Source: Girardinichthys multiradiatus (taxonomy: Eukaryota > Chordata > Actinopteri > Cyprinodontiformes > Goodeidae). From it: 64,000 bases of DNA. Each line of letters opens with the position of its first letter. The first letter of the stretch is position 1. The notes beneath the pieces are model-generated. The model ran no database searches. It saw only the letters and a list, made by a program, of their open reading frames with translations, and was not told where the DNA came from. The translations under genes and the position numbers were made by a program. Below are positions 1-64,000 of this stretch, one piece after another. The stretch is taken from NCBI RefSeq assembly GCF_021462225.1, contig NC_061806.1, positions 5,018,734 to 5,082,733 of the forward strand, given 5' to 3'.

Positions 1-540
1 AATAAGAAACACGAAGATGGCAATTAGAGAAGTTTATCGGCGCTCGGACATGAATGCTGAGAATATCATGAGCTTGAATGCACATCTTAGGCTCAGGATT
101 TGAGATGTCTTCCCCCCTGGGATCCATCTGGTAGTGGGGTGAAGGCCAATGGAGAGGAGGAGACCGGGAGGAGATTGGAAGGAAGATGGTGGAGGTGGGG
201 TGGAGGAGGGTCGAGCTTGGCTGAATAGCAGAAGGGATCCATGACTGGCGGTCCTTAAAAGCGAAGCGTCAGAGGGTGATTGGCTGACGAGGCTTGCGGA
301 CTTGATGCTGATTGGATGGAGTGGGGACGCATGGAGGAGTCATTGGATGGAGCAGGTGGTGAAGGTGAGTCTTTCAGTCTGACTTTTCGTCAAAACTCCA
401 TGTAAATTACGGATAACATCTGAGGTTTCACTTTTGCAATATTTTTGATAGAAAACGTTAGTAGTAAAAGAATGCTGTAGGCTGCCGCTTTATTCCTGAC
501 TTTATCTCTTCCTATCTCCAAATTCAGACCTAAGTTCTCC
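1..540. other. Non-coding stretch, purine-rich then AT-rich
   Basis: No convincing reading frame or transposon signature is visible. Bases 120-360 are purine-rich with GGAGG and GGATGGAG words, suggesting a decayed simple or minisatellite-like tract. The rest is ordinary AT-rich sequence. Confidence 0.5.
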
Positions 541-544
541 ATAG

Positions 545-712
545 ATTTTTGGGTAAAAAATATAAGGGGTATCTATACTATTGAATAGGACTGTATTCCA
601 GAAAGCAATTCTATATCAATGGATTTGAACTGGATCTATTTGCCATGTAAAGTGCCTTGGGATGACATTTGTTGTAAATTGTCGCTATATAAATAAACTG
701 AATTTAACTCAG
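545..712 (+). repeat. LINE 3' tail (L2/CR1-like)
   Basis: The stretch ends with the words GTAAAGTGCCTTGGGATGAC and CGCTATATAAATAAACTGAA. I recognise these as the 3' untranslated end shared by many fish L2/CR1-like LINE copies. No coding part is attached, as expected of a strongly 5'-truncated insertion. The clade call is from memory of the tail and is uncertain. Confidence 0.6.
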
Positions 713-1535
713 TTAAATAACAGCAGTATCAATAACAGTTTGTCTAAAGAAAATCCATTCTGGGGGAAACATTACAGAAAGCAAGAAGGAAGCTCCAGGG
801 AAGTTCCAAAAAGTAGCCAGTAAGTTTCAGAATTTCTTTTATAAGTTGTGGAAAGTAACCAGTGAGTTCTGAAATGTACATAGTAAATTCCTGGGAAAGT
901 TCTAGGGATGTGGCTAGTACATTCTAGAATATTATCTTCTAGGAACTTCTACAATGCACCTTATGATCCATTGTAAATTAAAAAAGTGCTCTTCAAATCA
1001 TGTTTGACTGTCTGTACCTAAAAAACATCGATACTGGGAATCATGTTAATTACTTTTTCCCGAATATTCTGAATTGTGAACCAAAGCAATATTTTGGCAT
1101 TTCTTACAGAAAGAGATATATTTTTATGCTGATTAGATTGTTTACTAATAATCTGAATCTAAAACATAGTTAAAAAATTTAACTAATATTTCTATATGTT
1201 TCTTGTATTTGGCTTTTTTCTTCCCTGTGGATAAAGTTTTTTTTGCTTCCCAAATAAGGTCAAGGAATTGAAATTGCACTACTGATTTCCCTTACCACCC
1301 TTTACTTGACTGAGAAAGAAAGACCTTAACCATAGTGGTATTCTGAATTGTACTTCAGCATTCCAGTGTGTTTTTCCCTGTAATAGAATTGTATTACAGA
1401 CAGTTTCAGATAGCTGCGTTTAAAGACTGAGCTCGTTCCAGTTCAAATATGTGCGACATTTAGACAAGCTGCTCCTTTGTCCTTAGCCCCAAAACAACAG
1501 TTAATACTCCCTAGATGACTGGTGATGGAGTTGGT
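713..1535. other. AT-rich non-coding stretch, nothing recognised
   Basis: No open frame, RNA gene or transposon end was recognised on either strand. Confidence 0.5.
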
Positions 1536-1800
1536 ACAGTTCCTTGAAAGAATATTCACAATGACACATTTGACATTTACAACCACAAAATTCTATTTAT
1601 TCTAATTGGATTTTATGTGATAGACCAACACAATATAGCTCCTCATTGTGAAGTGGAAAGAAAATGATAAGTGGTTTTTGGAAATAAAAAAGTAAGGTGT
1701 GAATTTGAACTTAGACCCCTTTATTCAGATACAACCCTAATGTCATCTGAGAAAACAATCAGAACTACAAAATGTTGTTGGAGACCACTGCTACAGGTGG
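1536..1800. mobile_element. Relic terminus of a Tc1-like transposon
   Basis: The segment starts near ACAGTTCCTTGAAAGAATAT and contains TTTTATGTGATAGACCAACA. Both belong to the terminal region of an abundant fish Tc1-like family whose ends read roughly TACAGTGCCTTGAAAAAGTA. Only this end region plus a few internal words survive. The transposase frame cannot be followed and the other terminus was not found, so it is a dead fragment. Confidence 0.6.
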
Positions 1801-3700
1801 GGGATCTTTAGTCTGTAGCTCTTTATAGATAGGTGGTAAGTGGAAAATTAGCAATAAATAATTGTATTCAGTTTTCCAGGAAGAACACATTTTACTATAT
1901 AGACTGGAGCCCACATACTGCTTTTTCAACTGAACAAAGCTATTATTTTAATGATGGAGCAAAGAAAATGAATACAAGAATGGTCAGAAATGAGTCAAGT
2001 CTAAATGTGCAATTATGGGTGGCAGCTGTGGTATCTGAAGATAAGTAGATAAAACAGCAACAACATCTGTCATGCAAATCATGAAAAAGAAAAAGGAGAG
2101 TTAATGCAGTGGCATGACTTCTGAAGTGACACCTTTTGAGATTTTATTATCAATTTGGTATATGGTTGTAGTTTTTATGGCAACCACAAAGTTCCACAGT
2201 TACATTTCAGATTATGATCGGTTTTTCATTAGTCGTTTGCCAAAAAACAACTGTATTTAATGCTATTTGAACATGACGCTGAATGAAAGAGTACTGACTT
2301 AACAAAGCAGGTGATTAATACCAGACCATAACATTTATGTGATAGTTTGAGATTAACAAAATGAATAAAGGAAAAACAGTTAAGGGACATTAGTATTTAA
2401 AGCTGAAAGAATAGAAAGGGGCTGTAGATGTAATCTTTTTAGTCATGTATACAGAGAAAACCCAGTTCCCAAGCATCATCCTTTTTAATAAGGTTATAAT
2501 AAATAGGTTCTTACACATGGTTATGTGTACATATATCATGTAAATACTTAATAAATCATTTTCATTTCTTTAGAAAGAATAAATATTTAAACCAAAGACT
2601 GTACTTAATTACATCACTTTAGAAAAATATCAAATATTTTTACATGACAGGATAGTCATTTTGGTTTAGAAGAACACTGTCACTTCTTTACTTCTGTAAG
2701 TATAGAAGTGAGGTTTATGGCACCATGGTTAGGTTTTTAAATAAAGTCTACCCCCTGTGAAATGTTTGCCTCTAACCTGTGATTTATTCATACAAAATGC
2801 TCAACACTATCCTTGCAAGGGCTTGATGCAGTGCTCCATTTGTTTATCAAAAGCTGATAGAAAACGGTGTAATTCATCCAGGAACGACGCTACTCATTGC
2901 AGTCACTGAACATGAAAATTGGATTCAGGTAGATAAGTCAATCTCTGGGTCGGATCCTTTTACTTTTGACCTGAATGAGTAAGAGAGAGTGAAGGTATAA
3001 ACAGAAGGTTGCTCCACCATTTTCAAAACCATATTTGGCTATACTTATGACTTCATTGAAATACACTGGTTCTCAGACTGTATTGCCTAGATTAAAAACG
3101 TTTATTTTAATTTAAACAATTCGACAACACCACTAAGGTAAAGTTCAAACTTGCTGTTTGTTGTGTTTTTAAAGAGAGAGAATGCTGTAATATGTTTTAA
3201 TTAGAGTTTAAGAATTCTATTAATGTTCAGAGTGCTTTATACATGATTAAGGCTCTTCTTGAGGTTTAATGTATTGATGCTAAAACTGAGCCATGAACCA
3301 TTGTGTTATTTTGGCAGCAATGCCAAAAATGAACAGATACAAGGCCTATCATCCAATACATCTCACAAACTGGCCCTGATCAATAGTCTGCGCGTTCACA
3401 GCAGGCTCTGCTGTGGGGGTGGAGCTGTGTATGGAGGGCTGTAGCACAACAGAGGGCAAGGGGTCCGGACCTGTTAGATGTGCTTGTTCAAATTTTCAGG
3501 CTAAGTCCACGGTTTTCTCAGAACTCCCTACTGCAGCTTTAAAATATGTTATAAATGCACCTTTGTATTGGCTTTGTAGTGAATCAATATAAGTTAAAAA
3601 ATTCAGTTACTCTGACAGAATCATTACTTATACAGGTACATATACAAAATTTGAATATCATGAAAAAGTTCAATATATGTTGGTCAGTGAAATAATTCAA
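1801..3700. other. Non-coding stretch without recognised genes
   Basis: Mostly AT-rich sequence. The open frames at 1833-2048 and 3259-3444 are short (71 and 61 codons), show no domain, and sit beside the Tc1 relic or in random sequence, so I do not call them genes. A slightly GC-richer patch at 3380-3540 has no recognised identity. Confidence 0.45.
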
Positions 3701-3704
3701 TCCT

Positions 3705-4065
3705 TGTGAAGTAAAGTTTGCATTTCATTTGGAAATCAAGGGTCCACAGTCTAAGGAAAGAGCTGAGAGGCAAATAATTCACATTGCCAGTGTGAAATTT
3801 CTACAGTCAGTGATGATTTAGGGTTTCATGTCATCTGCTGGTGTTGGTCCTCTGTGTTTTCCACAGTCCACCTGACCTGGGATTATATGGGGTATTGTCA
3901 AGAGAAAGATGAGAGACACCAGACCCAACATTGCAGATGACCTGAAGGCTAATATTTAGGCAACCTGGACTTCCATTAAACCTCTAAAGAGCCACAGGCT
4001 TATTGTCTCCATGCTATGTCACATTGATGCAGTAATTCATGCAAAATGAGGTACTACCCTTTGGG
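3705..4065 (+). pseudogene. Decayed, internally deleted Tc1-like transposase
   Basis: Words of a Tc1/mariner DDE transposase run in the correct order but with stops and deletions. They correspond to the FGNQG region, then VMVWG and AGVGPLCF, then the block downstream of the third catalytic residue (arginine-rich, PNxADDLKA-like, then SHRLIVSMxxHIDAVIHA-like). The catalytic middle carrying the second D and the E is missing. It is related to, but clearly older than, the family-B elements at 6230 and 14508. No terminal inverted repeats were located. Confidence 0.65.
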
Positions 4066-4164
4066 ATGACATCTAGCCCCTATTGTGCCTCTTTTGCCTT
4101 AGACTGACACATCTTCCTTCACAATGAATCTGGAGAGGATGGTTCACAGTGGAATGAAGTTGGT

Positions 4165-4376
4165 CTTTTAGCAACAGGAGGTTTTGAAATACACCAGTGG
4201 GCAAATGATAAGACAACTTTCATCAACCATCTCCCACCAGAGGCACGCTTAGAAGAAATTGAACTTTGTCTGCATACAACAAGGCAGAAGCTCATGAATC
4301 AATATTGGAGCTAAACTGGGACTGTGACACCAACGTTCTTGGATCAAGCCATCAGCCACAAAGAAATAACAATAAG
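4165..4376 (+). pseudogene. BEL/Pao retrotransposon pol scrap
   Basis: Translation gives LLATGGFEIHQWANDKTTF, then INHLPPEAR, and in another frame ILELNWDCDTNVLGSSHQP. This order (GGFxxxQWxSN, HLPxEAR, LGLxWxxxxDxLGYKHxP) is the signature of the region just after the reverse transcriptase YVDD box in BEL/Pao elements. It is about 210 bp with a frame change, directly upstream of the Tc1-A terminus. No LTR was found. Confidence 0.6.
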
Positions 4377-4383
4377 GAATATA

Positions 4384-4945
4384 CAGGGGTTGGACAATGA
4401 AACTGAAACACCTGTCATTTTAGTGTGGGAGGTTTCATGGATAAATTGGACCAGCCTGGTAGCCAGTCTTCATTGATTGCACAATGTACCAGTAAGAGCA
4501 GAGTGTGAAGGTTCAATTAGCATGGTAAGAGCACAGTTTTGCTCAGAATATTGAAATGCACACAACATTATGGGTGACATACCAGAGTTCAAAAGAGGAC
4601 AAATTGTTGGTGCACGTCTTGCTGGTGCATCTGTGACCAAGATAGTAAGTTTTTGTGATGTATCAAGAGCCACGATATCCAGGGTAATGTCAGCATACCA
4701 CCAAGAAGGACGAACCACATCCAACAGGATTAACTGTGGATGCAAGAGGAAGCTGTCTGAAAGGGATGTTCGGGTGCTAACCCAGATTGTATCCAAAAAA
4801 CATAGAACCACGGCTGCCCAAATCACGGCAGAATTAAATGTGCACCTCGACTCTCCTGTTTCCACCAGAACTGTTTGTTGGGAGCTCCACATGTCAATAT
4901 ACACAGCCGGGCTGCTATGGCCAAACCTTTGGTCACACATTAAGG
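4384..4945 (+). pseudogene. Tc1-like element family A, 5' part
   Basis: The left end CAGGGGTTGGACAATGAAAC follows a TA and matches the terminal repeat of a common neoteleost Tc1-like family. The transposase start ATG is at 4570, and about 120 codons of the N-terminal helix-turn-helix region follow, with GQIVGARLAGASVTK, a DVSRATISRVMSAYHQ recognition helix and an RKxS-type linker. After about 4937 the frame leaves the family and runs into AT-rich DNA and a LINE scrap. The same region recurs at 5263, so this is one half of a duplicated, dead element. Confidence 0.75.
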
Positions 4946-5029
4946 TTTTAAAAGCAGTATTATTATGGTGTGAAAATTATTATATGACTTTTGTTTTTGT
5001 TTTGTTTTTTCTCTTTACAACAGAGTAGC

Positions 5030-5262
5030 GTGGAGATACAACTGTGAAGCCATCTACAAGAAGGGACAGAGCAGACTGTACTTCTTGAGGAAGCTTAGGT
5101 CCATTGGTGTTTGCAGCAAGATGCTGCATATCTTCTATAAGTCTGTTGTGGAAAGTGTGATCTCTTCTGCCATCATCTGCTGGGGAAGCAGCATCAGAGC
5201 CAGGGACTTAAAAAAGCTCAACAAGCTGATAAAGAAGGCTGGCTATGTTCTGGGGACTCCTT
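5030..5262 (+). mobile_element. LINE reverse-transcriptase C-terminal fragment
   Basis: Translation from about 5085 gives LRSIGVCSKMLHIFYKSVV and CWGSSIRARDLKKLNKLIKK. This is the conserved segment after the RT thumb in a common fish non-LTR family, where it normally reads FYxSVVxS..xCWGSS...LxKLIKKAGS. It is less than 250 bp and truncated at both ends, lying between the two copies of the Tc1-A N-terminal region. A downstream piece of the same kind of LINE lies at 27836-28075. The clade is uncertain. Confidence 0.65.
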
Positions 5263-6228
5263 ATGGGTGACATACCAGAGTTCAAAAGAGGACAAATTGT
5301 TGGTGCACGTCTTGCTGGCGCATCTGTGACCAAGACAGAAAGTCTTTGTGATGTATCAAGAGCCACGGTATCCAGGTTAATGTCAGCATACCACCAAAAA
5401 GGACGAACCACATCCAACAGGATTAACTGTGGACGCAAGAGGAAGCTGTCTGAAAGGAAAGTTCGGGCGCTAACCCGGATTGTATCCAAAAAACATAAAA
5501 CCACAGCTGTCCAAATCACGGCAGAATTAAATGTGCACCTCAACTCTCCTGTTTCCACCAGAACTGTCCGTCAGCAGCTCCACAGGTCAATATACACGGC
5601 CGGGCTGCTATAGCCAAACCTTTGGTCACTCATGCCAATGCCAAACGTCGGTTTCAATTGTGCAAGGAGCGCAAATCTCGGGCTGTGGACAATGTGAAAC
5701 ATGTATTGTTCTCTGATGAGTCCACCTGTACTGTTTTCCCCACATCCGGGAGAGTTACGGTGTGGAGAAGCCCCAAAGAAGCGTACCACCCAGACTGTTG
5801 CATGCCCAGAGTGAAGCATAGGGGTGGATCAGTGATGGTTTGGGCAGCCATATCATGGCATTCTCTTGGCCCAATACTTGTGCCACATGGGCGCATCACT
5901 GCCAAGGACTACCGAACCATTCTTGAGGACCATGAGCATACAATGGTTCAAACATTGAATCCTGAAGGCGGTGCCGTGTATCAGGATGACAATGCACCAA
6001 TACACACAGCAAGACTGTTGAAAGATTGGTTTGATGAACATGAAAGTGAAGTTGAACATCTCCCATGGCCTGTACAGTAACCAGATCTAAATATTATTGA
6101 GCCACTTTGGGGTGTTTTGGAGGAGCGAGTCAGGAAACGTTTTCCTCCACCAGTATCACATAGTGACCTGGCCACTATCCTGCAAGAAGAATGGCTTAAA
6201 ATCCCTCTGACCACTGTGCAGGACTTGT
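5263..6228 (+). pseudogene. Tc1-like transposase family A, broken
   Basis: From ATG at 5263 the frame codes a Tc1/mariner transposase: paired-type helix-turn-helix at codons 1-115, then a DDE catalytic domain with FSDES, QDDNAPIH and IIEPLW holding the three acidic residues. Two lesions are visible. A lost base near 5583 shifts frame, giving a stop before PNLW. A serine codon before PDLN has become TAA at 6078-6080. The right terminal repeat is absent; the sequence runs to a TA at 6228 where the family-B element begins. The protein cannot be functional. Confidence 0.85.
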
Positions 6229-6229
6229 A

Positions 6230-7797
6230 CAGGTCCTTCTCAAAAAATTAGCATATTGTGATAAAGTTCATTATTTTCTATAATGTAATGATGAAAATGT
6301 AATATTCATATATTTTAGATTCATTGCACACTAACTGAAATATTTCAGGTTTTTTATTGTCTTAATACGGATGATTTTGGCATACAGCTCATGAAAACCC
6401 AAAATTCCTATCTCACAAAATTAGCATATCATTAAAAGGGTCTCTAAACGAGCTATGAACCAAATCATCTGAATCAACGAGTTAACTCTAAACACCTGCA
6501 AATGATTCCTGAGGCCTTTAAAACTCCCAGCCTGGTTCATCACTCAAAACCCCAATCATGGGTAAGACTGCCGACCTGACTGCTGTCCAGAAGGCCACTA
6601 TTGACACCCTCAAGGAAGAGGGTAAGACACAGAAAGACATTTCTGAACGAATAGGCTGTTCCCAGAGTGCTGTATCAAGTCACTTCAGTGGGAAGTCTGT
6701 GGGAAGGAAAAAGTGTGGCAGAAAACGCTGCACAACGAGAAGAGGTGACCGGACCCTGAGGAAGATTGTGAAGAAGGGCCGATTCCAGACCTTGGGGGAC
6801 CTGCGGAAGCAGTGGACTGAGTCTGGAGTAGAAACATCCAGAGCCACCGTGCACAGGCGTGTGCAGGAAATGGGCTACAGGTGCTGCATTCCCCAGACCT
6901 GGGCTACAGAGAAGCAGCACTGGACTGTTGCTCAGTGGTCCAAAGTACTTTTTTCGGATGAAAGCAAATTCTGCATGTCATTCGGAAATCAAGGTGCCAA
7001 AGTCTGGAGGAAGACTGGGGAGAAGGAAATGCCAAAATGCCAGAAGTCCAGTGTCAAGTACCCACAGTCAGTGATGGTCTGGGGTGCCGTGTCAGCTGCT
7101 GGTGTTGGTCCACTGTGTTTTATCAAGGGCAGGGTCAATGCAGCTAGCTATCAGGAGATTTTGGAGCACTTCATGCTTCCATCTGCTGAAAAGCTTTATG
7201 GAGATGAAGATTTCATTGTTCAGCACGACCTGGCACCTGCTCACAGTGCCAAAACCACTGGTAAATGGTTTACTGACCATGGTATCACTGTGCTCAATTG
7301 GCCTGCCAACTCTCCTGACCTGAACCCCATAGAGAATCTGTGGGATATTGTGAAGAGAACGTTGAGAGACTCAAGACCCAACACTCTGGATGAGCTAAAG
7401 GCCGCTATCGAAGCATCCTGGGCCTCCATAAGACCTCAGCAGTGCCACAGGCTGATTGCCTCCATGCCACGCCGCATTAAAGCAGTCATTTCTGTCAAAG
7501 GATTCCCAACCAAGTATTGAGTGCATAACTGTACATTATTATTTGAAGGTTGACGTTTTTTGTATTAAAAACACTTTTCTTTTATTGGTCGGATGAAATA
7601 TGCTAATTTTGTGAGATAGGAATTTTGGGTTTTCATGAGCTGTATGCCAAAATCATCCGTATTAAGACAATAAAAGACCTGAAATATTTCAGTTAGTGTG
7701 CAATGAATCTAAAATATATGAATATTAAATTTTCCCCATTACATTATAGAAAATAATGAACTTTATCACAATATGCTAATTTTTTGAGAAGGACCTG
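6230..7797 (+). mobile_element. Tc1-like transposon, family B, copy 1
   Basis: The element is 1568 bp and starts CAGGTCCTTCTCAAAAAATT; its right end is the inverted complement, finishing GAGAAGGACCTG. It is flanked by TA on both sides (6228-6229 and 7798-7799), the hallmark of Tc1/mariner integration. The inverted terminal regions are about 200 bp, with a second inner repeat near 6363-6428 and 7600-7670, giving the IR/DR layout typical of fish Tc1 elements. It encodes a nearly complete transposase and sits against the end of the dead Tc1-A element. Confidence 0.92.
6558..7520 (+). CDS. Tc1/mariner transposase, DD34E, 42-bp deletion
   Basis: This 320-codon open frame encodes the cut-and-paste transposase of the surrounding element. 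Residues 1-120 are the DNA-binding part (KTQKDISERIGCSQSAVSSH helix-turn-helix, then the basic GRKKCGRKRCTTRR linker). The catalytic core has FSDES, QHDLAPAH and NPIENLWD; 34 residues separate the second D from the E. Compared with the sister copy at 14785-15778, 14 residues after CxIPQ are missing in frame, removing a KPLLNQKQRQKHL-like segment just before the catalytic domain. There are no stops. Whether the shortened protein works cannot be told from sequence. The start is the ATG after CCCCAATC, shared by both copies. Confidence 0.9.
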   Translation: MGKTADLTAVQKATIDTLKEEGKTQKDISERIGCSQSAVSSHFSGKSVGRKKCGRKRCTTRRGDRTLRKIVKKGRFQTLGDLRKQWTESGVETSRATVHRRVQEMGYRCCIPQTWATEKQHWTVAQWSKVLFSDESKFCMSFGNQGAKVWRKTGEKEMPKCQKSSVKYPQSVMVWGAVSAAGVGPLCFIKGRVNAASYQEILEHFMLPSAEKLYGDEDFIVQHDLAPAHSAKTTGKWFTDHGITVLNWPANSPDLNPIENLWDIVKRTLRDSRPNTLDELKAAIEASWASIRPQQCHRLIASMPRRIKAVISVKGFPTKY

Positions 7798-7869
7798 TAT
7801 AATCTTCAATAAGTGATCTTCAGTGATCTACTCAAGCAGTGGAAGGCATGGGAAATATTTTTTGCTGCA

Positions 7870-8237
7870 CTTGATGTACTCCTTTTCGTCGTCTTCCGGG
7901 ACCATGTTGCAGGGGCAGCAGACTCAGCAGAGACGCCCAGACGTCCCTCTTCCCAGACAGCTCCTCCAGCTCCTCCGGGTGGAGCCCAAGGCGTTCCCAG
8001 GCCAGCCAAGAAACATAGTCCCTCCAGCGTGTCCTAGGCCGTCCCCTTGGCCTCCTCCCGGTGGGACGTGCCTGGAACACCTCCTGAGGAAGGCTTCCAG
8101 GAGGCATCCGGTATAGATGCCTGAGCCACCTCAACTGACTCCTCTCGATGTGGAGGAGCAGCAGCTCTACTCCAAGCCCCTCCCGGATGGCTGAGCTCCT
8201 CACCCTATCTCTAAGGAAGTGCCCGGCCACCCTACAC
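7870..8237 (-). mobile_element. Rex3 LINE 3'-end fragment
   Basis: On the minus strand the sequence encodes the C-terminus of the Rex3 (RTE-clade) ORF: RDRVRSSAIREGLGVE, then LLLHIERSQLRWLRHLYRM, GRRPRGRPRTRWRDYVSWL and WERLGLHPEELEELSG. It begins abruptly near 8237 and runs to the 3' tail near 7870, the usual 5'-truncated form made by target-primed reverse transcription. The frame is open but covers only the last 120 or so residues. Confidence 0.85.
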
Positions 8238-8548
8238 TCTTAACCCGAATTAGTCGACTTTACTAGAAAATTGCGTGGAAACCCGTTGCCTTAAACTATT
8301 CTAGTTTTTACACAAAGATTAAACTAAACAGGTTTAGTTATGTTAACATCTAACTATAGTACAATGTAACAAACACATTTAGCAGTCTTTACTAAAACGG
8401 ATTAGCTCAAAAACGTTCTTCCTAGTTGTATAAAATAACTATTTTAAGCTAATTTTACATAGCCAAATGAAGCAAATAACCAATATAACATTATTAAAGC
8501 TACTGATAATCTTTAGTTAATATAAATAAAGACATTTCCTCTAATTAA

Positions 8549-8850
8549 TGTTGGGACCCACAGCCATGAATTTCAACATTAAACTCCGGTATGGACCTTT
8601 CTGGAACTTTCAAAATAAAGTGCATTAACCTTCTTCCGGCACAGCCAGGAAATGGGATAACTGCAGACTTCCTGTGACGCCACTACCCAAATAAAAGCAC
8701 AGCTCTTGCTACATCCGCCCTCTTCCACACGGCCTTCGAAAGAGACCGGACAGGGGAGACAAGCGCACTGATATCTCTTTGCTGACAAACAGACATAAAC
8801 TCTTCAAACTGGATCCAAGAGTGTCATACGATCATCGATCATATGCAAAG
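8549..8850. repeat. Unclassified dispersed repeat, copy 1
   Basis: Starting TGTTGGGACCCACAGCC and ending ATCATCGATCATATGCAAAG, this block recurs at 27124-27420 with about 85-90 percent identity by eye. Shared words include CATTAACCTTCTTCC, CACAGCCAGGAAA, GACTTCCTGTG and CAAATAAAAGC. There is no coding frame. The TG start and the CAAATAAAAG box would fit an LTR or the end of a non-autonomous element, but I cannot name the family. Confidence 0.65.
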
Positions 8851-8868
8851 ATAAGTACGAATGAAATA

Positions 8869-10480
8869 CTGTCTGTGTATCCGGTATTTTCATTCATGAA
8901 CGGGGGTAATTAAGGTACAAGCAATGCTTGACTTTCCTTCCGAGCCCTGCAGAAGCAAACGGTGTTTGAGAGAAACCCCTGCAAAGACGAGGTCTCCCAG
9001 TCTGGAAGGAAGACAGCAGAGACCGCCTCATCGTGTTAACACGTGTGGTCAACAGCCCGCACCACCGTGTTTATGATAATGAACAGCTGGTTGACGCACA
9101 GAACAGGCCACCCAGCTGCAGCTACGCAGCTAACCCTTTTGTTCACAGAGCGAACGCACCTTCAACCCCAAGCTAACCGCTTGTTGACTGTGGACGTTTC
9201 TTCAAGCTTCGCCCCTTGGACAACGTTTCCTCACCATGGTTCATGAGGTTAGGTATTTTGGGCAGAGACAGATATAGAATGAAATGATCTAAACGTTTTC
9301 ATTTTATGAAGTTTTGTTTGTGTTCAACTCAGCTATCTTAGTGCTAGCAGGCTATCTGCAGCACACGTGCCTTGTTTGTGTTCTTTGTATGTTTTTAAAG
9401 TTAAGTTAAACTTTACTTGAAAGGTGATTTTAAACACAGAAGATTACTCATAACGCGCTGTCCGCGCTTATGCATTTTAACCCTTATATTAACCGAGGTA
9501 TTTTAAAGGTATGTGTTTGTTTCTGCTGCTAAGCTATCCGCTTCTTTGTTAGCTTAACTGCTAACAGCTAAAGTCATGTGCTTGCTGCTAAATAATATTT
9601 ACCCAGAAAGGTTTAGTTTTCAATCCAGTAAATAATGTGTCCCTAACATCATTTTACTAAATTTGATAACTAAGTAAACACCATTAAGCACCATTTCTCC
9701 AGTAAGATTTGGCTCTTTCCAAAATGTTCCCTTAATATTTCTTCCAATATTATTTTTAATACATAAAGGCAGCTAATGAGACACCATTGAGAAATGGTCA
9801 TCCAGAAGGTTGATTTTTTTCAGCATATCATTATTTAAAACATTATTTCATTAAAATAATATTTGATCTGATTTTACATTGTGAATGGTTGTCTAAACGT
9901 TGCTGATTATTGCTTAAGTTGGTTCCAAGATTAACTTAACTTCATTTGCAGATTCTTCAAGATAATCCTTGGTTCTCAAACATAAACATTGCATGGTAAT
10001 GTTGCATCACCCTTTTGGTCATGATTTTCAATCATCTTTAATCAACTTGTTTATATTGTACATAGCCCATTAGTATTCCTTATTCTTTAATTCTGCTTGG
10101 TAGTTTAGTTGGATTGTTTTAGCATAGTAAAGGGTTTGTTGATTGAAATATGTTTGACTTTGAGTTGACTTATTTTTGTTAATAAATTCTTGTATTTTAA
10201 GAAATTGTGTGAATTCATTCCATATATGTGCAGAGTTTATGCTGTTCAATAATGCCAGAGCTCGTCTCACACCTTTCTATTCTGTCCTAATACCATCGCC
10301 TTATTGGGCTGGTATTCACAGGATAATCCTTAACAGACCGAAATATTATTTGATAAAATATTAAAATATTAATATTAAATATTAAATAATATTCTCAGAT
10401 TAATAATCACAACATTAAATTACCCTTTTGATCGTTAATCTTCAAATTGTACAAAATGGAAAGAATTAAAGAATACATTA
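8869..10480. other. Non-coding stretch, possible unknown element body
   Basis: No gene is recognised. The first 400 bases are GC-richer, with the words CTAACCGCTTG and AGCTAACCC; the rest is AT-rich. Bases 10230-10340 (GGCTGGTATTCACAGGATAA) resemble a fish repeat I have seen but cannot name. It may be the continuation of the repeat at 8549. Confidence 0.35.
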
Positions 10481-11248
10481 ATGTTACAATACATTTATTT
10501 TTCACAGAAAGTTTCTGCAAAAGAACATTTTAGGTGTAACTTGTAATCAGGTTTGTCACAAGTACAAAAATGGCATTGAAACAGTAGCCATTGAAAAAAA
10601 AGCTTGCTATCTAAAAGGCAAGAAATATAGGCTTGACATCAATTCAACAATATATGTATTCTTGTGAAAAACTACACATTAAAATTCAATGCAATCTTCT
10701 ACATTTTCAACATGAAAAAGGACAAATTAACTGTGTTAAAGGGAAGATTTTGCACGTTCTCTGTGAATATATAGTCTTAGTAAATGTAGTCAACAAGCAA
10801 TAAATCCCTGTGCTGCTAAATTGTTTGAGAAAACTTATTTTGCAAAATATGTAGTTGTGTTTCTGTTAAGGAAACATGACTACATATTATTTCAACATAC
10901 ATTTCTAGATTGCCCTCTGCCGCAAATGTGGATTTATGAAGGCACTACTGCACAGCCCAATGAGCAGGAAAACATTTTGGTCAATCGAGCACACAGTCGA
11001 ATTTACAGCTTCAACTCAATGGACATTTACATGAAAAGTGCAGAATTTTCCTTTAACTGTATTATATCAACTGAGTATTACTACGTAGTCCTGAGCATAC
11101 ACCTCTACATCTGGTACTGTATAGAGCACAAATGGCTGGACATTCATGTCTCTCATTACATTGTAAACTTTACATTATAAACTTTCCTAAACAGTAAAAG
11201 CTGTGGCAGAATTTGCAGGTGTAGCACAACACACAGGACAACATCGCT

Positions 11249-13569
11249 TTACATTGTGAGCTGGTTTTTCAATGTTTGTAACTTTGGTTTAATTTCACTG
11301 TGGCCCAGCTCTAGAAGTACCTGTTGGATAAACTGGAATGTGGGTTTCATAGACCTGGGGTAGTTGAGATGCATTGTGTATGAAAGTCCAAAGAGAATGC
11401 ACATAGCTTTTGGCAAGTCTTGAATGTTGTCCATCACCACTTCTCCTTCAATGATGATCTTCAATGAAGCTGGACTGAGATGCAGGGAGGATGATAGCAC
11501 AGCACCTTCAGGTTCAACGAGGAGGATCCCAATGTCAATGTTGCGGAATGAGTCATCATCATCCGAGTCCTTTATAAAGACCACAACAGTGATATTTTTC
11601 ATTAAGTGACCATCAATAATTGAACAAAAATAATAATTACCACAATCCAATTGCAATATCTGTCATATCATCTGTTTTATCATACCGTGCAGCCCTTGTT
11701 TCCCTGTGTAAATTATGAATGAGTTTGAGCTCCACAAAAAAACACCTTTCCAGCATCATTAGCTGCTACTGGTAAGTCGAACAATACTTAATTATTTCAA
11801 TTGTTTAAAACTATGCTCACAAGATTTCTTCATATACAGAAACTGTCATCAGGGTTCCCACACCTCACTGTCTAGGCCCAAATCCTGACATGAATCCAAC
11901 ATAGAATAAGATATAAATTAGGATTAAAGGGATAGTTTGGATTTTTTTTAAGTGGGGTTGTTTGAGGTGCTTACAGATGGTCAGTATGTTACCTACAGTA
12001 GATGGTGGTCAGCCTTTCCCCACTTTGAAGAAGGAGCAGGAGGATCAGTGTTGCCATGTACTTTTGTGGGCATTGTCAGCATCAATTTGCATTTTTAGAA
12101 ACCTCAAAAAATCTATTTAGGTTTCAGTTGTGGCATAATTAATATTTTTTTCAGTGCTTTACATCGTTGTCCATCAGACATTTCTGACTAGAATTTTAAG
12201 TTATAGCGCTTTCTTCACAGAAACCAAATACCACAGGCAAGTTTAATCATTTTACCTCACAGAACACAATATTTGCTGTTCTATCATGTCCTTGAACTGT
12301 TAAGTTTGTGCTGTTTTGTGATTTCTGTGAATCCAAACCATTCAAATAACACTAATAAGCAAACAGATTGAGGCAGCAGTAGAAGAGCAGCTCCTGTGTT
12401 CAGCAAAGTAAAACGACTGATTTTGCCTATGCAGTTTGGGTGTTTTGGCAGGAGCGATATTTATATAGCTAATATAACAGAGATTTTATGTCAGAAGTCT
12501 GACTGACAGCAGTAAATATATATTTTGGTATGTACATTTCACTGATAGATTTGTTTAGGTGACTAAAATAATGTTGCTGCAGACACTGTCCACAGCAGTG
12601 CATTGCTTTATTTTCTACACCAGTACCCTTGCTGCTTCTACAAACTGGGGATTTGTCGAATGCCACTTATTGCAAGTAATACACCGACTTTGGACAAATA
12701 TCTCATATAAACAATTAATTATTGCAAAATAAATATCATTCTGCAAAAAATGAATTGAGGTACTTCAAATAATCCATGTGTATTTTCAAATATTTTCAAA
12801 TTTTCAAGGCAATCATCCCCTACACCCCAAACTCACAAACCTTAAAGACTTTCATGTAGTGAACAACGTATAAGAGTGACAAATTCAAGATTGAGCTGTC
12901 ATTGTTCCTTTAGGTAGTCTTATAGAGAGTAAAAATACTCACAAAGCCTTGTTTGTAGATGTCTGAGGGGTTGTCTCCGAGGATAAGAGGAAGCCCCGTG
13001 AGAACCAGTGTCCGAATAGCAGTTGGCTCTGCAGTCTTCTTGGACAATAAAATGACAGACAAGTGAGCAACCAAGCACAGTTGATTGCATTACACAATTA
13101 GAGGCTCCTACACATTTTTAAGCATCATAACCAAAGACCTTTGAATGCACATTCCCTAACATTTAAGAACACATGCATTATGGTTAAATAACCAACTGTT
13201 GTAACATTGAGAAGAGCTAGCAGACTTTACTAAAGGTCTCTAACAGCTTTACTGGAGTGCAAAAGCTCACAGGCTTGTTTTTCCCATCCTTAAATTCCAA
13301 AATCTTTCAAACATTTGAAGAATCTATGGGAAGCATGAAAATGAATACAGTTGCACTTAAATAACATGTCATTACACGAGCTGTTAAAAGCAAGAACAAT
13401 GCATAATAGGACCAACCTTGGTTTGTTGGAAAAGCTGTGTCAGCTTTTGGCCAACATTCCCTCTCTTGGATCGAAAAATCTCTATAAGACAAGGACTGTG
13501 TCGATCGATGCTCTCATAGATTTCCTGCTTGAGGTTCTTGCCAACAATCCTGTTGAACTCCATGTATAC
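11249..13569 (-). CDS. Last three exons of a fish multi-copy gene family
   Basis: Three phase-0 exons read through without a stop. Exon 13569-13417 (51 codons, VYMEFNRIVGKNLKQE to FQQTK) has acceptor TTTGCAG and donor GTTGGT. Exon 13038-12943 (32 codons, KTAEPTAIRTLVLTGLPL to DIYKQGF) has donor GTGAGT. Exon 11569-11249 (DSDDDDSFRNIDIGILLVE to LQTLKNQLTM, stop) ends the frame. The C-terminal pattern IIIEGEVVMDNIQDLPKA, LFGLSYTMHLNYP, TFQFIQQVLL is shared by a large, poorly characterised teleost family, often annotated as uncharacterized or SAM-domain-containing-3-like. Function unknown. Upstream exons are not resolved; a zinc-finger-like HLRMHWKCKYCEF piece lies near 14205-14245. A poly(A) signal candidate is near 10490. 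Confidence 0.65.
11934..12725. mobile_element. TTAA-flanked MITE in the intron
   Basis: The left end reads TTAAAGGGATAGTTTGGAT. The right part contains AATACACCGACTTTGGACAA and ATATCTCATATAAAC, an approximate inverted complement of the left arm (GAGGTGCTTACAGATGGTCA region). This is a familiar fish MITE whose TTAA target fits Kolobok or piggyBac types. There is no transposase frame. It lies between two coding exons of the 11249-13569 gene. The right border is degenerate. Confidence 0.55.
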
Positions 13570-14507
13570 CTGCAAAGTACAGAGTAAGCTCCAATATTAC
13601 ATCTCAACAGCTAATAATAACCAAAACTGGAAGCGCCATTGTGAGTCCAGCAATAAAAATTGCACGGGTGCAGTCAGGGACATGGTTTAATCAATTTAAA
13701 TCTGGGCTAATTTAGATTTTTCAGGTCAAACTTCTTTGTCAAAAGCAGTTATTTTACCTCGCACAACACAGGAGTTGCATATCTACTGCCTTGATATTTT
13801 CTTGTGATATTGTATGACCTCTGTGAATCCAATTGGACACTTTAAACACTGAAATTCCATGTTATACATTATTAGAAGTTATACATTATTAATAGCTTTG
13901 CTACTCAATTCCGAATTGTCAATTCCATGATTCTAAAGTCTGTTACTTCTATGGATATTTGTTGGGAAGTAACTTTTTAATAAGCCGGATAGTGTCCAGT
14001 GAGCAGGGCATTACTGAAAAGTCTTGCATTAGGCTGTTAGGGTTAATTTCGCAATAATGACCAACTCACTTTGCAATATCCCTTGCCTAACAGACAGAGA
14101 CAGTTGTGGGCAGAAACTCCCATGGCCTGCAAGGTAAAATTACTGTTTTTGCAGACAGTCTAGTTGGGTAAAAAGGTAACCCCTTTTCTCTGATATAAAC
14201 TCACAGTATTTGCACTTCCAATGCATCCTCAAATGGACCTGTAAAAACAAAAAATAAGAAAATTTTTATGTCAGAGATCAAAACATATGGTATTTTGAAA
14301 TATTGTCTCCCTCTGAAATTTCTGTCCCCAGCCAGAATACTTTATTTTCCTGTTTCACATTAATTAGATTTTAAATAAATGCCAAATGAGTAAGGCTTAC
14401 CTTTCTATCTGCATATAATTAACAGAGTTAATAACTTAGAACTTGTTATTGTTAATTCATTATTTTTAAAAGTCTGGAGATGATGGGAAGGGAAGAACAT
14501 CTATCTA

Positions 14508-16106
14508 CAGGTCCTTCTCAAAATATTAGCATATTGTGATAAAGTTCATTATTTTCCATAAGGTAATGATGAAAATTTAACATTCATCTATTTTAGATTC
14601 ATTGCCCACTAACTGAAATATTTCAGGTCTTTTATTGTCTTAATACGGATGATTTTGGCATACAGCTCATGAAAACCCAAAATTCCTATCTCACAAAATT
14701 AGCATATTTCATCCGACCAATAAAAGAAAAGTGTTTTTAATACAAAAAACATCAACCTTCAAATAATCATGTACAGTTATGCACTCAATACTTGGTCGGG
14801 AATCCTTTGGCAGAAATGACTGCTTCAATGCGGCGTGGCATGGAGGCAATCAGCCTGTGGCACTGCTGAGGTCTTATGGAGGCCCAGGATGCTTCGATAG
14901 CGGCCTTTAGCTCATCCAGAGTGTTGGGTCTTGAGTCTCTCAACGTTCTCTTCACAATATCCCACAGATTCTCTATGGGGTTCAGGTCAGAAGAGTTAGC
15001 AGGCTAATTGAGCACAGTGATACCATGGTCAATATACCATTTACCAGTGGTTTTGGCACTGTGAGGAGGTGCCAGGTCGTGCTGAAAAATGAAATCTTCA
15101 TCTCCATAAAGCTTTTCAGCAGATGGAAGCATGAAGTGCTCCAAAATCTCCTGATAGCTAGCTGCATTGACCCTGCCCTTGATAAAACACAGTGGACCAA
15201 CACCAGCAGCTGACACGGCACCCCAGACCATCACTGACTGTGGGTACTTGACACTGGACTTCTGGCATTTTGGCATTTCCTTCTCCCCAGTCTTCCTCCA
15301 GACTCTGGCACCTTGATTTCCGAATGACATGCAGAATTTGCTTTCATCCGAAAAAAGTACTTTGAACCACTGAGCAACAGTCCAGTGCTGCTTCTCTGTA
15401 GCCCAGGTCAGGTGCTTCTGCCGCTGTTTCTGGTTCAAAAGTGGCTTGACCTGGGGAATGCGGCACCTGTAGCCCATTTCCTGCACACGCCTGTGCACGG
15501 TGGCTCTGGATGTTTCTACTCCAGACTCAGTCCACTGCTTCCGCAGGTCCCCCAAGGTCTGGAATCGGCCCTTCTCCACAATCTTCCTCAGGCTCCGGTC
15601 ACCTCTTCTCGTTGTGCAGCGTTTTCTGCCACACTTTTTCCTTCCCACAGACTTCCCACTGAGGTGCCTTGATACAGCACTCTGGGAACAGCCTATTTGT
15701 TCAGAAATGTCTTTCTGTGTCTTACCCTCTTGCTTGAGTGGCCTTCTGGACAGCAGTCAGGTCGGCAGTCTTACCCATGATTGGGGTTTTGAGTGATGAA
15801 CCAGGCTGGGAGTTTTAAAGGCCTCAGGAATCTTTTGCAGGTGTTTAGAGTTAACTCGTTGATTCAGATGATTAGGTTCATAGCTCGTTTAGAGACCCTT
15901 TTAATGATATGCTAATTTTGTGAGATAGGAATTTTGGGTTTTCATGAGCTGTATGCCACAATCATCCGTATTAAGACAATAAAAGACCTGAAATATTTCA
16001 GTTAGTGTGCAATGAATCTAAAATATATGAATGTTAAATTTTCATCATTACATTATGGAAAATAATTAACTTTATCACAATATGCTAATATTTTGAGAAG
16101 GACCTG
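14508..16106 (-). mobile_element. Tc1-like transposon, family B, copy 2
   Basis: The element is 1599 bp with ends CAGGTCCTTCTCAAAATATT and the inverted complement, flanked by TA at 14506-14507 and 16107-16108. It has the same long inner repeats as copy 1 and is nearly identical along its length, but in the opposite orientation about 6.7 kb away. The boundaries are base-exact because both termini are intact. Confidence 0.92.
14785..15778 (-). pseudogene. Tc1/mariner transposase, family B, two lesions
   Basis: The start ATG corresponds to 15778-15776, and the frame should end at the TGA at 14787-14785. Against the open copy at 6558, about 11 bases are missing near codon 18 (after QKAT), shifting frame. 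A tryptophan codon in the NWPANSPDLNP block has become TAG near 15007, upstream of the catalytic E. The central 214 codons (15648-15004) are open and keep the first two catalytic D residues. This copy retains the 14-residue VKPLLNQKQRQKHL segment that copy 1 lacks. Confidence 0.88.
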
Positions 16107-16108
16107 TA

Positions 16109-16541
16109 CGGTTATGGCTAACTAATGAGCAAATCTCTTACATTTTCATTCAGTCCCTAACCGTATAGAACAAACGAGAACTAAGTTAACACAAGCACAT
16201 GCTGTTACGAACAATGTGAACCACAAAGCTCATCGTCCTCTGTAAGAGCGGCATTTTCGATTAAAAAACACATTTCCCCGCACAGACACAATACAAGTGG
16301 CATGAACTTGATGTAATAAAGGTGGTTTTCAGCAACCTATATTTCTGCCAAAGTAACTTGCCGTTTTAAACTGAGTGGAAACTGAGAAAGGTTAGCACGC
16401 TAAACTAAAGCGTAGCAAACCGCTCTTTTAACATTCATGCTCACCACCACTTGGTGCTTTGCTTCCAAAATCCTCAACTCTTTACCAAAATGATGATAAC
16501 GGCCGCCGTCGGCTGTAACCGTAATGTTAAGTTACATCTAC
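16109..16541. promoter_or_regulatory. CpG-containing stretch, possible upstream region
   Basis: This interval has several CpG dinucleotides in a CpG-poor neighbourhood (for example ACGGCCGCCGTCGG near 16500) and no transposon signature. It lies 5' of the minus-strand gene at 11249-13569, so it could hold a first exon or promoter. No TATA box or start site is convincing; this is inference from composition and position. Confidence 0.25.
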
Positions 16542-16890
16542 ATCAGAATCAGAATCAGAATCAGAAAAGCATTATTGCCAAGTACGTTTTTGGACATACA
16601 AGGAATTTGTTTTGGCGTAGTCAGTGCAATACAGTACAAACAGTATAAACATATCTACAATATAATATAAATATATGTGCACAGTTTTAAGTGAGTGAGA
16701 GTAAGTATAGAGCAGTATAAGATGCAAGAGCAATACAACAGTGCAGATGATCAGTGTGCAAGTATGGCAGTGCAAGTAAAGCAGGAGTCCAAGCTGAGCG
16801 TTAATGTAACGCATAAAGTTACAGTTTACAAGTGTCCTGTCAGCAAAAAAGGGAGAAGAGCAGAGGAGAGAGAACACAGCCCTGGGGGGA
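16542..16890 (-). repeat. LINE 3' untranslated tail with (AGAATC)n end
   Basis: The block begins with repeats of CAGAAT and TTGCCAAGTACGTTTTTGGA, and runs through ACAGTACAAACAGTATAAAC and GTTTTAAGTGAGTGAGAG. This sequence is common at the 3' ends of fish LINE copies, with the short repeat as the tail, so the copy lies on the minus strand. The LINE clade is not certain. The 101-codon minus frame inside it has no domain and is not called. Confidence 0.55.
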
Positions 16891-16959
16891 AGCTCATTTC
16901 AGCCGCTTGTATCCAGGATCTCGTTCTTTCGGTCATGACCCAAAGTTCATGGCCATAGT

Positions 16960-18435
16960 TGAGGGTAAGAATGTAGACCGACCAGTAAATTGAGAGCTTC
17001 ACTTTTTAGCTCAGCTCTCTCTTCACCACAACGGACCGAGACAGCGCTCCCGTTACTGCGGCAGCTGCACCAATCCGTCTGTTGATCTCCCGCTCCATTC
17101 TTCCCTCACTCGTGAACAAGACCCCGAGATATTTAAACTCTATTACTTAAACACCCTTTTCCGGTCGAGAACCATGGCCTCGGACTTGGAGGAGCTGTTC
17201 TTCATCCCAGCCGCTTCACACTTGGTTGCGTACCGCCCCAGCGCATGCTGTAGATCTTAGCTAGTGGGGGCCAGCAGGACCACGTCATCTGCAAAAAGAA
17301 GAGACGAAATCCTCTGGTCCCCAAACTAGACCCCCTCCAGCCCTTGGCTGCGCCTAGAAATCCTGTCCATAAAAGTTATGAACAGGATCGGTGACAAAGG
17401 GCACCCACCCATGCTGGAGTCCAACATGCACCGGGAACAGGTCTGACTTAGTGCCGGCAGTGCGGACCAAACTCCTGCTCCGCTTGTACAGAGACTGGAT
17501 GGCCCCCGATTCCATACTCCTCAAGCACGCCCCACAGGGCATCACGAGGGACACAGTCGAATGCTTTCTCCAGGTCCACAAAACACATGTGGACCTGTTG
17601 GGCAAACTCCCATGAACCCTCGAGTACCCTGTGGAGGGTATAGAGCTAGTCCAGTGTTCCACGGCCGGGACGAAAACCACACTGCTCCTCCTGAAGCCGA
17701 GGTTTGACTATCGGCCGGACTTCTCCTCTTCAATACCCTGGCATAGGCCTTACCAGGGAGGCTGAGGAGTGTGATCCCCTTGTAGTTGGAACACACCCTC
17801 CGGTCACCCTTCTTATGAACCCCAGTCTGCCAGTCCAGAGGCACTGTCCCCGACCGCCACGTAATGTTGAAGAGGTGTGTCAACCATGACAGCCCAACAA
17901 CATCCAGAGACTTGAGGTACTCAGGGCGGATCTCATCCACCTCCGAAGCCCTGCCACCGTGGAGCTTTTTAACCACCTCGGTGACTTCAGCCTGGGCGAT
18001 GAAAGAGTCTAACCCCGGGTCTCCAGCCTCTGTTTCCACCAGGGAATGCTTGATGGCAGGAATGAGGAGATCCCCGAAGTACTCCTCCCGGGCCCGAGTT
18101 TTTGCCTCTGCCACAGCCCGGGCCTCACGGTACCCGTCAGCCGCCTCAGGAGTCCCACAAGCCAACCACAGCCGATAGGACTCCTTCTTCAGCTTGACAG
18201 CGTCCCTTACTGCCGGTGTCCACCACCGGGTTTGGGGATTGCTGCCATGACAGGCACCGCAGACCTTATGGCCGCAGCTACGGGCAGCAGCATCGACAAT
18301 AGATGCGGAGAACATGGTCCACTCGGACTCTATGTCTCCAACATCCCCTGGAATCTGGTCAAAGCTCTCCCGGAAGTGGGAGTTGAATACATCCCTGGCC
18401 AAAGGCTCCACTAGACATTCCCAGCAGACCCTCAC
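16960..18435 (-). pseudogene. Rex3 reverse transcriptase, frameshifted
   Basis: The region continues the Rex3 ORF: connector with FDQIPGDVGDIESEWTMFSAS, WWTPAVRDAVKLKK and YREARAVAEAKTRA, then an internal deletion, then RT domain blocks GRASEVDEIRPEYLKSL, CSNYKGITLLSLPGKAYARV and a frame change at KRRSPAD. The FADD catalytic box is readable near 17281-17300. Several small deletions separate the blocks (WQTGV lacks four residues of the usual VVVPL). No active polymerase can be made. Confidence 0.8.
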
Positions 18436-18477
18436 TATGCACTTGGGCCTGCCAAGTCTGTCCGGCTTTCTCCTCTT

Positions 18478-19503
18478 CTAGCGGATCCAACTCACCACCA
18501 GGTGGTGATCAGTGGACAGCTCAGCCCCTCTCTTCACCTGAGTTTCCAAAACATGCAGCCAAAGGTCTGATGATACCACAGCAAAGTCGATCGTTGACCT
18601 CCTGCCAAGGGTGTCCTGGTGCCAAGTGCACTGATGGACACCCTTATGTTTGAACATGGTGTTCATTATGGACAGTCCACGACTAGCACAGAAGTCCAAT
18701 AACAAAACACCACTCGGATTCAGATCGGGGAGGCCATTCCTCCCGATCACGCCTCTCCAGGTATCACTGTCATTTCCCACGTGGGCGTTGAAGTCCCCCA
18801 GCGGAATAATGGAGTCCCCGGGAGGGGCACTGTCCAGCACCCCTGACAGGGACGCCAAGAAGACGGGGTACCCCGCACTACCGCTAGGCCCGTAGGCGGA
18901 AACGAAAGTCAGAGACCTGTCCCCAACCCCAACGCGCAGGGATGAGACCCTCTCATCCACTGAGGTAAACCCCAACATGAGACGGCTGAGCTGGGGGGCA
19001 ACAAGCAAACCCACCCCAGCCCGCCGCCTCTTCCTGTGGGCTACTCCAGAGTAGAAGAGAGTACAGCCCCTCTTGAGGAAATGGGTTCCAGAGCCCACGC
19101 TGTGCATGGAGGCGAGCCCGACTATTTCTAGTCGATATCTCTCGACTTCCTGCACAAGCTCAGGCTCCTTCAACCCCAGCGAGGTGACATTCCACGTCCC
19201 TAGAGCCAGCTTCAGCATCCGGGGATCGGGCTGCCGAGGTCTCCACCTTATTCCGCCGCCCAATCTTCTTTGCAACGGTCCCTCACGGTTCCCCCTGCAG
19301 GTGGTGGGCCCACTGGGGGATGGCATCGTGTCTCTTGTTCGGACTTGGCCCGGCCGGGTCCCACGTGGAGCAACTCGGCCACTAGGTGCTCTCCAACGAG
19401 TCCCGACCCCAGGACTGGCTCCAGGGTGGGATCCCGGCTCCGCCGTACCGGGCGACATCACGTGCCTCAATTTAGTAGTCCTCATGAAGGTGTCTTGAAC
19501 CAC
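18478..19503 (-). pseudogene. Rex3 leader peptide and APE endonuclease domain
   Basis: The 341-codon frame starts in the leader ([15 protein letters not shown]) and reads into an AP-endonuclease-like domain. Visible motifs are [11 protein letters not shown], the [14 protein letters not shown] region, [21 protein letters not shown] and the C-terminal [11 protein letters not shown] box with the catalytic D-H pair. In Rex3 this enzyme nicks target DNA to prime reverse transcription. The frame stops at 18478 because a tryptophan codon after SWIR became TAG. The true family start codon is uncertain; the frame may begin closer to [10 protein letters not shown]. Confidence 0.8.
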
Positions 19504-19819
19504 TCTTTATCTGACCCGTCACCTAGAGCCTGTTTGCCATGGGAGACCCTAATTTAAGCCCCAGACAATATAGCCTCTAGGATCATTCAAGCACTCAAAC
19601 CCCTCCACCACGTTAAGTTGGTGGTTCAAGGAAGAACTTGATGTACATTTAAAAATTGCAGAGTAAATCATTTTATGTTTAACTTTATTTGATAAGTTAT
19701 TTTGTTGAGTAAGTGCAGCTCTAAAAAGGACTAGACGCAACAAAGAGAGGCTGGCTGTGAAAAATGACAGAATAAACACCAAGTGAAGCACAGTAAACAG
19801 AATATGACAAAGCAATAAG

Positions 19820-20140
19820 GTAAACTAGGGACTAAACGGATTATTGAAATAATCGTCAACTTATTAATAATCGAATAATTATTAACTGGAGTATTAAAAC
19901 ATGCCTTTTGCTGAAAGAACAACCCACTCAGAGCAGTAATTAGACTTAAAATTGTACAAAAACATTTACATTTTGCATTTGAGATGAAAAACCTTATTTG
20001 TCCAAATATGATCTATCCAGAACTCCTCAAATGGCATAGTTTTAGCTCAACCTAGTTCAACGAATTCTGTAAAAGATCTCCTATTAAGCACCTTTTGCTC
20101 TCAATTAGCAAAATAATTGTTAGTTGCAGCCCTAAAGTGA
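19820..20140. mobile_element. hAT-like terminal remnant
   Basis: The right edge TTAGTTGCAGCCCTAAA is the inverted form of TAGGGCTGCAACTAA, a terminal sequence of fish hAT elements. Inside it, ATTGAAATAATCGTCAACTT and ATAATCGAATAATTATTAAC match the AT-rich subterminal part I associate with the same group. No transposase remains, the other terminus is unclear, and no 8-bp target duplication could be confirmed. Confidence 0.45.
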
Positions 20141-21230
20141 ACATAATCATAAACCACAACAATGTATTGAAACAATGCAAATGGACATCAAAAACACAAA
20201 ACCAAAGTAACAAAAGCAAACCCAGGTCCAACAGATCATGGCATCTACAATGAAGCAGTAACCACACAATTCAGCATTCTGTGGGATCTCTAAGTCTGTT
20301 TCTAATACTGTGTCCAGCTTACTTGTGTTTAAAGATACAGAGCTCTGACCCAATCTTGTTCTGCAGTGTAATTTTTTTTCTTTTCACGAGCCAGCTCACA
20401 CCTCAACTTTGATATTTTTTTATTACTTCAAATCAACCACCCTCTCTTGAAGACTTCAAACCCCCACAATGCTTTGTACTGCTGCCTAGATGTTTGATCT
20501 GCAATGCCCTTAGAAAACTACTTAATTTAACATGAGTTTCAATGCAACAAATGCAGCAAAGCTAAATCTTCAGCGACATCTTTTAATTTGGTATCTTTGG
20601 ATCAAAAACTTCTGTTTTTTTCCATTCCTCATAAGTAGAAATTCTAAGATTATTTTGCTTCCGTTGCTTGGTTCTCCTGGTGACAGCATACTCTCATTAG
20701 CAGTTCATTATTTTTACTAAAGAAAAAAATAAAGATTTGAGCCTATTTATTTACCTAATGATGAATGAAAGCTCTGAATTATTTGAGGTAAACATAATAC
20801 CTTCATAATCCCATATGTTCTGAAAAACGTCCAAATCATAAATTTTTAAATGACAATTATATTCCAGCACCACTCTTGTTTTCACAATACCCTTGAAAAG
20901 CTGTACACAATCAAAATTCAGCCCAATATTAATGTTATTTTTCCAACTCAAATAATTTGCCAACTTTGCTTGACCAAAATTCAACAGTCGTCCTTTTTTC
21001 TTCTTTCTTTTCCAAATGAAAAAACAAAAATAAAATAAACATTTATTGAAACATTATCCAAATGATTTCCTAAATGTCACTAAGAACTGTAAATAAATCC
21101 AGTAGTCTGAGACATTGTACAAAACAATGGAAAATGGTCCCTCTTACTGAACAAAAAGGACATCAAAATGGACATTGATCTGAAACTGCAAGATTAAAAA
21201 TAGACATAAAAGCATTAACTGCAATGTAAA
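20141..21230. other. AT-rich non-coding stretch
   Basis: Only short frames without domains are present. Nothing transposon-like was recognised before the Tx1-type LINE begins near 21240 on the minus strand. Confidence 0.45.
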
Positions 21231-21899
21231 TCACCAGTGTTTTGTCAATGGTGGCTTGTAAAGTTCTACCCATACAGGTTTTCCTTTACACCCAGAGCCT
21301 TAACACATCCCTGATATAATACTTTTCCATTAGCAGAAGACAAAGAACTCAATTTTTGCTTGTCCGTCTCCAAAAAAGGACTAGCACGCTCAAGGTCTTG
21401 TAGTTGTGGCCTAATGCAAAACAAAGAAAAAATCTGTTTTATCTGGTGTAAAAAATCCATCAAACCTCATGATCCAAAGAGAGCAAACCTCGAGTCTTCT
21501 TGCCAGGTAGACAGCATCTTCTATTTCATCTCTAACCAGTTCAAGAAATATTGTACAGTATTTTCTCCTTTTTTCCACAACAGTTCCGACATCATTGCCA
21601 TATCATCCCAGGACTATAAGAATTCTGAGTCCAAAGCCAATGCCACTTCTTTAGCCTACCTTCTATCAGCTCAAAACCAGCTTCCTAGTTTTTTATAAAA
21701 TCCATGGAATCCTAGGTATACACCTAAATATTTAAAATTATGTTTTACCCACTTATTTATAATAATTTAGGCCTTTCTTCTGTCCATTTACCTACTAAAA
21801 AGGCTTACTTTTACTCCAATTTACTTTGGATAAGGACATTTTACCAAAACATTCAATAATCTTTGTTAAAGTGAGAACATCTGACCCTCCTGTTATAGC

Positions 21900-22745
21900 C
21901 CATATGTAGATAACATAGTTGTCATCTGCATATGCAGAAAGCCTAACAGGCATTCAGTTTTACCCCACAAATACTTTTCCTAAATTGGCATAATGCTTAA
22001 AGAATACAACATACCCGACATTGTACAACCTTGTCAAATACCTCTCTTTACAATAAAAGGAGCACTTAAACCACCACTGACCTTCAAAACACTCCATGTC
22101 ACAATAGAAGGTTTTAATCATGGCAATAAAAAAGGAGGAGAAACCAGAAACCTTTAAAGTTTTCCATAGATATTGGTGCTCCACCCTATCAAATGCCTTT
22201 TCTTGGTCAAGGGACATTGGACCAAAGTTTACTCCAAATAAATTAAACATGTCCAAATAGTCTAATGATATATTATCCCTTACTGATCTGCCAGGGATGC
22301 AGTAAGACTGATCAACATGGATAAAGTGATCAATGACTTTTTTCAGTCTGCAAGCCATAACCTTTGAGAAGATCTTGTAATCAACACATAAAAAGCTGAT
22401 TGGTCTCCAGTTCTTTATTTCATAAAGATCCCCTTTCTTGGGAAGTGGACTAAGTACAGCTCTGCGACAGCTGAGGGGTAGTTTTCCCCTGACTACACTG
22501 CCATTGAGAACTTCTAACAGATCTTCAGCCAACACGGACCAGCAGGATTTGTAAAACTCCACAGGAAGGCCATCTGTTCCTGGGGATTTACCATTTTCCA
22601 TACTCAACAGTGCCTCCTGCAGTTCTTGTAAGGTTAAAAAAACATTATCTTGTTCTGAAATCTTTGGCAAGTGTTTAAGGAAACTTTCAGTCAACACAGA
22701 ATCTTCTCTGTACTCACTGACGTATATCTTTGAAAAAAAGTCCAC
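21900..22745 (-). pseudogene. Tx1-type LINE reverse transcriptase, broken
   Basis: An open frame of 261 codons covers RT blocks 0 to 3: SMENGKSPGTDGLPVEFYK, VLSPLPKKGDLYEIKNWRP, LCVDYKIFSKVMACRL, DQSYCIPGRSVRDN and SLDQEKAFDRVEH. The frame then shifts. The catalytic AYADD box can be read in another frame at 21921-21935. The GDLxEIKNWRP and VDQxYCxPGRS words point to the Tx1 branch of the L1 group rather than L2 or RTE. The enzyme would copy its own RNA at a nicked target; here it is inactivated. Confidence 0.75.
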
Positions 22746-23102
22746 AGCTCTTTTCCACAGCTTTGTTGGTTCTGTCAGTTGTTCTCCATCTTAAGACTGA
22801 ATACAGTGAATGAGTCAATTTTATTTTCTCCAGACTAAAGAAGAACTTAGAGAGAGCATCCATTTCAGAGATACTTTGAAACCATGAATGGAGCAGAGCT
22901 CCCTGTGCTCGGACCCCCAGCAGATCTGCCAATGCAGTTCGTTTATTTTTGAGTACCTAAAAATGGTCTCGATTTCCTGTGGGCTCACTAAAATTCTGGA
23001 TAATTACTATATCATTCTCTAATTTTTCAATGGATTTTATCATCTCCTTCGTGAGATTGTGTGTGTGTGTTGAGTACATAAATGCTGAATTTTAATATCC
23101 CA

Positions 23103-23931
23103 CTACTGCTGTAGAGAAATAAACTGATGTTTCCTAGTTTTCCATTGCTTCCAAAAAAAAGAAAAAACTCTTTTGAAAAAAACATTATTTAATAAAACAG
23201 TATTAAAATGCCAATATGGACTCTTAGGTTTAATTTCATTTATGGATACATCTCCTAAAATCATACTATGATCAGAAAAATCTACCAAACACTAATTGCA
23301 TGATCTAAATATCTGTAAAAGATGACCAAAACAGTAAAACCTGTCTAATCTCGCAAAAGAATTATAATTCTCCTTACAGTGAGCCCATGAATATTGTCTT
23401 CTTTTCCCTTGTTTGGAACGCCACACATCCACTAAATCATAGGTCTCAATAATACGTTTAAATATCCTCAAATGTAAATGTGGCTCCAAATGATTTCTTT
23501 CTAAATCATCAGCTGTGCAATTAAAATCACCTAATATCAGGTTATCTGTTGACTCACAACTCGACAGTGTACTTGATAATTTATCTAAAAAAAATACATC
23601 GTTCATTTGGAGTTACTGGAGCATACACAGTTAATACAGTTACCTTTATGTTTTCATACTTAACAACTTTTCACAATCTTCCAGATATGACATCTAGATC
23701 TTCAATAGCAACTGGAAGAACATTTCTTGAGAAAACAATCGCTACTCCTGCACTCTGCGAGGTTTTATGACACAGAACAACGTTGCCATCCCATTCTTTC
23801 TTCCACTCAACTTCATTATCAGCACTGCTATGAGTTTCTTGAAAAAAAGCTATGTCAATGCATTTAGATTTAAGCTTGCTCCATTGAGATATAAAGATGC
23901 AAAATAGGCCCATAATAGAAAGAAACAGCAT
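23103..23931 (-). pseudogene. Tx1-type LINE endonuclease domain, broken
   Basis: Three frames carry successive APE-endonuclease blocks: AFFQETHSSADNEVEWKKEW and AGVAIVFSRN (23931-23671), then NLILGDFNCTADDLERN and DVWRSKQGKRRQYSW (23606-23292), then VDFSDHSMILGDVS (23288-23103) with the terminal D-H pair. These correspond to the metal-binding glutamate, the GDFN and the SDH motifs. Frame changes between the blocks make it non-functional. Confidence 0.7.
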
Positions 23932-24649
23932 CTTGTCAGCTGTTTTTTAACTTTGTGATGCATCATTTAATTTGAACTCTAATTTTCTGCATCAGTTTTC
24001 GAAGTCTGTACACTTCAGTGTGCCTTAATCCATTCACATTTCTTTGTCTAATTAACCATTTAGCTGAATAGACAAATATATTCCCATCTGGAAAAAAATC
24101 ATCAACAGCAACATCCCTTTTGCCTTTGGTCACTTCCAAAAAAATTCTAACCTGTTTAAGACTGTAGCCATTAGCTCTCTAACCATCAGGAATAGAGGAG
24201 TCAGAAGACTATCACTCAGAATCAGATAAAGTATCTAATTCCCTTTGTCTTACACCCTTTTTCTCTATCTGTCTTGTTTTTGACTTTGCCCTCTTAGACT
24301 CTTTGGGTTTCTCTCAGTAGTTGGTACTTTGAAAACACTTTCATCATCCCTTACAGTTAGATCATCAACAACCATTTCCTGCTGTGCTCCTTTTTGTGTA
24401 GACAGCTCACTGATTTCTTAGTTCCCTCTCTGAAACATTGGACTCTCTTTGTTCCCCTGTATTAGCTGCTGAAGCCCCTTCCCCTACAAGGTCCGCAGAA
24501 ACTTCTTCCTCCAAATTATCTATTGATGTTCCTTCTCCTACATTTCAATAACCTGCACAAATTCAGTCTCTTTCTGAACTTTTTCAGGTCAATTACGGAT
24601 TAATTGTCCATCCTGATTGCATCCAAAACATTTCATAGTCCAGTTCTGA

Positions 24650-25020
24650 AAGAAAGAAAGTGTTCTTATGTAGACCCTTTATCAAGCAACAACTATGGAT
24701 GCCAGAACCAGTGTACAAGGTTATAATAAGCCACAATAATGCAGAGCGGTGAATACTGTCTGGTCAGGGAGCTTCAGGAAACTCCTCTGAAAAAAGACAG
24801 AGACATTCGTGGAGGGACTGGATGAAAAGTTCAATATGGAGACAGAGAAATGTATGTAGAGTCCTACTGGAGGCCGAGGTTGGATTTGTGAGCAAAGGGA
24901 GCAAGTACATCTGTGGAGGCACAGGTTTGCAGGTCCAGGTAGGCTCTGTGTGTAACGATGGTTTCTTCTAACAGCCGGTGATGGAGGGTGGACAGGCAGC
25001 AGTGACAATTGCTCTAAGAG
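24650..25020. other. Non-coding stretch between two elements
   Basis: No domain was recognised; the 95-codon minus frame (25008-24721) is proline/leucine-rich without known motifs. It may be the remaining 5' end of the Tx1-type LINE. Confidence 0.35.
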
Positions 25021-25025
25021 TGCAA

Positions 25026-25530
25026 GGGAAGCTCAGCTTCCCCTAAAATGTCAAAAAATAAGTGATCAAATATATAATGTTGTGTGTACATGTCATTGAC
25101 TAAATATGCGCTACAACGCACTCAACTTTTGTTCAGAATCAGCTTCTTATCACTGGTAACGACGCGGCTTTCCTCTCACTCATTCCTGCAGCTTCACAGT
25201 GCTTTAAACAGTGAGTTCAATAGTGAAGCAAAAATGCTGGACTTTGTCCCGCCCATCGGACGCTCAGCATCTTTGGGGGTCTATAGGAATGCCTCGGCTA
25301 CAGCAAAAGGAGACGAATCATTGGATAAATGCTGGGCTTTGAACCCGCCCATCGGACGCTCAGCGTCTCTGGGGGTCTATGAGGCAGTGGGCAGGCCTCG
25401 GCTGGCCCGGACGCTCAGCTTCTGCATGATGATTGAATGATCTGTCTGAGGATGAATCCCTTTTTGATTGACAGTGAAATCAGCGAATCAGCGATCTTGA
25501 AATTGAGCTTCCCCTCCTTGAAAGACCAGC
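25026..25530. repeat. Fish DNA-transposon-like repeat with palindromic end
   Basis: It begins with the perfect palindrome GGGAAGCTCAGCTTCCC (25026-25042) followed by CTAAAATGTC, and closes near GAGCTTCCCCTCCTTG (25503-25520). The interior carries a direct repeat of CCGCCCATCGGACGCTCAGC at about 25249 and 25345. I recognise this arrangement as a widespread fish repeat, probably the end of a DNA transposon. No transposase is present and I cannot assign the superfamily. Confidence 0.5.
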
Positions 25531-25821
25531 ATTCGCCACTAACACCCAGCCAGCGGTCCGAGGTGCGACAGGGAGGAAGAAGCCAGGATGATCTTTTGAG
25601 GGAGACCAAAGATAAGTTCTTTTTGAGTCTGAAGAAGGTATGTTATCCAGTGAGGGTCCAAGGAACATATGTTCGAGGTGAAGGTGTGTTTCTAGGAGGA
25701 GGAAATCACAGAAGGTAAGTAAGCTACTAATAAAATCACAAGAGAGGAGACACGGGCCATGTCATGCTGCTTCTGTAAACTGCTCAGGTATCAACAGTGA
25801 ATGTGTCTATTTCTCTCTCTC

Positions 25822-25925
25822 TCTATCTTTATAATATATATACATATATATATATATACACATACACACACATATATATATATACACATACATATATATG
25901 TATATATACACACGTACATATATTA
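25822..25925. repeat. (TA/CA)n microsatellite
   Basis: Alternating TA and CA dinucleotides over about 100 bases, immediately before the minisatellite. The overlapping 62-63 codon frames are low-complexity artefacts. Confidence 0.9.
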
Positions 25926-25965
25926 TGGCATGCCGTTCAGGAAATTATTTATATTTATATTCAAA

Positions 25966-26443
25966 AATCTGAATATATGGAATGAACCTTGAATATATGG
26001 AATGAAAGTCTGAGTATATGGAATGAAATTCTGAATATATTGAATGAACCTTAAATATATGGAATGAAAGTCTGAATATATGGAATAAACCTTGAATATA
26101 TGGAATGAAAGTCTGAATATATGGAATGAACCTTGAATATATGGAATGAAAGTCTGAATATATGGAATGAAAGTCTGAATATATGGAATGAACCTTGAAT
26201 ATATGGAATGAAAGTCTGAATATATGGAATGAACCTTGAATATATGGAATGAAAGTCTGAATATATTGAATAAATCTTGAATATATGGAATAAAAGTCTG
26301 AATATATGGAATGAACCTTGAATATATGGAATGAAAGTCTGAATATATGGAATGAACCTTGAATATATGGAATGAAAGTCTGAATATATTGAATGAATCT
26401 TGAATATATGGAATGAAAGTCTGAATATATGGAATGAAAGTCG
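25966..26443. repeat. Minisatellite of 20/21-bp alternating units
   Basis: About 23 units of GAATATATGGAATGAA followed by either AGTCT (21-bp form) or CCTT (20-bp form). The two forms mostly alternate, giving a 41-bp higher-order period, with occasional doubling of the AGTCT form. Single-base variants (TTGAATGAA, GAATAAACC) are scattered. A 159-codon minus-strand frame (HSIYSDF repeats) results from the repeat having no stop in that phase; I do not regard it as a gene. Confidence 0.92.
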
Positions 26444-26594
26444 GACTGCCCTCGAGGACCTATGGGTAATGTGGTTCAAAACATGCATAGTAGTCTGTAG
26501 GTGTGTTTTTGCGTGCTTTTGACACTTCATTGCAGTGGCTCAAACAGTGTTCCAATCCTAAGTACACATCAAACGAAGTACTCTAAAAGTCTCT

Positions 26595-26757
26595 CTGTTG
26601 CCCTGCGGTGGACTGGTGACCTGTCCTGGTGACCTGTCCAGAGTGTACCCTGCCTCTCGCCCGATGACTGCTGGAGATAGGCACCAGTAGACCCTCGCGA
26701 CCCCAAAAAGATAAACGGGTTGGATGGATGGATAAATGGATGGATGGATGATGTTAA
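26595..26757 (+). repeat. LINE/SINE 3' tail with (GGAT)n end, copy 1
   Basis: Contains GACCTGTCCAGAGTGTACCC, GCCTCTCGCCCGATGACTGC, TGGAGATAGGCACCAG and a GGATGGATGGATAA tail. This is the very common 3' region of fish L2-type LINEs and derived SINEs. Related copies lie at 35166-35330 and 62093-62275, both on the minus strand. Confidence 0.75.
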
Positions 26758-27123
26758 CCACTTAAGGTCAAAGGATTGAGGTCCAAACTCTGCTTGTGGA
26801 CATCTTAAGGCAGTTTAGAAAATTATTACATTTAATTATTTCTCCTGACAGGTTTGTCAATTGATTTTATCCAGAACGAGTCTTCTGCAAACTCACTTAT
26901 CTGATTGTAGAGACTGAATTTGATTATTTTGCTTTTGTCTACAAATGTTTACAAGGTAAAAAGATGAGAGATTCAAATTTGGAAATGTGGCCTATACTCC
27001 TGAAAAAATAAAAATAATAATTAAGAGTTCTCACAAGGTGGGTTTACAGGAAGTCAAACTTAGAGATTTTTTTTCTGTTATGTACTAGGAACAGTTAAAG
27101 TGTTTGATCACCACAGTATACAA

Positions 27124-27480
27124 TGTTGGGACCACAGCCATGGGTTTCAACACTAAAACTCCGGTACATACTTTCCTGGAACTTTTCAAAATAATGTGCA
27201 TTAACCTTCTTCCAGCACAGCCAGGAAAGGGGGTAACTGCGGACTTCCTGTGGCGCCATTACCCAAATAAAAGCCCCCACCTTTCCACAAGTCTTTCTCT
27301 TCCACGCGGCCTTCCAAAGGGACCGGATAGGAGAGGAAAGCACGCTGATGTCTTTTGCTGGCAAAAAGACATAAATTCAACTGGATCCAAAGCCATACGA
27401 TCATCGATCATATGCAAAGCAGAACACACAATACTACTGCTTTCAAAACAATGGCCAGGACGTCATATGAACACACAATG
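27124..27480. repeat. Unclassified dispersed repeat, copy 2
   Basis: Its first 297 bases align with 8549-8850. Its last 45 bases (CAAAACAATGGCCAGGACGT region) match 36231-36290, inside another element. It starts TGTTGGGACCACAGCC, has no coding frame, and carries the CAAATAAAAGC box. Having two partners for different parts suggests this copy is longer than copy 1. Confidence 0.65.
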
Positions 27481-27835
27481 GTGTAATCCAAGACGAGTTA
27501 CTTTAGCAGGATATTGAACTGTTAGCCAAATGTTTTCATCCATATTATGTACCTAGATAGTTCACAAGTGTTGTTTTGGCAACTGCTTATATTCCATCAT
27601 CTGCTGTTCCAGACACATGCATGTGATATCATCAGCTCAGTTGTTGCTAACTACAGACACAACACATGTTTGTGCCAATATTTGTGTCAGCCCCACACTC
27701 CTAAAGGACTGTGTAAAGCAGCTCTTTGGAATTCTGTAATATGTCTTCAACCTTAGTCTGACCCAGGAGAATGTTGCAGTGTAGTGAAAGACATCCAGTA
27801 TGACTCTGTAGTTGTGAGGTGTAAATTGTTCAAAG

Positions 27836-28075
27836 GATTCTTCATTAAATAAAATCATTACAGACAATCCTGAGCATCCTCTTTTTTAGATTGTCATACA
27901 ACATCTAGAAGTGTCTTCAGTCACAACCTTCTTCAGATCTGCTGTAAGAAAGTCCGCTACGAGTCCTTCCTGCCCACAACCATCAGCATCTACAGCAACT
28001 CTTTGAAGTCACCTGCATAATATGAGTTACAATATTACATTTTTCTTTGGGATTAATAATGTATTTTTCAATTCA
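27836..28075 (+). mobile_element. LINE C-terminal end and tail
   Basis: Translation yields the words DNPEHPL, then in other frames RSAVRKS and YESFLPTTISIYNS. These are the last residues of the same kind of non-LTR ORF as the scrap at 5030-5262. The tail contains GGGATTAATAATGTATTTTT and ATTCAATTGAATTCAG, an AATTCA-type repeat seen at fish LINE ends. It is 5'-truncated and has stops. Confidence 0.6.
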
Positions 28076-28204
28076 ATTGAATTCAGTTGAAGACTGAGGA
28101 TATGACACTTTGATACAATGTAAAGTAATCAGTGTACAGCTTGCATAACAGTGTAAATTTGCTGTCTCCTTAAAACACTACTCTCCAATTTTGCATTTGC
28201 TGTT

Positions 28205-30190
28205 ATTTCAGAAGCCTTCATTAGGACCAGCATAATGAGGCAAGTGAAACTGCCCAGTACAGCGGAACTGGGGCCCTATCCTGGAACCAGACCTGGGTTC
28301 TGAGTTTGTCAGGGCTTGTCAGGGCTCATTAACCCAGCCCAAATGAGAGTAGCGAGGCCATCCTCCAGGGGGACCACCAACAGGGACCGGTGCAAAGAGG
28401 ATTGGGCTGCAGTCGAAGGCAGAGACCTCGATGGCCCGATCCCTGGACGCTTGAATTGGCTCTAGAAGTGTGAAATGTCACCTTGCTTGGGGGAAGGAGA
28501 CAAAGCTTATGTGGCAGGTTGAAAGATATTGGCTAGAAATAGTCAGGCTCACTTCCATGCACAGCTCCTTGAGAGAGGTTGGACTCTCTTCTACTCTGGA
28601 GTGGCATGCAGGGAGAGGTGGCAGACTGGGGTGGGTTTGCTTGTTGCCCCTAGCTCAGTCGTCTCATGTTGGGCTTTACCTCGGTTGATGAGAGGGTCAA
28701 ATCACTGCACCTTGGGGTGTCTAGAGTGGTGTCTCTAACCCTTAGATTTCACATCCTCTGCTCCGGTACGGAGTTGGACTTGCTCCATCAGATGTAGATG
28801 AACGGACCTGAGCAGAGCAGAGCAGTAACGGAGGATGTGGAATTTAGGGGTAACTGTTGTTTTTGCCTACAGCCCTCATCGGAGACTCATCATTCTTCTT
28901 GGAGACTTTAATGCCCATGGTGAATATGATAGGTACATCTTGAGGGGTGTGATTGGGAAGAATGGCTTCCCCAATATGAACAGGACTTCTGTGCCAGTCG
29001 AGGATTGTCCACAATGAACACCATGCTTATGCATAAGGGTGTTCATCAGTGAACTTGACCCCTGCACACCCTAGGCCAGAGGTTATTGATCGACTTTGTA
29101 GTTATGTCTTTGGATCTTCTGCTGTATGTCTTGTACACTCGGGTGAACAAAGGGGCTGAGCTTTCCACTACCTGGTGATGAATTTGATTTGCTGGAATAG
29201 AAGGAAGCGACTTGGCAGGACTTGGCAGGTCCAAGCATATAGTGAGGGTCTACTGGAAATGTCTTGCGGAACCCTTGGTCAGAGATGTAATCAACTCCCA
29301 CTCCAGGAGAGCTTTTGCCGGATCCTGGTGGACCATGTTTTGGCATGCCTGCTGCTGAGCCATGATCATCACACCTGAAGCTCATCAGCCTGATCTGCAG
29401 CAGCTGCTATATAAGGACGGATCCTCTTCCTGCACAGTGTCAGATTGTCGTGTAACCCTATATGTTACCCTGCCTGCCTGACCCGCACCAGTCCGTACCT
29501 GAACTCAATGCCCCCCACCCTGGCTAATTTGAATTCCCTGGCTTTGACCTTCTGCCTGTCTGACCCTAAGAACTTGGACCTTTCTGCCTGTTACTTTGGA
29601 TCACCTGGACTGACCATCACCTGTGTGACCAAGAGAGACTTATCAATAAAGTCAGATTGTCTGTGCTTACTGCTTGATCTTAGTGTCCATCTGTGCTTGG
29701 AGCATGACATGTTATTCACCTCTATTGTCGGTGCCTGTCGTGGCATTTTGTGAACACCGGCAGTAAGGATGCTGTCAAGGCCTGGCTGGCTTGTGGGACT
29801 CCTGAGGCTGCAGATGCCAACTGAGGGTAGTATACCATACCCAGGGCAGTAGAAGAGGCAAGAACTTGGGCCTAGGAGTAATTTGGTTTGGCCTTTGTCA
29901 GCCTCGAAGCAATTCTGGCAGTCTGTCAGGCACCTTAGGAGAGGGAAGCTGTGCTTTCGCCATACTGTTTTCTGTGGGTGTCGGGAGCTGCTGACCTCGA
30001 GGGGAGGTATTATCAGGGGGTGGAATGAGTACTTTGAGGATCTCCTTTATCTAACTGTCACGCATTCCCTGGTGGAACCAGAGACTGAGGACTCCGAGGT
30101 GTCCGGGCTTAGTGGATGGATGAGATCCACCCTGAATACCTTAGGTTTCTGGATGTTGATGGGTTGTTGTGGCTGACACAGCTCTTTTAT
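28205..30190 (+). pseudogene. Rex3 LINE, old 5' portion with insertions
   Basis: The leader, endonuclease and connector of Rex3 can be aligned to the minus-strand copy at 16893-19610. Words include AAATGTCACCTTGCTTGGGG (TWNVTSL region), the GDFNAHGEYD box near 28898-28930, GVIGKNGFPNMN, a stop-ridden STDHHLV region near 29150-29180, and ELLTSRGGIIRGWNEYFEDLL near 29985-30050. Two foreign insertions interrupt it (28744-28848 and 29340-29707). It ends near 30190 before the reverse transcriptase core. Heavy divergence makes it one of the oldest Rex3 copies here. Confidence 0.8.
29340..29707 (+). mobile_element. 368-bp LTR-like insertion in Rex3
   Basis: The insertion is defined by comparison with the uninterrupted Rex3 at 18290-18330. 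The Rex3 word CATGTT appears once there but on both sides here (29334-29339 and 29708-29713), a 6-bp target duplication. The insert holds a TATA-like CTATATAAGG near 29408 and AATAAAG near 29645, spaced as in an LTR. No internal coding part is present, so it is probably a solo LTR; a SINE is possible. Confidence 0.6.
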
Positions 30191-30199
30191 GGTGCGCTC

Positions 30200-30720
30200 A
30201 GACCGACCGCGATTCCAGCGAATTTTCATTCACAAATTTTTTTTATTGTTTTCCTATGAAATGTACATGTGCCGGTGAGATGAACAGTATTAAAAAGTAA
30301 TAGTCCTAGACACATTTTAGGCTTCCTGTCATGCGACACATAAAATTAAATCTAATGCCGTCTGCCTCCAGTTATTTTTGTATAACCTTAATCATAAGAG
30401 TTCGAAATGTCTTTCTCTGACCTTTTAGCATATAACAGGGATCAATTTGCATAATAATCTCAGAATACACCGTATAAAGATCTATGTTTTAAATGAACAG
30501 CTTTTATGAGCGTCATCTTCAAAGAAGTCCTAAAATCAACTAACCTTTGCTTGATTTTTGGAAAAAAATCATTGTTCGTTCAGGTATCTTTCAGTAGTTA
30601 ATGGGAATTCCTAAGGATAACCTGCTTATTAATCCTATTAATTTTGCAATCAGTTTCAGATGGCGGCTTGTAAATAAAGGGTTTCAGTTTTTTTTTGCAT
30701 TGTGTCTTAAAATGCTCTCT
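30200..30720. other. AT-rich non-coding stretch
   Basis: No frame, RNA gene or element was recognised between two Rex3 fragments. Confidence 0.45.
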
Positions 30721-30724
30721 AAAA

Positions 30725-30925
30725 TCTCGTACTCATCGTCTTCCGCTTGGTCCGGGACCAGGTCGCGGGGGCAGCAGACTCAGCAGAGACGCCCAGACAT
30801 CCCTCTCCCCATACACATCCTCCAGCTCCTCCAGGGGGAGCCCAAGGCGTTCCCAGGCCAGCCAAGAGACATAGTCCTTCCAACGTGTCCTGGGCTGTCC
30901 CCTGGGCCTCTAAAATCTCTTCAAG
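30725..30925 (-). mobile_element. Rex3 LINE 3'-end fragment
   Basis: On the minus strand it encodes the end of the Rex3 ORF (RPRGQPRTRWKDYVSWLAWE-like, then LGLPLEELEDVY and RDVWASLLSLLPP-like words) and finishes with a GACGATGAGTACGAG tail. It is about 200 bp, 5'-truncated, with at least one frame change. It shares the 3' end with the fragments at 7870 and 32637. Confidence 0.8.
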
Positions 30926-30939
30926 ATAAATTCTCAAGT

Positions 30940-32630
30940 TCTAAGTTTTGACAATGATAAACATGCCAGATTCCAGTTTAAGCATCCTAAAGAGACAAAT
31001 CACTCTACGACCACAAACTTCGAACTGGCAGTTCAACCATGTGAAACATTTTTATTTTCTCTTGAATTTTATCATCGAAAAGCATACATTTAAGCTTCTT
31101 GTCTCTAGTCTAACATCATAAACCACTATCTGAAGTTGTGGAATGTTTCTTAATGTTGCACAATGTCAAAATTCCTGAGTTTTTTTTGTTATATACATAA
31201 TCCGCTGGAAAGATTTATGTTTGCTAACACTAACGTCTTCAACACTCTTCAACTGAGTACAATTACTTAAAAGCAGAGTAAGATAAATAAATCATTACTC
31301 ATTTTTAAATAATTGAAAGAAAAAAGAAAACATTGAACTTACTAAGTACATACCTAACAACATTTATGTCGTAGGTCCCTTACTTACATTCAGTGTCCTG
31401 TTCTTGTGATGCTAAGATATTTAATTTATGTTTGCTCAATTTTAGGCTTTCTTTTTGTAAAGGTAAGTTGGTTTCAAGCTTGTAATAAATAAAATATTTC
31501 CAATATTCAATGCCTAAAATAACTTGTAAGTTTACTCAGCAACTGAAAATTGTTTGGAAAACATCCCTTTATTTTCTTTCAATCTTAACTGTGTTATTGT
31601 ATTACAGTGTAAATTGGATTGATACACGGATTGACCGACACTGAACTATAGGAATAATTCAAAAGATACCCCTATGGCCCTATAACACAAACAAACCTGA
31701 TTAAATAGGACTTTTCCTACACAATATCAAGAGAGATTTGCTCTGGTGACCTGCAGCTTTAATTAGATAAATCATGAGGCAACATTAAGAATATTTTACA
31801 TCATGAGGTTTTAATAGAGTCTTCTGGATCTTATCTTATCCCATGTGTTAGTGCACATTTGGGTGTCTTCCATTGGAACAAGGAGTGTGAAAGATTAGCA
31901 GCTTCTGAAAAAAGGGAAAACTCAAAGCAATACAGTTAGGGCCTAATCTTCAAAAGATTTGCGTGTACAAAACTGCACAAAAACGATTCTATGTAGGATT
32001 AACAAAACTTACTACCATCTGTAGTAAGTTTTGTTAATTAAATCATTTCACTTACCGTCATGCTGCCTGCTCGTCTGCATTCCGGGGTCCTCCGCTGCAC
32101 AAACCCTGACAAGTGTACCCAGTCTGATCACTAAATCTGCAACTAAACTCTTACATAATGTTCTAACATCAGTTCTTCAGCTGTTTGAGGTGAAAGCATT
32201 AAACTGAACTATTTCACTGTTGATGTTAAGTTGTCTCATAACAATAACATAATCTGTCTACTGACATTATTTATATGGCTTATAAGGATCTCCTCCATCC
32301 CTCTTATGTATTGGCAAAATACCGTATCAGTTTATTTAGAAATGTGTGGTTGGTCTGAGTTTTATTTAAATTTACCCCATTTTAATTTGTCAAATATCTG
32401 ACCAACATTTATAAAAGATTTTGGTCATATAAAAGAACATTGTATGTATCTTCCTGTTGGCAGCTCAAGAGGCCATGAATTATTTTGCTTGGGAGAAACG
32501 TTATTGTAGCCAGAAAACTTAAGTAACTGTTTAACTAATCTGAATACTTAAAAAATACTTTAATACTTAATTAATTCCAAAGTGATTAACAAACTAAATC
32601 TGGCTATATTGTTTAATTGCTATTATAAAT
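30940..32630. other. Non-coding stretch with one perfect hairpin
   Basis: No gene or named element is visible over 1.7 kb of AT-rich sequence. The only clear structure is a perfect inverted repeat at 31998-32038, listed separately. Confidence 0.45.
31998..32038. repeat. Perfect 17-bp inverted repeat
   Basis: Left arm ATTAACAAAACTTACTA (31998-32014) is the exact reverse complement of the right arm (32022-32038), separated by 7 bases CCATCTG. There is no T-run as in a bacterial terminator and no adjacent gene. Confidence 0.9.
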
Positions 32631-32636
32631 TTAAAT

Positions 32637-34315
32637 GAAGGAGGGGGAAGCAGTGCTTCGCCAACACTGTTTATAGTAGGGGTGGGAGGCTGCTGACCTC
32701 GACTGAGGACATTATCGGGCGGTGGAAGGAGTACTTCGACGATCTCCTCAATCCTACCATCACGCATTCGTGGTGGAAACAGAGGCTGGGGACTTGGGGT
32801 TGGACTCTTTCATCACCCAGGCTGAAGTCACCGAGGTGGTTACAAAGCTCCGCGGTTGCAAGGCTTCGGGGGTGGATGAGATCCGCCCTGAGTACCTCAA
32901 ATCTCTGGATGTTGTTGGGCTGTCATGTTTGACACACCTCTTCAACATTACGTGGCGGTCGGGGACAGTGCCTCTGGACTGGCAGACTGGGGTGGTGGTC
33001 CCCCTTCATAAGAACGGGGACCGGAGGGTGTGTTCCAACTACAAGGGGATCACACTCCTCAGCCTCCCTGGTAAGGCCTACGCCAGGGTATTGGAGAGGA
33101 GAGTCCGGCCGATAGTCAAACCTCGGCTTCAGGAGGAGCAGTGTGGTTTTTGTCCCGGCCGTGGAACACTGGACCAACTCTATACCCTCTACAGGGTGCT
33201 CGAGGGTTCATGGGAGTTTGACCAACCGGTTCACATGTGTTTTATGGACCTGGAGAAGGCATTCGACTGTGTCCCTCGTGATGCCCTGTGGGGGGTGCTC
33301 CAGGAGTATGGAATCGGGGGCCCTTTATTAGGGGCCATCCGGCCTCTGTACAAGCGGAGCAGGAGTTTGGTCCGCATTGCCGGCACTAAGTCGGACCTGT
33401 TCCCGGTTCATGTCGGACTCCGGCAGGGCTGCCCTTTGTCACCGGTCCTGTTCATAACTTTTATGGACAGGATTTCTAGACGCAGCCAAGGGCCGGAGGG
33501 GGTCTGGTTTGGAGACCAGTGGATTTCGTCTCTTCTTTTTGCAGATGACGTGGTCCTGCTGGCCCCAAGACCTACAGCATGCGCTGTGGTGGTTCGCAGC
33601 CAAGTGTGAAGTGGCTGGGATGAAGATCAGCTCCTCCAAGTCCGAGGCTATGGTACTCGACCGGAAAAGGGTGGCCTGTCCTCTTCAGGTTGGAGGGGAG
33701 TTCCTGCCTCAAGTGGAGGAGTTCAAGTATCTCGGGGTCTTGTTCACGAGTGGGGGAAAAATGGAGCGGGAGATCGACAGACGGATCGGTGCGGCTGCCG
33801 CAGTAATGGGGGCCCTGTGCCGGTCCGTTGTGGTGAAGAGGGAGCTGAGCCGAAAAGCAAAGCTCTCAATTTACCGGTCGGTCTACGTTCCTACCCTCAC
33901 CTATGGCCATGAACTTTGGGTCATGACCGAAAGAACGAGATCCCGGATACAAGCGACTGAAATGAGCTACCTCCGTAGGGTGGACGGGCATTCCCTTAGA
34001 GATAGGGTGAGGAGCTCGGCCATTCCGGAGGGGCTCGGAGTAGAACCGCTGCTCCTCCACATCGAGAGGAGCCAGTTGAGGTGGCTCGGGCATCTACACT
34101 GGATGTTTCCTGGACGCCTTCCTCGGGAGGTGTTCCAGGCACGTCCCACCGGGAGGAGGCCCAGGACACGCTGGAGGGACTATGTGTCTCGGCTGGCATG
34201 GGAACGCCTTGGGCTCCACCCGGAGGAGCTGGAGGAGGTGTCTGGGGAAAGGGACGTCTGGGCGTCTCTGCTGAGTCTGCTGCCCCCGCCACCCGGTCGA
34301 CGAGTACGAGTACGA
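32637..34315 (+). mobile_element. Rex3 LINE, 5'-truncated copy with RT
   Basis: It begins inside the connector, runs through reverse transcriptase to the C-terminus and ends in a GAGTACGAGTACGAG tail near 34315, a typical 5'-truncated Rex3. Both primers used to survey Rex3 in fishes, as I recall them, match exactly: TGGCAGACTGGGGTGGTGGT at 32981-33000 and the complement of the second at 33424-33444. The copy is young: one main frameshift splits an otherwise open ORF. Confidence 0.93.
32722..34315 (+). pseudogene. Rex3 reverse transcriptase, single frameshift
   Basis: The first frame (32722-33609) codes the fingers and palm: SNYKGITLLSLPGKAYARV, QEEQCGFCPGRGTLDQL, DLEKAFDCVPRDALWG, VGLRQGCPLSPVLF and SSLLFADDVVLLA with the catalytic DD. 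A small deletion near 33565 then moves the ORF into the frame of 33509-34387. That frame continues with QDLQHALWWFAAKCEVAGMK, VEEFKYLGVLFTSGGKMERE, RKAKLSIYRSVYVPTLTYG and the C-terminal RTRWRDYVSRLAWERLG block. The protein would copy Rex3 RNA at a nicked target. With the frameshift it is inactive. Confidence 0.88.
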
Positions 34316-34394
34316 GTAATTCAGAAACTGTCAATATGGCCAGATTATATGGAATTTATTTCCTCTTCCTTGTTGAAGGTTGAGTGATATTTCT

Positions 34395-34880
34395 TGGTGT
34401 TTTTTGTTTTGAAAAACTAAACATGTTAGATGAAAAAGCATTCTACATCCTTTACTGTTCCAAAGTTTTACCATATTTAAGTTACTGCACAGAGGTTTTA
34501 GGAGACATCAATAAAACACTGCAGTCATTATTCAGACTTCAAAAAGCAGCATTTAGAGTAATTACCAAGGCCTGAAGGCTCTGTACCTGGATCATACTTA
34601 AACCACTGTTTACACAATATTTATTAAAACTTACTGACATCAGTAAAATAGAAACAGCTCTAATAATGTATGAAACAAAACATAACCAACTGCCAGAAAC
34701 TATTCAAAACTTATTCAAGAGAAGGGAAATCAGAGGTATATGTCAATATCAAACAAAAAACAGTTGCTGTATTTCTGTCTGTGAAATGAAGCTTTGGAAC
34801 ACTGAATGTGTTGCTTAAGCAATGTCCAAACATGAAACAGTGTAAAACCTTTTTATAACAAGATGATCATAAATGAATAT
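34395..34880 (+). pseudogene. CR1/L2-like LINE RT C-terminal fragment
   Basis: Translation gives AFYILYCSKVLPYLSYCTEV, LQSLFRLQKAAFRVITKA, then after a stop IETALIMYETKHNQLPE and CISVCEMKLWNTEC. This pattern (LYxSLxLPYLxYCxExWG, QKxAxRxI, MYKARNNLLP, SFCISVCGxKLWN) is the conserved tail of a fish CR1/L2-like reverse transcriptase ORF. Several stops are present. It starts just after the Rex3 tail. Clade assignment is moderate. Confidence 0.65.
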
Positions 34881-35165
34881 CAGATTTAATTATCATCATT
34901 ATTACTATCATTATTATCTTTTATATTACTGTACTTTGTATTACTGTCTTAATATGATAGTCTTTGGAGTTTCTTGAATGCATTTAATTTTTTCAGTTTG
35001 TATTTTTTTTACACGTTTTTGTTGTCAATTAGATTACAAATTTTGAATGAAATTAAGTGTGTTTTCATGATGCAAAAGAAGTGATGGGAACAATGTTGAA
35101 GGAGAAGAGGTTGGCTAAGATAAGTTTAGTTCTGCTCACTACTATGACCGTGGAAATATCAAACA

Positions 35166-35330
35166 TTAGTCAGTCAGTCAGTCATTTTCTACCGCTTATT
35201 CCATAGTGGGTTGCGGGGGAGCTGGTGCCTATCTCCAGCAGTCCATGGGCGAGAGGCGGGGTACACCCTGGACAGGTCGCCAGTCCATCGCAGGGCAACA
35301 CACAAACAACCATGCACACACTCATCCGAA
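35166..35330 (-). repeat. LINE/SINE 3' tail, copy 2
   Basis: Reverse complement of the tail type at 26595: a CAGTCAGTCAGTCATTTTC end, then GAGCTGGTGCCTATCTCCAG and GGTACACCCTGGACAGGTCG. It interrupts the minus-strand gene remnant at 35332-36000. Confidence 0.75.
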
Positions 35331-35331
35331 T

Positions 35332-36000
35332 TCAGTCTTGTTTACAAATAAACCCTGTTCTGAAAGACTGGCTGAAAACAGCCAATGCAGGGAATGCCAG
35401 ATTATCAGACACAACACACAGGACTGTCCTCCAAATGGAGTTACTGAGGCACTCAATAAATGCACCTTCTTGCTCAATATTGCTTAGATCTTGTAGTAAA
35501 CCCAAAGGCTCTTTCAAAGCCACACCTCTGAAGAACAGATACATTACATAGAGCTGCTAGCTGAATCACACGTAGACCTGAACAGTATTTGCTTGCCAGA
35601 TCAGTTCTGGCAAGCAAATATGGCAAGCCAACATCAAGCATACTGCACACAGTATGTGTATTTTCCTTCAAGTGCCCAATGGATTGGCAATTTCCAGTTC
35701 ATCAATGTACAAAATCAGTGGCACTGAAAGCTCTGAAGGAGACAAGTCATTTTCTTTGTAATATGTCTTGATGACTCTTAAGAGAAATACTTGTTTCTTT
35801 AATTCTGTTCAGAATGGCAGTATGTTTCAACATTTCTTTGATCATCTGAAGTATAGGGACATGATTTACTGTACAACCAAGCTCTAACATATACTGAACA
35901 GGCATTACCACAAGGTATTTTTTTCCAATAAACCTTCTCCTACATCTACTTCACCATAGGTCCTCTGCTTTAGATGTGGCACAAACAAAAGCACAGTTTA
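35332..36000 (-). pseudogene. Remnant of a transposase-like multi-copy fish gene
   Basis: Read on the minus strand, two frames alternate. They carry VMPVQYMLELGCTVNHVPIL, KEMLKHTAILNRIKE, ENDLSPSELSVPLILYIDEL and EIANPLG upstream, then ALKEPLGLLQDLSNIEQEG and TVLCVVSDNLAFPALAVFS. This order matches a large family of long fish proteins with YVDDFEICNPLG and VxADNLGAHGLAGF motifs, probably derived from a transposon and usually annotated as uncharacterized. Stops and shifts make it a pseudogene. The C-terminal half is missing beyond the LINE tail at 35330. A hairpin at 35586-35620 lies inside it. Confidence 0.6.
35586..35620. repeat. Perfect 14-bp inverted repeat
   Basis: Arms TATTTGCTTGCCAG (35586-35599) and its reverse complement (35607-35620) with a 7-base loop ATCAGTT. 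Inside the pseudogene at 35332-36000. Confidence 0.9.
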
Positions 36001-36012
36001 GTAGATCATTAA

Positions 36013-36865
36013 AGGGGCCATATCATGCTTTTAAATTCTTCCGTTTCACACTTAAATCGTTCAGTTGTAATCAATATAAAGTGGAACTGCAATGCTTTTG
36101 GTCTGGGAAAACAATACAAAACTGTTAAAACAAAAACATAACACATAATACTATTCAAAACACCCAGTATGGTTTTGTCCTCAAGGAGGACTAACATAAC
36201 AACTAACAACTAACATAACCAGAAGGCCTGATACTACTGCTATCAAAACAATGGCCAGGACGTCATATCAACACACAATAAATTCATTTTAAAATAAAGT
36301 TTGCTGTTATTTTAGCATTAGTTGCAGTTTACCGCATTGCGTTCGTTGTTTCCATAGACAGAAGGAACTGACGCCTTGATCAGGTCTTTTACGAAATCCT
36401 ACTTGATACTGATGGAGGTTGCTGACGCACTCATCATTGAAGTGCTATGCGCAGATGAAGAGGAATTTCCGCACTGATGTGAGAAGATTTCCAATAAAAA
36501 TAAAAATATTTTAGAGGTTCTGATGCTGGGGGACGGTGTAATGAATTGTGTGGGTTAATACACCCAACAACCAAACATTTAGCTTTGACATACTTGAGCT
36601 TGGACTACAAAATTGCAGCGAGAAATAAAAATGGTGGATACGCAACAGCTCTGACTTTTTGCAGCAAATACAGTGATGTAACAGTTCATAAAAACATAAC
36701 GGTGAAAACTAGATGGATTAAATAATTTGACCAAAAACAATATAAAGATAGTTATGCTTCACCTGAAGAGACTAATTTCAACTTTTCTGCACTCCCACAG
36801 ACTCTACGTACACAACAAAATGAATTTAAGGGCTAAATAAGTGGATTTTGCATGATACCTCACCT
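36013..36865. mobile_element. TTAA-flanked non-autonomous DNA element
   Basis: Flanked by TTAA at 36009-36012 and 36866-36869. Left end AGGGGCCATATCATGC pairs with the inverted right end AGGTGAGGTATCATGC (12 of 16 positions). No transposase is encoded. TTAA targets with AGG termini fit Kolobok or piggyBac relatives. Bases 36231-36290 match part of the dispersed repeat at 27436-27480. Confidence 0.65.
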
Positions 36866-36899
36866 TTAAGGACAGGTTTAGAAGGAGAAATTTCATGAC

Positions 36900-37412
36900 T
36901 TTGTAATACATTATTTATAGTCTCTTTAAGAGATTTACTAATATAACTACTACTCCTACTGCCACTGTAACAAAGTGTCTCACAGATAAATAAAATTCCC
37001 ATTCAAAACATAAAACAAGTTAAAAAGACAGGTTTAAAAACAACAATAAGATCAAAACAATAGAAACAGAAATAGTAGCAATAAAAGCAAGAAGTCCAAT
37101 ACTGTGCCAAACGCCAGGGAATAAAAGTGGGTTTTCAGATGAGTTTCAAAAATGGACAGTGAGGGAGCATATATAATGTGCAATGGGAGATCATTCCATA
37201 GGGTGGGAGCAGCAACACTAAAGGCTCTGTCCCCTCTGAGTTTCCGTTTAGACCTTGGCACCTCCATGAGCAGCTGATCAGCTGACCTGAGGCATAGAGG
37301 AGGAGAATATAAGTGATGCAGCTCAGAGAGGTAAGGCAGTGCAAGACCATGTAAACATTTAAAAACAAGCAAAAGGATCTTAAAAGAAAGTCTAAAAGAA
37401 TCCGGGAGGATG
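36900..37412 (-). pseudogene. L2-like LINE 3' part
   Basis: The minus frame 37372-37052 encodes VFKCLHGLALPYLSEL, then SADQLLMEVPRSKRKLRGDR and FSVAAPTLWNDLPLHI. This is the conserved end of an L2-type reverse transcriptase ORF (YKxLxGLAPxYLxDLL, PRSRxKxxGDRAFSxxAPxLWNxLP). The 3' untranslated part follows toward 36900. Its 5' edge abuts the Gypsy RNase H at about 37412, so it marks where that Gypsy element was cut. Confidence 0.7.
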
Positions 37413-37606
37413 AATTATTCCGCACCACTGGTCACAGAATCAGACTTTTCATGAATCTTGGAAATCGCATGTGGTTCGACGTCGTTGGTCCCGAGTCTGT
37501 AAGATAAAGAGACGTTTAAACGCCCAAAAAACAAAGCCCACCTGGCTTGTCTGGGGTTGAGTCTTTTAGCAGACTTAAGGTACTCCAGATCTTTGTGATC
37601 AGTCCA

Positions 37607-38104
37607 TGTAGAAGAGTGTGGCCTCACTACTAAGCTAATGCAGTTAACAAGAACTCAGAGTTCTCTCTCCCCCCGGTCTTCACGGGGGGAACCTTTATTT
37701 CTCACAATGCACAAAACATTTTCATCAAAAATTCCAGACGTTCCCTGCCTTTAGTTCTTACAGGGCATTTTTATACAAATACAATACATTAGTGTGCAGG
37801 TGGACCTCCTGACCAATCAAATTTGCCATTTTCATTTACGCACAAATTCTGGCACACACAACATTGATTCTCAAGCGCAGTTATGGGAATACAAGACTAG
37901 CATCACATGCAAAAGATCAAACCGATCCCTGTGACAGTTGTACCATAAAAATTTCAATACTCTTATCAACTCCTCATTCCAGAGCTGAACTGAACCACTG
38001 TTTTTTCCCTTTTTTGGCCCACCAAGACTCGACTTTGGCCTATTTCCAGCATCATGCCTTCTCAGACACACAAACACTTTTTAATCACATAAATTGCTTC
38101 CACA
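37607..38104 (-). mobile_element. Solo LTR (ERV-like), TCCA target duplication
   Basis: A 498-bp insertion starting TGTGGAAG and ending CTTCTACA on the minus strand, flanked by TCCA on both sides (37603-37606 and 38105-38108). On the minus strand it has a TATA-type TATAAAAATGCCC, then GAAATAAAGG as polyadenylation signal, followed by a C-rich/G-rich hairpin (CCCCCCGTGAAGACCGGGGG), the layout of a retroviral LTR. It splits the RNase H region of Gypsy element A between FIVW and TDHK. No internal region remains. Confidence 0.85.
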
Positions 38105-38108
38105 TCCA

Positions 38109-39443
38109 CACAATGAATGGTTCCTTGGATCCTTCCAACCAGTGACTCCATTCCTCCAAGGTGAGCTTGACAGCAAGCAATTCACGATCCCCTATGTCGT
38201 AGTTGCGTTCAGCCATAGACAGGGTCTTTGAAAAGAATGCACAGGGGTGAACACAACCATCAGCGGCTTTCTGACTGAGAATGACTCCTACCCCAGTGTT
38301 TGATGCGTTGACTTCCACAATAAATTGTTTTTCAGGGTAAGAGGTATAATGAACAGGTGCAGTGGTAAAAAGAGACTTCAATCTGGTGAATACTTTTTCA
38401 GCCTGATCGTTTCACTCAAAAAAGAGCTTTGAAGAAGTGAGTGGATGGAGAGGAGAGGCAACCTGACTGTAGTTTCAGATAAATCAATGGTAAAAGATAG
38501 CGAAGCCCAGAAATCTTTGGAGTTGTTTTCTATGAGATGGAGTGGGCCACTCTGAAACTGCTGTGGTCTTAGCGGGATCCATCCTTACCTGGTTAGGGGA
38601 GATCACAAACCCCAGAAAGAAGTAGAGGTTGTGTGGAACTCGCACTTCTCAGCTTTCACAAAAAGGTGGTTCTGGAGAAGGCAAAAGAGAACAGAATGGA
38701 CATGGAACTTATGGGACTCTAAAGTGTGCGAAAATATTAGAATGTCGTCAAGGTAAACATAATGTCCCGCCATGTCTCTAAGAACGTCATTGAACAATGC
38801 TTGAAACACTGCAGGGGCGTTGGTCAGACCGAACAGCATTACGAGAAACTCTTAATGTCCAGTAGGGGTGTTAAAGACTGTCTTCCATTCATCCCCTTCT
38901 CTGATGCGGACAAGTTGATAGGCAGATCCAGCTTTGTGAATAACCTAGACCCCTGAATTTGGTCAAAAGCAAAGTTCATTAGAGGAAGAGGATAACAATT
39001 CTTCACTGTTATGTCATTAAGACACATGATCTAAGGGAACCGTCTTTTTTACCCACAAAAAAAAATCCAGCTCTGGCGGGAGAGGATGAATGCCGGATGA
39101 TTCCAGCTTTTAAAGAGTCCTCAACGTAGGTTCTCATGGCGAGATTCCCAGGGACCGACAGAGACTAAAGACGCCCTTTAGGGAGTGATGTTCCCAGGAG
39201 AAGATCAATGGAACGATCATATGGCCGATGAAGGGGAACCGTTGAAGCCCGATATATGTTGAACACCTCCTTAAGATCATGGTATTTGACAGGAACTTTA
39301 TCCAGATTGGGATAGGTCTCTTCTATGGAGCTGACTGGACCATGGGGAGAACAGGCAGAAAATAAACATTATGCAATTTTTTTGCCAGTCCACATGTGGG
39401 TTGTGTTTCCTCAACCAGGTAGCCCCTAGCACCATAGGTAATT
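38109..39443 (-). pseudogene. Gypsy A reverse transcriptase and RNase H
   Basis: Minus-strand blocks run from protease-end words (near 39440), through LPKGRL and a [14 protein letters not shown] block, to [10 protein letters not shown] and [10 protein letters not shown] (RT A/B), [20 protein letters not shown] and [12 protein letters not shown] (catalytic YLDD, near 38720-38760). RNase H follows with [19 protein letters not shown] and [20 protein letters not shown]. RNase H then continues beyond the solo LTR at 37602 with [20 protein letters not shown]. Frameshifts and stops (VNDI, after GRL) break it. Confidence 0.8.
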
Positions 39444-39448
39444 GTGGG

Positions 39449-39818
39449 TGTTAGGGTTTGAAAACTTTTGTATTGTTTATCACTCATGTCTGCTCTAAGT
39501 GCCTTTCCCTCCTTACATGTCACAGAAAGGGAGATGGGGAGAGGAATGAGTTATGCTTTTATCAGCAACATCTAGGGACTGGTACCTAGTCATCACTCCC
39601 TCTCTCTGTTTAAAATCAAGATACATGAACCCTAACCTTTCTGACCCCCCACACACACACACACACACCCTGAATGTTTGTTGAACTGTGTGTGAACCAG
39701 CATGTATAAATAAAGAAACAGGGGTGCCAACACTTTGTAGTCTGTACTGCAGAGCTACCCTTGCAAGCAAATTGACTGTATCGTTCTTGCCTCTGAGTTG
39801 ACTAAATAATACCTAACA
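39449..39818 (+). repeat. 5' LTR of endogenous retrovirus A
   Basis: 370 bp, starting TGTTAGGGTTTGAAAAC and ending AATACCTAACA, the inverted TGTTAG/CTAACA edge. It contains a (CA)n tract at about 39651-39668 and ATAAATAAAG near 39706 as TATA or polyadenylation candidate. Confidence 0.88.
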
Positions 39819-39824
39819 TTAACT

Positions 39825-39841
39825 TGGTCCTTCGAGCCGGA
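39825..39841 (+). promoter_or_regulatory. Primer binding site, tRNA-Tyr type
   Basis: TGGTCCTTCGAGCCGGA lies 6 bases after the 5' LTR. It is the complement of the last 17 bases of mature vertebrate tRNA-Tyr (…TCCGGCTCGAAGGA plus CCA) as I remember that tRNA. The same site occurs on the minus strand at 57647-57663 in the second provirus of this family. Confidence 0.75.
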
Positions 39842-42800
39842 TATTATAAGAACTAAACTGATCTTATTTTTCTTTGCAGTGACTGGCGGATCTCCGGGAA
39901 CAGCCTGATGTCGAGTTAAGCGCTGCCGCCCAGCCGCACCTAGTTGCATAATAAGGGAGCTCATAAACTAAGCTAGGTCAACCATACATATTGCTGAAGG
40001 GACCTACATATGTCAAAATACTAACTGTGTGAGTGCTGCTGTGTGTGTTTGGAGGACTAAGCATTTTTGGAAGAATCATAACAAGATTCTGTTGGTCCTG
40101 TGTTTTCTTTTGCCCAGATTAAAATACCTTTTATCTGGGACATTCATACTCTACAAATATATCTGGGTGAGAAGTTGCTCTGTATGATATAATGTATATT
40201 ATTATTATTATTATTTTGTTTTTTATTACACATTAACCATCATCTCCTAAAAAAATTAAAGGAAAAGGTGGGGATGATTGTGTTAAATGTGCTTTAACTT
40301 GGGAAGATAAGTTTGGTTTTTCACAGAGTGGAAGTTTGAGTGAAAATAAGTTAAATAGTTTAAATAGTTTCAAGTAAAACAGTGGATGGATGGAGATGAG
40401 AAAAATAAAAAACATAAGAAAAAGATTAAAAAGCACAGAGTGCATCAATTAAGGTGTTAAAGAGTTAAAACTTTCCTGCAGGAAGTTTCGTTTGTCTTAA
40501 ATATTGCGATCAGTCAGAAAAGAAAGGAGTATAGTGGAAGTTATGGTGGACAACTGACTGACTGACTGATAATATTTCTGTGTACAAAATCTGAACCTAT
40601 ACTAAACTTTTTCATCTGCCTCTCTCACACACACACACGCATGTATGGGATTTGAGTGCAACATCTGTGCTTTTGAGTCTGGACTTTAGAAACCTGCCGT
40701 TCCCATGGCTACTCCACCAGAGACGCGTCTTCAGCATGGCCTGAAAGAGAGAGAGCATCCCTGCCTGCCTGTCTGCCTGCTGCTGCAAATCACAGTGTGA
40801 GTTTCTACCAGAACGAAACTCAGAAGAAGTCTGGCACGAACCCACTGAGATGGACAACGATTCATGCTGCTGCAGAGCCAGAAGAGCGATCCACTGGATT
40901 TATATTGAAAGCACAATTTATGCGGGCAGAAGAGAAACAGGCCGGAGCAAAGTTCTTTCTCCCTCCTGGAGAAGATAAAGTGGACAAGGAGTGAATGTCT
41001 CACCAATAGACCTGAAGGGCCATGTTTTTTTTTTGGACTGATAGAGGACTGTGTGCCATGACAGTCTGACTCTGGAGCGATTAAGAAACTGATGGGGGTA
41101 ACGTACAAACACACACACATTTGCATAAATCTTTTCCTATTTTCTGCACGAAGAACGCTTATTAACTGCTGCTCATGTGACACGCTGGCCTGACGTTGAC
41201 AGATATAGCGCGTTAAAATATTATTTTAGGGTTAGAAAAGTATCGTCAAAAGGGTGATAACTTAACTCATTTGATACTTTCCAGTTAATTCTTTTAGAGA
41301 AGCAAGTTCTCTTTCGTCGTGGAATATTCAGGGTCAATTATTATAGTTATTAAAAGTTATTAAAAAGCAGAGAAAGTTACATCTCCAAAACTCAGCAGTA
41401 ACCATGTGTTTCTATGTTATTCTCTGGACAGATCTCATGAAGGAGCATTTTTAAAACCCACCGCATGCGTAACACCTGATGGGCTTCTCCTTCAGGCATT
41501 ATTTTCTGTTGTCAGAGTTTGTATCCCATAAATCTAATGGTTAGAGACCACATTAAAACTACTGCAGGTGGTCTTCATACAGTCTCTGACACAGTACTTA
41601 CAGTGGGGTGCAGTTTTTGTCCGCAAGTGCTAACTGACGCTTCTGGAAGGTACAAATTCATTGTTTTTCAGAGCAGCTGCTGGGAAGAGGTTAAATAATT
41701 TTTTTTTCCTTCCCTCTTCTGATTTACACTGTACCTTATCAGGTCCTGACAAAAACTATGAAAGGCTTGGTTCTGCAGGTCCTTTTTTCTCCCTTTGGGG
41801 AAGGAAAGGAAACCTAATCAGTTCTGTGCTGCACAGAAATATTAAAACACTTGTTGTTTTCTAAGATATCACCAGCTAAAACTTTTGAGAGTAATTGGTT
41901 TTCTTAAACACATTTTCCTTGGTAAAACAAACCTTTAAAATGAGAATGGGAAAAATTGGGTTATATTTTGAAGGTGAGAAAGAATCTGATTGGACAGTGG
42001 TACCACACAAAACAAAAAATTAAAACAGATCTAAGCCAACGATAGGTTCCAGTCATTTGGTGGCTTTGAAATGCCATATTACTCAAAATGTCTACTCTGG
42101 GGGACACAGATTGGGGTTGAAGAGTTTTGTTTTGGAACCAAGGTTACGATTTATATAACAGAATAAAGCAAATCCTTCATTTTAGGAAAAGAAAAGAAAT
42201 AAAGGCTCTCTCAATACTAAAGAGGATGGTCGGCTCAAACTCCAGTCTCCTTGTTTGATTTCTTAGGGTTTAAAGATTAAAAGAATACATGGGAGTACAA
42301 AGGTACACAAGATAATTTCAGATTACTACATCATAAAATATTGGAACATTTATCAGCATTTGGATTATTAGAGAAGGGTTCTAGTAATAATTTTCTCCAC
42401 AACTCTCAAAATTTAAATAGTCAAATTAAGGAAAATTATGTGTCTTCTCTTTGAAACACTTTGTGGAAAAAAGTCCAGTTTGGAGTCAAGTTTCTTATCT
42501 TAATTTTTGATTAAGTCAAACACTGCAGTTTTTGTTTTGTTTGGGTATACCATAAAAATGTCAACGCCGGCTTAAAATACTTCTTTGCATTTAACCTGAG
42601 CAGAGAAATTCTTGAAAGCAGCTGCGATCAAATTGAGCCAAACAAAAGAGAATTATAACAATAACTCTCAGAATTGTAATTATTATTATTACAGTTACAG
42701 TACAAAGAATTGGCAAAAGGTTTCAGCATCAGTGAATTTGGATTAATTTAAGAGAAAACTGTTGCTGTGCTTCTAAATACTTTGAGATCTCTTTGGATTA

Positions 42801-43940
42801 TGTGCACTCATCTTAAAAAGGATCCTGAAGATTGTCATAACAAGATTGATCAATTACAGCATTAAAAGATATGGCTGAGAAAACATATTCTGAAAAGAGA
42901 TTGTTAAACATTTCTTTGAATTCTTGAAGCTTCAAATTTGGCCATTTGTTTGTCTTTGATGTTTTGTCTTTGTTTTGTTGGAATGAATGTTTGTTTATAT
43001 GTTGCATGAAACAATAATCCATGTTTAGAATAATGCTTCTAAATCCAAGATTGATTAAAACTTTGAGTTTTCAGGAGAGTTAAGAAGCAACTTGTTTCTG
43101 AGGTAGGTGCATGTTAACAATTTTGCAGTTTAAGGTTCACTAAGATGGGTTTGAATGAAGAAACTGTGGGTCCAGCCCGTAGGCTGCCAATCAGAGGTTA
43201 GTTCTGCCTGACTCTGCCCACCTACCAGGTTGGTTCATGCCTTTGCTTTCATGGTAACGCTCAGCACCTCCCTTCCTGAGTTTGAACACTGTTTAAGAAA
43301 CAATAGAATCAAAATGCTTTTAGTGATGATTGCCTTGAAAACATGTTTTTTGTATAATGATAAAGGATGTTGCATGACATTTAGATTTATGTGTTTTACT
43401 ATTAAAAGGTTAATGAAATAATTTAAACTAATTTGAAGAATTAGTGTTGCATACAGAATCATTGGTGATATATTAGAATGAAAGTTTTCCCTGATGCCAT
43501 TAAGCTAGCTGACAGTTCAAGATATGTCAAAAGTAAGGAATATATTTTGATAAAGAATCAGAGTTATTATTTCATACTTGACAGGAATTATTTATTAGAT
43601 TAAATTTGTAGAGTGTATGCGTCAAAATTACATTGGATTTCCATTAATCTAATACTTATCTTCATACAAGACAAATCAGGATGATATGTGACTTATTTCT
43701 AAGTGAAATATAGATGAACTGTTCAACGACTGAAGTTTGTGTTTTGTTGTTAGTGGAACTGAGTTGCAGTTAAAAACATCTGGATTTTATTTATGTTTTG
43801 CTGGATTGTCGCAGGGGTTGGACCCTGTTCCGGAAAGGGGGGAATGTCAGAATAAAGTAACATGGGGATATTGCCAAGATCAATTTTTTCCACATCTTTG
43901 TGTGAAGATAGAATGTTGTTTTACTGTCAAAACCTGTCCA
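39842..43940 (+). other. Decayed internal region of ERV A, no clear genes
   Basis: This 4.1 kb should hold leader, gag and most of pol but shows only short frames. The first 150 bases match the leader of the related provirus at 57540-57646. Bases 40600-41180 are GC-richer, with open frames up to 150 codons on the minus strand; none shows a retroviral motif. Large deletions of gag-pol with replacement by unrelated DNA are likely. Confidence 0.4.
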
Positions 43941-43950
43941 CTGTGTTTTC

Positions 43951-44206
43951 TCAAGTTTCACAGACGGTGAAGGCTGCATTACCAGAAACAGCCACTTCCA
44001 CCCTCCAGTCCTTTATTCCTGGCGACTGGATTCTGCTCAGAGAATCTAGGAGAAAACACTGGAAGTCCAGGTGCTGGAATGGCCCATACCAGATCCTACT
44101 AGTCACCCAGGAAAGCTGCAGGAAAGCTCCAGCTCCTCCAGCTTCATCTGGCTTCCAGGACACAAGTCATCTTCCAACTGCATCATCCATGGCCCGAAAG
44201 GTGTGA
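43951..44206 (+). pseudogene. ERV A integrase C-terminal remnant
   Basis: The frame carries VKAALPETATSTLQSF, PGDWILLRESRRKHWKSR and WNGPYQILLVTQ. This is the SH3-like C-terminal region of a gamma/epsilon-type retroviral integrase, where PGDxVxVK, W and GPxxVLLTT are conserved. The catalytic domain is not found upstream and the frame is lost after about 44100. It sits where the pol end is expected, 1.4 kb before the 3' LTR. Confidence 0.6.
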
Positions 44207-45531
44207 GGACAGCGGACCACCACAAGACAAAGAACTGTAAGCTGATCACTGGCGAGTGATTGAAGAGGTGGTTGAAGAACACTGTTTTTACAAGGGCACA
44301 ATCTCTTGGGCAGTGCAACGTTATTTCAGAATCTACTTAAGGCCATCGCATTGCCTGAAAGTTAGAAATCCTAAGGTACTTTGCCTCACTGCACACACAC
44401 CACAGTGAGAGACACATAGGAAACATACAGGGAAGACCTCTACACATTGCACATAACCTTTCTCTGGATGATGGACTGGCAACGTCTGCAACAGAGAGAC
44501 AATCAAACATGCGCCATGATGCTTATTCTCCTTAATTTCTTAACATTTGGTGGCTACTAGGCGCTCCTTTGCCTGGACAGCAAGGGTCAGCCAAATTCTT
44601 TTCTCCCACTTTGACAGCGAAACTGACTCTGAGGAGGAAATCTCGGATGCTTTTATCTAACTTTCATGTTTATTGCTTGATATTTATCATTATGGTACAA
44701 ATTTGAAATGTGTTAATTTCCACCGTTGTTTAGTTGGACTATGGAAGGCTAACTTCCAGCAGGTTAGAGTTCCTGTTTCTAAACATATTTCTAGAGGAGC
44801 TTCCTACGACCGCCCACCTGTACCAGACTGGTAACAGGGCAGCTTGAAACGCAGAAGCCACTCAGGAGAGGCAGCAGGATTTTTGAGTTTTGTTTATAAT
44901 TTGTTTTCAGTACCAGAAGAAAGGACATTCCACTTCAAGGTCACGATGCAGTTAAATGGAAAATGTTCTGTTCTGATGCTAATGATTGGTATTGCAAGTA
45001 TTTTTATTACCCCTGACCCAAGGACAGTTTAGGGTCGTAAAGCACAAACTCTTTTAAGTTGAGATAACACCCACATACTCTTTAAATACTGTGTAAATGT
45101 TGACACCACACTGAACCCAAAGCAGATGACTATGCTGACACAGAAAAGGTTTATTTTACCGAGCTACAAAATAAAGACCACTACTCCTATGATGACATGT
45201 TGTAAATGAAAATATCTTTGACGCCTGAGTGTACTCATAATTGTACCTCATAAAATGACTTTATAGCAGAAAATCAAAAGAAGTTGCTGTTTAAGTGAAA
45301 TGAGAAAAAGTGCACTGATGATATGAACAAGGCTTGTTTTAATTCTTTTACTTTTATTACATTTTGTTTTCTTTGTTTTATCATATTGTTTTACTCTGCC
45401 AGGATTGGTGGTTGCCTAGGGCGGAGGGACCTTGTGAGTGTTTCCCACAATATAATCTGCTTTCCGTCCGTGGGTTTTGCTTACACAGAGTGTTTTCTTT
45501 TATTTGTATTTAATCATGACTAATTCGTGAT
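44207..45531 (+). other. ERV A env region position, not readable
   Basis: By position this should be env, but no long frame, signal peptide or transmembrane segment can be followed. A 62-codon frame at 44844-45032 ends with a hydrophobic run (VLMLMIGIASIFI) and may be a scrap of it. Confidence 0.3.
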
Positions 45532-45545
45532 AAAAAAGGGGGGAC
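45532..45545 (+). promoter_or_regulatory. Polypurine tract of ERV A
   Basis: AAAAAAGGGGGGAC immediately before the 3' LTR, the usual plus-strand DNA primer. The related provirus has the same tract on the minus strand at 54616-54630. Confidence 0.8.
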
Positions 45546-45897
45546 TATTAGGGTTTGAAAACTTTTGTATTGTTTATCACTCATGCCTGCTCTAAGTGCC
45601 TTTCCCTCCTTACATGTCACAGAAAGGGAGATGGGGAGGGGAATGAGTTATGCTTTTATCAGCAACATCTAGGGAATGGTACCTCTCTGTTTAAAATCAA
45701 GATACATGAACCCTAACCTTTCTGACCCCACACACACACACACACACCCTGAATGTTTGTTGAACTGTGTGTGAACCAGCATGTATAAATAAAGAGAGAG
45801 GGGTGCCAACACTTTGTAGTCTGTACTGCAGAGCTACCCTTGCAAGTAAATTGACTGTATCGTTCTTGCCTCTGAGTTGACTAAATAATACCTAACA
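45546..45897 (+). repeat. 3' LTR of endogenous retrovirus A
   Basis: 352 bp, nearly identical to the 5' LTR. The second base is A rather than G, and a stretch after TGGTACC is deleted. It ends AATACCTAACA and is followed by the GTGGG duplication. Confidence 0.88.
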
Positions 45898-45902
45898 GTG
45901 GG

Positions 45903-46191
45903 GACTGAATGATGACATTAATCTTATCTTGATGATTACCCCCAATAGACTGATATTCTCCTTAACTACATTAGTTCGGGATAGGTGATTACCATCCAAG
46001 GCCAAAATATTGTGAGAGGAAGGTGCAGGAAGAAACTTGATGCCAAGATCCTTGGCATATGACTCATCCATGATTTCAGTGTTGGCTCCAGAGTCAATGA
46101 AGACCAAGACCTGGTGAGAAACTGAGGAGACCACAAGGTTAGCAGGGAATGAACTCAGGGAAGTGAGAGTGGAAACTCTTCTTTGGCTCAT
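45903..46191 (-). pseudogene. Gypsy A protease, split by ERV insertion
   Basis: The minus frame codes VLVFIDSGANTEIMDESYA and ILALDGNHLSRTNVV, the catalytic DSGA and the following strand of a Gypsy aspartic protease. The frame runs directly into the retroviral LTR at 45902; the remainder reappears at 39443 and below (words for LGxxWLxxHNPHxDW). In the intact element this enzyme matures the Gag-Pol polyprotein. The insertion breaks the ORF. Confidence 0.8.
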
Positions 46192-46200
46192 AAAAGACCC

Positions 46201-47135
46201 TCTCTGACCTTTCTTCAGACATTCAGTGATCTTGTGTCCCTAGTCACCACAGTAGAAGCAAAGGTTAAAGTTGTGTTCTTCAAGCACGTTCAGCCTCTGA
46301 CAACTTAGTGCGACCCAACTGCATTGGTTCAGGATCAGTTGGGGTCTCAGGAGAAGATGGGGTATTTCCATCCAGCATATGAGGAACGGCACCTGTAGAC
46401 AAAAATGCCTGAGGTCCCATATGACTTCTCTCCCTTCTCCTCTCCGTGAGGCAGAGATCAATGCGCGTAGCCAAATCTTCTAACACCTTTAAAGATTTGG
46501 GATAATCGCGGATAGCAAGCTTATCTTTAATGTCCTCATTGAGACATTGCAAAAACACATTCATAAGAGCTTTCTGGTCCCAGTGGCTATCAGTAGCAAG
46601 CAGGTAAAAATCAATTATGTACTACGCCACACTCTGGTTGCCTTGCTTAAGTGACAGTAGCCTCTAGCTGCCTGATGTTCAGGAAGAACAGGGTCAAGTT
46701 TTTGACCCTGTTCTTCCTTATTAGCTCCTTAGTGAATGCAGCATAAGAGAGACATGAAACAGATCTATTTTGCCGCTCTGCGGTGCCCCATTGCTTAGCT
46801 TGGCCTGTTAAAAGTGAAACCATAAAAGCCACCTTAGATCTTTCAGTGGGAATTGACGAGGGCTGGAACTCAAAGTGAATTTCATACTGGGTCAAAAAGG
46901 CTCTGCAATGATCATGATCACCTTTAAACAGTTGAGGAGATGTCAAATGGGGTTCTCTAGGGGTTGTAACAGGAACAGCAGGCCAAGAGGAGGGCTCTGG
47001 GAGCTGCAGAGTCTGAGAAGCGATGTGAGAAGACAGGTCACGTAACATACCCAAAATCTCAGTCATTCCAGCATCAAGTCGGGTGATGGAATTTTCAATG
47101 CCTGTATGCCACTGTTGTACTGGCAAAGGGTCCAT
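46201..47135 (-). pseudogene. Gypsy A gag with CCHC zinc knuckle
   Basis: ATG at 47135 begins MDPLPVQQWHTGIENSITRL; a Gag-like block follows: SPQLFKGDHDHCRAFLTQYE, KVAFMVSLLTGQAKQWGTAE and YAAFTKELIRK. A frameshift near 46650 leads to NVFLQCLNEDIKDKLAIRD, then CFYCGD near 46250 as the first part of a CCHC knuckle. This order (MDPA start, FDGD/FKGD, GxAxxWA, zinc knuckle) is typical of fish chromovirus Gag. At least two frame changes and a stop make it non-functional. Confidence 0.8.
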
Positions 47136-47151
47136 TTTGGCCAGATTTTTT

Positions 47152-47872
47152 TGTAACGGGAGGTTCTGAGGACCCGAAACTTCAGCCAGACAAAACAGAC
47201 ATTCAATTCAAAAGACTTATTAAAAGCTCTGGGAAACGTTCAGAAGGAAACCACCACCAGCGGCAGGCTGAGGAACCTCTGAGGGCAGACAGATAGGTTG
47301 GTGGCTGAACAGAGGGCTGAGAATAATAACAAACTCAGGAGTAAAGCCACTAATCTGTCAGAATCCATGAGTGAATTTCAGCTCCTCAGTGCGGTGGTGA
47401 GGTGACAGCAGGATAACGTCACACGGGCTTTCAGGTTTGTAAACCTATTCAACAGGCAGACTGCGGTGGTCAGGGGCGAAAGCAGGGTCAGAGCCAGGGA
47501 AGCAGAAACAGGAGACAGGATCCGAGTGAGAGGCAGAGCGGCAGTTAGGAGGCATAAGCAAGGTCGGTGTGTAGAAGATAATGAGGTGTCCGATAAGGGC
47601 AAGGCAAGGCAGAGAAATCCGTGAGGCAAAATCGAGATCAGATCAGGCAGGCAGACAAGGAAGGAACACTGGACACTACTCACACAAAGGCTTTTGAAAA
47701 TCTGGCGCTGTTTGTCTGTCAGCTTGCTACTTATAAAGCCAGGTGGAGCAGCAGGCATTTAGGGAGCTGGCTGGGAATGAGCAGGTGAAAGCAATCATGA
47801 TAATAGCTTCAGTGCAGAGATGAGCAGCAGTAACATAGAGATGGTGAAAACATATAGCCCATAATCATGACA
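47152..47872 (-). repeat. 5' LTR of Gypsy A
   Basis: 721 bp on the minus strand, starting TGTCATGATTATGGGC and ending CCTCCCGTTACA. A TATA-like CTTTATAAGT occurs about 120 bases in, and TTTAATAAG lies near the end. Only 16 bases separate the LTR from the gag ATG. Confidence 0.8.
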
Positions 47873-47879
47873 TTATTAT

Positions 47880-49455
47880 CAGCAGGTTGTGTATCATTTT
47901 TTCCATAACCTTTTTTCCTCTGGTAAACTAAGGGTTACCCTGTATATGAATATTGCTATACAACTTGCCTTGGCTTAGCTGTGCCAGCATTTGATTCCAA
48001 TATCTGCACTGCTTTACAGGCCTTGGCCTCTTTAGATTTCTACTGGCATCCTCAGCAAGCCAGGAAATTGAAAAATGGAGACAAAGTCAGCTGCAAAGCT
48101 TGTGGAGGATGAGCTGCCGACACATTGAGAATGATCACACACAATGGCTGCTTAATAGCCAGCTACTTAAAGAAACTACATAAACACCTGCATGCCATTG
48201 CATAGTTTTATAGCTCACAATAACTGATAATTGACAATAACTTTATCCCAGTTACCTTGAATGAATAAAGTTTGAATCAGGTAAAAGTTAGGAAGCAAGA
48301 CTTTACATTGACTACACTTTTACAACTGACAAACGACCTGAAAAAAATGACTTTTGGGCTAGGAAGTAAAAACATCCATGATAAACAAGTTCAAATGACA
48401 ATATCACAAATGTAATAAGAGAACTATGACACAATATGGTTATTAATATGTTGACTTAGAAGAACTCTGTGTGAAGTTTTCGCTCCAGCATATTAGCTGA
48501 GAATGTCAGCATTGGACTGATATTAAAATGGACGTGTTTTACTTCAAATCTAAACTTTAAGGGCTATTTCCTGGGATTATTTTTCTTGTGAAGGCTAGTA
48601 GGGTGAGGATATGGTTTTCGATCTGATCCCCGAATATAGGTAGGAAGTAGCACAGCAATTAGAAAGGTTTTGATTAATGAAAGCTGCAACTTACAGTCAG
48701 GCTTGAAGCAGACATAGGCAGGCTTGGACATGAACAAAAATTATTTATCTGTGACGCGTGAATGAAACTGACTATATATGTATGGTAAAAGCAAGTGGAG
48801 TTAAAAAGAAAAGATATTGAAAGTAGCTGAAAGTAAGAAACAAACCTAACACAATTAACTTAGAAAGCCGAAGCAGCAGAATAGGGGCAAGACCCCTACA
48901 AAAAAGCCCACTTACAAATCATCAAAAGTGGACTTAATTTCATTGGGAATACTTTAAATATCAACTTGAATAATGGAAACGTGCTTAAATAATTTAAAGA
49001 AATAAGCTTGAATAAATTTACAAAACTATACTACTGAAAGGTTTTTACAGTATAGGGTACTGAATTACTAGTCTTACAAGTAGTTAAATTTGACACAAAT
49101 AAATTAGTGTTTGGGGTGCACAATTGCTGTCAATATGTGTAAGATAAAATAGGTTTCTTGTTTCTTCAGAAAATGAATTTTAATAAATGATTGCTACTGA
49201 AGGAAACATATTTGGAAAAAGCAATTTCCCTTTAAGGCAAAACATAGTTTTGAAATCTCTTTCGCAAATAGAGACAACACAATGTAACTTGGACATTTCT
49301 CAGTGATTATATGGTTAACTTTGTTGGGCCATTTTGGTTGGGAAAATTACTGTTACTAAGCAGCTCAAGAGGTATCACTGCTCTGACATCAGCGGAGTTT
49401 ATAAAAACCCACTGAAGCGTACGCTGAGCTGCCATTTCCAGTCGTAGTGCACCAA
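47880..49455. other. Non-coding stretch, few TE signals
   Basis: No named transposon and no convincing gene were recognised. It may be ordinary intergenic or intronic DNA belonging to the candidate gene at 49464-50346. Confidence 0.4.
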
Positions 49456-49463
49456 TACTAATC

Positions 49464-50346
49464 TCAGAGGAGATCTCTGGAGTCATAGAAGCTCGCAGGC
49501 GGATTTACTTTTCCTCCACACTGGCCATTCCCTGATGAGCTTGAAAGGTTGGAAATCTTGTCTGATATATGAAGATCAGTAGATCCATAACCTGATGAAA
49601 GACCATCATCCGATACCCTCACAAATGTGAAAACCCCAGAGGGTTCCCCAAGGAGACGAGTTTCCTCCTTGTGTCTCAGTCGGCTGCAACGGTGCATCAT
49701 ATTTTTCCCCGTTAAGGAAGAAACGGTAGAAGGTGACTGTTGTGTTTGTGGATGTGACACTTGCTGCTCATAACTTCACCCTTCCTTAATGAAGGCAGAC
49801 TTGCCAGCACCCTATTTCAGAGGATTTACCACCAAGTAAACTGGTTTTGGTTCCTATTTTGACCTCTTTGGCCTTAGTCTGGGCAGGGTGAGGCATATAG
49901 TTAAGGTGACCTAGGATCACCATTAGTTAATCCAAAGTATTAACTTGTTGCATGCAATTCTGAAATGTTTATGTTGAACTGTAATTGCTTTTCAATGTTG
50001 TTGGAGTTGCGAAGCGTGGCTATGCTCAGCAAAGTTGAATGCCTGTGCATGCTTACCATGTTCTGACCAACTCAGCACTGACCCAGTTATAAGTTAAAGT
50101 GGATTTTAGAACAGACTGTGGCTGCGAACTAAGTCTCGTGTTCATCTCCATTGTTTCACAGCTTATGGCTCTGTGTTTGACGGAGTTCCTGGACTGGGTG
50201 GGTTGGGGGATGTTCATGACTGTATGCTGAAGAGCTAAGCTGCTCCTGAAAGTGCTGCCTACATGGAAACTAGTTGCCTCCCACTGATTGCGTTTGCTTT
50301 TCCCATAGTTCAAGTCAATTTGAAGCTTTGATCCATTCCCATCCAA
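49464..50346 (-). CDS. Two candidate coding exons, unknown protein
   Basis: Two long frames on the minus strand can be joined by a plausible intron. The upstream exon (through 50346-50062, KLQIDLNYGKSKRNQWEA, MNIPQPTQSRNSVKHRA, VLKSTLTYNWVSAELVRT) ends at ACATG followed by GTAAGC. The downstream exon (about 49772-49464, YEQQVSHPQTQQSPSTV, EPSGVFTFVRVSDDGLSSGY, final NPPASFYDSRDLL and stop) can start after GGTGAAG, and the phases agree. Low-complexity Ser-rich segments suggest a disordered C-terminal tail. I do not recognise the family. It sits in the part of the window poorest in transposons. It may be real, or chance open frames. Confidence 0.35.
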
Positions 50347-50349
50347 TTT

Positions 50350-50975
50350 TTTGTTATTAAAGTACCCCTTTTGTAGAATAGTGCATGCTTAATTAGGTGA
50401 AAGGTTGGTGACCAGTATAGTAGGTTGTAGGAGAGACTATTGGTTTAATACATTTTCATATAAAGAGACAGTGTTTGTGTTCATTTTGTGTTAAAGTGAT
50501 AATCTTTCAACATAAGGTTAGCATCCACACCATTTGGTAAAATGGTTGAAGACACAGTGACATTTAGCCTGGTTTTGGTTAATAATTATCAATTAATAAT
50601 AATAATTAAATAATTATAAATATTAAGTGCCATGATTCCAATAATCACACCACCAGCGTGTATCTCTAATCTCTATCCATAGGAAATTATTTTTGATTAG
50701 AATTTATTTCTTCTGAATAATGATTTTTAATTATAATTTTTAATAAATATTTATAATCAATAATCATAATCCCTGACATATGGCATCCCTGGGTAAACAT
50801 TGTGCTGGGTTTTCTCTGTGTGTGAAGCATGTTTGGTCAGACTCATACAACTAGGGGCCAACTTTAGTTGTTTAACTTTTCAGGTCCTGAAAAGTAAATG
50901 ACTCATAGTGTTGCACCACTAACAATCATTTGAAATAAAAAATAGCCTTTGAACATTTGAAGTCCTTTATTCCAC

Positions 50976-51041
<66 letters not shown>

Positions 51042-51540
51042 TTTCTTTCATGTGCAGACTTGGGTAAGCCACAGGTTGAATGACCTGTGCATCTATTTTA
51101 AGAACAGCTCTACACCTGCAACATCTGTGTGAAAGTCTGAGTGTGTGTTATTGGTAATTTATTTAGCGATTGTTCATAGCTGAACAGCTTGGTCTGTCCT
51201 GTATTGCTGCGAAATTACTTTAGTAAGTGTTCATAGCTGAACAACAGCCTGTTATGCTTGGTATTGTCATTGTTATTTCATTGTGCGTTTTAGCTGATCT
51301 AGATAAAGCACCCTAGGCTGCTAGAACTGTGGGCCAGGAGGACTCCACAGGAATGCAGGTACAAGAAGTGATTCTGTTATGCCCAGAGGAGCGTAAAGGT
51401 CTTAATGATTGATCATTAAGCAATGAGCAATCATTGAGCAATGTGAAGCAAGGATTCAGGAGGTGCTCCAGGTCATTAAGAACCTACCAAAAGACAGACG
51501 GGTGGTCGATGTGTTAGGCTAGCTCACTCTTTTATAGCAG
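50350..51540. other. AT-rich non-coding stretch
   Basis: No gene recognised. Includes the (TA)n tract at 50981-51038 and a repeated word TTCATAGCTGAACA at about 51171 and 51230. Confidence 0.45.
50981..51038. repeat. (TA)n microsatellite
   Basis: Uninterrupted TA dinucleotide run of about 58 bases. Confidence 0.95.
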
Positions 51541-51552
51541 TGAAAGGTAATA

Positions 51553-53500
51553 TTGGAAGTTAACCAGCGTGTTAAACTGCAGCTTGAGCTTCATGATACC
51601 TTGCACACAGCAGATGCCACTATGTGTGAACTGATCGAAGTGGACAATAGGGTGGAAGCAGCTGAGTCCCAAGTTAGGAGGTTGGAGGTAGCTGAGTGTT
51701 GCCAGAGCACCCTCACATCCCTAGAGGACTGGAGGGCAGAGGTAAATTCCACCTCATAGGTTGAAACCTTTGAAGGTTAGACACATCTTCGACACCCTGA
51801 AAGAACCTTCAGCAAAGCGCTGGGAAAAGTAGAAGTAGCTCTTGGCTCTGCTTGTGGTGTTCCCTACACATCCACGGAGTCAAGAGCCGGAGGGAGTGGT
51901 CAGATTAGGTTCAGTGGTGCGATGACCCACCCCACTGTAGTGGACAGCCATGGACAATACATGAGAGTGGACTCAGTAGAAGTTATCAGTTCAATGTGTA
52001 GGGGTGAGCAGCCTTCTACCTTGACTTGCAGCACCCGCCTACGATCGCTCACCTCCATCCCCTGGAGTCCGTGATCATTATTTGACCCTCTGTCAAGCTC
52101 TAGGGGGAAAATATTCATGTACACTCACCGGGTCTTCACAACTCTTGGTGTTATGGCCATCCAGCGAAGGAAACACAGAGCACCCAGGGAGTATTACTGG
52201 CACCTGAGAGCCACTCACGTCCAAGGATGCAATACTCCTGGCATAGAAGCGGATAATGCTTTTTAATCTTTCTTTCTCCACAACCTTCATGAAAGTGTGA
52301 TCCAGAAATATGCTGAGATCAGAAGGTGAGGCTAGAGTTTTACTGATGCTGACAGATTCAGACAGTCTTGTGTTAGAAGGCAGAGAAATGCCATCAACCA
52401 GAGCCAATGTTAAGAACAGATTCCGCAAGATTTTGGCAAAAGCATTGTGCCAGGCTGCCGCCCAACCTGCCTATCATTAGGGGCAGCCGACCCTCTGGTG
52501 AAACTGGACACGAACCCCCCATCAGCATGACTAGGCGTGGCCCCAGTTTCCACAGCCACCAGAGTCTACCTGGTCAGATGGGGAGACAAACCTGGGGAAA
52601 CTCCAGGGACCCCTTTGGACCTCGCCAGGAGAAACATCACAAACCCTTACTTCAAGGTTCTTACATAATCTGAACTAAAATGAGCATACACATCACCTGA
52701 ACTGTCTCACCATTATACGAGGATGTGTCAAACTGAATTTCCCTTTTGACACAGGATCAGAGATCAGCATGATGTGCTCAACCTTATTTGAGGAGGTGAG
52801 TAGAGGAATGCTTCACCTTGGTAAACCATTTCAGGTCAAGAGTTGTAATGTAAGCATCACCAGCTACACCCAAGACTGATTGTGCATCACTAGTTGAGTA
52901 AGGCTGGACATAACACTCCAAGACATGGTGCACCCCATCTACATGTGCATAATAGATACAGAGCCTCTCTTAGGTTGCCAGGATCTGCTGGACAGGCTGG
53001 CCCCACTTATTGACTACCACCAGGGCCAATCCTGGGCCCAGGTGAAGGTGCCAAAACCACTGGGTGCAAGTAGCAAACCACCCTTTGCAACTAACCAGGT
53101 TATTAGTTTGGAGGAGCCCAAAGAACCTCTGGGGAAGCTCTGGCCCTTATCAGAGCCAGTCTCGGGCACCCCTGGTGCAAAGCTGCACCCAGCCATCCAG
53201 GAAACTCCTCTCCGCAGTCATGCCTTATTTCAGTCATGCCTCATTTCTTTGCTTTTCGTGTGAAACCTTACAACCTCAAAGTGGTGGAAGATGTGCACCT
53301 GGAAACAGCTTTCATACTCAAAGTGCTCCTAGCCTTCTGGCAAGAAAAATCGTGAATCAGTAGAGAGCTGTATGACCAAAAAATCCCCTTTTAACTGGGG
53401 CACAACATTGCTACAAAGTCCTTACAGCAGATGGGCTCCACCCTCTCCATAGGGCACCTGGAGTGTGCACCTTCAATGTGCAGATTGGCATAAAACAGCT
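51553..53500 (+). pseudogene. Retroelement gag/protease remnant
   Basis: At 51553-51759 a Glu/Leu-rich, coiled-coil-like frame (MEVNQRVKLQLELHDTLH, VDNRVEAAESQVRRLEVAE) resembles the gag-like N-terminus of some vertebrate retroelements. At 52700-53060, in shifting frames, KLNFPFDTGSEISMM gives a retropepsin DTGS motif (52748-52759), then VSITSYTQD, LLGCQDLLDRLAPLIDYHQG and SWAQVKVPKPLG. Further on are HALFQSCLISLL and LKVVEDVHLETAFI. The order protease followed by LGxDLLDRLxPLIDxxxGQIWxQV fits a retrovirus-like or Gypsy-like pol start. Many stops; the family is not named. Confidence 0.5.
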
Positions 53501-53547
53501 CTACCATGCTTTCAGCATTGGTCTAACAGACCAAAGGGGGGTGTTAG

Positions 53548-53900
53548 GGTGGAAATGAGTGATCAGTTCAATCCACAGTTGACAAACAGAGTGTGAGACA
53601 GAGACTCTTTTACTCGTTGCGAGGTTAACTGACACCCGCTGTAACGTGTAGCTACAGAGGTGTAGTCTCGACAGAGTTTATTATATAGAAGAGAAACAAA
53701 CATTTTAGATTACAAAAGGGAGTGTGTATAACATTTAGAGATTCTCAGATAGGGAGTACAGAAGCAATTGCAACCGATCAAAGTAACAATTTCAGTACAG
53801 GCTGTTCCTGAACACTGAGTCACATCTGCATGTGACTTTTAGAATGCAGCAGAAAGTACATGTGAGTGATAATAATGAACATAAATATATATATATATAT
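53548..53900 (-). repeat. Possible LTR fragment of another retroelement
   Basis: Minus strand: a TATATAATAAACTC box, then about 120 bases ending CATTTCCACCCTAACA, which would fit R-U5 of a retroviral LTR. It starts TGTTAGGGTGG on the plus strand. Its partner was not found; the (AT)n tract at 53884-53908 separates it from the ERV B LTR. Confidence 0.4.
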
Positions 53901-53908
53901 ATATATAT

Positions 53909-54068
53909 TGTCAGGTATTATTTAATCAACTCAGAGGCAAGGAACGATTCAGAGTCAGTTCTACTTGCGGCAAGGGTAGCTCACAGTCTGCAGTGCAGAC
54001 TACAAAGTGTTGGCACCCCTCTCTCTTTATTTATACATGCTGGTTCACACACAGTTCAACAAACATTC

Positions 54069-54108
<40 letters not shown>

Positions 54109-54615
54109 CTTGTACTTGTTGCTGAGTGAGAACCATTTTTCGTATTTTTATCGCAAAGTGAGGACATGTTGACAAAGTGAGGACATTTTCCTGGTCCTCA
54201 CTTTTTCAAATTCTGTTTTTGGGACAGGGGTTAGGTTTAGGACTAGGGTATGAATTGAGTTATTGTTAGGGTTAGGGTTAGGTATTAACTGGTTAGGGTT
54301 AGTGTTAGGGTCAGGGTTAGGCACTAAAAATCTAGGAAAATGAATGGAAGTCAATGGAAGTAACCGAAAAGTCCTCATAAAGATAGTAAAACATGGATGT
54401 GTGTGTGTGTGTGTGGTCAGAAAGGTTAGGATTCATGTGTCTTGATTATAAACAAAGAGGGAAAGTGGGGACCTGGTACGAATAGCCCCCAGATGCTGCT
54501 GATAAAAGCATAACTCACTCCTCTCCCCATCTCCCTTTCTGTGACATGTAAGGAGGGAAAGGCACTTAGAGCAGACATGAGTGATAAACAATACAAAAGT
54601 TTTCAAACCCTAACA
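53909..54615 (-). repeat. 3' LTR of endogenous retrovirus B, with insertion
   Basis: Same LTR family as at 39449 and 45546, inverted: it reads TGTTAGGG leftward from 54615 and ends near 53909 (AATACCTGACA). The usual 350-370 bp are expanded to 707 by an insertion of about 290 bp at 54107-54400 in the (GT)n tract. Adjacent on the right is the polypurine tract (54616-54630, minus strand). Confidence 0.85.
54107..54400. repeat. Telomere-like-repeat element inside the LTR
   Basis: Flanked by GT tracts on both sides. It contains AAGTGAGGACATGTTGACAA, TCCTGGTCCTCACTTTTTC, then degenerate GTTAGGGTTAGGGTTAGG units (54260-54325) and AAAGTCCTCATAAAGATAG. I recognise this arrangement (GAGGAC words around TTAGG repeats, ending in TGTGTG) from other fish genomes, where it behaves as a dispersed repeat. 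Confidence 0.7.
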
Positions 54616-54631
54616 GTCCCCCCTTTTTTTA

Positions 54632-56772
54632 TCAGTGTCACATCTGTGTCTTTTTGGGTTTTATTTTTGAGGCAGGCAGGTACAGAACTGATCCCGAGAA
54701 AACCAAGGCAGTGGCAGAGTGTCCTACTCCAACTGATCGCAGGCAACTTCAAAGGTTCTTGGGATTTGCTAATTTTTATAGGAGGTTTATAAGGAACTAC
54801 AGTCAGGTCACTGCACCTCTCACTCAACTCACTTCTGAAAACGTTCCATTGGACTCCTGAGGCAGAAAGGGCATTTGGGGAATTAAAGACTCTATTTTCT
54901 TCAGCACCCATATTGACCCATCCTGATCCATGTGCACAATTTATTGTAGAGGTTGATGCTTCTGACATTGGAGTAGGGGCTATTCTATCTCAATGGTCTC
55001 CTCTGGATGATAAGGTACATCCATGTGCCTATTTTTCTCGTCGCTTGTCTCCAGCAGAGCAAAATTATGATGTGGGCAACCGTGAACTGATAGCCATCAA
55101 GTTGGCGCTTGAGGAATGGCGGCATTGGTTAGAGGGTACTGAAGTCCCTTTTCTCATTTGGACTGATCATAAGAACCTCTCCTACATTCAAAATGCCAAG
55201 AGACTTAACCCCAGACAAGCCCGTTGGTCTCTGTTTTTTGCTCGTTTTCATTTTTCTATCTCCTACAGACCCTGTTCCAAGAACATTAAGCCTGACGCTC
55301 TCTCTCGCCAGTTCTCTCATTCTGACCAACTCAAGACTGAAGCTTCCATCCTACTGGATTCTTGTATTGTGGGCGCCCTCACCTGGGCCATTGAAAAGGA
55401 CATCAGGGAGGCACAGAGGTCCGAACCTGACCCAGGTACTGGCCCAGTGGGCAAGCTGTTCGTTCCCAACTCTGTCATCAATAAAGTTCTGGATTGGGTG
55501 CACAACAATAAATTGACTTGTCATCCTGGGGTGACTCGTATGATCACATTTACCAAAAGGTATTTCTGGTGGCCGACTATGAACCTGAACATTAAAGATT
55601 TTGTTGCAGCTTGTCCCACATGTGCTCGAAACAAGAACACTAATCAACCCCCTGCTGGTCTTCTTCAACCTCTGCCCACCCCTAGCCGCCCCTGGTCCCA
55701 CATTTCCGTTGATTTCATCACTGGTCTCCCGCCATCTGACGGTAACACAGTCATCCTTACTGTTGTTGACAGATTCTCTAAAACAGCCCATTTTGTTCCT
55801 TTATCCAAGCTTCCGTTAGCAATGGAGACTGCCCAACTCTTGGTTCTCCACGTTTTCCGCATCCATGGCATACCTTTGGACATTGTTTCTGACCGAGGCC
55901 CGCTGTTCATCTCGCAAGTTTGGAAGGAGTTTTGCAAAGCTCTTGGTGCCTCCGTAAGTCTTTCGTCTGGATACCACCCCCAATCTAATGGACAGACAGA
56001 AAGATGCAACCAGGAACTTGAAGTCGCCTTGAGGTGCGTAATAAATGACAACCCCTCTTCTTGGTGCAAACATCTCACATGGATCGAATATGCTCATAAC
56101 ACACATACTTCCTCTGCTACTGGTTTGTCCCCCTTTGAGGCTTCACTGGGCTATCTACCCCCGCTGTTTCCCAGTGTTGAATCTGACATCCTGGTCCCCT
56201 CTGTTCAGCATTATGTTTCCAGGTGTCGTAGGATCTGGCAACAGACCAGGAGGACCCTCCTACACACCCTGGAACAAAATAAGAGGTTCGCTAACCATCA
56301 CCGTTCTGCTGCACCTGTCTACCACATCAATCAGAGAGTCTGGCTTTCCACCAGGAATATTAAATTAAAAGATACTCCTAGAAAGTTGGCCCCCCGTTTC
56401 ATTGGCCCTTTTCTCATCGAGAGGATCATCAACCAATCTGCGGTGAGACTCAAACTACCATCTTCCATGCACATTCACCCTACTTTCCATGTTTCCCAGA
56501 TCAAGCCAGTCTCGGAAAGTCTCCCGAGTCCTCCCACCAAGCCCCCTCCTCCTGCTCGACTCATTGATGACCACCCTGCATATACGGTCAATCGTATCCT
56601 GGATGTTCGGCGTAGGGGGCGTGGTTTTCAATATATTGTGGATTGGGCAGGATATGGACCTGAAGAGAGAACCTGGGTTCCCCGTTCTCACATCCTGGAC
56701 CCTGCTCTCATCACGTCCTTTTACAAACGCCATCCTGAAAAGCGTTTTGGATTGCCTGGAGGCAATCTTTGA
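54632..56772 (+). pseudogene. Gypsy B pol: RT end, RNase H, integrase, chromodomain
   Basis: The coding part begins inside reverse transcriptase ([35 protein letters not shown]). After one frameshift near 54840 it stays open from 54913 to 56772 (619 codons). RNase H shows [18 protein letters not shown] and [20 protein letters not shown]. Integrase has a zinc-binding region ending CPTCARNK, then [20 protein letters not shown] and [10 protein letters not shown] with the DDE residues. A C-terminal [19 protein letters not shown] block and a chromodomain ([28 protein letters not shown]) follow; such chromodomains steer integration toward marked chromatin. The 5' LTR, gag, protease and half of RT are missing, so it is defective. 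Confidence 0.9.
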
Positions 56773-56783
56773 GGGGAGGGTAC

Positions 56784-57172
56784 TGTAGGATCTCTGCTCC
56801 TCCCCTTCTGGTTGGTTCTGGCAGCTTGTTATCAGCTGCTGGTACAGGCCTTTGCTGGAACATAACCTCTGTTATGTGGACTGCCTGTCTGTCTGCCTAA
56901 ACGTCTGCCTGCCTGTCTGCCTGTCGACGTGCCTATCTGCCTGCCAACATCTGGTAATACTCCCTCCTAAGGACTGCACTGTAAATATTCTCATCACCAG
57001 TATTCTCTCTCTCTCTCCTTGGATTCCTGGGTTTACCTCTTCCTCCTCTGGCTTCTGGACAACTCCAACTGAAGATTCCTTAAACAAAGTCTACAGTAGA
57101 AATAAACCTCATTTACCGTCTTATCCTGTCTGTTTCATCCTCTGTTTTTTTTCTAATTCGACTATCTAAGCA
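56784..57172 (+). repeat. 3' LTR of Gypsy B
   Basis: Starts TGTAGGATCTCTGCTCC after a GAGGGGAGGGTAC polypurine tract and ends about TATCTAAGCA. It contains a CTGCCTGTCTGTCTGCC low-complexity stretch and AGAAATAAACC near 57098 as polyadenylation signal. No second copy was found in the window to fix the end. Confidence 0.65.
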
Positions 57173-57174
57173 AT

Positions 57175-57670
57175 TCATGATATATTTATGTCCCTTCGAC
57201 CTAGCTTACTTTATGAGCTCCCTTATTATTCAACATTTAATTTCATTTCCTTTCCGGCAAAATGCTACCAACCAAATTATCCAGTTCCCTTACGGCGAGA
57301 TCATACCTAAATGTATCCCTATTTCCTTTCGGCGAAATAAAACCTATCCAATTGCTGTCTCCTTATGGCGAGACACTACCAACGACTTATTATAACCTTT
57401 CTTTAATGTTAAACAAAACGTCTCACCTTTGAGCTGACTTCTAGGTGACTCTGTCGGACCTCCCAGAGTCACCCGGCGTCGAGCAAGACGATAACCCACC
57501 GGCCAGATGCGAATGTCACACACCGGGACTTTCAGCCACCAGGCCTAGGTGCGGCTGTGCGACAGCGCTTAATTCGACGTCAGGCTGTTCCCGGAGATCC
57601 GCCAGTCACTGCAAAGAAAAATAAGATCAGTTTAGTTCTTATAATATCCGGCTCGAAGGACCAAGTTAAT
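57175..57670 (-). other. ERV B leader with primer site and 4-fold motif
   Basis: On the minus strand this follows the U5 fragment: the tRNA-Tyr-type primer site at 57663-57647, then the leader shared with ERV A (GAACAGCCTGACGTCGAATT and so on), then about 220 bp absent from ERV A, then the shared word AATAATAAGGGAGCTCATAA. The extra part contains four copies of a CCTTNCGGCGAGAT-like motif at about 57255, 57292, 57332 and 57362 (plus-strand positions). Confidence 0.7.
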
Positions 57671-57734
57671 GTCAGGTATTACTTAATCAACTCAGAGGCA
57701 AGGAACGATACCGAGTCAGTTCTACTTGCGGCAG
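57670..57734 (-). repeat. U5 fragment of an ERV LTR
   Basis: 65 bp matching the last part of the ERV LTR (compare 53909-53974), ending in CCTGACA next to the leader. Upstream it is joined directly to integrase sequence, so U3 and R are missing. Confidence 0.75.
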
Positions 57735-58233
57735 GCCTGTGCTCTGGGGGTGGTAGGAATAGTGGCTGAAAACCCATGGCCGTGGAACATAGAGCTATTG
57801 TGCTGTTAACAAAGTGCATTAAATTGTCTGATCTGATAATATGAGAAATGTCGAATGTGGGGAAGAAATGTGTTACTAAGTTTTTTGCCACTGTAAGTGC
57901 ATCACAGTGTTTGGCTGGGTATATCTCTACCCACCTGGAAAAGGCATCTATGATTACTAAACAGTATTTCTTCCTTTGTGACCATGATAGTTCAATAAAA
58001 TCCATATGTATGGTATGGAACGGATGTTCTGCTAGTGGGAATTGACCTCTTTTGGGCCTCATGTTTCCCTGTGGGTTGTGTTTACAACAAATATTGCATG
58101 CCCTGCAAAGGTTTTTTGCGTAGTCTGAAAAATGTATAGTATAGAATTGTTGGTTTACTATATGTTCCATTCCTCTTCTTGACACATGGGTTTTCCCATG
58201 GGTCACTAAAGTAGTATTGGTTTATTTTCTCAA
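57735..58233 (-). pseudogene. Retroviral integrase fragment
   Basis: The minus frame shows a zinc-binding region with two His (THGKTHVSRRGMEHIVNQQF) and two Cys (LCRACNICCKHN), then the catalytic domain start HTIHMDFIELSWSQ (first D) and the IIRSDN block (second D). The third acidic residue and C-terminal domain are absent because the frame runs into the U5 fragment. Style (GxFPLxExPFxxxxMDF, YCLVIIDAFSRWVE) is that of fish gamma/epsilon-like ERVs. It is defective; described only. Confidence 0.8.
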
Positions 58234-58848
58234 TATTACGAATCAGAAAAAGGTGGACCCAAGATTCAGCCAGACACAGTACTGAAAGTTTAAAAGGTTT
58301 ATTCAGCCACAGAAAAACGTCACACAGGTAACACTCCTCACAGCTTCCAGGAATCACTGCTTTTGTCTTGAGTGGAACTTGAAACCCAGAGGGAAAACCT
58401 CAATGGGCGGCAGGCGGTGATCTCCACAGCACAGGTAAGAAGTGACTCCAGGCTGAATAATCCGAGGGCTAGGCTGGCTCAATAATCCAAGGACAGAAAC
58501 AGGGTCAATGATCGGAACAAGAGACGTCAGGCAAGGGACAGGCAGAGGCATAAACCAGATGCAGGAAAGAAGGTCAAAACCAAAATCCAAATAGTCCGAC
58601 AGGGAGCAGGCAGAGGCATAAATCCAGAAGGCAAGGTTAGGCCAAGAACAATGATCAGACAGGAAGGAACGCTCTACTCACACAATGGCTTTCAAAAATC
58701 TGGCACCGTCTGCTTGTCAGAGTCGGTATATATCAGGGAAGACACAGGTGTATAGCATGCCACAGATTGCACTACACTGCAGCAGCCACCAGGTCTGCTG
58801 ATTGCAGCCAGGGAGACAGGGTAGAGCAGACGTGCCAGAATCATAACA
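58234..58848 (-). repeat. LTR of Gypsy C
   Basis: About 615 bp, reading TGTTATGATTCTGGCACG leftward from 58848 to about 58234. It has a TATA-type GATATATACCGAC, and CTGAATAAACCTTT near 58300 as polyadenylation signal. It lies directly downstream of the Gypsy C integrase end, so it is that element's 3' LTR. Its distal edge abuts retroviral integrase sequence. Confidence 0.75.
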
Positions 58849-59221
58849 TTAAATGGTAGATGTCATTTGTTTTTACAGCTCCAGGTCGGGGCTCCACAAA
58901 GGGCTTGACCTGAGAAACATGGAACGTGGGGTGAATCCTCAAAGAGTTGGGTAATCTCAGCCGTACAGCGACAGGGTTGAAGATCTTGGAAATTGGGAAA
59001 TGTCTAACAAATCGGGGTGCCAACTTCCGGGATTCTACCCCTAATGGTAGGTCCTTTGCAGAAAGCCAAACTTTCTGCCCCACCTGGTACTTAGGGGCAG
59101 GGGTCTGTCTCTGGTTGGCCGTTCTTGAATGAATCAGTGACATTCTGATCATCGACCTCCTGGCCTTTCTCCATATTCTTTGGCACCTTAGGGCATCGTT
59201 CCTACTCCTGACCTCATTCTC
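58849..59221 (-). pseudogene. Gypsy C integrase C-terminal part
   Basis: Minus frame: [57 protein letters not shown] and [18 protein letters not shown]. This is the last part of a fish Gypsy pol, after the catalytic core. No chromodomain follows; the frame ends close to the 3' LTR. Upstream the frame continues without a break into myosin sequence at the GAGAATGAGGT word (59211-59221). Confidence 0.85.
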
Positions 59222-59655
59222 TGCAGTTTTCTTACCCTTCTCCAGTTCATGAATTGTCTTTCCTGTTTCACTAATATTCTCAGTCAAATCACTTATTTCC
59301 TGTTGCAGGTTCTTGTTCTCCCTCTTCAGGGTATCCAGGTGGCCCAGAGCTTCTTCATAGGAGTTTTTCATTTTGAACATCTCTGTGTTCAAAGCAAGTG
59401 CCTCCTTCAGAGCTCCTTCCAGCTCGACCTGACTCTCTTCATACTTCTGCTTCCACTCTGCAAGAACCTTGTCAAAGTTCCTCTGCTACTTGTACAGGTT
59501 TGCAGTGGAGGTCAATCATCAAGACCTCCACTTCACCCTGTAGCCTCTGTTTGGTCTTCTCCAGAGAGGCACATTTCACATTCACGGCCTCGACGGACTC
59601 TTCCGCATTCTGAAGACGCTGGGCAAGCTTTTTCTTGGCCTCCTCGAGCTCCTCA
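59222..59655 (-). pseudogene. Captured myosin heavy chain rod fragment inside Gypsy C
   Basis: About 434 bp encode part of the coiled-coil rod of a striated-muscle myosin heavy chain: [39 protein letters not shown], then [35 protein letters not shown] and [16 protein letters not shown] to [15 protein letters not shown]. The heptad pattern and order match sarcomeric myosin throughout. No intron interrupts it, so it came from spliced RNA. A deletion of about 20 bases after LMID shifts frame, and AAG became TAG at 59486-59488, so no long myosin peptide is made. Both ends join Gypsy pol within the word GAGAATGAGGT. It takes the place of RT, RNase H and most of integrase. Confidence 0.88.
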
Positions 59656-59950
59656 ACCTCATTCTCCACAATGACCTCTGTAGCAGCAGACAAAAGGCAG
59701 TCAGCGGAACATGACTCAGACCAACCCAGAACTTGTTTTCTCTTCCAGTCAATGTGAGGGTTGTGTTTCTGCAACCAGGAGGCCCCTAGGACAACAGGAA
59801 GTTCAGGTGAATTTATGATCATGAAGGTTACATTCTCTTGATGATTACCTCCAACTGTTAACGTAATCTCCTCCGTCTTGAGGTGGGAATTGTCCATGCT
59901 GTGACCATCCAATGCTAGCACTTTACGTGTGTCAACTGACGGAATGAGCT
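59656..59950 (-). pseudogene. Gypsy C protease region
   Basis: Minus frame: [55 protein letters not shown] and [17 protein letters not shown]. These are the distal half of a Gypsy aspartic protease and the linker that normally leads into reverse transcriptase. The DSGA catalytic part and gag are missing; an inverted LTR begins at 59953. The frame continues open into the myosin fragment. Confidence 0.82.
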
Positions 59951-59952
59951 TT

Positions 59953-60234
59953 TGTTATGATTCTGGCACGTCTGCTCTACCCTTTCTCCCTGGCTGCAAT
60001 CAGCAGATGAGATGCACCTGGTGGCTGCTGCAGTGCAGTGCAATCTGTGTCATACCAAGCACCTGTCTTCCCTGATATATACCGACTCTGACAAGCAGAC
60101 GGTGCCAGATTTTGAAAGCCATTGTGTGAGTAGATATCCAGCGTTCCTTCCTGTCTGATCATTGTTCTTGACCTTGCCTTGCCTTTTGGATTTATGCCTC
60201 TGCCTCTCCCTGTCGGACTATTTGGATTTTGGTT
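59953..60234 (+). repeat. Gypsy C-type LTR fragment, inverted relative to 58234
   Basis: Starts TGTTATGATTCTGGCACG on the plus strand and follows the LTR at 58848-58234 for about 280 bp with small indels, then stops at TTTGGATTTTGGTT where LINE sequence begins. It is oriented opposite to the internal Gypsy C region next to it, so it is not that region's normal 5' LTR. Confidence 0.8.
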
Positions 60235-61030
60235 GTCGACCTTGTTTCCGACATCAAATCCTACCTGAAACTGCTGGCTAAGGATAAGAGTAAATACAGT
60301 AAGAGTGTTATTAATGCTGGTGGTAATGACACCCGGTTACGTCAATCAGAGGTCACCAAAGTTAGTGTTGCTTTGGTGTGTAAGTTTGCCAAAACAATGT
60401 CGGACTCCGTAATTTTCTCTGGTCCCCTCCCCGATCTGACCAGTGACGACATGTTTAGCCGCATGCTGTCATTCAACCGCTGGCTGTCTAGATGGTGTCC
60501 AGAAAACAATGTGGGTTACATTGATAATTGGTGAACATTTGGGGAAAACCTGGTCTGATCCGGACAGACGGCATCCATCCCACTTTGGATGGAGCAGCTC
60601 TTCTTTCTAGGAATCTGGCCAAATTTATTAGTTCTCCAAAACTCTGACAACCCATGGTTCAGACCAGGAAGCAGTGTTATAGTTTAACACTCCTCTCTGC
60701 AGCTTCTGTACTGCTACCCACCCATTACCCTATTAAGACAGTGACTCGCCCATGGCCAAATTTTAATAGATTAAAAAATAATCTAAAAGGAGGAAATCAG
60801 GAAAATCTCATAAAAATAAACACAACTCAGACTAAAAAGAAAAATATAACAATTAAATGTGGCTTACTGAACATAAGATTTCTCTCTTGAAAGACTTTGC
60901 TAGTTAGTGACCTGATTTGTGACAATCAGATTGATTTATTTTGCCTCACAGAAACCTGGCTGCAGCAAGAGGATTATGTTACTATAAATGAGTCAACTCC
61001 TACTAATTATTTAAATTTTTCTGAACCAAT
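60235..61030 (+). pseudogene. CR1/L2-type LINE: SGNH esterase ORF1 and endonuclease start
   Basis: The first frame (through 60534) gives NAGGNDTRLRQSEVTKVS, MSDSVIFSGPLPDLTSDDMF and FNRWLSRWCPENNVGYIDNW. These are the GxND block and later parts of the SGNH-type esterase found in ORF1 of CR1/L2 LINEs. A stop replaces the expected W/R after DNW. After a non-coding linker, 60870-61020 gives LLVSDLICDNQIDLFCLTET and WLQQEDYVTINESTPTN, the start of an APE endonuclease with its metal-binding glutamate. The copy is cut off near 61030. Both frames are broken. Confidence 0.75.
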
Positions 61031-61106
61031 ACTGACAGAACTAACTGGGAAGGAAGCAGAGAACACGGAGACTAGAATAAATATGAACCAAGATGTAAAC
61101 AATAAC

Positions 61107-61506
61107 CAAAGCTAACCTATCAGGAGGGAATGGAAGAAAATAAAGTAACTTGAGGAACTAAGCTAGAAAGGATTACAATTCAAAAGGGAACTAACACAGG
61201 GAAAATAACTGAAGGGTAAACTAATGACAAGCAGAGGAAAGAAGACTAATAAACTAGAAGAGTGCAAAAAGAGAACAAATACCTAACCATAAATAAACAC
61301 AGAGATACTAAGCGGGAAACTAGAGAACCCAAGGAAGCCAGAGAACTATAATAATCATAATCATAAGAAAAACCATACCAAGTAATAAGAAAGTAACCAC
61401 TAAAGGAACTAAGAGCAAGAGGAGGCAGGAGAGCAAACAAAACTAACCGGGAGCAAAAGAAATAAACAAACACAAAACCACAAAGTCCAAAATGTCGCAC
61501 CCCAAC
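61107..61506 (-). repeat. Unclassified repeat, inverted partner 1
   Basis: On the minus strand it reads CGACATTTTGGACTTTGTGG, CTGCCTCCTCTTGCTC and TTATTACTTGGTATGGTTT. The same order occurs on the plus strand at 62487-62665. Possibly an LTR or hAT end; no coding content. Confidence 0.5.
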
Positions 61507-62092
61507 AATTATAAGCATCAACCTTTTTCAATTATTTAAATAACTAAAATGCCAAAAATGCTATATTTAGCAAAATAAAACTATTTTTAATTGGATCTAC
61601 AAGCTCATACAACAGGAGAAATGCACATTTAACCAGGTGATTATCTCTCCCTCTTCATCATTGATACAGTTCTTGCCTCATTCACAGTTTCCCTTTCCAG
61701 GACTGCTGTATTTTTTCATGCCATGTTCAAACTGAGTAGACAAACACATCTAATCCTGAAAGTCACAAATCACCTTAATAATTTAACAAAACAACTCATA
61801 AATAGCTCTGAACATATAAACTAAAGGCTAATCAATTTTAAAACATCTTACTTTAGACGAAACCTTTGTTGACACTGTAGCGCTGCCGTACCAAATCAGG
61901 CAGTTCTTTACAAGAAGTTTTTTAATCAACCTTTTATGATTAAGGGACATCTAGTCATCTTCAAAGGGTTTTAAGGCTATTTACTCAGGGTTTCAGTCTA
62001 TCTTAAACAGGTTTTAGCTACTTTTAGTTTTTATAACTTTTTATCTGTGGGTTTTATTTGATTTCTTCATTTTTTCTTATAAATTTTGCAAC

Positions 62093-62275
62093 CATCCATC
62101 CATTTTCAATACCCTATGTTCTTCCATTGTGGGTCGCAGGGGAGCTGGTGTCTATCTCCAGCGGTCTACAGGTGAGAGGCAGGGTACACCCTGGACAGGT
62201 CGCCAGTCCATTGCAGCAACACAGAGACACGCAGGACAAATTTCCACAAACAAACCCATTCACACATAAGGTATA
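62093..62275 (-). repeat. LINE/SINE 3' tail, copy 3
   Basis: CCATCCATCCATTTTC end, then GGGAGCTGGTGTCTATCTCC-like words and GGGTACACCCTGGACAGGTC; same tail family as at 26595 and 35166. Confidence 0.75.
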
Positions 62276-62486
62276 ACTATTTTAGTCTTCCTTGGTTGCT
62301 AGTTGGCCTGTTTCACCTGACTCCTAAAAGATGTTTCACACCCTCTGAGTCACATATAGAACACAGTAAGAGTTCTTAAAAATCTTCAGTGTAGAAACCT
62401 TTTAAAAACATATGATCATGCCCAGTCTGTGTTTGTGCTTTGTTTATTTTACTTAGTATTGGTCCTCTGTCTGTGTAAACTGTCAC

Positions 62487-62665
62487 GGAATGACATTTTT
62501 GGACTTAGTTTGTGGCTTAGTGTTTGTTTATGTTTTGCTTAGATGTTTCTATTTTGGTTTTTGTATCATGTTTTCTTTTCTCCCTCTTTTGCCTCCTAGT
62601 GTTTCCTTCTTAAGTTCTTTTATGGTTGTTTTCTTATTACTTTGTATGGTTTATTATTAGGCCTG
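62487..62665 (+). repeat. Unclassified repeat, inverted partner 2
   Basis: Starts TGTCACGGAATGACATTTTT and includes TTTTGCCTCCTAGTGTTTCC and TTATTACTTTGTATGGTTT, parallel to the minus-strand copy at 61107-61506. Confidence 0.5.
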
Positions 62666-62706
62666 AGCAGAAAAGCAGCTGCGAAGGCCTATTGTAATTC
62701 GAATGT

Positions 62707-62739
<33 letters not shown>

Positions 62740-64000
62740 CAAGAAATGAATCGCCTTTTTCGCGGCTTTAACATATTCAAAAATTCAGCGAATTTGGCGG
62801 AGCCATCAGTCGTGGTGAAAATTTACGCATTTTAAGGGTTTCACGAAAGTCGCAATAAAAATGGCTCAACAGCGCCCCCCTTAAATTTTCAAAAAAACAT
62901 CCGCATTGACCTTAGTTTATCGTACAGTTATGAAATTTGGAACACTTGTAGAACTCCCCAAAAACTACCTAAAACTCTCTTGCACCCACGTCCTACAAGA
63001 AACAGGAAGTTGGCCATCTTGGATTGAAGTTTGGATTTTCACCCCATTTTTGCCGTTTATAGACTCCGTATTTGATCAAACTCCTCCTAGAGATTTTGAA
63101 TGATCGCTTTGAAATTTGGTCAGTTTGCACAGAAGGGATGGGGGATCTAAAGTTTTCAAAATTGTGACTTTTTTAGCATGCTGAGGGGGCAGAGCCAGGC
63201 CTCAAAGTTTGACGACTCGCCAAAAAAATTTAAATTGTTATAGCTCTTACTAGTAAAGTTGCAGACACACAAAACTTTCTGGTATTGATCCACATCTGGC
63301 CCCAAACAATATTCAATGGTCACATCCTGCCATCATCTAAGCCCCGCCCCCTGAGAACAGGAAGTACCATGTTTTACTGTGAAAGGTCCAAATTTCACCC
63401 CTGTTACCTAATCAACACAAAACTGTCCCTAGTGACAGATAACAAGATGGTCTAAGTTGGTTTGGAACACAGAGACTTTAGGCGGGAGGGTGTGGCCATG
63501 GCGGCGTGGCGATGACAGACGTCACGCCATGGCCTTACGTTTGCCTGTTATTTCCACATTTCTAAGCCGATCGCCACCAAACTCAATAGGATTGATACTG
63601 GTCCAGCCCCCTAAAGATTTCCAGTGATAAAATTGGTGGGCGTGGCCTAATTGCTCAACAGCGCCCTCTAGGAGCACTAAAACAACCAGCCCCAAGCCAT
63701 GCTGTGTCCGAGGTATATGAAATTCAGTACACTTATTTACCTTCTCAGGACCTACAAAAAAGTCTCTTGGACCCATTGTCCAAACCCCACAGGAAGTCGG
63801 CCATTTTGGATCAAAGCCGCCATTTTGTCTCATTTACACACGTCGAATCTGAGCAAACTCCTCCTACAGCTTTGGAATTCCAGAAATCGAAATCAATGAC
63901 CATAGTCTTAAGGCACTGGAGATCAAAAGTTATGAAAAGCTTTTTGCTACATTAAAGTATGTGGGCGTGGCTAAGCCTCAAAATCTGACTTCTCGCCATG
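62666..64000. repeat. Common fish repeat in about 0.79-kb tandem units
   Basis: Begins GCCTGAGCAGAAAAGCAGCT, GCGAAGGCCTATTGTAATTC and a (TTA)n run. Two successive units carry the same words in the same order: CAACAGCGCCC (62868 and 63656), then a GAAATT word, CTACCTAAAACTCTCTTG against CTACAAAAAAGTCTCTTG, ACAGGAAGT-GGCCATTTTGGAT, and CAAACTCCTCCTA (63078 and 63856). It continues past the window. Short frames inside it are not genes. I know this repeat from other teleosts but not its mechanism. Confidence 0.65.

What the first reader, a model, noticed from the sequence alone, without database searches (positions are those of the whole stretch)
58848..59950. Gypsy retrotransposon carrying a processed myosin heavy chain fragment
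Seen: one minus-strand frame passes from Gypsy protease into about 434 bp of sarcomeric myosin rod sequence and then into the Gypsy integrase C-terminus. The myosin part has no introns, and RT, RNase H and most of integrase are absent. Established: retroviruses and a few plant LTR elements (for example maize Bs1) transduce host mRNA by template switching during reverse transcription. Inference: a co-packaged muscle myosin mRNA was copied into this Gypsy element. I know of no well-described case of this kind in a fish Gypsy element.
Basis: partly seen in the sequence, partly recalled or inferred. Interest (0 to 1): 0.93.

Follow-up and report, generated by a model that had tools for sequence, protein, structure and literature searches.

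The report
Fish jumping gene carrying muscle myosin
In a Mexican livebearing fish, a retrovirus-like jumping element once copied part of a muscle myosin messenger RNA into itself, and the hybrid then spread to dozens of places in the genome; the piece seen here is one broken copy.

Summary
The window lies in a goodeid fish genome (Girardinichthys multiradiatus by equal contig lengths). The myosin-Gypsy chimera is a multicopy family: 49 loci (window included) carry its 3' junction, 55 its 5' junction, 42 both; reversed-pattern controls gave 0. The best donor is a sarcomeric MYH gene on contig C19: five exons or exon parts match a chimera copy at 96.6-100%, and introns of 82, 78 and 112 bp are precisely absent. 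Gypsy relatives in the same genome keep the RT, RNase H and integrase stretch that myosin replaced. The three founder junctions share 4-7 nt and keep frame, as expected of template switching. Copies reaching a 3' LTR show 5-bp target duplications. The myosin part evolves close to neutrally, so it is most likely a passenger mobilised in trans. Corrections: this copy is not one frame; its protease-myosin junction is a later deletion; an inverted LTR fragment stands where 5' LTR and gag should be. The kind is known (maize Bs1, LTR-mediated retrocopies); a vertebrate family amplified this far appears new.

The parts
59953..60249 (+). Inverted fragment of the family's LTR (LTR positions 1-285, 89% to the right-hand LTR), joined by its exact terminus to the protease sequence in place of 5' LTR and gag
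59649..59952 (-). Gypsy protease C-terminal part and start of the linker between protease and RT
   Evidence: 89-98% over up to 302 bp in other copies; weak Pfam aspartyl-protease matches
59649..59655 (-). Secondary deletion junction of this copy: Gypsy GTTGAGGAG / myosin ACTGAGGAG, 7-nt microhomology; most class 1 copies read keep about 240-250 bp more here
59190..59655 (-). Captured sarcomeric myosin heavy chain rod, intronless; 17 bp deleted near 59505 (frameshift)
   Evidence: 93.5-100% to parts of five exons of the C19 MYH gene (L037), skipping introns of 82, 78 and 112 bp
59212..59216 (-). Internal jump from exon 4 to exon 5 of the mRNA at the 4-nt microhomology TGAG; seen in 20 of 20 other copies read
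59186..59196 (-). Founder 3' junction from myosin to integrase (shared TGCCCT, then AGG)
   Evidence: 49 loci including this one; donor sequences of both sides
58881..59189 (-). Gypsy integrase C-terminal SH3-like part, ending at the family's 3' breakpoint hot spot; chromodomain missing
   Evidence: Pfam SH3_Tf2-1 58 bits
58849..58880 (-). 32-bp stretch of unknown origin between the breakpoint and the LTR
58234..58848 (-). 3' LTR (615 bp, TGTTATGATT ... ATTCGTAATA); its right end was set by eye
   Evidence: 88.9-93.9% in the full-length alignments to LTRs of other copies

Best explanation
A Ty3/Gypsy LTR retrotransposon of goodeid fishes was reverse-transcribed in the presence of a spliced MYH mRNA. 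Minus-strand synthesis left the Gypsy RNA in the integrase gene (TGCCCT), copied MYH exon 5, skipped back to exon 4 (TGAG), copied exons 4 to 1, and returned to Gypsy RNA just before the RT domain (AAGGCCA). The product lost RT, RNase H and most of integrase but kept LTRs, gag, protease and the integrase C-terminus. It then multiplied as a non-autonomous element, using proteins of autonomous relatives, in at least two subfamilies. The window holds one decayed copy. Shown: junctions, a donor gene, Gypsy relatives, missing introns, target duplications, copy number, near-neutral evolution of the myosin part. Inferred: co-packaging, order of the switches, mobilisation in trans.
For: Donor MYH exons 96.6, 96.8, 97.0, 100 and 96.8% to copy L010, the last over 31 bases; GT-AG introns of 82, 78 and 112 bp absent. 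Two Gypsy loci (L039, L040) align on both sides of the replaced region and hold about 2.2 kb of pol between; in L039 protease, RT, RNase H and integrase match Pfam; L040 also has the LTR at 95-97%. Microhomology AAGGCCA, TGAG and TGCCCT. 3' junction in 20 of 20 copies read, 5' junction in 19 of 20 (L016 has a deletion there). Genome-wide: 42 loci with both, 7 with 3' only, 13 with 5' only, controls 0. Of 8 copies with a 3' LTR end, 5 have an exact 5-bp target duplication, 2 one with a mismatch, 1 is offset by a base. Differences from the donor summed over 20 copies: 104 synonymous, 252 nonsynonymous, 8 stop; neutral expectation 100, 249 and 15. Class 2 features recur in a Goodea atripinnis protein (P0032; by eye).
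Against: No particle, RNA or mobility data. Copies differ from the donor gene by 2.4-4.4%, so a lost or unread MYH paralogue could be the true donor; rod exons were read from genes on C19, C24 and C6 only (the C20 stretch and two C19 stretches gave no match). The 5' switch lies at a MYH exon boundary, which a chimeric spliced transcript could also give. 12 of the first 20 copies lack 3' LTR and target duplication, so not every copy is a textbook insertion. Stop changes are about half the neutral number (8 against 15), though changes shared by copies are counted repeatedly. L039 and L040 are themselves broken; no intact autonomous copy was looked for.
Confidence: 0.93

Rival explanations
1. A Gypsy copy inserted in or next to the MYH gene was transcribed into a chimeric RNA joined to MYH exons by splicing; only the 3' switch happened in reverse transcription (the read-through model for retroviral oncogene capture, recalled).
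For: The 5' switch lies at the MYH exon boundary AAG|GCC.
Against: The Gypsy side reads CAAG|GCCACAG in both relatives read, with no GT donor. The chimera has ATTAAG as in the upstream MYH exon, where the two relatives have ATCAAG, so the switch probably lies inside that exon; this rests on one base, and a neighbouring base of the chimera fits neither parent.
Confidence: 0.1
2. A LINE-made MYH processed pseudogene was later merged with a Gypsy element by insertion or recombination at the DNA level.
For: Such retrocopies are intronless too.
Against: The junctions lie inside pol on both sides with microhomology, no LTR or poly(A) adjoins the myosin part, and all three junctions keep the reading frame.
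Confidence: 0.02
3. Assembly or annotation artefact.
For: The window copy alone is short and broken.
Against: About 62 loci on 22 contigs share one or both junctions; the 20 copies read in full have different flanks; proteins from two other goodeid genera carry parts of the family.
Confidence: 0.005

Closest known systems
Bs1 LTR retroelement of maize
   Same: LTR element carrying fragments of host genes captured through RNA, with a hybrid open reading frame (PMC5408686 and PMC13317346, passages read)
   Different: Plant element with three different captured genes; here a vertebrate Gypsy element with one captured gene, multiplied to about 60 loci, with donor gene and Gypsy relatives in the same genome. 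Bs1's copy number was not looked up
LTR-mediated retrocopies of metazoans (Tan et al. 2016)
   Same: Template switching at microsimilarity between LTR-element RNA and cellular mRNA; reported from zebrafish among others
   Different: Known to me only through the citing review (the paper itself is not held). Whether any of those formed a multiplying element family I could not check
Acutely transforming retroviruses with captured oncogenes (recalled)
   Same: Spliced host mRNA inserted in place of replication genes; replication depends on a helper
   Different: No env was seen in the copies; the captured piece is a near-neutral structural fragment
Chromodomain-containing Ty3/Gypsy elements of fishes (for example Poecilia formosa P0003)
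   Same: Integrase C-terminus homologous, chromodomain next to it as in copy L011
   Different: No myosin; P0003 holds only the integrase end and chromodomain

Membership tests
Ty3/Gypsy LTR retrotransposon | Two direct LTRs with a short target duplication | tested here: met
   8 of 20 family copies have a 3' LTR end, with a 5-bp duplication exact in 5, one mismatch in 2, offset in 1. Not met by 12 of 20 copies nor by the window copy, whose LTR pieces are inverted
Ty3/Gypsy LTR retrotransposon | gag, protease, integrase C-terminus, chromodomain of this superfamily | tested here: met
   L024: Retrotrans_gag and Ty3_capsid above cutoff, RVP_2 above cutoff; L011: Chromo above cutoff; window: SH3_Tf2-1
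Autonomous Gypsy element | RT, RNase H and integrase core present | tested here: not met
   Replaced by myosin; present in relative L039
LTR-mediated host mRNA transduction | Intronless host sequence inside the element, with a donor gene | tested here: met
LTR-mediated host mRNA transduction | Microhomology between element and mRNA at the junctions | tested here: met
   7, 4 and 6 nt; no test of how often chance gives this
LTR-mediated host mRNA transduction | Host mRNA packaged with element RNA | not testable with these tools
   needs particles or RNA
LINE-made processed pseudogene | Poly(A) tail and target duplications around the retrocopy itself | tested here: not met
   Myosin ends abut Gypsy pol on both sides

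The most novel reading that the evidence does not exclude
The fusion of Gag-protease to a myosin coiled-coil rod may have helped the founder spread, for example by promoting self-association of Gag, so that a muscle protein domain became a working part of a selfish element. All three founder junctions keep the frame (1 in 27 by chance), two of 20 copies are still open from gag into the integrase part (one of them with the 5' junction deleted), stop changes are half the neutral number, and 31 exact 3'-junction matches stand against 8 matches to Gypsy relatives in the same search (that pattern undercounts relatives). Against it: amino-acid changes are not held back, and frameshifted copies are common.
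Probability: 0.08. Interest if true: 0.85.

Novelty: new variant of a known kind. Interest (0 to 1): 0.62.

Why it matters
It gives a vertebrate example in which the pieces of a host-gene transduction can be read in one genome: a donor gene with introns, Gypsy relatives, the junctions, and dozens of descendant copies. That makes the order of template switches and the fate of a captured gene testable. It also suggests that several database entries named myosin heavy chain in this fish are transposon copies.

Tried and rejected
Search of viral contigs with the chimeric frame: 15 pattern matches, none confirmed. Rfam: no match at gathering thresholds. Purifying selection on amino acids of the myosin part: not seen. 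A single frame in the window copy: rejected (17-bp deletion). MYH genes on C24, C6 and two others on C19 as donors fit worse over the whole length, though one C19 gene matches as well in the first two exons; the C20 stretch and two misplaced C19 stretches gave no match. Autointegration of the element's own LTR as the cause of the inverted LTR could not be separated from insertion of a second copy, because the far side is cut off at 60249 by other sequence (LINE-like by eye). I did not date the capture in years. Nine paper searches listed no account of a myosin-carrying Gypsy element by title or abstract start; the library holds open-licence papers only, and apart from three papers read in passages none was opened.

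Full report
What is in the window. On the minus strand, 59952-58881 runs from the end of a Gypsy protease through myosin rod into the integrase C-terminal SH3-like domain. To its right lies a 615-bp LTR (58848-58234); to its left, in inverted orientation, lie the first 285 bp of the same kind of LTR (59953-60249), joined at its exact terminus to the protease sequence. The copy is not in one frame: a 17-bp deletion near 59505 shifts the frame inside the myosin part.

It is a family. A search of the window's own genome (1.15 Gb, 72 contigs) gave 79 matches with 40 of 1034 candidates scored. Pattern searches with up to three mismatches found the 3' junction pattern 57 times. I class 49 of these as chimera and 8 as lacking the myosin side, by their letters; one of the 8 (C15:6054619) has the 5' junction 1029 bases upstream and may be a recombinant. 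The 5' junction was found 55 times; reversed-pattern controls gave 0. 42 loci have both, 7 only the 3' (the window among them) and 13 only the 5' junction: about 62 loci on 22 contigs. Two pairs on C24 and C25 at equal spacing may be alleles. The distance between the junctions falls into two groups, 12 loci at 397-406 bases and 30 at 546-710, most near 660: class 2, with a further deletion inside the myosin part, and class 1.

Anatomy. In 20 copies fetched (16 of class 1, 4 of class 2), where the parts are kept the order is 5' LTR, gag, protease, start of the linker to RT, myosin, integrase C-terminus, and in four copies the chromodomain region and a 3' LTR. One copy (L018) shows almost no 5' LTR. 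Pfam finds Retrotrans_gag, Ty3_capsid and RVP_2 in L024 and Chromo in L011. Eight of the 20 reach a 3' LTR end; five have an exact 5-bp target duplication, two have one mismatch, one is offset by a base. LTR pairs of these eight differ at 1.6-4.5% of sites and the tree of copies is star-like apart from the class 2 branch, which suggests a burst. Two of 20 copies, L016 (846 aa) and L024 (838 aa), are open in one frame from before gag into the integrase part; L024 shifts frame near its end and L016 lacks the 5' junction by a short deletion.

Donor gene. MYH rod exons were read from genes located through the myosin head family. One gene on C19 (L037) matches copy L010 over five exons or exon parts at 96.6, 96.8, 97.0, 100 and 96.8%; the other genes read fall to 77-90% in part. 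Its four complete exons are 197, 184, 166 and 125 bp, separated by GT-AG introns of 82, 78 and 112 bp that are cleanly absent from the chimera. The window copy itself crosses all three.

Gypsy relatives. Loci L039 and L040 align with the chimera up to the 5' junction and from the 3' junction on, with about 2.2 kb of pol between. L039 holds protease, RT, RNase H, integrase zinc finger, core and SH3 in separate broken frames; L040 was scanned for its integrase only. L040 has the LTR at 95-97%; none was found in the L039 stretch.

Junctions. 5': Gypsy AATCAAGGCCACAG, MYH mRNA AATTAAGGCCAAGAAC (shared AAGGCCA). Internal: exon 4 AATGAG and exon 5 CTGAG (shared TGAG). 3': Gypsy GGCTGCCCTAAGG, MYH GATGCCCTGAGG (shared TGCCCT, then AGG). 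All three keep the reading frame.

Function. Against the donor gene, the 20 copies show 104 synonymous, 252 nonsynonymous and 8 stop changes in sum; the neutral expectation is 100, 249 and 15. Changes shared by copies are counted once per copy, so these are not independent; the shortage of stops is a result against pure neutrality, the ratio of the other two classes is for it. Changes shared between class 1 copies show no clear codon-position bias in the myosin part (7, 9 and 11 at positions 1-3) and at most a weak one in gag (19, 14, 25). The myosin part therefore looks like a passenger, and mobilisation in trans is the most likely mode; this is inference.

Spread. Among the proteins listed by three database searches, the 3' junction was seen in one, of G. 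multiradiatus (P0001; the best 120 of 282, 194 and 546 hits were listed). A Goodea atripinnis protein (P0032) carries the 5' junction and the class 2 deletion, and a Xenoophorus captivus protein (P0126) shares class 1 changes (by eye). All three species are Goodeidae. Length ranges, word filters and capped lists limit these searches, so absence elsewhere is weakly supported. The species name of the window rests on four equal contig lengths (53,524,953; 50,015,724; 52,235,030; 51,973,169).

Novelty. Capture of host mRNA by LTR elements is known from maize Bs1 and from metazoans including zebrafish (PMC5408686 and PMC13317346, passages read; Tan et al. 2016 not held). New here, as far as nine searches of an open-licence library show by listing, is a vertebrate Gypsy family carrying a muscle myosin fragment and multiplied to dozens of loci.

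Noticed in passing
58881 in the window; L009-L028 and L041-L060 near the end of the integrase part: 3' breakpoint hot spot: copies stop within a few bases of GAGCCCCGACTTGG. In the first 20, 12 pass into other DNA without 3' LTR, 4 into the LTR at positions 1-301, 4 are complete. In 20 more, 9 end there without LTR, 4 pass into the LTR, 1 has other DNA before an LTR, 2 reach chromodomain and LTR, 1 is unclear, 3 have no match in the stretch. The Gypsy relatives L039 and L040 break there too. Copies L011, L014 and L023 carry a C-rich stretch just after it whose other strand could form a G-quadruplex; a stalled plus strand is a guess.
   Followed up: partly
G000:C15:2322315-2324348 (outside the window): A myosin head match over the whole domain in a single open frame of 1952 aa, so an apparently intronless myosin gene.
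   Followed up: no
P0001, P0122, P0123, P0125, P0006: Five database proteins of G. multiradiatus named myosin heavy chain that look, by sequence, like pieces of this transposon family.
   Followed up: partly
L019, L021, L022, L023, L028 (myosin part): The same frame slip (frame ending DVQNEKLL) occurs in copies of both classes and, with another ending, in a Goodea protein (P0131), so it is recurrent or passed by recombination between copies.
   Followed up: no
G000:C15:6053590-6054648: 5' myosin junction followed 1029 bases later by a 3' flank without the myosin letters: possible recombinant of chimera and Gypsy relative.
   Followed up: no
54793-56772 (+), 46647-47207 (-), 57679-58221 (-): Other retroelement remains in the window: a Gypsy with RNase H, integrase and chromodomain in a 659-aa open frame, a gag-like frame (by eye), and an integrase core of another LTR element.
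   Followed up: no
6522-7520 (+), 15004-15756 (-); 25964-26442: Two Tc1-like transposase frames (named by eye) and a 41-bp tandem repeat array.
   Followed up: no
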